Source of the DNA: Moraxella sp. VT-16-12
Lineage (GTDB): Bacteria; Pseudomonadota; Gammaproteobacteria; Pseudomonadales; Moraxellaceae
Assembly (NCBI RefSeq): GCF_002224245.2
Contig: NZ_NKHK02000013.1
Span: 1 to 44,729 of the forward strand
DNA length: 44,729 nucleotides
Direction of reading: 5' to 3'
This document shows, piece by piece, positions 1-44,729 of this stretch. Every line of letters begins with the position of its first letter. Positions within the stretch are counted from its first letter, which is position 1. The notes under the pieces are model-generated. The model made no database searches. It worked only from the letters and a program-made list of their open reading frames with translations, and had not been told where the DNA came from. Made by a program: the position numbers and the translations under genes.

Positions 1-84
1 AATCAATGTATAAAAGAACAAACTGTTCTCATATAAGCGGTCAGAAAATAGCCAATCGGGGAGTTGTTCGGTGTGGTGGGGCAT
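1..84 (-). CDS. N-terminus of an unidentified protein, cut by the window edge
   Basis: An open frame starts with ATG at 84 and runs leftward off the window with 28 codons and no stop. It begins MPHHTEQLPDWLF, which looks like real protein rather than noise, with an aromatic- and leucine-rich stretch after it. A consensus promoter lies just upstream on the same strand, giving a predicted leader of about 22 bases. No strong Shine-Dalgarno sequence is visible. I do not recognise the family from 28 residues. The other ATG nearby (95) is in a frame that stops within 30 codons, so 84 is preferred. Divergent from glmM. Confidence 0.45.
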   Translation of the reverse strand, partial: MPHHTEQLPDWLFSDRLYENSLFFYTLI

Positions 85-113
85 GGGTTCATGTAGATGA
101 TAGGTGTGAGCGG

Positions 114-142
114 ATTATACGGTTGTTCACATAAAATATCAA
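114..142 (-). promoter_or_regulatory. Sigma-70 promoter for the leftward partial gene
   Basis: On the minus strand a TTGATA -35 (137-142) is separated by exactly 17 bp from a perfect TATAAT -10 (114-119). Transcription would begin near 107 and read toward the partial gene starting at 84. Confidence 0.6.
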
Positions 143-347
143 CAGATGTTTACAATGTTGCAATAAAAGCATTTGGTAGGTATTTGCCGCCAAAGATAAG
201 CTTACCATCACTAGCTGCCTGAGACGATATTTACACAATGGTTGCCTTTTTATGTTGTCATATTAACAAATTTTACGATTTTAATGAGTTGAAATTTGAT
301 TTGTGTATTGGTGTTATTAGTGGTTTTGTAATAAACAAACAAAAGAC

Positions 348-377
348 TTGTTTTAGATAGGGATTTGGTGGTATGCT
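348..377 (+). promoter_or_regulatory. Possible glmM promoter
   Basis: TTGTTT (348-353) and TATGCT (372-377) are 18 bp apart, about 45 bases before the glmM ATG. The match is moderate. Between 143 and 347 I see only AT-rich sequence with no other gene or hairpin. Confidence 0.35.
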
Positions 378-420
378 TTTTCATGTTTTACTAATATTTT
401 AACAACGAAAAAGGTGTGAA

Positions 421-1788
421 ATGAGCTACTTTGGTACAGATGGCATTCGTGGGGCGTTTGGTACTTTTCCCATTACCCCTGATTTTTTGCTGAGATTGGG
501 TTTTGGGGCAGGACAGGTGCTGGTTTGGCAAAACAAAAACAGCGACAACCCACAAAAACGCCCCAGTGTGGTGATTGGTAAAGACACACGTCTGTCAGGC
601 TATGTGATTGAGTCAGCACTACAAGCAGGCTTTAATGCTGCTGGTGTGGACGTGCATTTGCTTGGGCCATTGCCAACACCAGCGATTGCTCATTTGGCTC
701 GCTCTTTTCATGCTGATATGGGCGTGGTGATTTCGGCAAGCCACAACCCTTATGGTGATAATGGCGTGAAGTTTTTTTCAGGCGAAGGCAAAAAAATCTC
801 TGATGAACTGCAAAACGCCATCAATGCCAAGTTGGATGAATTGGTGGGACAAGATGATTTGGCTCGTTTGAGTGATTTTCCTACGGAACTTGGCAAAAGT
901 TATCGCATTGATGATGCTAAGGGGCGATACATTGAGTACTGCAAGGGTACTTTTGCTTATCAGTATGATTTGCGTGGGCTGACGGTGGTGGTGGATTGTG
1001 CCAATGGGGCAGGATATAGCGTTGCTCCACGGGTGCTAAAAGAGCTTGGGGCGACTGTGATTGCCCATGCCAATGAACCAAATGGCAGAAATATCAACGA
1101 AAATTGTGGCTCAACTCACTCCCAGAGCCTACAAAAACTGGTGGTAGAACATGGTGCAGACGTGGGCATTGCCTTAGATGGGGATGGCGACCGTATTGTC
1201 ATGGTGGATGAACAAGGCAAGGTACTGGACGGTGATGCCATTTTATACATTTTATCGCAAGGAGCAGACGTCAAGCCTGCTGGTGTGGTGGGTACATTGA
1301 TGAGTAATATGGCACTTGAAAACCTACTAAAATCACAAAACATCGCCTTTGTGCGTGCCAAAGTGGGCGACCGCTATGTCATGCAAGAGCTAGAAAAGCA
1401 TGGCTATACCATTGGCGGGGAGTCATCGGGGCATATTTTGTGTTTGGATAAGTCTCGCACAGGCGATGCCATCGTGGCAGGGCTGCAAGTGCTTGAAATT
1501 TTAGTTAAAAAGGGCGGCAGGCTCTCTGAGCTGACACAAGGGTACGCTCCATATCCCCAAACACTCATCAATGTTCGCCTAGCCCAAATGAGCGACCCTT
1601 ATGATAATGATGAGCTAAAATCTGCCTTTGAACTGGCACAACAAGAGCTTGGCGATACAGGGCGACTGCTCATTCGCAAATCAGGCACAGAACCTGTCAT
1701 TAGAGTGATGGTGGAAGCCCAAGACGGCAGTGTTGCCAAAAATATGGCAGAGTGGTTGGCGGATAAAGTCAAATCGGTGCTTGGTTAA
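421..1788 (+). CDS. glmM: Phosphoglucosamine mutase
   Basis: Converts glucosamine-6-phosphate to glucosamine-1-phosphate, the step before GlmU on the way to UDP-GlcNAc for peptidoglycan and LPS; cytosolic. The 455-residue protein has the family N-terminus FGTDGIRG, the active-site SASHNP loop (phosphorylated Ser at about residue 107), the metal-binding DGDGDR motif near residue 258, the sugar-binding GGESSGH loop, and the C-terminal phosphate-binding [14 protein letters not shown]. Length is near the usual 445. The ATG is preceded by AAAAAGG at good spacing. One oddity: residues 37-47 form a short polar insertion (around [10 protein letters not shown]) before VVIGKDTR, absent from E. coli GlmM as I recall it. 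Identification is secure. Confidence 0.97.
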
Positions 1789-1819
1789 TTAACACGCTCA
1801 ATCATAATGGACTTTAACT

Positions 1820-2362
1820 ATGCCAATTATTAGCATAATTGGTTTTGGCTTATTTGCCCTGATTGCCATTTATAATGCCATCAGCGTACTAAAATCCAGC
1901 CAAGAACGCCACATTTCTGTTGCACCTTTTTTAGGCTTGGTGTTTTTTGTGTCAGCCATGCTAGATTGGTCAAATCCACCCATGTGGCTGTGGCTGTTGG
2001 TATTTTTGGACGTTGGCACGCTGATGCTGATGATAGGCCTGCCTGCTCTTATCATAGATGTTTGGCGGACATCACGCTTTTGTCGTTATGCCCTATTTGT
2101 CAGCGACCAAGAGAAATTAACCCTATATCGTCATGGCGATTATCAAAGTTTTCATTGGCAATGGACAGGCGATGAGTTGCCGATGTATGGTGTGGTAGGT
2201 TTTAGTGGTGATTGGTGTCAGGTGGGTGATGAATGGCTGTTTTATAGTGATGACCATGAGCCGTATTTTAAGGCGGTATTGGCTGATGATAAATTAACGG
2301 TGATATTTGCTCATCAGGATTTTTTGCAATTTTATCATAAAGTCTATCAAAAGGTTTTATAA
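1820..2362 (+). CDS. Hypothetical membrane protein, three predicted TM segments plus soluble C-terminal domain
   Basis: A 180-residue protein not recognised by family. Hydrophobic stretches at about residues 3-22, 37-50 and 55-80 suggest three membrane segments. From residue 90 on it is soluble and beta-rich, with many Trp/Phe/Asp residues (for example FHWQWTGDE), which could be a small beta-barrel or PH-like fold; that is a guess. It sits 31 bases after glmM and 24 before pdxH on the same strand, so it is probably co-transcribed with them. The Shine-Dalgarno is weak (TGGACT about 10 bases before ATG). Confidence 0.75.
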   Translation: MPIISIIGFGLFALIAIYNAISVLKSSQERHISVAPFLGLVFFVSAMLDWSNPPMWLWLLVFLDVGTLMLMIGLPALIIDVWRTSRFCRYALFVSDQEKLTLYRHGDYQSFHWQWTGDELPMYGVVGFSGDWCQVGDEWLFYSDDHEPYFKAVLADDKLTVIFAHQDFLQFYHKVYQKVL

Positions 2363-2386
2363 ATTGATTTTTTAAAAGGTAGATCT

Positions 2387-3040
2387 ATGTCTATTGATTT
2401 TAGTGCCAAACGATTGTCTTATGAAAAAGACGAATTGATAGAAACCAATGCCCCAAATACGCCCTATCCACTGCTCCAAACTTGGATACATGATGCCGTT
2501 GCAGAGCAGATTGGCGAAGCTTATGCGTTTAGTCTAGCGACCTGTGGGGCAGATATGCGTCCGTCTGTACGCACGCTACTCATGCGTGAGATTGTGCCAG
2601 TTGGCGATGACATACAGATGATTTTTTATAGCAATTATGACAGCCAAAAGGGGCAGGATTTGGTAGATAATCCTTTTGCCGAAGCCTTGTTTTTTTGGGC
2701 GAGCTTAGAGCGACAAGTGCGAGCATCTGGACGTGTGGTTAAGTTATCCGATGAAAAATCAGAAAGTTATTATCAATCACGCCCCAAAGACAGTCAGCTT
2801 GCTGCCTGGGTGAGTCGTCCCCAAAGTGGCGTGGTGGACAGCCGTGCGGTGATGGAGCAAGGCTTTTTGGACTATACAGCACAATTTGGCGAGAGCATAC
2901 CTAAGCCTAAGTTTTGGGGCGGTTATTGCTTGATGGTGGATAAGATTGAATTTTGGCAAGGGCGAGCCAATCGCATGCACGACCGCCTTGTTTATACAAA
3001 ACAGGGTGATACTTGGTCAAGACAGCGACTGTTGCCCTGA
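2387..3040 (+). CDS. pdxH: Pyridoxamine/pyridoxine 5'-phosphate oxidase
   Basis: FMN-dependent oxidase that converts pyridoxine or pyridoxamine 5'-phosphate into pyridoxal 5'-phosphate, the last step of vitamin B6 synthesis and salvage. The 217-residue protein matches the family length and carries the features expected: SLATCGADMRPSVRTLLMRE in the FMN-binding half, FYSNYDSQKGQDL, the QVRASGRV strand, SRPKDSQLAAWVS, and the C-terminal FWQGRANRMHDRL segment that contacts the substrate phosphate. A strong AAAAGGTAG Shine-Dalgarno precedes the ATG. The stop abuts the next gene. PLP made here would serve IlvA among others. Confidence 0.97.
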   Translation: MSIDFSAKRLSYEKDELIETNAPNTPYPLLQTWIHDAVAEQIGEAYAFSLATCGADMRPSVRTLLMREIVPVGDDIQMIFYSNYDSQKGQDLVDNPFAEALFFWASLERQVRASGRVVKLSDEKSESYYQSRPKDSQLAAWVSRPQSGVVDSRAVMEQGFLDYTAQFGESIPKPKFWGGYCLMVDKIEFWQGRANRMHDRLVYTKQGDTWSRQRLLP

Positions 3041-3055
3041 TTGGGTCATTTGGCA

Positions 3056-3889
3056 ATGATAACAGCATTGATGAAAAAACATCAAAAAGCCATTATTAAA
3101 CGGCTGATTGTGTTGTTTGTGCTTGTTTTTATCATCATTTATAGCAACCTATTAAAGGTGGTGGATTATCGTTTTGATGATGTGGGCTATCAGGGCGATG
3201 GTAAGTTGAGCATGGCGTTAATCACCGATTTGCATTCGTGTTATTATGGTGATAATCAGCACTGGCTCATTGATATTTTGCACAAAAGACAGCCTGATGT
3301 GATACTGCTTGGCGGGGACATTTATGATGACCAATTGCCCTTTGATAATGCTGATAAATTGCTTACTCAGCTTCCTGCCATCGCTCCGACCTATTATGTG
3401 GATGGCAATCACGAAAACTGGCTACCTAAATCAGACTATGACGAAGTGTTAAGGCGTATCACTGAGCATGGCGTTACCATTTTACATGGTCAATCTGTAC
3501 AAATCCCAAACAGTAATGTGCGTGTTTATGGTGTGTCTGACCCAGATGGTGGGAGTTTTGACAAGGATTTGGGAGCGGTTGTCCAGCAATTAAATCCAAG
3601 TAATGTCAATATCCTGCTGACCCACCGCCCAGAGTATATTGATAAATATCAACAACATCCTTTTGATGTGATACTGGCAGGTCATGCTCATGGCGGACAG
3701 TGGCGAGTGCCGTTTTTGGTGAATGGGGTGTATGCTCCCAATCAAGGATTGTTTCCCAAATATGCAGGCGGATTGTATGAATTTGACCGCCAAAAATTTA
3801 TCGTCAGTCGGGGTTTGGCACGAGAAAGCACCAAAATACCAAGGATGTTTAATCGTCCAGAGTTGGTCTTTATTGAACTTACTGACTAA
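3056..3889 (+). CDS. Membrane-anchored metallophosphoesterase, YaeI/YkuE-like
   Basis: Calcineurin-like phosphoesterase, expected to hydrolyse a phosphodiester or phosphomonoester using a two-metal centre. In this 277-residue form an N-terminal hydrophobic helix (about residues 14-35) anchors it and the catalytic domain follows. Motifs in order: ITDLH, GGDIYDD, GNHE, LLTHRPE and GHAHGGQW, which supply the metal ligands of the family. E. coli YaeI and Bacillus YkuE are the closest relatives I can name; substrate in this organism is unknown (lipid phosphates are one possibility). The frame is open from a TTG at 3041 directly after pdxH; ATG 3056 is preferred, and ATG 3071 is also possible since no clear ribosome site decides it. 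Confidence 0.85.
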   Translation: MITALMKKHQKAIIKRLIVLFVLVFIIIYSNLLKVVDYRFDDVGYQGDGKLSMALITDLHSCYYGDNQHWLIDILHKRQPDVILLGGDIYDDQLPFDNADKLLTQLPAIAPTYYVDGNHENWLPKSDYDEVLRRITEHGVTILHGQSVQIPNSNVRVYGVSDPDGGSFDKDLGAVVQQLNPSNVNILLTHRPEYIDKYQQHPFDVILAGHAHGGQWRVPFLVNGVYAPNQGLFPKYAGGLYEFDRQKFIVSRGLARESTKIPRMFNRPELVFIELTD

Positions 3890-3936
3890 GAGTTAAACAA
3901 TTCAACCTAAGTTTTGTTACAAGTTGTTATCAGTCA

Positions 3937-3965
3937 TTGATGTTAACATCTGTTTTTTATATGAT
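3937..3965 (+). promoter_or_regulatory. Promoter of the VWA lipoprotein gene with a palindrome in the spacer
   Basis: TTGATG (3937-3942) and TATGAT (3960-3965) are 17 bp apart. A perfect 12-bp palindrome, GATGTTAACATC (3939-3950), overlaps the -35 and the spacer, which is where a repressor would bind. The cognate regulator is unknown. Confidence 0.5.
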
Positions 3966-4000
3966 AAAGTTGGTATTGGGTTTCACCAAAGGAGAATGTA

Positions 4001-5653
4001 ATGAAAAAATCATTATTGGCAGTTAGTATGCTGACATTGTTACTTGCAGCGTGCTCCAAACCACAAAATATTCAAGAAAGTGCCACGCCTATGGCCACTG
4101 GCGATTATGTGGCAGACAAAAACATGGAAGTGGCAATGGCAGAACAAGCCATGCCCCCACCTTCAATGATTATGCGTTATGCACAAAGTGAACACACACA
4201 AAAACCCATACAAAATACAGAAAAATACCAACATTTAGACCCTAATCCTGTACAATCTGTCGCCACCAATCCCATTTCCACATTTAGCGTGGACGTAGAT
4301 ACAGGCAGTTATGCCAATGTTCGGCGGTTTTTAAAGCGTGATGGGCGTTTACCACCATCAGGAGCGGTGCGTCATGAAGAGATGATAAATTATTTTAGCT
4401 ATCATTACCCACAGCCCACTGATGGTAAGCCCTTTGCTGTGCATACGGTGCTGACTGATTCACCTTTTAAGGCGAATGCCAAGCTCATCAAAATCGCCAT
4501 CAAAGGCAAAGAAACCACTAAACAAGCTTTGCCACCTGCCAATTTGGTGTTTTTGGTGGACGTGTCAGGCAGTATGGATAGCCCTGATAAATTGCCTTTG
4601 GTAAAAGACACGCTAAGAATGCTGACAAAGCAATTACGAGATACAGACAGTATCAGTATCATTACTTATGCCAGTGGGGAGACTTTGGCTTTGCCTGCCA
4701 CTTATGCCACCACCCAAGGTAAAGAAAAAATCCTACAAGTCATCAATGGTCTCAATGCTGGCGGGGCGACATCAGGTGAGCGAGCGATACAGATGGCTTA
4801 TACCGAAGCGACCAAGCATTTTAAGGCAAATGGCATCAACCGCATTTTACTCATGACTGATGGCGATTTTAATGTGGGGATTACCGATTTTAATACCCTA
4901 AAAGACATGGTCGCCCAAAAACGCAAATCAGGCGTGTCGCTTTCTACCTTTGGCTTTGGTACGGGCAATTATGATGAGCATTTGATGGAGCAGTTGGCGG
5001 ACGCAGGCGATGGTAATTATAGCTATATTGACAGCGACAAAGAAGCCAAAAAAGTGCTAAACCGCCAACTAACCAGCACGCTGGCGACCATTGCCCAAGA
5101 TGTTAAGGTGCAAGTGGAATTTAACCCAACCAATGTCAGCGAATACCGCCTGATAGGTTATGAAAATCGCCAATTAAATGAAGAAGACTTCAAAAATGAC
5201 AATGTGGACGCAGGCGATATCGGAGCAGGTCATAGCGTTACGGCGTTATATGAGATTGTTCCTGTGGGTGTAGACGGCTATCTTGCTGAGAAACGTTATA
5301 GCACTGCTCCACAAGTCAAAGGGGGTAATCGCAAAGAGTATGCCAATGTTGCCATTCGCTATAAGCTACCAAATCAATCAAGTAGTCAAGAGCTAAATCA
5401 AGCGGTGCTATCTAAATCTTACGTTCCGTTTAAACAAGCTGATGATGACACACGTTTTGCCGTGGCGGCGGCAGGTTTTGCCGAGCTACTTCGTGGTGGT
5501 AAATACGCTGGCGGTGTCAGTTACGATGATTTGGCGGTTTTGGCAAAATCTGCCAAGGGAGCAGACACAGATGGCATACGAGATGAACTTGTGGAGATGA
5601 TGGGGATTGCCAAAAGTTTAAGTGCAGCCCCAAATTCCGCTAAAAATGATTGA
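4001..5653 (+). CDS. VWA-domain lipoprotein, YfbK-like
   Basis: A 550-residue predicted lipoprotein: signal sequence with lipobox LLAAC (lipidated Cys at residue 18), a 70-residue linker rich in Met, Pro and Gln, a conserved N-terminal region (ISTFSVDVDTGSYANVRRFL), then a von Willebrand A domain with an intact metal-ion-dependent adhesion site (DVSGSMD near residue 188; downstream Thr and TDGDFN). The C-terminal third (about 370-540) corresponds to the domain that follows VWA in E. coli YfbK and its relatives. The position of the lipobox suggests a periplasmic or outer-membrane location and a protein-binding role, but the function is not established for the family. GGAG lies 6 bases before the ATG. 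It has its own promoter and terminator and looks monocistronic. Confidence 0.88.
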   Translation: MKKSLLAVSMLTLLLAACSKPQNIQESATPMATGDYVADKNMEVAMAEQAMPPPSMIMRYAQSEHTQKPIQNTEKYQHLDPNPVQSVATNPISTFSVDVDTGSYANVRRFLKRDGRLPPSGAVRHEEMINYFSYHYPQPTDGKPFAVHTVLTDSPFKANAKLIKIAIKGKETTKQALPPANLVFLVDVSGSMDSPDKLPLVKDTLRMLTKQLRDTDSISIITYASGETLALPATYATTQGKEKILQVINGLNAGGATSGERAIQMAYTEATKHFKANGINRILLMTDGDFNVGITDFNTLKDMVAQKRKSGVSLSTFGFGTGNYDEHLMEQLADAGDGNYSYIDSDKEAKKVLNRQLTSTLATIAQDVKVQVEFNPTNVSEYRLIGYENRQLNEEDFKNDNVDAGDIGAGHSVTALYEIVPVGVDGYLAEKRYSTAPQVKGGNRKEYANVAIRYKLPNQSSSQELNQAVLSKSYVPFKQADDDTRFAVAAAGFAELLRGGKYAGGVSYDDLAVLAKSAKGADTDGIRDELVEMMGIAKSLSAAPNSAKND

Positions 5654-5683
5654 TTTTTAATCATATTTGTCAGTCATACAACA

Positions 5684-5713
5684 GCAAAAATGCCCTTTAT
5701 TGGGTATTTTTGC
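5684..5713 (+). terminator. Hairpin after the VWA gene
   Basis: GCAAAAATGCCC (5684-5695) pairs with GGGTATTTTTGC (5702-5713) with one G-T pair and a six-base loop. The T run is inside the right arm rather than after it, so efficiency is uncertain. Confidence 0.5.
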
Positions 5714-5738
5714 AATGTTATACTATTAAAATTATCAT
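5710..5738 (+). promoter_or_regulatory. Promoter of the His-rich gene with a Zur-like operator
   Basis: TTGCAA (5710-5715) and TATCAT (5733-5738) are 17 bp apart. The stretch 5712-5734 agrees at about 17 of 23 positions with the gammaproteobacterial Zur box as I recall it; the left half AATGTTATA is exact and the right half is degenerate. A repressor bound here would cover the whole promoter. The Zur assignment is inference. Confidence 0.4.
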
Positions 5739-5839
5739 AAAAAACAAAGAGTTACATAAAATAATTCTTTACAAGCACGCCAAAAAGTTTTATTATAAAT
5801 GATTATCAGCATTTACTTTTTGAAATAAGCGAGTTTGTG

Positions 5840-6175
5840 ATGAGTTGCACCATTCACCAAAATCATGACCATGTCCACGGCAAAGACTGTGGACACACCG
5901 CCATTCGTCATGGCGACCATGTGGATTATTTGCATGATGGACATTTACACCATGTGCATGGCGACCATGTTGATGAGCACGTCCTAGAAATAAGCGAACA
6001 AAATCCTGCTGAATGCAACCACGCTCACCATTGTCAAGACCATGTACATGGCGAAGGCTGTGGTCATGAAGCAGTACCGCACGGCGACCATGTGTGCTAT
6101 ATCGTAGATGGGCGTTTACATTACCAACATGGCGACCATTGCGATGACCACGGAGCGGTAGAGATTATCACTTGA
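5840..6175 (+). CDS. Histidine-rich metal-binding protein with two tandem modules
   Basis: A 111-residue soluble protein with 26 histidines and 7 cysteines and no signal peptide. It is an internal duplication with a 57-residue period: HVHG.xCGH at 11-19 and 68-76, HGDHV at 24-28 and 81-85, HGDH at 40-43 and 97-100. This HGDHVDYLHDGHLH-type module occurs in small proteins of many bacteria; the composition fits zinc (or other transition metal) storage, buffering or delivery in the cytosol, but the function is inferred from composition. The ATG at 5840 is preferred over the GTG one codon earlier; the ribosome site is weak. It stands alone between two terminators, behind a promoter with a Zur-like sequence, consistent with induction when zinc is scarce. 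Confidence 0.8.
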   Translation: MSCTIHQNHDHVHGKDCGHTAIRHGDHVDYLHDGHLHHVHGDHVDEHVLEISEQNPAECNHAHHCQDHVHGEGCGHEAVPHGDHVCYIVDGRLHYQHGDHCDDHGAVEIIT

Positions 6176-6196
6176 TTGTTTTGATGTTAGCCATAA

Positions 6197-6222
6197 ATGC
6201 TCTATTTAGAGCATTTTTTTTT
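6197..6222 (+). terminator. Rho-independent terminator after the His-rich gene
   Basis: ATGCTCT (6197-6203 region beginning AATGCTC) pairs with AGAGCAT (6208-6214) around an ATTT loop and is followed by nine T. It overlaps the stop codon of the converging fixH-like gene. Confidence 0.8.
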
Positions 6223-6820
6223 ATTGGGTGTTGGTGTTTTCAAGATGGCGTTTGTGGCGTTGGTCAGGTAGGGTGAGATTGGCTTCATCAAATGCTGATA
6301 AGGGGCTAAATGGCACATTTTGAGCAGGAAGTTTTTGGGTCTGGGTCAATCGCCAGCCATCATCACTATTGATGTGCAGATAGTATTTAGAAGGCAGGGG
6401 GTCAAGCGTAACTTTGCCTGTATAGATGTTGTCTTTGCTGTGAGCTAAGGTCAAATCTCTGTCTTTGCTTTTGTCGGTGGCGTGTGAGATGCTTACTGAT
6501 AAAGTGGTAGGATAGGTGGGTGCTGTACCATCTTTGTGGTTGAGTTCAAACACCACATCATCACCACTAAAACGTAATATGCCACTAATGCCCAAATCAT
6601 GAGCCATCTGGTCTTTTGATGCGTCTTGATAGAGTGCTTTGCTGTCCATGTACCAGTCATCACGAACGGTGGCGTCTTTATGTTTGACGGCAAAAATCAC
6701 AAAAAAGACACACGCCACCACCACAAACGCAGGCAATCCAATCACAAAAACGGTTATCATGTAGTTTTTGTACCATTTTTGGGGGGTGGGCGTGGTTTTT
6801 GGGGTGGCTGTCTTGGTCAT
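6221..6820 (-). CDS. FixH family protein
   Basis: A 199-residue protein with a cytoplasmic N-terminus, one membrane helix (about residues 22-45) and a beta-rich periplasmic domain. The opening WYKNYMITVFVIGLPAFVVVA and the later DDWY segment match the FixH family, whose members accompany cbb3 cytochrome oxidase genes and are thought to help insert copper or assemble the oxidase. No cco or fix gene lies near it here; it is the last gene of the leftward block, 40 bases after smr. FixH identity is fairly secure from pattern; the role in cbb3 assembly is from family knowledge. The C-terminus ends in a basic, polar tail. Confidence 0.8.
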   Translation of the reverse strand: MTKTATPKTTPTPQKWYKNYMITVFVIGLPAFVVVACVFFVIFAVKHKDATVRDDWYMDSKALYQDASKDQMAHDLGISGILRFSGDDVVFELNHKDGTAPTYPTTLSVSISHATDKSKDRDLTLAHSKDNIYTGKVTLDPLPSKYYLHINSDDGWRLTQTQKLPAQNVPFSPLSAFDEANLTLPDQRHKRHLENTNTQ

Positions 6821-6860
6821 GGCGAAAGTTGCTGAGTTTTTTGCTATTATAGCACAAATT

Positions 6861-7571
6861 TTATAAAACAGATGAATCCAGCTTTTGGCGCTTGATTAAA
6901 ACAAGCACCGCACCATTACCGCCATCAGACACTGGGGCGGAGACAAATGCCAGTACGTCAGGCATTTGGCGTAACCAACCATTGACACATGTTTTAATAA
7001 GAGCATCTGTGCCTTTGCCGTGGACGATTTTTACCACCGTTTCGTTGTTTTTCTTGGCGTGGTGAATGAGTGCCAAAACGGCTTCTCGTGCTTCATCAAT
7101 GCTAGAACCGTGCAAATCCACCGCATCATACCAACGCAGTTTGCCTTGTTTGAGTTGTTCAAAAATTTTGTTTTGAAGTGTGGGCTGTTTGTAACTCAAA
7201 AACGCTTCGCCTGAGACAGGGTTGAGCAGAGCTTGCATGTCTGATAAATTTGTGTCATCAGCAGTATCTGCTCCTGTGGCATTGGCACGGCGATAAAGGG
7301 CATTGCTGTCTTTGGTGGGGCGAGCGATGACTGATTTTTCATGCTTTAAGGGGGTAACACCACTCATCGCTTGCATAAAGAGCACTTTATCATCATCAAT
7401 GAGCTGACTGTTTAAGCGTTTGACGTGTTTGGCGACTTCTTTTTTGCCCATGATGGCAACTGTGGTGGGCTTATCGCCACCATCTGTGTCGGCTGTGGTG
7501 GACTGTTTGCCGGTCATGTCTTTGAGCTTGGTGCGTAAGTCTTTGGAGAGTAGGTCTTTAAAAGTGGTCAT
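6861..7571 (-). CDS. Smr-domain DNA/RNA endonuclease-like protein
   Basis: A 236-residue protein whose C-terminal about 85 residues form a Smr domain: VDLHGSSIDEAREAV, then the nuclease-associated HGKG motif, and the terminal GGNGAVLVLIKR. Smr domains occur at the end of MutS2 and alone (E. coli SmrA/YdaL and SmrB); SmrB cleaves mRNA at collided ribosomes and others nick DNA. The N-terminal half is low-complexity, charged and Thr/Lys rich, as in standalone family members. It cannot be assigned to SmrA or SmrB by eye. The ATG at 7571 has no strong ribosome site. Confidence 0.85.
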   Translation of the reverse strand: MTTFKDLLSKDLRTKLKDMTGKQSTTADTDGGDKPTTVAIMGKKEVAKHVKRLNSQLIDDDKVLFMQAMSGVTPLKHEKSVIARPTKDSNALYRRANATGADTADDTNLSDMQALLNPVSGEAFLSYKQPTLQNKIFEQLKQGKLRWYDAVDLHGSSIDEAREAVLALIHHAKKNNETVVKIVHGKGTDALIKTCVNGWLRQMPDVLAFVSAPVSDGGNGAVLVLIKRQKLDSSVL

Positions 7572-7631
7572 AATTTTATTTAAAATAAAAATTATAGCAA
7601 AATTTTGTGTGTTTTAAAATCCCACGCTTTC

Positions 7632-8498
7632 TCATTTTTTGCCACTTAAAATCCCGCTTAGCACAATGATACCAATGCCTAGTAACACCTGCCAGCTGAG
7701 TACTTCATCAAACAGCACAATGCCAAACACCAATGCAAACACCACCGTCATATAAGACAATGTCGCCACCATAAATTTACGCCCCACTTGATAAGCATAA
7801 GTCATCAAAAGCTGCCCCAAAAGTGCGGTAACGCCCACACCGATGATGTATGGCAAGCTGTCAAAACTTAGGGCGCGAAACCCAAACCACCATGCCAATA
7901 CTCCTGAGATGATGGTGGAAAGTAAGGAAAAATAAAACACAATCCGCCAAGCAGGCTCACCAAGTAGGCTTAATTCTCGCACTTGCAAATAGGCATAACC
8001 GCTAATTGCCCCACTCATCAGCCCCATGAGCATGGCAAAAGTGTCGCCCCCTGTGGTGGGTTTTAACAAAATCACCACGCCAACAAAGCCTAAAATCAGC
8101 GAAAACCATGTGATTTTATTGGGTTTTTGTTTTAGGATGGTGATGGATAATAAGCCCAAAAATATCGCCGAAGTGTTTTGCAGAGTGCTGGCAGTGGCAA
8201 GCGGCAGATGTAGCACCACATAAAAATTCATCAGTAGGGCGACAGAGCCTGCCAGCGACCGCCAAAAGTGCTCTTTTGGATAACGAGTGCGAAAATCTCG
8301 CCCCTTTATCCATGAAAATCCACCCAGCACCACCAAAGAAAATGCCACTCGCCAAAAGGTAATTTCGTAAGTACTCATGCCAAACTTTTGCCCAGATAGC
8401 TTGATAAATACGAGCATCAGAGCAAAAGCAAGGCTTGCCAAGACCATATAAAATGACCCAAAAAATGAGCCTTGGTTGGGATTAGTGGGCGTGGTCAT
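7632..8498 (-). CDS. EamA/DMT-family transporter
   Basis: A 288-residue integral membrane protein with about ten hydrophobic segments arranged as two EamA repeats (roughly 15-145 and 160-285), the structure of the drug/metabolite transporter superfamily. Repeat signatures visible include the FWRVAFSLVVLGG segment after TM2 and the FDEVLSWQVLLGIGIIVLSGI ending typical of the second repeat. The substrate cannot be inferred. It lies 49 bases after folK and 60 before the smr gene, all on the minus strand, so it may be read from the same transcript. Confidence 0.88.
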   Translation of the reverse strand: MTTPTNPNQGSFFGSFYMVLASLAFALMLVFIKLSGQKFGMSTYEITFWRVAFSLVVLGGFSWIKGRDFRTRYPKEHFWRSLAGSVALLMNFYVVLHLPLATASTLQNTSAIFLGLLSITILKQKPNKITWFSLILGFVGVVILLKPTTGGDTFAMLMGLMSGAISGYAYLQVRELSLLGEPAWRIVFYFSLLSTIISGVLAWWFGFRALSFDSLPYIIGVGVTALLGQLLMTYAYQVGRKFMVATLSYMTVVFALVFGIVLFDEVLSWQVLLGIGIIVLSGILSGKK

Positions 8499-8547
8499 AA
8501 ATGTGTCATGCTAAAAAGTGTCAGGTAAGCGGTCTGTGATGGTGAAA

Positions 8548-8973
8548 TTATGGGTGGGACAACAAAAATGGTGCAATCATCAGCAGTCCTTTTTTTTCAT
8601 GTTCTTTAAAAGGCAGTCTTTTTTTGACAATTATCCATCTTTCATCATAATACGCCAACAAATCCAAATCCATCGGTACGGCTTGATGTTTATCACCACG
8701 ACCACAAATACGCTCAATGTCTTTTAATGTCTGTTTGAGTGTTTTGTCATCTGTCTTTTGGGCTAATGCCACAGATACCACCCAATTATGATAAATATGC
8801 TCTGTCTTAGCTGTAAAATCTTTGCCCACAACCACCGATGAGACCTTGATTTCACCTAAATTACTTAGGGCGTCTAAGGTGGTGTCAAAGGCGTGTTGTC
8901 GTGCTGTGTCATCACTAAGATTGCTACCTAAGGCGATGATGGCTTTTGTGATGTTTGTATCAGCAAAACTCAT
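8548..8973 (-). CDS. folK: Divergent HPPK (6-hydroxymethyl-dihydropterin pyrophosphokinase)
   Basis: Transfers pyrophosphate from ATP to 6-hydroxymethyl-7,8-dihydropterin in folate synthesis. Supported by IALGSNL at the N-terminus, VVVGKDFTAKTEHIYHNWVV in the pterin-binding region, and MDLDLLAY, which carries the two metal-binding aspartates. It starts inside the stop of folB (ATGA overlap), which confirms the pathway. At 141 residues it is shorter than the usual 155-165, and the catalytic loop before MDLDLL lacks the RWGPR-type arginines and tryptophan seen in E. coli FolK. It could be a lineage-typical variant or a weak enzyme. Confidence 0.85.
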   Translation of the reverse strand: MSFADTNITKAIIALGSNLSDDTARQHAFDTTLDALSNLGEIKVSSVVVGKDFTAKTEHIYHNWVVSVALAQKTDDKTLKQTLKDIERICGRGDKHQAVPMDLDLLAYYDERWIIVKKRLPFKEHEKKGLLMIAPFLLSHP

Positions 8974-9335
8974 GATGATTTGGCACGAGTCATTTTTACA
9001 CCCACACCACCAGCTTGTTTGATGGCATTGGGTTTATTGATGGTGAGCGTGATGGCCTGACAAGGATAATTTGCCAAAATATAAGCACAGATGTCTTCGG
9101 CCAATTTTTCTAATAATTTGGCTTTCATGTCATGGCACAGTCTTTCTATGTCTTCGCAAACGGTTTTGTAGTTGATGGCAAAGGCAACATCATCACTTTG
9201 GGCGGCTTTTTTCATATCACAAACCATCTCACAGCTGATGAGCAGTTGCTGTTTGATGGCTCGCTCCCAACTATAAACACCTATTAAGGTATTGATTTGT
9301 AAGTCTTTAATAAAAACAATGTCATTCATATTCAT
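8970..9335 (-). CDS. folB: Dihydroneopterin aldolase
   Basis: Cleaves 7,8-dihydroneopterin to 6-hydroxymethyl-dihydropterin and glycolaldehyde, feeding FolK, whose gene overlaps it by four bases. The 121-residue protein has the family opening DIVFIKDLQINTLIGVYSWE, containing the catalytic-site glutamate, and the central FAINYKTVCEDIERL and LLEKLAEDIC segments, ending with ITINKPNAI-like sequence containing the conserved lysine. Two in-frame ATG codons (9335 and 9329) are candidates; the longer is given. It follows rarD by 15 bases. Confidence 0.93.
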   Translation of the reverse strand: MNMNDIVFIKDLQINTLIGVYSWERAIKQQLLISCEMVCDMKKAAQSDDVAFAINYKTVCEDIERLCHDMKAKLLEKLAEDICAYILANYPCQAITLTINKPNAIKQAGGVGVKMTRAKSS

Positions 9336-9350
9336 GCTTTGTGTATCAGT

Positions 9351-10247
9351 TTATTGGGCTGCTCGTTTGCGGTGTTTGACCATGTCCATGCTAAATATGG
9401 CAAGTCCTGCCCAAATCAGTCCAAAAATCATCAAACGCTGTCCATCTATCGGCTCATGATAATAAAACACCGCCAGCAAAAACACGATACTGGGCGTTAA
9501 ATAATTTAAAAAAGATAAGGTATTAAATTGCACCAGTTTGGTTGAGATGTTATAAAGCAGTAGTGGGACAAGCGTAATCGGTCCTGCCAATGCAAGTAGC
9601 CAAATTTCAGACGACACCCACAAACTCAAAGACGAACTTGCCACACCTGCAAAGCACAGCCATAATACACACAAAGGCATAAGCAGTGCTATCTCTATAA
9701 ACAAGCCATCAACCGCATCAAAGGGCGTATATCGCTGTATCACTCCATAAAAGGCGAACGATAAAGGCAATGCCAAGCTCACCCATGGCAGCCCTCCTAA
9801 CCATATAATCTGCATGGCGACAGCCAACAAAGCCAAGCTGACAGCGATTTTTTGTAAAATACGCAGTTTCTCTTTAAAGACAAGCATAGACAATGCCACA
9901 CCCACCAAAGGATGGATAAAGTATCCCAAGCTGGCCTCTAACACCTGATTATGTGTTACCGCCCACACATAGACCAGCCAGTTTGTGCCAATGAGTAAGG
10001 CAGCCACAAAAGTCAGCACAAGCCATTTGGGGTTTTGTTTAACCTTTGCCACCCACACCCATCGCCTTGCTACCACCATCAAGCCCAATAGTAGCAAAAA
10101 AGTCCAAATCACCCGATGGGCGATGATTTCTACCGCATTATAGCCTGATAACAGTTTAAAATATAAAGGAAAGTTCCCCCATATCAAAAAGGCTGTTAGG
10201 GCGATGATGAGTCCTTTTGGTGTGGTGGCGATACCCTGCTGGCTCAT
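9351..10247 (-). CDS. rarD: RarD-type EamA transporter
   Basis: A 298-residue, ten-TM member of the DMT superfamily. The opening GLIIALTAFLIWGNFPLYFKLL, the conserved EIIAHRVIWTFLLLL and NWLVYVWAV...EASLGYFIHPLVGV segments are characteristic of the RarD (chloramphenicol-sensitive protein) family. Substrate is uncertain; some relatives are amino-acid or drug exporters. Its ATG overlaps the tyrA-aroA stop by four bases (ATGA), so the two are translationally coupled. The position after aromatic biosynthesis genes could mean it exports an aromatic metabolite, but that is only suggestive. Confidence 0.9.
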   Translation of the reverse strand: MSQQGIATTPKGLIIALTAFLIWGNFPLYFKLLSGYNAVEIIAHRVIWTFLLLLGLMVVARRWVWVAKVKQNPKWLVLTFVAALLIGTNWLVYVWAVTHNQVLEASLGYFIHPLVGVALSMLVFKEKLRILQKIAVSLALLAVAMQIIWLGGLPWVSLALPLSFAFYGVIQRYTPFDAVDGLFIEIALLMPLCVLWLCFAGVASSSLSLWVSSEIWLLALAGPITLVPLLLYNISTKLVQFNTLSFLNYLTPSIVFLLAVFYYHEPIDGQRLMIFGLIWAGLAIFSMDMVKHRKRAAQ

Positions 10248-12562
10248 TCGCCCTGCTCAATGCTAATATTTAGCCCCACCTCACCAGCCAGCTGTGCAAA
10301 ATTAGGAAAACTGGTTGCCACCGTTTGTGTGCCATGAATCACAATCTCGTCAGTAGCTCGGCTACTGGCAACCGCAAAACTCATGGCGATACGGTGGTCA
10401 TGATGACTGTCAATGTGTCCGCCACCAAACACTGCGTTACGCTCACCTGCCACACCTTTGCCGTCAATGATGATGCCATCTTCTAAGACTGTACAATCAA
10501 TGCCAAGTGTGCCAAGTCCGTCTGCCATGACCTGTATGCGATCAGATTCTTTAACCCGCAGCTCTTTTGCTCCGGTCAGTTTGGTGGTGCCTGTGGCACA
10601 GCTTGCCGCCACAAACAGCACCGGAAACTCATCAATGGCAAGTGGTACAAGATGTTCTGGAATGTCAATACCCACCAAATCAGACGGTTTTACAGTAATA
10701 TCCGCGATTGGCTCGCCGCCTACCACCGTTTCATTAGACACACTGATGTTTGCTCCCATCAATTTTAAAATATCAATCACGCCAGTGCGAGTGGGATTCA
10801 TGCCAACCTGACAAATGGTCAAGCCTTCACCGCCACCGATTGCACCCAGTACCATAAAAAATGCCGCACTAGAAATGTCCGCTGGCACGGTAATGTCTGT
10901 GGCAGTCAGTCGCCCACCCCCTGTGATGGAGATTTTGTTGCCATCGGTATTGACAGGATAACCAAAGGCGGTCAGCATACGCTCGGTATGGTCTCGGCTG
11001 ATTTCAGGTTCAATGATGGTGGTTGTGCCATTTGCCCATAGGCTTGCTAGTATCAGACAAGATTTGATTTGGGCGGACGCAACTGGCAAAGCGTACTCAA
11101 TGCCGCTTAGTTTTTGACCCCCTGTGATGGAAATGGGGGCGGTGCCTTTTTCGCCAGTGGTCTGAATGACCGCTCCCATTTGTCTAAGCGGTTTTGCCAC
11201 TCGCTCCATGGGACGTTTGGATAAGCTGACATCGCCTGTCATCACGCTATCAAAGGCTTGGGCGGACAAAATCCCTGCCAAAAGTCGCATACTTGTGCCA
11301 GAGTTCCCCATGTACAAAGCGTCTTTTGGGGCTTGTAAGCCGTCCACCCCTACTCCATAAATGGTAACTTTGTCGCCATCACGTTCAATGCGTACGCCCA
11401 TGTCTTTAAAGGCTTGCAAAGTCGCTAGGGCGTCTTCGCCTTCTAAAAAGCCTGACACATGAGTAATGCCATCCGCCAGAGACCCCAGCATGATAGAGCG
11501 GTGCGAAATGGATTTGTCCCCTGGCACAGTAATCGTGCCATGGATGGCTTGACTTGGCGTGATGTGGTAGCGTTGTGTTTGGTCGGTCATGGCATTTTCT
11601 CTTGGTAAATGGGGGTTGTGAGTGGCTTTGTGCAGTTGTGCTTGGGCGAGCATATGCCCAAAATGACGGCGTGCATGGCGTGCCGTGGTCAGATATTCTA
11701 TCAGTTTGACAGAGTCTTCTTGCTCAATCAACTGGCGAAAAGTGGCCAAATTGGCTTCGTATTCATCCAGCGATTTTAACAAAGCGTGTTTGTTGTCCAT
11801 AAAAATATCATGCCACATCACAGGACTGCTTGCCGAAATGCGGCTAAAATCAGCAAAACCACCTGCTGCATAGCGAAAAATGTCCAAATTATCATCATGG
11901 CTGGCCAGCTGATAGGTCAAATTAAAGGACAACAAATGTGGCAGATGACTGGTATAAGCCAAAATTTCATCATGTCTTTGGCTGTTCATGATGATGACAT
12001 TAGCACCAATACGCTCCCATAAGATTTTGATTTTTTGGATAAAATGTGCTTTGGCGGTGGGTGGGTTGTCTGTACAAACGATAAACTGTCGCCCCACAAA
12101 CAGCCGTGGATTGCGTGCGTGTACGCCAGAATTTTCTGCTCCGGCAATGGGGTGCGATAGCACAAAATTTAGCCAATCTGATGGCTGATTGTTCTGCTCA
12201 CAAGCCCCTAGCACCGCCTGATAAATGCTCATTTTGGTACTGGCAACGTCTGTGATGATGGCGGTATTGGCGATGTTGCCATCTGCTTTGGCGCAAGCAA
12301 GCTGGTAAATGATGGCGGATGTGGCACGAGTGGGCGTGGCGATGATAAACAAATCCACATCTGTTTGGCAAAGGCTGTCTATATCAGGGGCAATCTCATC
12401 TATCAGCCCTACCTTTTTGGCAAAGTTTAGGCTTGATGGGTCGGTATCGGTGGCAACAATCGTCTGAGTCAAACCCCTATCACGCATGGCAGATAAAATG
12501 CTTGACCCAATCAGTCCCAAACCAATGATGGCTGTTTTTTTAAAAAGCACCGTATCGCCCAT
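10244..12562 (-). CDS. tyrA-aroA: Bifunctional prephenate dehydrogenase / EPSP synthase
   Basis: A 772-residue fusion. Residues 1 to about 300 are prephenate dehydrogenase: NAD-binding AIIGLGLIGSS near 11-21, DVASTK, and the HPIAGAENSG substrate motif. From Met325 to the end is 5-enolpyruvylshikimate-3-phosphate synthase: VPGDKSISHRSIMLGSLA, LYMGNSGTSMRLLAG, LSKRPMERV and DHRIAMSFAV. It therefore covers one shared-pathway step (AroA) and the tyrosine branch. The fusion is known in Acinetobacter and relatives. The ATG at 12562 shares a base with the upstream TGA (TGATG); a TTG at 12577 in frame is less likely. Met325 (11590) has AAGAG nine bases before it and could be an internal start for free AroA. 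Confidence 0.96.
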   Translation of the reverse strand: MGDTVLFKKTAIIGLGLIGSSILSAMRDRGLTQTIVATDTDPSSLNFAKKVGLIDEIAPDIDSLCQTDVDLFIIATPTRATSAIIYQLACAKADGNIANTAIITDVASTKMSIYQAVLGACEQNNQPSDWLNFVLSHPIAGAENSGVHARNPRLFVGRQFIVCTDNPPTAKAHFIQKIKILWERIGANVIIMNSQRHDEILAYTSHLPHLLSFNLTYQLASHDDNLDIFRYAAGGFADFSRISASSPVMWHDIFMDNKHALLKSLDEYEANLATFRQLIEQEDSVKLIEYLTTARHARRHFGHMLAQAQLHKATHNPHLPRENAMTDQTQRYHITPSQAIHGTITVPGDKSISHRSIMLGSLADGITHVSGFLEGEDALATLQAFKDMGVRIERDGDKVTIYGVGVDGLQAPKDALYMGNSGTSMRLLAGILSAQAFDSVMTGDVSLSKRPMERVAKPLRQMGAVIQTTGEKGTAPISITGGQKLSGIEYALPVASAQIKSCLILASLWANGTTTIIEPEISRDHTERMLTAFGYPVNTDGNKISITGGGRLTATDITVPADISSAAFFMVLGAIGGGEGLTICQVGMNPTRTGVIDILKLMGANISVSNETVVGGEPIADITVKPSDLVGIDIPEHLVPLAIDEFPVLFVAASCATGTTKLTGAKELRVKESDRIQVMADGLGTLGIDCTVLEDGIIIDGKGVAGERNAVFGGGHIDSHHDHRIAMSFAVASSRATDEIVIHGTQTVATSFPNFAQLAGEVGLNISIEQGE

Positions 12563-13437
12563 CAACAGCAGTCCCAATTATAAATCAGCTTACTAAAATC
12601 TTGATTTTTTAGGTCATCAGGGTGGATAAAAAAGTTCGCCACGCCAGCATCACCCCACATGATGTCATTATCATCATCGGTGTCTATTTGAAACAGCAAA
12701 ACATGTTTTTGCAACTGCTCGTTATATTCTCGGGGGTCGGTTTGGGTAAAATAAGGATAGCCGAGTATCAAATGTTGTCCATAACTGTTGCCTGACAGCT
12801 CATCATAACACTCTAAATGCTCATCAGGGTCGTCCACATCTAGCGTTTCTTCCAAATAATTCCAAATGTCATTGCCTTTTAATGGCTCAATGGTGTCAGC
12901 AATGGCACTGTATTCAAAGCAGTTTGTGCCACATGATTGCTCATGTAACACAAAATTCATATCATATTGACAATTAAAATCAAAGGGTAGGCAGTCAGTA
13001 TCAAGATGTTTTAACTGCTCGCCAACTTTATTTAATTCATCAATATTTAATGGCAAACTGTCGTCTTGCCAAAACCGCATCTGATAACCATCATGGGGCA
13101 AGTAATCATCAAAATTACAGCCATACAAATAATCATCGTCTTTGCCATCAATATAAATCTGCAAAATACCTTGTTTTGGCAAGGGGTGTGGCAGTTGGCT
13201 TATATCCACCTGATTGGCGATTTGTCTAAAATTTAGCTGAGCCAGTAGCACAAGTGGCGTGCCATCTGTTTTGACAGGATACCGCTCGCCTGCGGGCAAA
13301 TAGCCCATGCCACTGATTTTACTGGTTAAACTTGGTACAAAATCATTGTCTTGTTTGGACAATTTGATTTTGACGCAGTTTACCTTAGAAATATCTAGCA
13401 AAGTTTGCAAAGGCATTGGCAAATCAGATTTATTCAT
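12562..13437 (-). CDS. YwqG-like protein (DUF1963)
   Basis: A 291-residue cytosolic protein, acidic, without membrane segments. The pattern FVPSLTSKISGMGYLPAGERYP, then PLVLLAQLNF, LPKQGILQIYI, and a C-terminal VLLFQIDTDDDNDIMWGDAGVANFFI is the DUF1963/YwqG signature. Function of this family is unknown; members are often near immunity or toxin genes but also stand alone. The ATG at 13437 has an excellent AGGGAAAG ribosome site. Its stop overlaps the tyrA-aroA start, so it is coupled to aromatic biosynthesis, between pheA and tyrA-aroA. Whether this reflects function or a chance insertion cannot be seen from sequence. Confidence 0.85.
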   Translation of the reverse strand: MNKSDLPMPLQTLLDISKVNCVKIKLSKQDNDFVPSLTSKISGMGYLPAGERYPVKTDGTPLVLLAQLNFRQIANQVDISQLPHPLPKQGILQIYIDGKDDDYLYGCNFDDYLPHDGYQMRFWQDDSLPLNIDELNKVGEQLKHLDTDCLPFDFNCQYDMNFVLHEQSCGTNCFEYSAIADTIEPLKGNDIWNYLEETLDVDDPDEHLECYDELSGNSYGQHLILGYPYFTQTDPREYNEQLQKHVLLFQIDTDDDNDIMWGDAGVANFFIHPDDLKNQDFSKLIYNWDCC

Positions 13438-13557
13438 AAAACTTTCCCTATCAATTTGGCACACTTAACACATCTTTAAAAGAATAAATACGGTATTGCC
13501 AATCAATATTTTTACCGTAAACGGTTGTAAAATAATAACTGACAATACCACTACAAT

Positions 13558-14679
13558 TTATAAAACCGCCTTAGGATAAGAACCTAGCACTCGCACGTCT
13601 TTGGCGATGGTAGCGATTTCATCAATGGCGGTTTTGACATTGTCATCATTGATGTGTCCTGTCATGTCAATAAAAAACACATACGCCCATTTATTAGGTC
13701 GCTCTGGACGAGTCTCAATGCTGGTCATGGAGACGTTGTGGCGTTTGAGCGGTTCTAAAATCTCAATCAACGCTCCTGCACGGTCTGGGCTAGATACCAC
13801 AATCGACGTTTTATCGTGTCCGCTGGGGGCAACAGATTCGTGCCCGATGATTAAAAAGCGGGTGGTGTTGTTTGGGTTGTCTTCTATGTTTTCGTACAGT
13901 TTGTGCAGCCCATATTCGGCAACCGCCACGTCCCCTGCAATGGCGGCAGAGTGCCATTCATTTTGCAAGCGTTTGGCAGCTTCACCGTTACTGGCAACCG
14001 CTACGCGTTCTACATTGGGAAAATTGACATCAAGCCAATGGCGACATTGCGCCAAAGACTGCTGATGGCTATAAATTCGGCTCAGGCTATCTACTTTGGT
14101 ATGCTCTGCCACCAAAAAATTGTGATGAATGGGCAATTCCACTTCGCCGATGATGTTTAAATTTGAGCTTAAAAAGGCATCTAGTGTGTGATTGACCACG
14201 CCTTCTGATGAGTTTTCTACTGGCACAACACCATACATTGCCGAGCCTGCTTCCACTTCACGAAACACGTCTGTGATGGTTGCCAGTGGCGTGGCAGTGG
14301 CGGCTTTACCAAAGTGTTTTAGAGCAGCAGCGTGGGTAAATGTGCCAACAGGTCCTAAAAAAGCGACTTTTTGTGGGGCTTCTAATTCCAAACAAACAGA
14401 CATAATCTCACGGAACAATCGTGCCATTTTTTCACCGCTAAGTGGTCCAGTATTACGAGCCATGACGGCTTTTAGCACTTGGGCTTCACGTTCAGGGCGA
14501 TAAAAAATGGGGTGGTTTTCGTTGTCTTTTTTGGCGATGGCGACTTGTTGGGCGATACAGGCACGCTCATTGATAAGTGTTTGAATTTGTTCATCAATGC
14601 CATCAATTTTGTGGCGTAAATCTTGGATTTGGTTGGTGTCTAGGTGGGTGTTTGATTGTTTGGGTGTTTGATTGGTCAT
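13558..14679 (-). CDS. pheA: Chorismate mutase / prephenate dehydratase (P-protein)
   Basis: Bifunctional enzyme taking chorismate to prephenate and then to phenylpyruvate for phenylalanine. The 373-residue protein has a chorismate mutase domain (about 18-100, LRHKIDGIDEQIQTLINERA), a prephenate dehydratase domain (about 105-285, with VAFLGPVGTFTHAAA, PVENSSEGVVNHTLD and NTTRFLIIG, where the Thr is catalytic), and a C-terminal ACT domain (about 295-370, including ETRPERPNKWAYVFFIDM) expected to bind phenylalanine for feedback inhibition. It lies 120 bases upstream of the YwqG-like gene on the same strand. Confidence 0.97.
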   Translation of the reverse strand: MTNQTPKQSNTHLDTNQIQDLRHKIDGIDEQIQTLINERACIAQQVAIAKKDNENHPIFYRPEREAQVLKAVMARNTGPLSGEKMARLFREIMSVCLELEAPQKVAFLGPVGTFTHAAALKHFGKAATATPLATITDVFREVEAGSAMYGVVPVENSSEGVVNHTLDAFLSSNLNIIGEVELPIHHNFLVAEHTKVDSLSRIYSHQQSLAQCRHWLDVNFPNVERVAVASNGEAAKRLQNEWHSAAIAGDVAVAEYGLHKLYENIEDNPNNTTRFLIIGHESVAPSGHDKTSIVVSSPDRAGALIEILEPLKRHNVSMTSIETRPERPNKWAYVFFIDMTGHINDDNVKTAIDEIATIAKDVRVLGSYPKAVL

Positions 14680-14819
14680 GGCTGCCTGCTTTTTGGGTCT
14701 AAAAATAGGCTAATGATACATGAAATTTGGGGTGCTAGGCAAATATTTTTTGCTAAATGAGCGATAAGTGATGGGATTTTTGGTGATTTTTAGTGGCGAA
14801 TATCATGGGTAAATCAGCC

Positions 14820-14844
14820 AAAAAAGGACGTATCTTACGCCCTT
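14820..14844 (-). terminator. Terminator of the UbiJ-like gene
   Basis: Read on the minus strand, AAGGGCGTA and TACGTCCTT pair around an AGA loop (one G-T pair) and are followed by six T. It lies just beyond the stop at 14855. Confidence 0.75.
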
Positions 14845-14854
14845 GGTTGTTCTT

Positions 14855-15523
14855 TTAAAATGCAAAAACACAAATTATCGCCACAACTGCCACAATAGAC
14901 ATGATGATGAGTGCGATTTTGGTGGATTTTTGTTTGCCAGTCATCTCTGCTAAGGCAGTGTTTAAGCGTGCGTTTTCGGTTGTTAGGGTGCTAAGCTGAC
15001 TTTCAAGCTGAGCAATTTTGGCTTTGTACTTTTCTTGTTTTTGTTCACGTTCTTGGGGGGTGGGGGCAGGGTCGCCTTTGAATTTTTGTAGTAGATTTTG
15101 TATGGCACCACCTATGCCAAGCTGAACCAAAAACGCTTTAAATTCTGCCACATCTGCCTGTTCTCCCCTGATTTGTAAGGCATCAACAGAGCTTTGGCTG
15201 TGGCTTTTTAAAACACTAAGTAGCTGAAAACTATAAGCATTGACCATGATGTCGGCGTGAGATTTATTTGGTGGCAGTCGGTCATCAAGCAAAATCCCCC
15301 GAAAGCCAAAGGTTACATAAATTTGCATGTGGGGCAAATAAGTGCGAATACACACCACAATCTCTTTACTGGCAAGCGGATAAGCAAGCTCACGCAGTTT
15401 GGGGTCAAAACGTAACACCAAAGTGATGGCGGATTCTAAAAACACCAATAAGACATTTAAAAAACCATGAGAAAAAGTGCTGGCCTGTTTTTGTGGGGTG
15501 GCGTTGGTTGGTAATTCTGTCAT
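14855..15523 (-). CDS. UbiJ/SCP2-like protein with coiled coil and C-terminal membrane anchor
   Basis: A 222-residue protein. Residues about 20-145 resemble the SCP2-like lipid-binding domain of UbiJ: an N-terminal helix, FDPKLRELAYPLASKEIVVCI, a strand pair, ADIMVNAYSFQLLSVL, and ALQIRGEQADVAEFKAFL, in the order found in UbiJ. A charged linker follows, then a coiled coil (about 157-195, KIAQLESQLSTLTTENARLN) and a final hydrophobic helix (202-222), i.e. a tail anchor. Classical UbiJ, a ubiquinone-synthesis accessory factor, has no such anchor and sits with ubiE/ubiB, which are absent here. The call is inference. ATG 15523 (TTTTGGA upstream) was chosen over extensions. Confidence 0.6.
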   Translation of the reverse strand: MTELPTNATPQKQASTFSHGFLNVLLVFLESAITLVLRFDPKLRELAYPLASKEIVVCIRTYLPHMQIYVTFGFRGILLDDRLPPNKSHADIMVNAYSFQLLSVLKSHSQSSVDALQIRGEQADVAEFKAFLVQLGIGGAIQNLLQKFKGDPAPTPQEREQKQEKYKAKIAQLESQLSTLTTENARLNTALAEMTGKQKSTKIALIIMSIVAVVAIICVFAF

Positions 15524-15680
15524 AATTAATCCAAAAGCAAATTCACTTAATAATAAAGTCATCTGCCCCAAAAGTAAACCATTCACCCAAAAATTTTTGG
15601 CAAATCAAGGGAATTATCATAAATATTTCGCTTTTTAATAAGAATTTTGTAAAAAAACTCAAAAAAATCACCCAAACCCC

Positions 15681-15709
15681 TTGCCAAACGTAACTCTTAC
15701 TCTTACAAT
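15681..15709 (+). promoter_or_regulatory. Promoter of the HU gene
   Basis: TTGCCA (15681-15686) and TACAAT (15704-15709) are 17 bp apart. The transcript would have a leader of about 130 bases. A G/C-rich hairpin (GCCCC and GGGGTGC around 15811-15827) lies shortly before the HU ribosome site. No gene is seen between 15524 and 15845. Confidence 0.6.
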
Positions 15710-15845
15710 GCACAAAGGTTGGGATTGCTATTGGTTTTTTAGCGTATCGCCCCCTATTTTTAACTGCCTATTTTACCAGATTGTTGGTGGGATAGATTTT
15801 CTAAAATTTGCCCCCAGATGGGGTGCTATACCATGAGGAATCATC

Positions 15846-16163
15846 ATGAACAAATCAGAATTGGTTGATGCCATCGCCAGTGAAGCAGGTCTTACCAAAG
15901 AGCAAGCCACCAAAGCCCTAAATGCCTTTACTGCCAGCGTACAAGGTGCGTTGGAGCGTAACGATGACGTGGTGCTTGTTGGTTTTGGTACGTTTAGCGT
16001 AAAAGAGCGTGCTGCTCGCACAGGTCGCAACCCACAAACAGGCGAAACGCTACAAATCGCTGCCAGCAAAGTTCCTAGCTTCAAAGCAGGCAAAGGTCTA
16101 AAAGATGCGGTAAACCCTGCACCAAAAGCCAAAGAAACCAAGGCTAAAAAAGCCAAAAAATAA
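15846..16163 (+). CDS. hupB: DNA-binding protein HU
   Basis: Small histone-like dimeric protein that bends DNA and compacts the nucleoid. Residues 1-90 are a full HU domain: [45 protein letters not shown] (the DNA-contacting arm with its conserved RNPQTG tip) and a C-terminal helix. A 15-residue lysine/alanine tail (about 91-105) extends beyond the usual 90 residues, giving 105; such basic tails are seen in Acinetobacter-type HU. Preceded by TGAGGA seven bases before the ATG and followed by a strong terminator, so monocistronic. HU-alpha versus beta naming is arbitrary since only one gene is visible; IHF is less likely given the arm sequence. Confidence 0.95.
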
Positions 16164-16176
16164 GTCTTGATTGACC

Positions 16177-16212
16177 AAAAGCACACCTTCGTGATTGGGG
16201 GTGTGCTTTTTT
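16177..16212 (+). terminator. Rho-independent terminator after HU
   Basis: AAAAGCACACC (16177-16187) pairs perfectly with GGTGTGCTTTT (16200-16210), 11 bp, followed by T residues. Confidence 0.9.
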
Positions 16213-16289
16213 ATAAAAAAATTTTGTCAATTTGTTAAAAATGGCGTATCATAGGGATTTTGTCAAAAGATTTTAAAAAACGGTTTTCT

Positions 16290-18131
16290 ATGGAAAAAAT
16301 ACGAGAATTTATGCAAAGCTGGCTGGGTAAGTTGGTTTTGTTGTTGGTATTAGCTCCGATGGCATTTTTGGGGGTGCAAACCTTTAATGGTGGCGGTATT
16401 GCTGCTAATGAAGTGGTTAAAGTGGGAGACACGTCCATCAGTTTGGACAGCTATAATAATGAACTAAATGCTCAAAAACAAGAGCTGCTCCAAAGTGTAG
16501 ATGCCAGTTTGATTAATGACAAAGTGCTTGCCGATAATGTGCTACAAGGCATGATTGACCGTGCTTTACTACAAAACCAAGCGGATTTTTTGGGCTTGAC
16601 AGTCTCTGATGAAGCCATCACCAGATTGCTGCAAGCCGAGCCGACTTTTCATGATGAAAACGGTCAATTCTCCAACGATAAATTTGCCAGTTATTTACAA
16701 CAAAACCGCTTGACCAAAGATGTTTTGTTTGCCAATTTTCGTACACAGTTAGGCTTGCGTCAGCTTACAGCCAGTATCCTACAAACCGCCATTTATGGTG
16801 ATAATGACATCGCCAAACTCATTGATTTACAAACCAAAAGTCGTGAAGTGTGGGTGGTGCGTTATCCTTGGCAGGATTTTGCAGATAAAGTATCCGTCAG
16901 TGATGATGAAATTGCCAGTTATTATACTGCCAACCAAGCCAAACTTATCAAACCTGAAACGGTGGAGTTGTCTTATCTTACTCTAAATCCTGATAACATC
17001 ACCGTGCCTGCCCCTACCGATGATGAACTACAAGCAGAGTATCAGACTTATATTCAAGAGCAGGGTTTGGCAACAAAAAGCGAACTTGCCCAAATTTTAA
17101 TCACAGGCGATGATGCCGAAAATCGTGCCACGCAAATCAAAGACAAACTTAATGCAGGCGAGAGTTTTGAGAGTTTGGCAAAAAGCCATTCAGATGACCC
17201 AAGCGGTCAAAGCGGTGGTGCGATTGGTACATTTAATCCTGTTGTATTTGGAGCAGATGCCACCACCGTGCAAGCGGTGATTGAAAAAATGGACGTAGGG
17301 GCGATCAGTGAGCCTGTGCAGACGGTGTTTGGCTATCATATTTTTAAGGTATTAAATAAAGGTCAAGCCCCAAGTTTTGACAGTTTAAAAGATGACATCA
17401 TCAAACAAGCCCAAGCTCGCAAACGTCAAAATACCATTGATGAGTTGATTGCCAAGATTGATGGCATGGCGGTAGATAGCATGGGGATAACAGACATTGC
17501 CAAAGAAGTCAATTTATCTGTCAGCACCATCAAAGACTATCCAGCACAAAACAACACCACCGAGCTTTCCATGCCGTTGGTGGTGTCAAGAGCTTTTGAT
17601 GAGACTTTAATCGCTGAACAGTCCGTCAGCCCGCATTTAAAAGTTGGCGATAGGGTGATTTGGATACAGCCAAGCCATCATGTACCAAGCCAGCCGCTTA
17701 GCCAAGATGAAGCTCGTCCTTTGATTGTGGCAACACTAACCAAACAAAAAGCCAGTCAGCTTGCTTTTGAGACTGCCAACGCCAAAGCAAATGATGCCAA
17801 AGCAAATCCACAAAGTTTAATCAGCACCGCCACAAAGCTTGGCGTGGTCAATATGCAAAGCAGTTCATTAAACCCTGCTGAAAAATCAGGTTTGTTCAAT
17901 CACAATGCTGATACACTGAGCGTTTGGGCGGTACAAAGCGATGATGGGGCAAGCGTGCTTGTTGGTTCACCCATCAGCACCGTCAATGAAAGTCAGCTGG
18001 GCACAGCACAGCGTCTGCAAGCGTCTTTGATGATTCGGGCGAATGCAGGTCAAGACCAGTTGGCTGACTATTTGGCTTATCTTAACGACACACATCAGGT
18101 AAAAATCAATCGCTCTGCCATCAGTCGCTAA
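16290..18131 (+). CDS. ppiD: Periplasmic chaperone PpiD (peptidyl-prolyl isomerase family)
   Basis: Inner-membrane-anchored periplasmic folding factor that acts on proteins leaving the Sec translocon. The 613-residue form begins MEKIREFMQSWLGKL, followed by one membrane helix (about 12-33), a SurA_N-like chaperone region, a parvulin domain (about 245-350; SELAQILI, SDDPSGQSGGAIGTF, VFGYHIFKVL) and a C-terminal region. The frame is open from a TTG at 16260, but the ATG at 16290 matches family N-termini better and places the helix correctly. The family is often found beside HU (hupB-ppiD), as here, which supports both calls. Confidence 0.93.
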   Translation: MEKIREFMQSWLGKLVLLLVLAPMAFLGVQTFNGGGIAANEVVKVGDTSISLDSYNNELNAQKQELLQSVDASLINDKVLADNVLQGMIDRALLQNQADFLGLTVSDEAITRLLQAEPTFHDENGQFSNDKFASYLQQNRLTKDVLFANFRTQLGLRQLTASILQTAIYGDNDIAKLIDLQTKSREVWVVRYPWQDFADKVSVSDDEIASYYTANQAKLIKPETVELSYLTLNPDNITVPAPTDDELQAEYQTYIQEQGLATKSELAQILITGDDAENRATQIKDKLNAGESFESLAKSHSDDPSGQSGGAIGTFNPVVFGADATTVQAVIEKMDVGAISEPVQTVFGYHIFKVLNKGQAPSFDSLKDDIIKQAQARKRQNTIDELIAKIDGMAVDSMGITDIAKEVNLSVSTIKDYPAQNNTTELSMPLVVSRAFDETLIAEQSVSPHLKVGDRVIWIQPSHHVPSQPLSQDEARPLIVATLTKQKASQLAFETANAKANDAKANPQSLISTATKLGVVNMQSSSLNPAEKSGLFNHNADTLSVWAVQSDDGASVLVGSPISTVNESQLGTAQRLQASLMIRANAGQDQLADYLAYLNDTHQVKINRSAISR

Positions 18132-18136
18132 AAAAT

Positions 18137-18172
18137 AGACAACCTGCACTTTTGTGTGGGTTTTGTCTTTTT
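18137..18172 (+). terminator. Terminator after ppiD
   Basis: An imperfect stem between AGACAACCTGCAC and GTGTGGGTTTTGTCT, followed by TTTTT. It lies between ppiD and mfd; mfd starts 30 bases downstream. Confidence 0.55.
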
Positions 18173-18202
18173 ATTGTAATTACATTTTAATGACAAATTT
18201 TT

Positions 18203-21200
18203 ATGACAACCTGTATCAATACGCCCACATTAAAACCTGCCTATACCACGCATTTTTTACCAACCTTTGGTGCGGATAAAGCCTATTGGATAAAACGCTA
18301 TTTAGATACGCCAAACGCCCCTTTTTTGATGGTCATCACCAAAAATCAGCACGAGCTAAATCAGCTAGAAACTGAGCTGGCGTTTTTTGGGGTGAATGCG
18401 TCTGTGTTTGCCGATTATGAAACGTTGGTGTATGACCAGCTTGCCATTCATCAAGACGTGATTGCCGAAAGGGTGGCACTTTTGACCCAAATGCCACAAA
18501 AAGGCGTGCTACTGGTGAGTATCCCTACGCTCATGGGGCGAATTGTGCCACCAAAATGGCTACTTGGACAGCATTTTGATGTGGCGGTAGGTGAAAAGTT
18601 TGACCGAGAAGCCCAAAGATTGCGTTTGGTGCAGGCGGGCTATGTGCAGGTGGATACGGTGTATCGGGCAGGCGAGTTTGCTTTGCGTGGGGGCATCATG
18701 GACGTGTTTGTGGTGGGGCAAGCGTTGCCGTTTCGTCTTGAACTGTTTGATGATGAGATAGAACGCATTCGCTTTTTTGACCCTGACACGCAAAGAACGC
18801 TTACTGATGATAAATTGACCGCTCTAAAATCAAGCCACTCATCAAAACTGCCAAATGGTGTGCAAGTAGATGACATTCGCATATTGCCAGCAGGCGAGTT
18901 TTCGCTTGATGACAAAGAGACGTTTCGCCAAAATTTTGCCACGCTCTTTGGCGATGTGTCAGCTCGCAAAGTGGATTTTTATCAAGATGTGATGAATGGC
19001 ATTGCTCCTGCGGGGATTGAATATTATGCTCCTTTGTTTTTTGAGTTGCAGACATGGCTATCGCAAGGCTCTTTGTTTCATTATTTGCCAAAAAACACGC
19101 TGATTGTCAGCGATGAAGGGCTGTCCGAATGCCATCAGGAGTATTGGCAACAGGTGCAGACACGTTACCAAGACAGGCAGCATGATAAGTCGTTACCGAT
19201 TTTGCCCCCACATTATCTGTTTTTGCCACAAGAGACGTTTTTTGAGCAAATCAACCGCTTTGCCAAAGTGGTTTTTGGGGAGCATGAGCGTGCTGTTTCG
19301 CCTTTTGTGGGGCTGACCGATGTTCCTGTGCCAACGCTTGGTGTTCATCACAAAGACCCAGAGCCATTGTCGGCATTGCTTGATTTTGTGGCAAACTGTG
19401 ATGAGCCAATACTGCTGGTTGCTGAAACACAAGGTCGCCGAGAAATGCTCTTTGATTTATTTGGTGATAAATTAACCTTGACAAAAGTGGCAAGTTTTGA
19501 TGAATTTATTCAAAAAACACCCGCTTTATCCATGAGTGTTGCCCCAATAGAGCAAGGGGTATGGCTAAAAGGTGAGCAGGGCTTTTGTGTATTAAGTGAG
19601 ACACAGATTTTTGGGCGAAAGATACTGCAAACCAGAAAACGCCGTGCGTCTGGTGTGGCTGATGAGTTTTTGGTTAAATCCATCAGTGAGATGACCGAAG
19701 GGTCGCTTGTGGTGCATTTGGAGCATGGCATTGCTCGGTATCGTGGTTTGGTATTGTTGGATGTGGGCGAAGGTGAGCAGGAGTTTATTTTGCTTGAATA
19801 TGCTGACAACGCCAAAGTCTATGTACCCATCACCAATCTTGCCCTGATTAGTCGCTATGGCGGAGCAGACAGTGAGACGGTGGCACTGTCTAAACTTGGC
19901 AGTGGCAAATGGGACAAAGCCAAACAAAAAACCTTGGAGCAAATCCACGATGTCGCTGCTGAACTGCTAAATGTACAAGCACGCAGACAAGCTAAGGTGG
20001 GTATCAGTTTTAAAATAGATATGGCAAGTTATGAGCTGTTTGCCAGTGAATTTACTTATGATGAAACTTTTGACCAAATGATGGCGATTCAAAGCATCAT
20101 GCACGACATGAAACAGTCTAAGCCAATGGATAGGCTCATTTGTGGTGATGTGGGTTTTGGTAAAACCGAAGTTGCCATGCGAGCGGCATTTATTGCGGTG
20201 CAGGCAGGTTATCAGGTGGCGGTGCTTGTGCCAACCACGCTACTGGCTCGTCAGCACGAAGACAGCTTTAAAAACCGCTTTGCCAATTGGGCGGTCAAAG
20301 TGGAGAGCTTATCACGTTTTGGCACAAAAAAACATCATGATAAAGTTTTGGCTGATTTGGCAGACGGTAAGGTGGATATTGTCATTGGCACACATCGGCT
20401 ATTACAAGGCGATGTCAAATTTAACCGTTTGGGCTTGATGATTGTTGATGAAGAGCATCGTTTTGGGGTGCGTCATAAAGAAAAAATCAAAGCCATGCAG
20501 TCAGATGTGGACAGCTTATCCATGACGGCAACACCCATACCACGCACGCTTAATATGGCGTTGTCAGGCATGCAAGACATCAGTATCATTGCCACACCAC
20601 CAGCTCGCCGTTTGCCTGTTAAAACTTTTGTATTACAAAAGCGAAATGAGACCATCAAAGAAGCGATTTTAAGAGAGATTTTGCGGGGTGGTCAGGTGTA
20701 TTTTTTACATAATGATGTGGCAAGCATTCAAGCAACTGCCGAGCGACTTGAAGAGCTGGTACCAGAAGCTCGGGTGGGCGTGGCTCATGGTCAGATGGCA
20801 GAAGATGAGCTGTCGGCAGTGATGACGGATTTTTATCATAAAAAATACACCGTTTTGGTGGCAAGCACCATCATTGAGACAGGGCTTGATGTGCCAAATG
20901 CCAACACCATCATCATCAACCGTGCTGATAAATTTGGCTTGGCACAACTTCATCAGTTGCGTGGACGAGTGGGGCGGTCGCACCATCAGGCGTATTGTTA
21001 TTTGCTCGTGCCGTCCATTAAGGGGCTGACATCTGATGCCAAAAGACGACTTGATGCCATCAGTAGAGCCAATGCGTTAGGAGCTGGGTTTGTGCTTGCC
21101 AGTGAAGATTTGGAGATACGTGGAGCAGGCGAGATTTTGGGCAAAGAACAGTCGGGCAATATGCAAACCATCGGGCTTGGGCTGTATATGGACATGCTAG

Positions 21201-21712
21201 AACGTGCCACACACGCCATCAAGGCAGGCAAAACCCCAAGTCTTGCCACAGCACTAGATTTGGTCAGCGACATCAACATTCATGCTTCTGCCTTAATCCC
21301 TGATGACTATCTTAGCGATGTTCATGAGCGACTGTTGTTTTATAAACGCATTGCTGGTGCTGATGATTTGGACGAATTGCAGTCTTTGCGTACAGAGATG
21401 ATAGACCGTTTTGGCAGTTTGCCTGTGCCAGCGGTTCATTTATTTTTAGTGCATAAAATGCGAATTAAAAGCAAAGACATTGGCGTTACAAAAATTGATG
21501 TGTCTGCCTGTCAGATGAGCATGGAGTTTAAACCTGATACGCCTGTGGATGGCATGGCGGTCATCAAACTGGTGCAATCAAACGACGGCTATCGCATGAA
21601 TGGGGCGACAGGGCTAAAACGCACTTTTAAGGAAAAAAGTGTCATAGAAAGAATAGAGATGGTGATGGAGCTACTTGATTATCTTGCCAAACATACAGTG
21701 GTGAACGCATGA
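18203..21712 (+). CDS. mfd: Transcription-repair coupling factor
   Basis: ATP-dependent translocase that removes RNA polymerase stalled at lesions and recruits UvrA. The 1169-residue length matches the family. Order of parts: UvrB-like N-terminal region (1 to about 350), the RNA polymerase-interacting CarD-like domain around 495-560 ([16 protein letters not shown]), the SF2 motor with Walker [10 protein letters not shown] near 647-655, DEEHRFG near 750, [23 protein letters not shown] and QLRGRVGRS, a TRG motif, and the C-terminal autoinhibitory domain. The start [10 protein letters not shown] is the first ATG. Its stop overlaps mntP by four bases. Confidence 0.97.
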
Positions 21713-22281
21713 ATGTATTGACATTGACGGCGTTATCCTTTGGTATGTCAATGGACGCTTTTGCTGTGGCACTTGCCAAAGGGGCAGGCGAGCGTGAGCC
21801 TAAATTTTATCAAGCATTTAAGGGCGGTTTATTTTTTGGTGTGATAGAAGGAATCGCTCCCTTAATTGGTTTTTGGCTAGGCAGTTTGGCACAAAGTTTG
21901 ATACAGCGATTTGACCATTGGATTGCTTTTATGTTACTTGGTTTTTTAGGCGTGCGGTTTTTGATGGGGGCGATTTGGCAAGATGATAACAAGTCCCAAG
22001 ATGACCACAAAGGCATGATGATGTTGATAACCGCACTTGCTACCAGCGTGGATTCTATGGTAGTAGGCGTGTCTTTGGCGTTTTTAAAGGTAAATATTTA
22101 TTTGGCGTGCGTTCTGATTGGGCTTGCCACCACCATCATCGCGACAAGTGGATTGTATTTGGGCAGTCGTTTGGGGGTGGTTTTTGGGCGTTATGCAATG
22201 GGCGTGGGTGGACTGGTATTGATGGGGACTGGGGCGTGGATTTGGTATGGCCATGTCAGTCATCATGGTTTTTTGGCATAA
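21709..22281 (+). CDS. mntP: Manganese efflux pump MntP
   Basis: Inner-membrane Mn(II) exporter. The 190-residue, six-TM protein shows both family halves: TALSFGMSMDAFAVALAKGA near the N-terminus, and ALATSVDSMVVGVSLAF in the second half, each with the conserved Asp in a transmembrane helix, plus GFLGVRFLMG. Its ATG lies within the mfd stop (ATGA overlap), so here it is made by translational coupling to mfd; no room exists for the yybP-ykoY manganese riboswitch that controls mntP in E. coli. No Mn-responsive element is visible. Confidence 0.93.
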   Translation: MNVLTLTALSFGMSMDAFAVALAKGAGEREPKFYQAFKGGLFFGVIEGIAPLIGFWLGSLAQSLIQRFDHWIAFMLLGFLGVRFLMGAIWQDDNKSQDDHKGMMMLITALATSVDSMVVGVSLAFLKVNIYLACVLIGLATTIIATSGLYLGSRLGVVFGRYAMGVGGLVLMGTGAWIWYGHVSHHGFLA

Positions 22282-22324
22282 GATACTGTGTAAAATCAAA
22301 AACCATCCCTGAATTTAAAATTTA

Positions 22325-22333
22325 TGCTACAAT
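22325..22333 (+). promoter_or_regulatory. Extended -10 promoter of the HIT gene
   Basis: TGCTACAAT (22325-22333), an extended -10 without a recognisable -35, about 35 bases before the HIT ATG at 22368. Confidence 0.45.
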
Positions 22334-22367
22334 AACGCGTTTACACAATAACTTACAAGAGAAGACC

Positions 22368-22805
22368 ATGTTTCAATTACACCCAACCTTATCTAAGGAT
22401 ACGTTTTTGGTGGGCGATTTGCCTTTATCTACGGTGCGTTTAATGAATGATTGTCAGTTTCCTTGGTTGATTTTGGTGCCACGAGTATCAGGCATTAAGG
22501 AGATTTATGAGTTATCAGCTGCCGACCAAGTGCAATTTTTAAGAGAATCAAGCTGGGTATCTAGCCAGATGGCAAAAATTTTTGGGGCAGATAAGATGAA
22601 TGTTGCTGCTTTAGGCAATCAAGTCTCTCAATTGCATTTTCACCACATTGCTCGCTACCAAAATGACGTGCGTTGGCCAAATCCTGTTTGGGGCATTCCT
22701 GCCGTACCTTATACTGCCGAAGTGCTGCAACACATGACACAAACTTTGATGATGGCATTGCGTGGACATCATGAGATGCCGTTTGATTGGAAGATGAATG
22801 TTTAA
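22368..22805 (+). CDS. HIT-domain protein
   Basis: A 145-residue cytosolic protein of the histidine-triad superfamily (nucleotide hydrolases and transferases). The core is visible at QLHFHHIARY with WPNPVWG after it, the pattern of a proteobacterial HIT subfamily that is commonly annotated as a diadenosine-tetraphosphate hydrolase-like protein. The canonical H-x-H-x-H becomes H-F-H-H-I, so the third histidine is displaced; the central nucleophile position remains. The frame stays open far upstream inside mntP, but ATG 22368 with AGAGAAG before it is the convincing start. Followed by its own terminator. Confidence 0.88.
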   Translation: MFQLHPTLSKDTFLVGDLPLSTVRLMNDCQFPWLILVPRVSGIKEIYELSAADQVQFLRESSWVSSQMAKIFGADKMNVAALGNQVSQLHFHHIARYQNDVRWPNPVWGIPAVPYTAEVLQHMTQTLMMALRGHHEMPFDWKMNV

Positions 22806-22863
22806 ATTTTAATTTATTGATTTATATCATTATTATATTATTAAATCACTGATACTGCAAAAT

Positions 22864-22889
22864 AACCCCATACAAAACATGGGGTTTTA
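22864..22889 (+). terminator. Rho-independent terminator after the HIT gene
   Basis: AACCCCAT (22864-22871) pairs with ATGGGGTT (22879-22886) around a seven-base loop, followed by T residues. Confidence 0.75.
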
Positions 22890-23198
22890 TTCATTTAGGT
22901 TAGCTAATCCGAGTTTAATTTCTAATATTTTCTAACGATTTGCATTGCTTATTAATGGGTTTGAAATACAGTCTGTTTGATGTTAAAGTATAATGGCAGG
23001 TGTACTTGGCTTATAAAGGCTTTGACAGTCTTTTGGTAAGTGGTTTTGCTCTTGCTACATTTATTGGTGTTGCAAAGTATGATTTGGTGTTTTTTATCAA
23101 ATCTGTGTAAAGATTAAATTTTGCTAATGCTAATTAGGTGTTGTTTTGTATTTATAATGTGAACAGTCGTATTTTTATATGTGATATGAAAATTTTTC
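22890..23198 (+). other. AT-rich intergenic stretch, no gene seen
   Basis: About 310 bases between the HIT terminator and the rplU promoter. No frame with a credible start longer than a few codons on either strand. An isolated TATAAT at 22989-22994 lacks a matching -35 at 16-18 bp. No convincing terminator or structured RNA was recognised. Confidence 0.5.
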
Positions 23199-23227
23199 TT
23201 GCCATTTATTAAAAAACCTACTATAAT
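23199..23227 (+). promoter_or_regulatory. Promoter of rplU-rpmA
   Basis: TTGCCA (23199-23204) and TATAAT (23222-23227) with an exact 17-bp spacer. Predicted leader is about 80 bases to the rplU ATG. Confidence 0.75.
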
Positions 23228-23312
23228 TTTGTCTCATTTTTTGTCCTAGTCGTGTTCGTTAATAAGTGTTATCAAGGGATAGCCACGGCACACAGGTTGA
23301 TTGGAGAATGCG

Positions 23313-23624
23313 ATGTACGCAGTTATCAAAAGTGGCGGTAAACAGCACCGTGTGAGTGTTGGCGAGACTTTAAAAGTTGAGCTTTTAAAAGCGGAAGTAG
23401 GTGCGTCTTTAACAATTGAAGATGTACTTATGGTAGTTAATGGCTCTGATGTTAAAATCGGCGAACCTGTGGTTGCAGGTGCAAATGTGGTTGCAGAAGT
23501 GGTCAGTCATGGTCGTGGCAAAAAAGTGCGTATCGTTAAGCATCGTCGTCGTAAGCACTATCACAAAGAGCAAGGTCATCGTCAATGGTTTACCGAGCTT
23601 AAAATCACTGCAATCAATGGTTAA
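23313..23624 (+). CDS. rplU: 50S ribosomal protein L21
   Basis: Large-subunit protein that binds 23S rRNA together with L20. The 103 residues equal the usual length and open [18 protein letters not shown], with the basic C-terminal [21 protein letters not shown]. The reading frame begins at a TTG (23301), but the ATG at 23313 has GGAG six bases before it and gives the family N-terminus, so it is the start. Paired with rpmA 48 bases downstream. Confidence 0.98.
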
Positions 23625-23672
23625 TTTATATACTTCCTAGATGATAAAGAAGTATTTACAGGAGATATTCTC

Positions 23673-23930
23673 ATGGCACACAAAAAAGCCGCAGGTTCTA
23701 CTCGTAACGGTCGTGATTCCAACCCAAAAATGCTTGGTGTAAAAATCTTTGGTGGTCAAGATGTCATCGCAGGTAACATCATCGTGCGTCAGCGTGGCAC
23801 CGAATTTCATGCAGGTGAAGGCGTAGGCATGGGTCGCGACCATACCTTATTTGCTTTGACAGAAGGCGTGGTAAAATTTGAGACCAAAGGTCAGTTTAAT
23901 CGCCGTTATGTGTCTGTTGTTGCAAAATAA
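23673..23930 (+). CDS. rpmA: 50S ribosomal protein L27
   Basis: Large-subunit protein near the peptidyl transferase centre, where its N-terminal tail reaches the P site. At 85 residues it matches the family, starting [19 protein letters not shown], with GVKIFGGQ and [15 protein letters not shown] following. No N-terminal extension needing cleavage (as in Firmicutes) is present. AGGAG lies about 8 bases before the ATG. Ends in a terminator, so rplU-rpmA forms a two-gene unit. Confidence 0.98.
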
Positions 23931-23948
23931 TTTGATTTATCAGATCAA

Positions 23949-23977
23949 TAAGCCCACCCTTTGGTGGGTTTTATTTT
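23949..23977 (+). terminator. Terminator after rpmA
   Basis: CCCACC (23953-23958) pairs with GGTGGG (23963-23968) with flanking A/T and G-T pairs and a four-base loop, followed by TTTTATTTTT. Confidence 0.8.
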
Positions 23978-24042
23978 TAGGTTTGAAGTCATCATAAATT
24001 ATCGCCAGTTGTAAGTGGTGTCTCGTGAAAATACAAAAACTG

Positions 24043-24051
24043 TGTTACAAT
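24043..24051 (+). promoter_or_regulatory. Extended -10 promoter of obgE
   Basis: TGTTACAAT at 24043-24051, an extended -10; the -35 is poor. It would start transcription about 25 bases before the obgE ATG. Confidence 0.45.
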
Positions 24052-24077
24052 AGTCGCTAATTTACCAAAATATTTGA

Positions 24078-25292
<1,215 letters not shown>

Positions 25293-25303
25293 AAGGTGGG
25301 ATT

Positions 25304-25711
25304 ATGCCAAGAAGAAAATTTGCTATTAGTGAAGGTATGAAACAAAATTTACTAAATTGTTCATTTGAGAATTTAGTGGTTACTTGGCTTATGCAGGATG
25401 GTTGGCAGGTATTTACACCAATTTTAGACCATGGGCATAGAACCGATGTTTTAATCTCTGATGGTGAACAATATTTTCGCTTGCAAGTAAAGACGGTTGA
25501 TGGGGCAAAAGGTAAAAAGCAAGAAGTGGAAAATAGATGGCAAGACTGTAAAATAGACTTTGTCATTTATTTTGCTAGAAATGGCGAATGGGGTTATATT
25601 GCCCCTGCCTTTAATGAAAAGAAGAAGGTGCTAAATGCCCCAGAACACAAAGGTTTTTTATTAAAGAAAAGTGAATTTTTAACCGCTTTTCATACCGTAG
25701 ATTTGAGTTGA
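25304..25711 (+). CDS. PD-(D/E)XK nuclease-like protein
   Basis: A 135-residue protein I cannot name. It has the layout of a small PD-(D/E)XK fold: an N-terminal helix with Glu22 (SFENLVVTWLMQDGWQVFTP), Asp48 in TDVLI, and Gln61-Val-Lys63 in FRLQVKTVDG, where Gln replaces the usual Glu of the E-x-K motif, a variation known in Hjc/VRR-like members. The later strand DFVIYFARNGEWGYIAP fits too. It looks more AT-rich than its neighbours. AAAGGTGGG precedes the ATG, 11 bases after obgE; proB starts 10 bases after it. It may be an acquired gene within a housekeeping operon; activity unproven. Confidence 0.65.
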   Translation: MPRRKFAISEGMKQNLLNCSFENLVVTWLMQDGWQVFTPILDHGHRTDVLISDGEQYFRLQVKTVDGAKGKKQEVENRWQDCKIDFVIYFARNGEWGYIAPAFNEKKKVLNAPEHKGFLLKKSEFLTAFHTVDLS

Positions 25712-25721
25712 GATTATACTT

Positions 25722-26840
25722 TTGAGTAGTGAAAATTTAAAACGCATCGTCATCAAAATCGGCTCATCGCTTCTGACCAATAATGGACGTGGGCTTGACC
25801 GCACTGCCATTTATGAATGGGCAAGGCAAATCGCTACTTTGCACGCCCAAGGCATTGAAGTTGTCTTGGTGTCAAGCGGAGCAGTTGCCGAAGGTGTGGT
25901 GCGTATGAATTTGTCAGAACGCCCCAAAAAACTGGCCGCATTGCAGGCGTGTGCATCCATTGGACAGATGGGGCTGATTGAAACATGGTGGCAAGCCTTG
26001 ATTCAAAAAGGCGTGCAGTCATCGCAGATTTTGTTGACCCATGACGATTTATCCCATCGCTCTCGCTATCTTAACATCAGCCAAACGGTCAATCAGCTCT
26101 TGGACTGGCGTGTTGTGCCTGTGATTAACGAAAATGACACGGTCTCTTATGGTGAGATTAAGTTTGGGGATAATGACACGCTTGGGGCGATGAGTGCCAC
26201 CATGGTGGGTGCGGATTTGTACATCATTTTGACCGACCAAGAAGGCATTTTTACGGATAATCCGCGCACCAATCCTGATGCCAAGCTCATTTGCACTGAG
26301 CGAGCCATGGCGGATTATTTGTTTGATGTGGCAGGCGATGGTGGCAAATGGGGCAGTGGTGGTATGCTTACCAAAGTGCGAGCGGCTCGCCTTGCTGCGA
26401 TGGCAAATTGCCCAACCGTCATCGCAAGTGGCAAAGTAGAAAACATCATCACCCGTTTGATAGACGGCGAAGCGATTGGCACTCGTCTGACCACCGACCA
26501 TGCCGACCGTCTTATCGCCAAAAAACAATGGCTTGCCACCCATGTCAAAGTGGCAGGCACACTCATTATTGATGATGGGGCGGTCAATGCCATCTTAAAC
26601 CAACAAAAATCCCTGCTGCCTGTGGGCGTTTTGGACGTACAAGGCGAGTTTGATATGGGTGATGTGGTAGAGATTGTCAGTACCGCTAAAGTGCGTGTGG
26701 CGGTGGGGCAAGTGGGTTTTGATAGCCAGCACGCCAAACAAATCACCCAAAAACACACCGATGAAGTGTTAGAGATTTTAAAACTAAACAGCAATGACAA
26801 GACCATCATGGTACATCGTGATGACATGGCGATACTGTGA
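25722..26840 (+). CDS. proB: Glutamate 5-kinase
   Basis: Phosphorylates glutamate to gamma-glutamyl phosphate, the first step of proline synthesis, and is feedback inhibited by proline. The 372 residues comprise an amino-acid kinase domain (1 to about 260, IVIKIGSSLLTNNG, VVLVSSGAVAEG, NENDTVSYGEIKFGDNDTL and SGGMLTKVRAARLA) and a C-terminal PUA domain (about 275-360). The start is a TTG at 25722: no ATG occurs upstream of the glycine-rich loop, and a stop lies just before. proA is not in the window. hemE follows by 24 bases. Confidence 0.96.
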   Translation: MSSENLKRIVIKIGSSLLTNNGRGLDRTAIYEWARQIATLHAQGIEVVLVSSGAVAEGVVRMNLSERPKKLAALQACASIGQMGLIETWWQALIQKGVQSSQILLTHDDLSHRSRYLNISQTVNQLLDWRVVPVINENDTVSYGEIKFGDNDTLGAMSATMVGADLYIILTDQEGIFTDNPRTNPDAKLICTERAMADYLFDVAGDGGKWGSGGMLTKVRAARLAAMANCPTVIASGKVENIITRLIDGEAIGTRLTTDHADRLIAKKQWLATHVKVAGTLIIDDGAVNAILNQQKSLLPVGVLDVQGEFDMGDVVEIVSTAKVRVAVGQVGFDSQHAKQITQKHTDEVLEILKLNSNDKTIMVHRDDMAIL

Positions 26841-26864
26841 GTGTGTTTTGATAAAGGATAAGCA

Positions 26865-27932
26865 ATGAGTACTCAAAATTTCCCCACCTTAAAAAATGAC
26901 CGCCTTCTGCGAGCGTTGCGTTTTGAGCCTGTGGATACCACACCTGTGTGGATGATGCGACAAGCTGGGCGGTATTTGCCAGAGTACAAGGCTACCCGCA
27001 GTCAAGCGGGGGATTTTTTGAGTTTGTGCAAAAACACCGAGCTTGCTACCGAAGTTACCTTGCAGCCTTTGCGTCGTTTTGAGCTTGACGCGGCGATTTT
27101 GTTTAGTGATATTTTGACCATTCCAGATGCATTGGGTTTAGGGCTGTATTTTGAGACGGGCGAAGGACCAAGATTTCAAAAAACCATTCGCACTGAAGCT
27201 GACATTGCCAGTCTGCCAAAGCTAAATATGGCGGATTTGTCTTATGTAACAGACGCCGTTACAAGCATTCGTCATGCTTTGGGTGGACAAGTGCCACTGT
27301 TTGGCTTTTCGGGCAGTCCTTGGACGCTGGCAACTTATATGATTGAAGGGGGTGGCAGTCGTGAGTATCGCCACGCCAAACAGATGATGTATGCTTGCCC
27401 TGAGCTACTGCACGCCTTGCTTGCCAAAATTACTGATGCGGTTACCGAGTATCTGGATGCTCAAATTGTTGCAGGGGCTGACCTTGTGCAGATTTTTGAT
27501 AGTTGGGGTGGGGCGTTGGGTCATCGCCAGTTTGCTGATTTTAGCCATGCTTATAACCGCCAAATCATCGCCAATCTCAAAGCCAAGCACCCAACTGTGC
27601 CTGTGGTGATGTTTACCAAAGGTGGTGGATTGTGGCTGGATGTTCAGGCGGACAGTGCTGCCGATGCCTTGGGGCTGGATTGGACAATGCCCCTAGATAA
27701 AGCTAGAGCCATCTTGGGTACTAGCAAAGCCATTCAGGGAAATCTTGACCCAGCAACTCTTTATGGCTCACCAGAGAGTATCAAAAAGGCTGTTCATGCC
27801 ATGCTAAATGATGTCTATGCAAGTGGTATTCATACAGGCTATGTGGCAAACTTTGGGCATGGCATCACCCAATGGGCAAATCCTGACCGTGCCAAAGCCT
27901 TTGTGGATGCGGTGCATGAGTATCAGATTTAA
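26865..27932 (+). CDS. hemE: Uroporphyrinogen decarboxylase
   Basis: Removes four acetate carboxyl groups from uroporphyrinogen III to give coproporphyrinogen III in haem synthesis. The 355-residue protein has the signature [15 protein letters not shown] near residue 26, the invariant catalytic Asp in [14 protein letters not shown] near 78-90, [19 protein letters not shown], and the C-terminal [18 protein letters not shown] lies nine bases before the ATG. Ends the obgE-nuclease-proB-hemE run, with a strong terminator. Confidence 0.98.
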
Positions 27933-27948
27933 TTGTAATTGATAAAAT

Positions 27949-27977
27949 AATAAGGCGTTAATTCGCCTTATTTTTTT
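27949..27977 (+). terminator. Rho-independent terminator after hemE
   Basis: AATAAGGCG (27949-27957) pairs perfectly with CGCCTTATT (27964-27972) around a six-base loop, followed by a T run. From 27978 to 28232 I see only AT-rich sequence and no credible gene. Confidence 0.9.
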
Positions 27978-28232
27978 GATTAATTTTTGTGCATGATACA
28001 ATTGTTTCTGGTGATTTACATTTTTGACTAATAAGTTCACATTTAGGTCTGATGAGTGGTTTGAAAAATATTCCGCATAACATATTTTTGGCATAAAATT
28101 TGCAATTTATTTAGTAAATGAAATATTGGAGCTGTTATGCCAAGTAATTTAGATTAATAATATTAAATTTATTTCTTAAAAGTTAAAAATTGTTAAGTTA
28201 TGATTGACTTGTTTTACATAATGTAAAATGAG

Positions 28233-28262
28233 TTGATATACTATTTTTTTATTGATTATAAT
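28233..28262 (+). promoter_or_regulatory. Promoter of the fimbrial operon
   Basis: TTGATA (28233-28238) and a perfect TATAAT (28257-28262) with an 18-bp spacer that contains a run of seven T (28244-28250). Predicted start near 28269. Confidence 0.65.
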
Positions 28263-28266
28263 AACG

Positions 28267-28306
28267 CCAGATTGTACATGAATAGTACAATTCTGGTGGT
28301 TTTTTT
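28267..28306 (+). promoter_or_regulatory. Terminator-like hairpin at the 5' end of the fimbrial transcript
   Basis: CCAGATTGTAC (28267-28277) pairs with GTACAATTCTGG (28285-28296) with one bulged base and a seven-base loop, followed three bases later by seven T (28300-28306). It begins at or just after the predicted transcription start and 84 bases before the pilin ATG, so it could be an attenuator or a 5' stabilising stem. Confidence 0.6.
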
Positions 28307-28389
28307 GTTGTTCATTTTGTCAGGCATGACAGAATTGTTCAAAAAAAGACCATTTAAACTTACACATTTTGTCAGTTTAGGACATAGTC

Positions 28390-28992
28390 ATGAAAAAATC
28401 TCTTCTTGTTTTGGCGGTTGCCATGCTTTCTACATCTGCTTTTGCTGATGATACTTTGATTGAAACCGAAGATCCAACACTCGGTATTACAGCATCAACT
28501 GCGACCAGTGGCATGGTAAAATTTACTGATGGTCGTATTATTCAATCTACCTGTAAAATTGCGACTGATTCAGTTAATAAGGTTGTTCAGCTAAAATCAG
28601 TACAAAGTAATGAGTTTAAAACGGTGGGTGACGTTGCAGGTAGTGTTGAATTTGTTTTAAAAGTAGCTGATTGCCCAAACACATATGTTGATGGGGAAAC
28701 GGGTGAGAAAAAGACTAAATTAGGTATTAAATTTACCTCTTCATCCAACATTACCGCAGATGGCAGGTTAAAAAATATTGCCACAGGTGTGGCAGCAGAA
28801 GGTGTGGAGCTGCAACTACTTAATAGTGGAAATGGGGTTATTAATTTGAATGATAATACTAATAACGACCCAGTACAACCAATTGGTGGCAAGAACCATA
28901 TACTTAATTATGTAGCAAGATATGTATCAACAGGTAATGTGTATGCTGGTAAGTTTGAAACTAATGTACCCTTTACGGTTCAATATAAATAA
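28390..28992 (+). CDS. Type 1-like fimbrial major subunit
   Basis: A 200-residue pilin: signal peptide cleaved after AFA (residue 19), an N-terminal donor-strand-like segment, Cys55 and Cys95 positioned for the fimbrial disulfide (IIQSTCKIAT and VADCPNTY), and the C-terminal beta-zipper FETNVPFTVQYK with the penultimate-type tyrosine that chaperones recognise. Donor-strand exchange through the chaperone-usher route is expected from the two following genes. AGGA lies about 8 bases before the ATG. The mature protein is Asn/Thr rich and the receptor cannot be inferred. Closest named families are FimA-like; not a type IV pilin (no prepilin motif). Confidence 0.85.
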   Translation: MKKSLLVLAVAMLSTSAFADDTLIETEDPTLGITASTATSGMVKFTDGRIIQSTCKIATDSVNKVVQLKSVQSNEFKTVGDVAGSVEFVLKVADCPNTYVDGETGEKKTKLGIKFTSSSNITADGRLKNIATGVAAEGVELQLLNSGNGVINLNDNTNNDPVQPIGGKNHILNYVARYVSTGNVYAGKFETNVPFTVQYK

Positions 28993-29005
28993 TTTTCGTA
29001 ATAAC

Positions 29006-29037
29006 AAACAAAGCCACTCTTTTGGGTGGTTTTGTTT
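29006..29037 (+). terminator. Intercistronic hairpin between pilin and chaperone
   Basis: AAACAAAGCCAC (29006-29017) pairs along its whole length with GTGGTTTTGTTT (29026-29037), one G-T pair, extendable to 14 bp with a TTTT loop. Located 13 bases after the pilin stop and 24 before the chaperone ATG. Probably a partial terminator or RNA-stability element that keeps pilin mRNA in excess. Confidence 0.7.
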
Positions 29038-29061
29038 TCGTTGGTATGTTTGGAGAGAGAT

Positions 29062-29748
29062 ATGATAAAGTGGTTTTTGGCAACGACATTATGTTTGATG
29101 AGCGTGGCACAAGCAAATATCATCATGGGTACACGAGTGATTTATCCATCAAATGAAAAAGTGGTGGCGGTAGATCTGCAAAACCCTGATGACACACCCA
29201 GCTTGGTACAAGCATGGATAGATGACCCAAATCCTAATGCCACCAAAAAAGTTCCCTTTATCATCACACCGATGGTGGGGCGAGTTGAGTCAAAGAGCAG
29301 ACAAAGTTTACGCATTCGCCAAGTGGGAGATGATTTGCCCAAAGACCGTGAAAGTTTATTTTATCTCAATGTCTTAGATATACCCGCCAAACCAAAAGAT
29401 GCAGGTGATAGCTACCTACAAATTACTTTGAATAATCGGCTTAAATTCTTTTATCGTCCGTCTAAGCTGCCCTATCCTGTAACGGACGCTTATGATAAGG
29501 TAACGTGGCATTGGGCAAATAAGACATTGACACTAAATAATCCAACGCCCTATTATATCACCTATGCGGGGGTGATGTTGCGTGATGATGAGCGTGTGCT
29601 ATATAAGACATCAGATATTGATATGATAGCACCGTTTGGCACATTAACACTAAATGTAGCGATTGATGATATACCAAGTCAAATAGATTGGCACATCATT
29701 AACGACTATGGGGGGATAGGTTCTGGCAAATCAATGGTTCAACAATGA
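29062..29748 (+). CDS. Periplasmic fimbrial chaperone (PapD-like)
   Basis: Binds pilin subunits in the periplasm by donor-strand complementation and passes them to the usher. The 228-residue protein has a signal peptide (cleavage after AQA, residue 18) and an immunoglobulin-like N-domain with the subunit-binding Arg in TRVIYPS (residue 25), the SLRIRQVG strand, the short F1-G1 linker, and NRLKFFYRP containing the conserved Lys; the second domain follows. The short F1-G1 region puts it in the FGS class typical of pili rather than thin capsule fibres. The frame is open upstream but ATG 29062, with GGAGAGAG before it, is the start. It overlaps the usher by four bases. Confidence 0.92.
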   Translation: MIKWFLATTLCLMSVAQANIIMGTRVIYPSNEKVVAVDLQNPDDTPSLVQAWIDDPNPNATKKVPFIITPMVGRVESKSRQSLRIRQVGDDLPKDRESLFYLNVLDIPAKPKDAGDSYLQITLNNRLKFFYRPSKLPYPVTDAYDKVTWHWANKTLTLNNPTPYYITYAGVMLRDDERVLYKTSDIDMIAPFGTLTLNVAIDDIPSQIDWHIINDYGGIGSGKSMVQQ

Positions 29749-32183
29749 AGAAGCAGCTATTAAAACAGACGCTTGTGCTATGTGTGGTGTCTGCCATGTA
29801 TGGGTCGGTGCAAGCAGATGATGGTTTTGAATTTAATCCAGCTTTTTTGCATGGTGGCGTGTCTATTGACCCAGAAGCCTTTCGCTACGGCAACCCAATT
29901 AATGCAGGCGAATATTTGGCGGATATTTATGTCAATGATGAGTTGCGTGGACAGCAGTTGATAACATTCATCAAAGCAGATGGCGAGCCAATGCGTGGTT
30001 TATGTTTGACTGATGAGCTGATTAATCTGATTGATGTTAAAGCAGATTTTAAGCCAAAATCACCTTTGACTGCCTGTATGCCTGCTCCTGATTTTCATGA
30101 TGATATTAAATTTCGCTTTGATATTGGCACGCATCGCCTTGATATTTCTGCTCCCCAAGCGATATTGATGACTTATCCTAAGGGCTATATACCACGCACG
30201 GCATGGCAACAAGGTGAGCCGATGGGTTTTGTCAAATACCATTTTAATAGTTATCACTATGATGTAAATAATCGCTCATCTGAACAAAGTTATTTGGGAG
30301 TACAAACAGGGTTAAACTTTGGGGGTGCGTGGTCATTTCGCCAAAGTGGCTCCACTTCTTGGAGAGATGGCAAACATGGAGAGTATCACCATCAAAATGC
30401 TTATTTGCAAAGAGACATTGATAAATGGAATGGTCGGCTATATGTGGGGGACTTTAATACACAAAGCACATTATTAGATAATTTTGCCATACGTGGTGTG
30501 GCGATAAATTCTGATATTAGAATGCTTCCAAACTCACAAACAGGCTATGCCCCAAGAATACAAGGGGTCGCCAAATCCAATGCTCGGGTGCGAGTACGTC
30601 AAAATGACACCATCATTCATGAGATGACAGTGCCTGCGGGGCTGTTTGTCATTGATGATTTGTATGCGTTATCATCAACATCGGGAGATTTGGTGGTGGA
30701 AGTGTTGGAAGCAGATGGTACTTCTTCGGTGTCTGTGGTGCCATTTAGTAGCACAAGTCAAATGCTTCGTCCTAATCAGCTTCGTTATCAGGTTGCCCTA
30801 GGTCAGTATCGCCGTCAAGATGATGTGGTGGATAAGCCACTGTTGCATGGTTCTATGCAGTATGGTTTAAATAATCATGTTACCATGCAAGCAGGCGTGA
30901 TTTTGCATGACAATTATTGGTCAAATACCCTAGGTGGTGTGTGGGGCAGTAAATACGGAGCGATATCGGCAGACTGGACAGGAGTGAGTGCCACCATTGC
31001 GAATAAACGATTAAATAACAATCGTTTTCATGTGGGTTATACCAAGTATTTTGGTACTCCCAAGACTTATGTGAATGCAGATTGGCATCATTATTTTGAC
31101 CAACAAAACTTTTCTTTGTCTCAAACTTTATCATCTTCAAATACACCCATCACGCATAGCCCCCGCTATTCTTTAAAAAACCAGTATCGTCTTAGCATTA
31201 ACCAAAATTTAGGAAAGCGGGGCGGATTGTATGTTTCGGGGATATATAATGATTATTGGCAAGGTGAGCAGGATTATAATTATCGGCTTGGCTACTCTAG
31301 TAGCGTGGGGCGTTTGCAATATCAGGTCGGTGTGGCTCGCAGTTATCTTGTCAATCATGCACGCCATGAAAATATGATATATGTCAATCTGAACTTGCCA
31401 TTTTATGCTGCAAATGAACGTGGTACGTCAAGCATTTCATCAAATTATCAACGCACGGCGAATCGTGATTATCTGAGCGCTTCTTATCATCGTAATTTTG
31501 GTGATTTAAACCAATATCATTATGGGCTTAGTGCAACCAAAACTGATGATAATAAACCAAGCATTTCAGCCAATGCTGGTGCATCATTATCTATGGCACA
31601 ATTGAATATGTCTGCCAGTCGTCATGATAAAGACACGCAGTATTCCTATGGGGTATCAGGAGCGATGGTTGCTCACAAACACGGCATTACTTTTAATCAT
31701 GAGCTTGGTGATACCTTTGCTGTTATTCATGCAAAAGGTGCAAAAGGCACACCTGTGGTTGGTGGTAGTGGCACAAAGCTTGACCGTTTTGGTAACGGCG
31801 TGGTCAGTCATCTAAACCCCTATCGCAATAATTATATTGCCTTAGATGGTGCAAAACTGCCTGATAATGTTGAAATTGCTGAGACAGGGCGTGGGTTTGT
31901 ACCTAGGGCAAATACCGCTAATTTGGTAACTTTTGACACCAAATCAGGACAGTTGGTATTGTTTGATATTGATTTTAAAGCAAATACAGCTCCTGCTTTG
32001 ACCGAAGCTGTTGATGAGATGGGCAATGTGGTGGGACATATGACACATGATGGCAGGTTGTTGGCACGGCTTGCGACACAAAAAGGTGCGATTACACTAA
32101 AATGGGCAAACGATTCATGTGTGTTTGATTATCAAGTCAATGATACTCAGGATTTGGTTGTACAAGCAGTTAAGTGTCAATAA
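29745..32183 (+). CDS. Outer-membrane fimbrial usher (FimD-like)
   Basis: Outer-membrane pore that polymerises and secretes pilin. The 812-residue protein starts with a signal peptide (cut after VQA near residue 24), then the usher N-domain (FEFNPAFLHG, INAGEYLADIYVNDEL), the 24-strand barrel with the plug domain around 230-330 (IRGVAINSDIRMLP, GYAPRIQGVAKSNARV), and C-terminal domains ending in a Cys pair (CVFDYQV and KCQ). It is shorter than FimD (about 880). Start overlaps the chaperone stop (ATGA). Its 3' end overlaps the convergent permease gene by 14 bases. No adhesin or second pilin gene follows. Confidence 0.94.
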   Translation: MKKQLLKQTLVLCVVSAMYGSVQADDGFEFNPAFLHGGVSIDPEAFRYGNPINAGEYLADIYVNDELRGQQLITFIKADGEPMRGLCLTDELINLIDVKADFKPKSPLTACMPAPDFHDDIKFRFDIGTHRLDISAPQAILMTYPKGYIPRTAWQQGEPMGFVKYHFNSYHYDVNNRSSEQSYLGVQTGLNFGGAWSFRQSGSTSWRDGKHGEYHHQNAYLQRDIDKWNGRLYVGDFNTQSTLLDNFAIRGVAINSDIRMLPNSQTGYAPRIQGVAKSNARVRVRQNDTIIHEMTVPAGLFVIDDLYALSSTSGDLVVEVLEADGTSSVSVVPFSSTSQMLRPNQLRYQVALGQYRRQDDVVDKPLLHGSMQYGLNNHVTMQAGVILHDNYWSNTLGGVWGSKYGAISADWTGVSATIANKRLNNNRFHVGYTKYFGTPKTYVNADWHHYFDQQNFSLSQTLSSSNTPITHSPRYSLKNQYRLSINQNLGKRGGLYVSGIYNDYWQGEQDYNYRLGYSSSVGRLQYQVGVARSYLVNHARHENMIYVNLNLPFYAANERGTSSISSNYQRTANRDYLSASYHRNFGDLNQYHYGLSATKTDDNKPSISANAGASLSMAQLNMSASRHDKDTQYSYGVSGAMVAHKHGITFNHELGDTFAVIHAKGAKGTPVVGGSGTKLDRFGNGVVSHLNPYRNNYIALDGAKLPDNVEIAETGRGFVPRANTANLVTFDTKSGQLVLFDIDFKANTAPALTEAVDEMGNVVGHMTHDGRLLARLATQKGAITLKWANDSCVFDYQVNDTQDLVVQAVKCQ

Positions 32184-33033
32184 GTCTGGGTGTCAGCTTG
32201 TGGGGATTTTTAAAACGTGTTTGAAATTTGGTAAAACCAACCGCCAGAATAAACATCACCGCTTGTAATAAAACAATGGTTGCCCCTGTTGCTGAGTCTA
32301 AGTGATAGCTGATAATTACCCCAAAAAAACTGGTCAAACAAGAACTTGCCACCGCCACAGCAAGCATGGTGGAAAAACGCCGACATAATACAAAAGCGGT
32401 AATCCCTGGTGAAATCAGCATGGCGACCACCAAAATCACCCCCACCGCTTGCATGGCAACCACAATGGTGGCTGACAGCAATATCAATAGACCATAATGT
32501 AAAAACTGTGGTGATAAACCTGCCACGCGGGTATGGCTTGGGTCAAAACAGTACAAAAGCAAATCTTTGGCTTTTAACATGACCACCACCAAAATCACCC
32601 CACAAATTGCCATGGTTTGATAAAGTGTTGGTTTGTCAATGCCCAAAAGATTACCAAATAAAATGTGCTTTAAATGCTGGTCAGTATCCATCTTGGTAAA
32701 CATCACCAAGCCAACTGCAAACATACCTGCAAAAACAATGCCCATGAGCGTGTCTTCTTTGATGCGTGTGTTGTTTTTAAGATGACCGACCAAAATGGCA
32801 CAAACAATCCCTGCAACAAACGCCCCCAAAGAAATGGGTAAACCTACCCAAACCGCCACCACCACTCCTGGAAACACCGCATGAGAAATGGCATCACCCA
32901 TCAGCGACCAGCCCTTTAATACCACATAACAGGACAAAATGGCACATACTGCTCCGACAACAACGGCAGACAGTAGGGCGTGTTGCATGAAGGTGTGGGA
33001 CAATGGTTCGGTAAGATAGTGTAGTAGCTGCAT
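32170..33033 (-). CDS. Metal ABC transporter permease, SitD/YfeD/AfeD-like
   Basis: A 287-residue integral membrane protein, eight or nine TM segments, of the ABC-3 family that carries Fe, Mn or Zn bound by a periplasmic protein. The opening PLSHTFMQHALLSAVVVGA and LKGWSLMGDAISHAVFPGVV are closer to SitD/YfeD/AfeD (Fe/Mn) than to ZnuB as I recall those sequences. The genes for the binding protein, ATPase and partner permease are not in the window, so this is an orphan. A Fur-like box and promoter lie upstream, supporting iron control. Alternative: ZnuB. Confidence 0.85.
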   Translation of the reverse strand: MQLLHYLTEPLSHTFMQHALLSAVVVGAVCAILSCYVVLKGWSLMGDAISHAVFPGVVVAVWVGLPISLGAFVAGIVCAILVGHLKNNTRIKEDTLMGIVFAGMFAVGLVMFTKMDTDQHLKHILFGNLLGIDKPTLYQTMAICGVILVVVMLKAKDLLLYCFDPSHTRVAGLSPQFLHYGLLILLSATIVVAMQAVGVILVVAMLISPGITAFVLCRRFSTMLAVAVASSCLTSFFGVIISYHLDSATGATIVLLQAVMFILAVGFTKFQTRFKNPHKLTPRLIDT

Positions 33034-33054
33034 GATGTTTTTATGATGATTTAA

Positions 33055-33097
33055 TGATAAGGATTATTATTTTATTCTGATTATTTGCTTTTATCAA
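33055..33097 (-). promoter_or_regulatory. Fur-controlled promoter of the AfeD-like gene
   Basis: On the minus strand, TTGATA (33092-33097) and TAAAAT (33069-33074) are 17 bp apart. The sequence 33055-33069 reads TGATAAGGATTATTA, matching the 7-1-7 Fur consensus TGATAATnATTATCA at 12 of 14 positions, and covers the predicted transcription start. The promoter lies 36-64 bases before the ATG. Confidence 0.6.
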
Positions 33098-33103
33098 CCA
33101 AAA

Positions 33104-33616
33104 TCATGATGAGTCATTTGTATGACCAGATTTTTTATTGATTTTTTCAATCCACGCTAACATTTCGGGCGTTTTAGTGGGGAGAAGATGAAATTCTCGC
33201 TCATAATTGATGGTATCTGCCCAACTGATAAAACAAATGGGATTGCCAAAAATGCTGTCTTTGTTTAAATGGATTTGTATGGCATAATTTGCGTTTAGCC
33301 TAAGGTTGAGATGATATTCTACATAATTGATGTCATCAAAGTCTAAGCGTAGCTCTTTATCGTCTTTTTTGATGAGTAAATGTGTGCCATTACCCCACAC
33401 TTCGTGAACCATGGGCTTTATGTTGACATAAAACAAGTTGTAATAAAAACAACCACCAATAACTACCAGTACCATACAAATGAGAGTATACGACCAAGAA
33501 AGTCTGCTCAAAAACACCATGATGACCAAGACGATGGGCGAAAGACAAAAGCCATAGCAGATGAATTTTGCGGATAATTGCTGGTATTTGACGTTGTGAT
33601 TGGCAAGATTTGGCAT
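33104..33616 (-). CDS. Hypothetical membrane protein, two TM segments
   Basis: A 170-residue protein of unknown family. Two hydrophobic helices (about 17-37 and 42-65) separated by a short turn form a hairpin near the N-terminus. The rest is soluble with alternating beta-like segments and an aromatic, hydrophobic pattern (WGNGTHLLIKKDDKELRLDFDDINYVEY), and could be a PH-like domain of the kind found in small bacterial membrane proteins; that is a guess. It starts 57 bases downstream of the argS stop on the same strand. No strong ribosome site at the ATG (33616). Confidence 0.65.
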   Translation of the reverse strand: MPNLANHNVKYQQLSAKFICYGFCLSPIVLVIMVFLSRLSWSYTLICMVLVVIGGCFYYNLFYVNIKPMVHEVWGNGTHLLIKKDDKELRLDFDDINYVEYHLNLRLNANYAIQIHLNKDSIFGNPICFISWADTINYEREFHLLPTKTPEMLAWIEKINKKSGHTNDSS

Positions 33617-33673
33617 GGGTAAAACTTTTGATGGCTATTGGATTTATGAACAAGCCAAAACTTGCCCAAATAA

Positions 33674-35413
33674 TTACATTTTTTCTACGGTTTGAATGCC
33701 CAATAATGTCAAGCCTTGTTTTAAAGTTTTGGCAGTTAAGTCAGCAAGCTGTAAACGGCTATTTTTAATCGGCGTGTCAGCAGACAGTATCGGGCAGGCT
33801 TCATAAAATGATGAAAATATCCCTGCCAATTCATACAGATAGCCACATAACAAATGGGGCATGCCATCTTTGGCGACTTGTCTTAGAACTTCTTCAAATT
33901 GCAGCAGTTTGATGGTTAAAGTTCGCTCCTTGTCATCACTGATGATGATGTCGCCTGTCAAATCATTGCTGTCCAATCCTGCTTTTTCAAAGATGGAGCG
34001 GATACGAGTGTAGGCGTACTGGATATAAGGGGCAGTATTGCCTTCAAAATTGAGCATATTATCCCAATCAAACACATAATCAGTTGTGCGATTTTTGGAC
34101 AAATCAGCATATTTGACCGCACCAATACCAACCGCTTCAATGAGCTTTTGTTTGTCGTCATTGCTGATATTGGGGTTTTTTTGCTCAATGAGTGTGCTGG
34201 CACGAGCAACCGCTTCATCAAGCAGTTCGGCAAGTTTGACCGTGCCGCCTGTGCGAGTTTTAAAGGGTTTGCCGTCCTTGCCAAGCATCATGCCAAAATT
34301 ATGGTGTTCAAGCAAAAAGTCATCAGGCACAAATCCGCCAAGCCGTGCGATTGCCCATGCTTGTGCCATGTGCTGACTTTGGCGAGTGTCTGAATAGACG
34401 ATGGCACGGTCTGCGTGCAAAATCTCATGTCGATATTTGGCGGCGGCGATGTCGGTGGTGGTGTACAGATAGCCACCATCCTTTTTTTGGACAATCACCC
34501 CCAAGGGTTTGCCATCTTTATTTTTAAATTCTGACAGATAGACCACATACGCCCCATCGTCTTCTACGGCAAGCCCTTGTTTTTTAAGACTTTCTACAAT
34601 ATCTGCCAGCATGGGGTTGTACAAACTTTCTCCCATGATGTCTTTATCGGTCAAAGTTACGCCCAAGCGTTCATAACTGACTTGGTTTTGGGTCATGGTG
34701 ATGGCAACAAGTTTTTGCCACATGGATAAACAATATTCATCACCGCTTTGCAGACGTACGACATACAGGCGAGATTTTTCGGCAAAAGCATCATCATTGT
34801 CATAGGTTTCTTTGGCGGCACGATAAAACTCTTCTAAATCAGATAAATCCAAATCTGAGGCATTTTCGTTTTGCATTTTTTCAAGATAAGCAATGAGCAT
34901 ACCAAACTGTGTGCCCCAGTCGCCAACATGATTGGCACGAATGACATGGTCGCCCAAAAATTCCAACACTCTGACGGTGCTATCACCAATGATGGTGGAA
35001 CGCAAATGTCCCACGTGCATCTCTTTGGCAACATTGGGTGATGAATAATCCACCACCACCGTTTGGGTGTGGTCGCTATGGATGCCAAGTTTGTCAGTGG
35101 TGCGAGCAAATTGGGCGGATTGACTTAAAAACGTGTTATCAAGAAAAATATTGATAAAACCTGGTCCTGCGATTTCTAGTTTTTCAGCGATGCCGTTTAA
35201 GACTTGGCTGTGGTTAAGCTCATCTATGACTGCTTGGGCAAATGCTCTTGGGTTTTGTCCGAGTTTTTTGGCAACCCCCATCACCCCATTGGCTTGATAA
35301 TCACCAAATTGGGGCTTGCTTGACTGTTTGATGATGGGGTCTGTATTTGTGTCCGCTCCTGCGTGTATCATGGCGGTTTTGATGTGGTTGGACAGTAGGG
35401 CTTGAATGTTCAT
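33674..35413 (-). CDS. argS: Arginyl-tRNA synthetase
   Basis: Class I synthetase that charges tRNA-Arg. The 579 residues match the family: N-terminal Add1 domain (1-110, for example [20 protein letters not shown]), the HIGH-type motif [11 protein letters not shown] near 135-146, the catalytic core with [31 protein letters not shown] in place of KMSKS, and the C-terminal anticodon-binding domain with [12 protein letters not shown]. The TATAAT-like element at 35444-35449 on the minus strand is close to the start but has no good -35. Confidence 0.97.
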
Positions 35414-35535
35414 GACGTGCCTGTTATTGTTGTCAAATGTGTTATTATACTAAAAATTGGCTAAATTTGGTAAATTGATTGCACAAAAAGCCTGTGTGTC
35501 TAGGTGGTGAGTAAAGTTTTTATAAATTTTTTCAT

Positions 35536-35569
35536 TTGTCATAGAGTTGTCATTTTTGTTTGATAAACT
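35536..35569 (+). promoter_or_regulatory. Pho box and -10 of phoB
   Basis: Two identical TTGTCAT heptamers (35536-35542 and 35547-35553) separated by AGAG, i.e. an 11-bp direct repeat as in the PhoB-binding site. TAAACT at 35564-35569 lies 10 bp downstream, the spacing used by PhoB-activated promoters where the box replaces the -35. Fits autoregulation of phoB. The rest of 35414-35685 shows no gene. Confidence 0.75.
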
Positions 35570-35685
35570 TACCGTTGATTGGATTTTTTGGTATAAATAG
35601 GGCTGATTTTGGTGTGATATAAAATTTTAAACTGATAGATGTGTTTGGATTGATGTGTGTGATTGAAATTTAAAAGGGAATACCA

Positions 35686-36375
35686 ATGCCAAAGGTGCTT
35701 ATTGTTGAAGATGAAGTTGCCATTGCACGGCTCATTGAGTTTGGGCTGGAACAGGCAGGCTTTTTGGTGCAAATGGCAGAATCTGCCGAAGATGCCAAGA
35801 TGTTGATAAATGAGTGTTTGCCCGATGTGGTTTTGCTTGATTGGATGCTGCCTAAGATGTCTGGGATGGAACTGCTACAAATACTTAGGCAAAATAAACG
35901 CACCAAAGATTTGCCGATTGTTTTGCTGACCGCTCGTGGCGAAGAAAAAGACAAAGAAACAGGGCTAAATCTGGGGGCGGATGATTATGTTACCAAGCCA
36001 TTTAGCCCAAGAGAGCTTGTGGCACGCATCAAGGCACTGCTTAGAAGACGCACGCCCCATAAGAGCGATGATGTCATTACTGTGGGCAAAATCACTCTAA
36101 ATCCTGCCGAGCATCGTGTTTGTGTAGATGGTGTGGCGGTGTATTTTTCGCCAATGACCTTTAAATTGTTGCATTTTTTTATGACACATACAGGGCGGAT
36201 TTATGGTCGGGGCGAGCTTTTAAACCTTGTGTGGGGCGACCATGTGTTTATTGAAGAGCGAACGGTAGATGTCCATATCAGGCGATTGAGACGTGAACTT
36301 GAAGCGGTGGGTGTGGCAGATTATATACAGACGGTGCGTGGCGTAGGTTATGGTTTTGGGAACGTATCTTGTTGA
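35686..36375 (+). CDS. phoB: Phosphate regulon response regulator PhoB
   Basis: OmpR-family regulator activated by PhoR under phosphate limitation. The 229-residue protein has a receiver domain with the acidic pocket VEDE (residues 8-10), phosphoacceptor Asp52 in LLDWMLP, Thr82 and Lys104 in VTKPFSP, and a winged-helix DNA-binding domain (about 130-229) with RTVDVHIRRLRREL as recognition helix, ending VRGVGYGF. The PSRELVARIKALLRRR-type linker and sequence identity with PhoB favour PhoB over other OmpR-type regulators, and the Pho box upstream supports it. It overlaps the phoR start codon region by 26 bases. No pst or phoU genes are in view. Confidence 0.93.
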   Translation: MPKVLIVEDEVAIARLIEFGLEQAGFLVQMAESAEDAKMLINECLPDVVLLDWMLPKMSGMELLQILRQNKRTKDLPIVLLTARGEEKDKETGLNLGADDYVTKPFSPRELVARIKALLRRRTPHKSDDVITVGKITLNPAEHRVCVDGVAVYFSPMTFKLLHFFMTHTGRIYGRGELLNLVWGDHVFIEERTVDVHIRRLRRELEAVGVADYIQTVRGVGYGFGNVSC

Positions 36376-37625
36376 TGTCTTGTGGTGCGTGATTGCAGTG
36401 CTTTTTGTGCTACTGATGGGTTTTGTTTGGCTGTTGGTGTGTCAGTTGCGTCAAGTGGCTCATCTTAACACATGGTTAAAAAGCCCAAAAAAAACAGCAC
36501 ATTTCTATTGATGGCTCTGTACCGTTTTTTGGCGATTGGCAGGGGATATATGATGAATTATTGCGCATTGAAAACGGTCATCAAAAGCGAGCTGAACGCT
36601 TAAACAAGACCATTCATCGCTTAAACCGCATGATGACCGCCATACCCAGTGCTGTACTCATCATCAATGAAAAAAAAGGCATAGAATGGAAAAACGCCAA
36701 AGCGGACGAATATTTATCCTTACAAAATGAACCATTGCCACTGGATAAAAAAATCAATGATGATGGTTTTTGCTCATTTTTATCAAGTTTGTTGCCACAT
36801 AAAACAAACAGCAAACAATCAGATGACAGCAGTATAGAACAAACATTAAAATTCAACCAAAAAACCTTACATTGCACGCTCATTCCCATAGAAGCTAATG
36901 CCACCATGTTGATTGCTCATGACATGACTGCCAGCGAACAGCTTAATGTTTCAAAAAATGCTTTTATTGCCAATGTCAGCCATGAGTTACGCACGCCTTT
37001 GACGGTGATACAGGGGTTTTTGGAAACTTTGTCAGAAAATGAGCTAGACCGTGCCTTGCAGTTGGAATTTATTGGGCTGATGTACCAACAATCTGAGCGA
37101 ATGCTAGATTTGATAGAAGGACTGCTGACCTTATCACGCTTAGAAAATGATGACAGCCCAATAAAATTGCCAGTAAATCTATCTAAACTGATGATGAGTA
37201 TCATTAAAGATGCCAAAGCACTCTCTAAAACACATAAGATGGATACCAACATTACAGATGATGTTTGGGTGATGGGTGTGTATAAAGAGCTATATAGTGC
37301 CTTTGGTAATTTGATTTTTAATGCCATTCATCATACAGCTGGTGGCACGCAGATTGACATTGATTTGTCTGTGGATGGCGGTCAGGCGGTATTTTTTGTC
37401 AAGGATAATGGTGAAGGCATTAGCGGTGAGCATTTGTCGCATTTAACAGAGCGGTTTTATCGGGTGGATAAAGGCAGAAGTCGCAAAACAGGCGGTAGTG
37501 GTCTTGGGCTTGCCATTACTAAGCACATTTTAGCTCGCCATCATGCCACCTTGACAATTACCAGTGAAGTGGGTGTGGGCAGTAATTTCGGGGTAAAGAT
37601 GTCATGCATCAACCCACCAAACTAG
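36350..37625 (+). pseudogene. phoR: Phosphate sensor histidine kinase PhoR, split by a frameshift at an A8 tract
   Basis: Membrane sensor kinase partner of PhoB. The ATG at 36350 opens a frame with a TM segment (VLWCVIAVLFVLLMGFVWLLV) and a linker RQVAHLNTWL, which ends at a TGA at 36509-36511. Removing one A from the run at 36487-36494 joins it to the frame that continues to 37625, restoring about 424 residues (E. coli PhoR has 431). In that frame follow the FFGDWQGIYDELLRIENGH segment, a PAS-like region, the H-box SHELRTP with phosphoacceptor His211 in the joined numbering, N-box FNAIHHTA, DNGEGIS and GGSGLGLAI. Without the repair, only a soluble kinase from TTG 36561 (354 residues) could be made. 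It may be a true mutation, programmed or transcriptional slippage, or a sequencing error. Confidence 0.85.
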
Positions 37626-37720
37626 CGGTTAAATTGCACAAATGGCTGTCAGATATGGATTTGGTGTTGGGTAGCGACATGAGCTACAAGCACAAACCTT
37701 GTTGTTCTTTAATATGCTGT

Positions 37721-39268
37721 TTATTTTAAAAACAACTGATAACCAACATTGTCTGTCAAAGCGTGGCACTGATAGCCAATTTCGCCCAATGCATCCATAA
37801 TCTGACGACCACTACCTGAGCTGGCTTGAAGCCCCACCAAAATCCGCCCTTCGGCAGCTCCATGATTGCGATAATGAAACAGCGTGATATTAAAATCCTG
37901 CCCTAATTTTTCCAAAAAGTTAAGCAGTGCCCCCGGTCGCTCAGGAAACATCACCCGAAACACTTGTTCATCGGTCAAATTGGTGTGCCCACCAATCAAA
38001 TAGCGAATGTGTGTTTTGGCAAGCTCATCATCGGTCAAATCAACGCTTTGATAGCCACTTTGCTCTAAAATGCTGCTGATGGTTTGACGTTCTTTTTGTC
38101 CTTCTTTGAGTGCCACGCCCACAAAAATGCGAGCAGGACTGTCAGGGTCTTGGGTATTGACTCGATAGTTAAATTCGGTGATGTTACGCCCCTGCAAAGT
38201 GCGACAAAACTCCAAAAATGCCCCTGTTTTTTCGGGGATTTGTACGGCAAAAATCGCTTCTTTTTGCTCGCCAATCTCGGTACGCTCAGCGATATAACGT
38301 AAGCGGTCAAAGTTCATGTTTGCCCCTGAGATGATGGCAACCATATTTTTACCATGTAAGTTGTGCATTTGGACGTATTTTTTTAGACCTGCCAACGCCA
38401 ACGCCCCAGACGGCTCAACAATGTGGCGATTTTCTTCAAAAATATCTTTGACAGACGCGCAAATCTCATCATTACTGCATGTAACGACATCATCAATCAC
38501 TTTGCCTTGACCGCTTGATTTGTTTAAATTGGCAATTTCAAAAGGCAACTGACCGATTTGGGCGACCGCCACACCATCAGCAAATAGGCTCACTTGCGAT
38601 AAACGAGTGCGTTTGCCGTCTTTTAGGGCGACATTTAGGCAAGCTGAGCCTTCGGACTCTACGGCAATCACTTTGACGTGGGGGGCAACTTCCCCCAAAA
38701 ACGCCGCCACGCCTGCCACCAGTCCGCCACCGCCCACAGGCACAAACACATATTCTAGCTCTCGCCAGTCTTGGGACAGCTCCAAAGCGACCGTGCCTTG
38801 ACCTGCAATGACCAGCGTATCGTCATAAGGGGCAATGTAAGTCATGCCATCTTGCTCGGCTTTTTGTATGGCAAAGCGGTTGGCTTCATCAAAGCTATCA
38901 CCATGCAAATACACTGTACCGCCAAAGGCTTTAACCGCCTTGACTTTGATGTCAGGCGTGGTTTTTGGCATGACAATTAAGTTATTTAGCCCCAAACGAT
39001 GAGCTGAATAGGCAACGCCTTGGGCGTGGTTGCCAGCGGACGCACAGATGATGCCTTTGGCTTTTTGTTCGTCTGACAGTTGGCTGATGCGGTTGTATGC
39101 CCCACGCAGTTTAAAGCTAAATACTGGTTGTAAGTCCTCGCGTTTTAGGCGTATGTCATTGTCAAAGCGGGCGGATAATTTGTCTGCTTTGTCTAGGGGG
39201 GTGCGTATGGCAACATCATAAACGGTGGCGGTGATGATGGCACGGACGTAGTCGGATAGGGTGATCAT
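37721..39268 (-). CDS. ilvA: Biosynthetic threonine deaminase (threonine ammonia-lyase)
   Basis: PLP enzyme converting threonine to 2-oxobutyrate, the first step of isoleucine synthesis. The 515-residue protein has the PLP lysine in FSFKLRGAY (Lys53), the glycine-rich SAGNHAQG phosphate loop, VPVGGGGLVAGVA, and two ACT-like regulatory domains in the C-terminal third (about 325-515), where isoleucine and valine act. The two ACT repeats mark the allosteric biosynthetic type rather than the catabolic TdcB. ATG 39268 is preferred to the TTG at 39286 because it gives the usual N-terminus; it lies eight bases after the stop of the upstream secreted-protein gene. Confidence 0.96.
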   Translation of the reverse strand: MITLSDYVRAIITATVYDVAIRTPLDKADKLSARFDNDIRLKREDLQPVFSFKLRGAYNRISQLSDEQKAKGIICASAGNHAQGVAYSAHRLGLNNLIVMPKTTPDIKVKAVKAFGGTVYLHGDSFDEANRFAIQKAEQDGMTYIAPYDDTLVIAGQGTVALELSQDWRELEYVFVPVGGGGLVAGVAAFLGEVAPHVKVIAVESEGSACLNVALKDGKRTRLSQVSLFADGVAVAQIGQLPFEIANLNKSSGQGKVIDDVVTCSNDEICASVKDIFEENRHIVEPSGALALAGLKKYVQMHNLHGKNMVAIISGANMNFDRLRYIAERTEIGEQKEAIFAVQIPEKTGAFLEFCRTLQGRNITEFNYRVNTQDPDSPARIFVGVALKEGQKERQTISSILEQSGYQSVDLTDDELAKTHIRYLIGGHTNLTDEQVFRVMFPERPGALLNFLEKLGQDFNITLFHYRNHGAAEGRILVGLQASSGSGRQIMDALGEIGYQCHALTDNVGYQLFLK

Positions 39269-39276
39269 GGGGCTTT

Positions 39277-39828
39277 TTAATTCCAATCAATACTAACGAT
39301 TTTATTTTGTTTGACGGTTTTGAGATGTTGAAATTTTTTGTGCTGTTCATGCCAAGCATAAACTTCATAGGTGATGCTTTGTCTGGCTGTGGTGTCGCTT
39401 AACTCTTCTTGCGTGCAGCTGCGTTTGATAAACAGACGGCTGTTTGGATAAAATTGTAAACGTTCATCCTCTTGATGTTCATCGTCGCTAGAATAACACC
39501 CATCATAAGCCAGTCCATCGTTATCATCAGGTAAACCATATACCTGCCCTGTCTTTTTGTCAATCATCGCCCCAGAAATACACCCTGTGCCACAACCCCA
39601 AATCTCCACAATATAACTGCCTGCAAAGTTGATTGTGCCATCTTTGTGAGCATCACTTAGGCGGGTTTTGAAAAGTTTCCATTCACCAAGTTTCAATGGA
39701 GCTTTTTTGCCTGTATAAACCTTGGCAGGGTATTTGCCAAACTCATAGCCTGCCACCGTTTTGGCGTAGGCGAAAGTGGTTAATAATGGCAAAAGTAAAA
39801 GTGATAGTGTTAAAGCCAGTTTGTTCAT
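39277..39828 (-). CDS. Secreted hypothetical protein
   Basis: A 183-residue protein with a clear Sec signal peptide (1-22, cut after AYA) and a mature part of about 160 residues. Conserved-looking features are GSYIVEIWGCGTGCISGAMIDKKTGQVYGLP, with a Cys-x-x-x-Cys pair, and two later cysteines, suggesting disulfides in the periplasm. I do not recognise a family with a known function. AAGGAAAA precedes the ATG. Located directly upstream of ilvA with an eight-base gap, so probably co-transcribed, though no functional link is evident. Confidence 0.8.
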   Translation of the reverse strand: MNKLALTLSLLLLPLLTTFAYAKTVAGYEFGKYPAKVYTGKKAPLKLGEWKLFKTRLSDAHKDGTINFAGSYIVEIWGCGTGCISGAMIDKKTGQVYGLPDDNDGLAYDGCYSSDDEHQEDERLQFYPNSRLFIKRSCTQEELSDTTARQSITYEVYAWHEQHKKFQHLKTVKQNKIVSIDWN

Positions 39829-39887
39829 AACATTTTCCTTAATGAGTTCTCATTGACCACCTTCTCATTTGCCATTAGTTTTATCAA

Positions 39888-40637
39888 CTAGGCATTTAGC
39901 TCGTTCATCACCTCATCACTAAAATTGACATTGGTATAGACTTCTTGAACGTCGTCCAAGTCTTCTAGCATATCAATCATTTTTAGCACTTTTTGGGCGT
40001 CATCAATATTGTCAATATCAGCCGTGGTAGAAGGTGACATGGTAACCTCGGCATTGTCCGCTTTTAAACCAGCTTCTGCCAACGCATCCATCACTGCCCC
40101 AAAGTCGTTGGGTTCGGTGATGACCAAAAGGCTCTCGCCATCATTTTCAATGTCGCTAGCACCTGCTTCTAGGGCAATCTCCATCACTTTATCTTCAAGC
40201 GATACGTCATTAAAAATAATCTCGCCACGTTTGCTAAACAAATACGCCACCGAGCCAGACGTGCCAAGGTTGCCACCGTGCTTACTAAATGCATGGCGAA
40301 CCTCGCCTACGGTGCGATTGACGTTGTCAGTCATCGTCTCCACAATCACCGCCACACCACCAACGCCATAGCCTTCGTAGGTGATTTCTTGGACGTTATC
40401 GCCTTCACCGCCGCCTTGTCCACGCTCAATGGCGCGTTTGATGACGTCTTTGGTCATGTTGGCGGCGTTGGCTTTTTCAAGGACGGCACGCAAGCGGGGG
40501 TTGTTGGCAGGGTCAGGGTCGCCACCTTTACTGGCAGAGACGATTTCACGGATAATTTTGGTAAAGATTTTGCCTTTTGCGGCATCTTGTTTGGCTTTAC
40601 GATGTTTGATATTTGCCCATTTACTATGACCTGCCAT
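39888..40637 (-). CDS. YebC/PmpR-type regulatory or translation factor
   Basis: A 249-residue cytosolic protein of the YebC family. It begins [23 protein letters not shown], then the [26 protein letters not shown] segment and an acidic C-terminal domain. Members were described as DNA-binding regulators (PmpR) and more recently as factors that relieve ribosome pausing at proline-rich stretches; which applies here cannot be told. AAAGGTG precedes the ATG. In many bacteria the gene is beside ruvC; it is not here. Confidence 0.95.
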
Positions 40638-40772
40638 AATGCACCTTTAAATTTGCTTTATATGTGATGGTTTAACAAGATAAGTTGATAAGATAACTGT
40701 CAAAAATTAACACAAAAACTTATCAAAAAGCGATTATTATACGCTTTTATGACTGATTTTCAATGCAAAATC

Positions 40773-40985
40773 TTAGTTAGAACGTTTTTGGCATTCCAAC
40801 ATGCGATTTGTCCACTCCACCATCTCAGGTGAGCCAAAATTATCCGCCGTTACTTTTGGTTTGGGGTATTCACGTTCACAATGTGGGTTGTAAACCTCGT
40901 GTTTTGGGGTGGGCTGTGATGGTATGGTGGTCGTGCAGGCACTTAGGCTGATGGCAAAAAAGCCAAAAAGAGCAAGTTTTTTCAT
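40773..40985 (-). CDS. Small predicted lipoprotein
   Basis: A 70-residue protein with a lipoprotein signal: MKKLALFGFFAISLSAC, the lipobox LSAC placing the lipidated Cys at residue 17. The mature part is short, with HEVYNPHCEREYPKP and PEMVEWTNRMLECQK, including two further cysteines that could form a disulfide. Function unknown. An ATG at 41000, five codons earlier, is also possible; neither has a clear ribosome site. It lies 18 bases after the MerR gene on the same strand, so it may be co-transcribed with it. Confidence 0.7.
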   Translation of the reverse strand: MKKLALFGFFAISLSACTTTIPSQPTPKHEVYNPHCEREYPKPKVTADNFGSPEMVEWTNRMLECQKRSN

Positions 40986-41045
40986 GATGATTTTACGCAT
41001 TTGGATTAAATGGCATATTATAACCAAATTTGTCGTTTTTGGGAA

Positions 41046-41444
41046 TTATTGGTGTGTGTTGCCTTGCAAAAAATCCACCACTTTGCATGATTTATCATCA
41101 TTTTGGCAAAGCTCTATTGCCATCAGTGTTTGTTTGATGGTGTTTAGCTCAGATAACTTTTGCTCAATGGCACACAGCTGCTTTTGGATAAATTCATCGG
41201 CGTGCTTTGGTGTATCGCCATTTTGCAAACGTTGTAGTTGCTTGATGGTGTCTATGCTAAAACCCAGATGACGGCACATTTTAATAAAGTTAAGCTGTTT
41301 TAGATGGTGCTTAGTAAAAATGCGATAGCCGTTGCTGTCTCGGCTTGGTGCGTCCAACAGTCCAATCTTTTCATAATAACGAATGGTTTCGCCACCAATG
41401 CCCGTCAGGCAAGACAGTTCAGATTTTTTTAAAATATTTGCCAT
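41046..41444 (-). CDS. MerR-family metal-responsive regulator (CadR/PbrR/ZntR-like)
   Basis: A 132-residue dimeric activator. The winged helix is at 1-70 (GGETIRYYEKIGLL, NGYRIFTKHHLKQLNFI), then the dimerisation helix and a metal-binding loop with Cys113 and Cys120 (CQNDDKSC). This resembles CadR/PbrR/ZntR. The sensor Cys that those regulators have at the start of the dimerisation helix (position near 79) is replaced here by His81 in my alignment, so the metal preference may differ. Divergent from the CDF transporter, with a MerR-type operator between them, so it most likely controls that exporter. Confidence 0.9.
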   Translation of the reverse strand: MANILKKSELSCLTGIGGETIRYYEKIGLLDAPSRDSNGYRIFTKHHLKQLNFIKMCRHLGFSIDTIKQLQRLQNGDTPKHADEFIQKQLCAIEQKLSELNTIKQTLMAIELCQNDDKSCKVVDFLQGNTHQ

Positions 41445-41450
41445 GATGTA

Positions 41451-41481
41451 TTGACCTTGTAGTAACTACATTGTTTATGAT
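41451..41481 (+). promoter_or_regulatory. MerR-type promoter/operator of the CDF gene
   Basis: TTGACC (41451-41456) and TATGAT (41476-41481) are separated by 19 bp, the suboptimal spacing that MerR proteins untwist. The perfect inverted repeat TGTAGT-A-ACTACA (41458-41470) sits in the spacer. Both are textbook features. Confidence 0.85.
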
Positions 41482-41511
41482 GACTATTATAACCAAAAAT
41501 TTGGAGCAACT

Positions 41512-42117
41512 ATGACACATCATCACACTCATGACCATCATAGTCATCACAGTAGCGATGTCAAAACTTTGTTTTGGTGTTTTTTGGTCATCACAACTTT
41601 TATGGCGATTGAATTTGTGGCAGGCAAGTGGTTTGACAGTTTGGCGTTGGTGGCGGACGCAGGGCATATGGCAAATGATGCGTTTGCGTTGGCTTTGTCG
41701 CTGTTGTCTTTACTGCTTGCTAAGCACGCCAAAAAACTATCATGGTGGCTGTCTGTCATCAATACAATGTCTTTGCTGGTGATTGCTGTATTTGTCATCA
41801 TCAAAGCGATTTATCGCTTACAAAACCCTGTATTTATTGATGCTGTGCCGATGATGTTGGTGGCGGCAATAGGGCTGTTTGTTAATGTATTTGTGGCGTA
41901 TCAAATGCTCAATGCCAACCAACAAAACATCAATGTGCGTTTGGCGTATTTGCATGTGTTGGTGGATTTGTTGGGGTCGGTGGTGGCGATGGTTGCTGGG
42001 CTTGTGATATATCTGTTTGGGTGGCTATGGATAGATGGTGTGGCAAGCCTTGTGTTGGGGGTGTTTGTGCTACGTAGTGGCTGTGTGGCACTTTTGGCGT
42101 TGATAAAGCGTGATTAG
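41512..42117 (+). CDS. Cation diffusion facilitator lacking the C-terminal domain
   Basis: Proton-coupled exporter of Zn(II) or related ions, inner membrane. The 201-residue protein begins with a His-rich tail (residues 1-13, eight histidines), then six TM segments. The transport-site HxxxD motifs are intact: His52-Asp56 (with Asp49) in TM2 and His148-Asp152 in TM5. The cytoplasmic metal-sensing domain of about 80-100 residues present in CzcD/YiiP-type proteins is missing; only 11 residues follow TM6 and no homologous frame continues. GGAGC lies 6 bases before the ATG. Control by the divergent MerR is expected. Confidence 0.9.
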   Translation: MTHHHTHDHHSHHSSDVKTLFWCFLVITTFMAIEFVAGKWFDSLALVADAGHMANDAFALALSLLSLLLAKHAKKLSWWLSVINTMSLLVIAVFVIIKAIYRLQNPVFIDAVPMMLVAAIGLFVNVFVAYQMLNANQQNINVRLAYLHVLVDLLGSVVAMVAGLVIYLFGWLWIDGVASLVLGVFVLRSGCVALLALIKRD

Positions 42118-42247
42118 TGCGGATGTGGCATGATGTTTTGTTTAACTTTTAAAAGCATAAGTCAGGTAGGTTTTGGCAAAATTTTGTAAAAATACTATGC
42201 CAATATCTAACTTTGTTATAAAATACCACCAAAAAATTTTGCCACTT

Positions 42248-43075
42248 ATGAGAAAACCACGCCCCAAAAATCCCACCCTTGCCGAACACATTCATATTGT
42301 CATTGAAGGCACGGACACGCCTGCTGGTAAGTTTTTTGATGTGGTATTACTCATCACCATTGTGTTGAGTGTGGTGGTGGTGATGTTAGACAGTGTTTTG
42401 TATTGGCGATTGCGTTTTAAAGAGCTGTTTGTCTATGCTGAATGGTTTTTTACCATTTTATTTACCATAGAATATGCACTTCGGCTGTATTCTGCCCCAA
42501 ATCGCAAGCGTTATGCGTTTAGTTTTTTTGGGATTGTGGATTTGGTGGCACTGCTACCAAGCTATTTAAGTCTGTTATTTGTTGGTACGCAATATTTGCT
42601 TGTGGTGCGTGTTTTACGCATTTTACGCATTTTTCGGATATTTCACTTAAACTCTTATTTGCAGCAAGCAGGATTTTTGGCGGCCGCTTTTAAGACAAGC
42701 CAACATAAAATCATTGTATTTTTCTTGTCATTGTTATTGTTGGTTACGATTTTTGGGTCTATTTTGTATGTCGTGGAAGGTCCTGAAAACGGCTATACCA
42801 GCATTCCCCGCTCTATCTATTGGGCGGTGGTTACGCTCACCACAGTCGGCTATGGCGACATCTCACCCAAAACGCCCATCGGGCAAGCCATCGCAAGCAT
42901 GGTCATGATAACAGGTTATGCCATCATTGCCGTGCCAACAGGGATTTTTACTGCTGAGCTCACTCGCACCATGCGACCACAATTACACCCCATCTCTTGC
43001 CCAAATTGCGGTAAATTTGGTCATGCGTCTAATGCCAAGTTTTGTGATAGATGTGGACATGATTTGCACTTATAA
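42248..43075 (+). CDS. Voltage-gated potassium channel-like protein with zinc-ribbon tail
   Basis: A 275-residue six-TM channel. S1 is near residues 30-50; S4 has regularly spaced arginines (RVLRILRIFRIF); the pore helix leads to the K+ filter TTVGYGD (198-204); S6 follows (IASMVMITGYAIIAVPTGIF). After S6 comes a zinc-ribbon-like end with Cys251-x2-Cys254 and Cys266-x2-Cys269. The family is the bacterial Kv/ion-transport type. Starts at 42197 (ATG) and 42173 (TTG, with GGTAGG before it) are also possible; 42248 gives the usual N-terminus. It follows the CDF gene by about 130 bases. Confidence 0.88.
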   Translation: MRKPRPKNPTLAEHIHIVIEGTDTPAGKFFDVVLLITIVLSVVVVMLDSVLYWRLRFKELFVYAEWFFTILFTIEYALRLYSAPNRKRYAFSFFGIVDLVALLPSYLSLLFVGTQYLLVVRVLRILRIFRIFHLNSYLQQAGFLAAAFKTSQHKIIVFFLSLLLLVTIFGSILYVVEGPENGYTSIPRSIYWAVVTLTTVGYGDISPKTPIGQAIASMVMITGYAIIAVPTGIFTAELTRTMRPQLHPISCPNCGKFGHASNAKFCDRCGHDLHL

Positions 43076-43079
43076 ACCA

Positions 43080-43102
43080 AAAACCGCTTTAAAAGCGGTT
43101 TT
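43080..43102 (+). terminator. Bidirectional terminator between the channel and rluB
   Basis: AAAACCGCTT (43080-43089) pairs perfectly with AAGCGGTTTT (43093-43102), 10 bp with a three-base loop, with A and T flanks on both sides, so it can work in both directions for these converging genes. Confidence 0.8.
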
Positions 43103-44036
43103 ATTGTACCTGATAAAACTTTGCCTTGGCAAAAGATGGTTTTGGGTCTTTTTTGTCAGAATTTTTAGCTTTATCTTTGTTGTGGCGTTTTTGGTGGCTT
43201 TCACGAGCAGATAAGGGTTTTTTGTGGATACGGGCTTGTTTTTCTTTGGTGTGGGTGGTAAGACCTGTACCAAGCTTTGGACGTATGCCAACAAGCTCAC
43301 CAAGCCTGCCAATTTCTTTGGCATCTAGCTCAATAAATCGTCCTGTTTTTAGCTCTTTGGGCAGTATGACCGAGCCGTAGCGGGTGCGGATAAGACGTGA
43401 GACTCTTAGGGCTTGTGATTCAAACATGCGGCGGACTTCACGTTTACGCCCTTCTTTGATGCTGACATGATACCATTGATTGACACCTGTGCCACCACCT
43501 TCTTTGATGTCGTCAAATTTTGCCATGCCATCATCAAGCTGCACACCTGTGGTTAAATTACGAGTGATTTCGGGGCTGACTTCACCAAGCACTCGCACGG
43601 CATACTCTCGCACCACTTCGCTTGATGGGTGCATCAGACGGTGAGCCAGTTTGCCATCATTGGTAAATAGCAATAGCCCAGATGAGTTGATGTCAAGACG
43701 ACCAACCATAATCCATCTGTCGCCTGTCAGTTTGGGTAAGCGGTCAAAAACAGTGGGGCGACCTTCTGGGTCTGATGTGGAGCAGATTTCACCTTCTGGC
43801 TTATAGTAAGCAATGACACGACGACGTTTTTCTCGCTCGGCTTTTAGGCGAACAAGGCGACCGTCCACACGAATCTCATCTTGGGCGGTGGCTCTGTCGC
43901 CGAGCTTGGCAAGTGTGCCGTTAATGGAGATGCGACCTGCTTTGATAATCTCTTCTAACTGACGGCGTGAACCTAGTCCTGCATTAGCCAGCAGTTTTTG
44001 AAGTTTGTCGCCTTGGGGGGTGTTTGTGCTATTCAT
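43101..44036 (-). CDS. rluB: 23S rRNA pseudouridine synthase RluB
   Basis: Isomerises a uridine in 23S rRNA helix 89 (position 2605 in E. coli). The 311-residue protein has an S4 RNA-binding domain (about 8-60, KLQKLLANAGLGSRRQLEEII), the RsuA-family catalytic domain with VGRLDINSSGLLLFTNDG (catalytic Asp), and a basic C-terminal tail from about 245 on, rich in Lys, His and Arg. Long basic tails fit RluB. RluE/RluF/RsuA are alternatives but less likely given the scpB neighbour, the usual partner. Start ATG 44036 has CAGGACA upstream; the longer frame to 44063 is not favoured. Confidence 0.93.
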   Translation of the reverse strand: MNSTNTPQGDKLQKLLANAGLGSRRQLEEIIKAGRISINGTLAKLGDRATAQDEIRVDGRLVRLKAEREKRRRVIAYYKPEGEICSTSDPEGRPTVFDRLPKLTGDRWIMVGRLDINSSGLLLFTNDGKLAHRLMHPSSEVVREYAVRVLGEVSPEITRNLTTGVQLDDGMAKFDDIKEGGGTGVNQWYHVSIKEGRKREVRRMFESQALRVSRLIRTRYGSVILPKELKTGRFIELDAKEIGRLGELVGIRPKLGTGLTTHTKEKQARIHKKPLSARESHQKRHNKDKAKNSDKKDPKPSFAKAKFYQVQ

Positions 44037-44121
44037 GATGTGTCCTGTGGTGGAGTGTAACATTTCACAATGTAAATTGCTAATTATAGCACATATTTTA
44101 TGATGTTTGATAAAATTCTTC

Positions 44122-44649
44122 TCACAAATTGGGCAGCTCTGGTAGTTCGGGCAACTCAGTCAAACTCATCAGACCAAAAGCATCCAAAAATGCAGGCGTG
44201 GTGTGCAATAAAGCGGGGCGACCGATGGTGTCTTTATGACCTTTTTCAGTAATCCAGCCCTTATCAAACAGTTGCCTTAGAATATTGCTAGATACCGCCA
44301 CACCACGAATCTGCTCAATGTCAGAGCGGGTAACAGGCTGTTTGTAAGCAATGATGGCAAGTGTTTCAAGCACCGCTTGTGATAGCGTTTCTGTGCGTTC
44401 AGGAAATATTTGTGCGACCAAATGGCTATACTCTTCACGAATTTGTAAACGATAGCCTGTGGCGGTTTTTACAAGACCAAGCACCCCCTGACTAAGTCGC
44501 TCATGCAAGCAAGATAACGCAATCATCAGCTCATCATCGCTGATGTTAAGTGAGTTTTTTAGGGTGCGTTCGTCCAAGGGGGTAACACTGGCGTGTAGCA
44601 ATACTTCTATATGACGGCTCAGTTGCTCATGGCTTGATAAATCGTTCAT
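44122..44649 (-). CDS. scpB: Segregation and condensation protein B
   Basis: Subunit of the SMC-ScpAB condensin complex, binding the C-terminal part of ScpA. The 175-residue protein has two winged-helix domains: the first around 10-75 (HIEVLLHASVTPLDERTL), the second around 85-160 (LSQAVLETLAIIAYKQPVTRSDIEQIRG and WITEKGHKDTIGRPALLHTT). The end is Leu/Pro/Glu rich. It is followed by rluB 85 bases on, the common scpA-scpB-rluB order; scpA would lie outside the window on the right. GGAT within the upstream sequence serves as ribosome site. Confidence 0.95.
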   Translation of the reverse strand: MNDLSSHEQLSRHIEVLLHASVTPLDERTLKNSLNISDDELMIALSCLHERLSQGVLGLVKTATGYRLQIREEYSHLVAQIFPERTETLSQAVLETLAIIAYKQPVTRSDIEQIRGVAVSSNILRQLFDKGWITEKGHKDTIGRPALLHTTPAFLDAFGLMSLTELPELPELPNL

Positions 44650-44729
44650 AAATTATCCAAATAGTCCATCGGTTCTTGGTTTTGTTAAGATGCCCACATA
44701 AGAAAGACAAAATATCACAAAAGACGCTA

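What the first reader, a model, noticed from the sequence alone, without database searches (positions are those of the whole stretch)
36350..37625. phoR is broken at an A8 tract beside an intact phoB
Two open frames carry the N-terminal membrane half and the kinase half of PhoR; deleting one A at 36487-36494 restores a normal 424-residue kinase. If real, PhoB here is uncoupled from its sensor or depends on slippage. A8 is long enough for RNA-polymerase slippage and for replication slippage, so phase-variable or programmed expression is possible. The downstream part has kept all catalytic motifs, so the loss is either recent or tolerated.
Basis: partly seen in the sequence, partly recalled or inferred. 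Interest (0 to 1): 0.75.

Follow-up and report, generated by a model that had tools for sequence, protein, structure and literature searches.

The report
Broken phosphate sensor beside intact regulator
A bacterium in whose genome the main phosphate pump was not found also carries a split gene for the matching phosphate sensor; it looks like one step in the gradual loss of a signalling system, not a purpose-built switch.

Summary
phoB is intact; phoR is split into a membrane piece (36350-36511) and a complete kinase frame (36480-37625), and the break lies in a 32-bp overlap containing the A8. Six same-genus phoR copies aligned there are intact and lack the tract.
The surroundings explain most. 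PstB, PstC above cut-off and PhoU were not found in this genome. Relatives show stages at one locus between argS and ilvA: pst-phoB-phoR (G016), phoB-phoR (G011), phoB with broken phoR (window), neither gene (G010). G010 is the window's sister on the Mfd and RpoB trees, not on the PHO4 tree. I read the break as recent decay of a sensor that had lost its partner.
Programmed slippage fits poorly: the common slips lead to a third frame ending at 36603. A8 is ordinary here (44 runs of 8 or more in 458 kb, 25 inside coding-like frames). Phase variation and assembly error stay open: no second genome of the species was available.
By-product: 7 of 15 PhoR in the genus show no membrane segment and form one clade.

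The parts
35537..35553 (+). Pho box (17-base PhoB site, no mismatch) upstream of phoB
   Evidence: 6 sites at 1 mismatch or fewer in the genome against 1 for the backward pattern
35686..36375 (+). phoB, intact response regulator, 229 aa
   Evidence: TIGR02154 313.3 bits, cut-off 296.2; Response_reg and Trans_reg_C
36350..36511 (+). N-terminal piece of phoR: one predicted membrane helix, 53 aa
   Evidence: PF11808 E 0.002, below cut-off
36480..36511 (+). the only stretch open in both frames; the break must lie here
36487..36494 (+). A8 tract, probable site of the frame change
36472..36603 (+). third frame, where the commonest slips would lead; ends at 36603
36480..37625 (+). kinase frame of phoR (linker, HisKA, HATPase_c), first ATG/GTG/TTG is TTG 36561
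36670..36677 (+). second A8 tract in the same gene, in frame
33674..35413 (-). argS, left border of the locus
   Evidence: TIGR00456 over cut-off
37721..39286 (-). ilvA, right border of the locus
   Evidence: NF006674 over cut-off

Best explanation
phoR here has been put out of action recently by a length change in an A tract, within a phosphate-response locus already being dismantled. The lineage lost the Pst transporter, which in several relatives sits between argS and phoB and in enteric bacteria holds PhoR in check, and it has no recognisable PhoU. [quoted passage not shown] PhoB and its binding sites remain (at phoB itself and before a PHO4-family transporter), so PhoB is for now uncoupled from phosphate and acts at a basal level or through other phosphate donors. 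Shown: the break, the intact PhoB, no Pst or PhoU found, the Pho boxes, and the stages of loss in relatives. Inferred: recency, the order of events in this lineage, and the physiological effect.
For: Frames and tract. Intact copies without the tract in G012, G016, G005, G007, G020 and G011. PstB (E 1e-80 or better) in 12 of 22 genus genomes, not in the window's; PstC over cut-off in the same 12 (the window's genome has 5 weak matches, best 44.9 bits against a cut-off of 196.45); PhoU (E 0.001) in 3 of 22, not here. One locus, four states, by distance between matches: G016 argS to phoB 4431 bp with pst between; G011 183 bp with phoBR intact; window 272 bp with phoR broken; G010 argS to ilvA 85 bp with no phoB or phoR match. 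G010 is sister to the window's genome on the Mfd tree (100/100) and the RpoB tree (99/99). Kinase frame not accelerated: PhoR/PhoB branch ratio 1.0 against 1.4-2.5 elsewhere. Three perfect Pho boxes remain, none in G010. Loss of pst or phoU promotes the PhoR kinase state in enteric bacteria (PMC10055408, passages).
Against: G011 also lacks Pst and PhoU matches yet keeps phoR intact, so loss of Pst need not bring loss of phoR. Nine of the 12 Pst-bearing genomes also lack a PhoU match, so the enteric model may not carry over. The PHO4 tree does not make G010 the sister, and of the flanking genes ilvA is nearer to G011 (90%) than to G010 (84%), while ArgS is equally near to G016, G010 and G018 (81-82%); recombination or weak signal is possible. 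The low ratio could also mean that PhoB ran fast. The tract could be an assembly error or vary within the species; only one genome was available. The phosphate role of the PHO4-family transporter rests on family and Pho box alone; NCBIfam scored sulphate permease and PitA models alike, both far below cut-off.
Confidence: 0.6

Rival explanations
1. Sequencing or assembly error: the real tract differs in length and phoR is intact in the living strain.
For: One draft assembly of 60 contigs, platform unknown; homopolymers are the commonest error of several platforms (recalled); the kinase frame shows no relaxed evolution.
Against: 25 of 44 runs of 8 or more in a 458-kb sample lie inside uninterrupted coding-like frames, including another A8 in phoR itself. 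In a check of the 44 for two overlapping same-strand frames of 30 codons or more, four runs showed that geometry; only phoR and one other (C43:146653-146660) had positive codon scores on both sides, and at the other the downstream frame has an ATG directly before the tract, so it reads as an ordinary gene start. So there is no sign of a general homopolymer problem.
Confidence: 0.2
2. Phase variation: the tract changes length at replication, so cells switch PhoR on and off by heredity.
For: A/T tracts of 7-8 bases are sites of reversible breaks in flgS and flgR, a two-component system of Campylobacter jejuni (PMC7677240, passages). The kinase half is intact, and PhoB with three perfect Pho boxes is kept.
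Against: A8 is common in this genome (37 A/T runs of exactly 8 in 458 kb). No tract at this place in six relatives. G010 has no phoBR at the locus. No second strain to show length change.
Confidence: 0.11
3. The kinase half is made alone as a soluble kinase and still drives PhoB, like the natural membrane-free PhoR of relatives.
For: Seven of 15 PhoR in the genus show no membrane segment and no PF11808 match. The 354-aa frame from TTG 36561 is about as long as five of them (345-353 aa). The 20 bases before TTG 36561 pair with the anti-Shine-Dalgarno as well as or better than in 75% of 216 genes (-6.4 kcal/mol).
Against: Those seven form a separate clade (100/99) in PstB-bearing genomes. The pairing before TTG 36561 comes from AGGGG about 15 nt away, which the energy does not penalise; it lies 4 nt before the third-frame ATG 36550. 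The ATG codons at 36630 and 36633 have almost no ribosome site.
Confidence: 0.06
4. Slippage by RNA polymerase or ribosome at A8 makes some full-length PhoR.
For: Runs of 9 A or T are treated as transcriptional slippage sites in bacteria, and IS elements of Nostoc have runs of 8-10 A (PMC1088944, passages). Slippage rises exponentially with run length (PMC5574713, passages).
Against: In the same study insertions prevail in A and T runs, 80% of insertions are of one base, and fewer than 1% of E. coli transcription deletions begin in runs; the single insertion, like a -1 ribosomal slip, leads to the third frame, which stops at 36603. In Buchnera 15 or 16 deletions in runs were seen against 151 insertions, so deletion slips exist.
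Confidence: 0.03

Closest known systems
PhoBR phosphate two-component system (TIGR02154 and TIGR02966)
   Same: phoB-phoR order, PhoB over cut-off, PhoR kinase domains, Pho box before phoB
   Different: phoR is split; no Pst transporter or PhoU found in the genome; kinase piece scores 327.3 against a cut-off of 334.2
flgS/flgR of Campylobacter jejuni, broken reversibly at A/T tracts of 7-8 bases
   Same: a two-component gene pair with breaks at short A/T tracts
   Different: variation within populations and reversal reported there (PMC7677240, passages), not testable here; here the partner transporter is missing as well
phoR reading-frame differences between Deinococcus radiodurans strains (PMC11219805, one passage)
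   Same: one-base difference at phoR changes the predicted product
   Different: there the predicted size changes between 331 and 305 aa, and Pst genes are present

Membership tests
functional PhoR sensor kinase | HisKA and HATPase_c domains with PhoR-type similarity | tested here: met
   (score just under the equivalog cut-off)
functional PhoR sensor kinase | membrane domain and kinase in one open reading frame | tested here: not met
functional PhoR sensor kinase | Pst transporter and PhoU as signalling partners | tested here: not met
phase-variable gene | tract length varies between strains or within a culture | not testable with these tools
   no second genome of the species available
phase-variable gene | tract kept at the same place in relatives | tested here: not met
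   0 of 6 relatives aligned
programmed frameshift gene | the common slip leads into the downstream frame | tested here: not met
   it leads to the third frame, stop at 36603
programmed frameshift gene | split conserved in homologues | tested here: not met
   14 of 14 other genus phoR have no stop inside the matched stretch and read as single frames
natural membrane-free PhoR | gene starts at the PAS region with no membrane segment | tested here: not met
   the window's gene begins with a membrane piece, and its kinase groups with the membrane type

The most novel reading that the evidence does not exclude
The A8 tract is a hereditary on/off switch for PhoR in a bacterium without Pst or PhoU, so that a population is mixed for control of its PHO4-family transporter by PhoB; phosphate response by bet-hedging instead of sensing.
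Probability: 0.08. Interest if true: 0.75.

Novelty: new member of a known kind. Interest (0 to 1): 0.4.

Why it matters
It catches a two-component system part-way through loss, with fuller and emptier states visible at the same locus in relatives, and makes the order testable: transporter first, sensor next, regulator last. The by-product, a clade of PhoR without membrane segments in genomes with Pst, bears on the open question of where PhoR reads its signal; a preprint on Salmonella argues for an intracellular signal (PMC10055408, part of the abstract and passages).

Tried and rejected
Programmed slippage: set low because the common slips lead to the third frame. Soluble kinase: poorly placed starts. 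A de novo scan for frame switches in 458 kb gave 64 events, not followed up except one (C43:146653); many have a start codon near the stop, as in ordinary gene overlaps. The scan did not flag phoR itself, whose N-part scores low, so it is insensitive and I draw no rate from it. The genome-contig scan returned 6 distant kinases, none of use. G019 gave no match in any of nine genus-wide searches by family, protein or pattern nor, and only 4 first-look candidates (PstB); it looks masked or withheld, so its blanks mean nothing, though it stays in the counts of 22. G003 is 63% complete, so its missing PstB is not evidence. RpoB was not found in G009, G012 and G015 either, a reminder that absence in drafts is soft; the window's genome is 99.99% complete. 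In the PhoR tree I labelled 8 outgroup rows as membrane type but had tested only G022. The branch-length trees used a constrained topology. Membrane segments rest on a simple hydropathy window (cut-off 1.6; G013 and G015 peak at 1.50 and 1.51) and Pfam. The Pho box scan before the PHO4 genes had no shuffled control of its own; one search gives 0-2 backward-pattern sites per genome. Literature: the listings (36 and 58 listed 15 of 17 and 12 of 27 papers; one found none) showed no report of a broken phoR in this genus or of a membrane-free PhoR; only the open-licence PMC library was searched.

Full report
WHAT IS THERE. The window is a whole contig of a 60-contig, 2.15-Mb genome; 21 further species of its genus were searched, unnamed. 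By gene content I take the genus to be Moraxella; that is recall, not a call. phoB (35686-36375) is intact and over the PhoB cut-off, with a perfect Pho box at 35537-35553. The N-terminal frame 36350-36511 holds one predicted membrane helix; its only Pfam match is the PhoR membrane domain, below cut-off. The kinase frame is open from 36480 to 37625 and has HisKA and HATPase_c. The two frames are both open only in 36480-36511, which contains the A8 at 36487-36494. At the sampled density, 0.0024 runs of 8 or more are expected in such a stretch.

INTACT COPIES. In G012, G016, G005, G007, G020 and G011 phoR is one frame of 426-445 aa and the DNA at this place is no homopolymer. Orthologous PhoR (E 1e-80 or better) is found in 15 of 22 genus genomes, window included; PhoB (E 1e-50 or better) is found in the same 15. 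The other 14 PhoR have no stop inside the matched stretch.

IS IT AN ARTEFACT. In a sample of 457,886 bases (21% of the genome, window included) there are 44 homopolymers of 8 or more. 25 are spanned by a coding-like open frame, including a second A8 in phoR at 36670-36677. Tested for two overlapping same-strand frames of 30 codons or more, 4 of the 44 show that geometry; two of these, phoR and C43:146653-146660, have positive codon scores on both sides, and at the second an ATG stands directly before the tract, as at an ordinary gene start. The phoR N-part itself scores weakly (0.025 per codon), so its coding nature rests on PF11808 and on WLKSP shared with G011. This argues against a general homopolymer error, but a single error cannot be excluded without reads.

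THE PARTNERS WERE NOT FOUND. PstB is in 12 of 22 genus genomes and PstC over cut-off in the same 12; the window's genome is not among them. PhoU is in 3 of 22, not here. [quoted passage not shown] A PHO4-family transporter is in 21 of 22 genomes. In the window's genome it has a perfect Pho box in front; across the genus the box is there with at most one mismatch in 17 of 21, including 14 of 15 PhoB-bearing genomes (G006 has 2 mismatches) and 3 of 6 in which PhoB was not found (no control in that call). Beside it in the window's genome lies a Na/Pi cotransporter gene.

FOUR STATES AT ONE LOCUS (distances between tblastn matches). G016: argS, then pst, phoB, phoR, then ilvA (argS to phoB 4431 bp). 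G011: argS, phoB, phoR, ilvA (183 bp). Window: argS, phoB, broken phoR, ilvA (272 bp). G010: argS and ilvA 85 bp apart, no phoB or phoR match. G014 likewise lacks both between argS and ilvA (286 bp). G010 is the sister of the window's genome on the Mfd tree of 20 genomes (100/100) and on the RpoB tree of 18 (99/99, 94.9% identity against at most 92.4% for others), but not on the PHO4 tree of 21, where it joins G017 and G021 (93/89). Of the flanking genes, ilvA is nearer to G011 (90%) than to G010 (84%), and ArgS does not decide. G011 lies elsewhere on the Mfd tree, so the states are parallel examples and not one line of descent. G010 is 86% complete, but the argS-ilvA junction is seen directly. 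G018, G017 and G021 show no ilvA in the stretches taken around argS; G009 gave no argS.

HOW RECENT. On constrained seven-species trees the window's branch is 0.34 for the PhoR kinase and 0.34 for PhoB, ratio 1.0; the ratio elsewhere is about 1.4 (G007), 2.2 (G020), 1.5 (G011) and 2.5 (G016). On four-species trees it is 1.2 against 1.7 (G011), 2.4 (G020) and 2.8 (G016). The kinase has not evolved faster relative to PhoB, which fits a recent loss, an artefact or a gene still used; a fast PhoB would look the same.

MECHANISM. Best reading: the sensor lost its input with Pst, and a length change in the A tract then ended it; PhoB remains uncoupled (0.6). Slippage rescue is unlikely: transcription slips on A/T runs are mainly single insertions (PMC5574713, passages), and the single insertion, like a -1 ribosomal slip, leads to the third frame, which stops at 36603. 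Phase variation has a real parallel in flgS/flgR of C. jejuni, with A/T tracts of 7-8 bases (PMC7677240, passages), but needs more strains. A soluble kinase from TTG 36561 is possible: the pairing energy before it is as good as in 75% of 216 genes, but the paired AGGGG is 15 nt away and suits a third-frame ATG better.

BY-PRODUCT. Seven of the 15 PhoR (G013, G004, G006, G008, G015, G001, G002) have no predicted membrane segment and no PF11808 match, which three of three membrane-type proteins tested have. They form one clade (100/99) and all seven genomes have PstB. The listings showed no report of membrane-free PhoR. Moraxella catarrhalis is reported to induce pst and phoBR in the cold (PMC3699543, passages).

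Noticed in passing
L009, L010, L011, L016, L020, L021, L023: PhoR without a predicted membrane segment in seven same-genus species that keep PstB; one clade.
   Followed up: partly
L155, L172, L170 (G018, G009, G014): A Pho box (0 or 1 mismatch) before the PHO4-family gene is kept in three genomes in which no PhoB was found; what reads it is unknown.
   Followed up: no
L106:8706-8722: Third perfect Pho box of the window's genome, before a small protein (likely start near L106:8791, by eye signal-like; searched from 8740) with no Pfam match.
   Followed up: no
L105:5472-7193: Na/Pi cotransporter gene directly upstream of the PHO4-family gene and its Pho box.
   Followed up: no
genus genomes G016, G012, G005, G007, G020, G004, G006, G008, G013: PstB present but PhoU not found in nine of 12 PstB-bearing genomes, unlike the enteric model.
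   Followed up: no
window 28390-32183: Small chaperone-usher cluster: usher by NCBIfam below cut-offs; subunit and chaperone named by recall.
   Followed up: no
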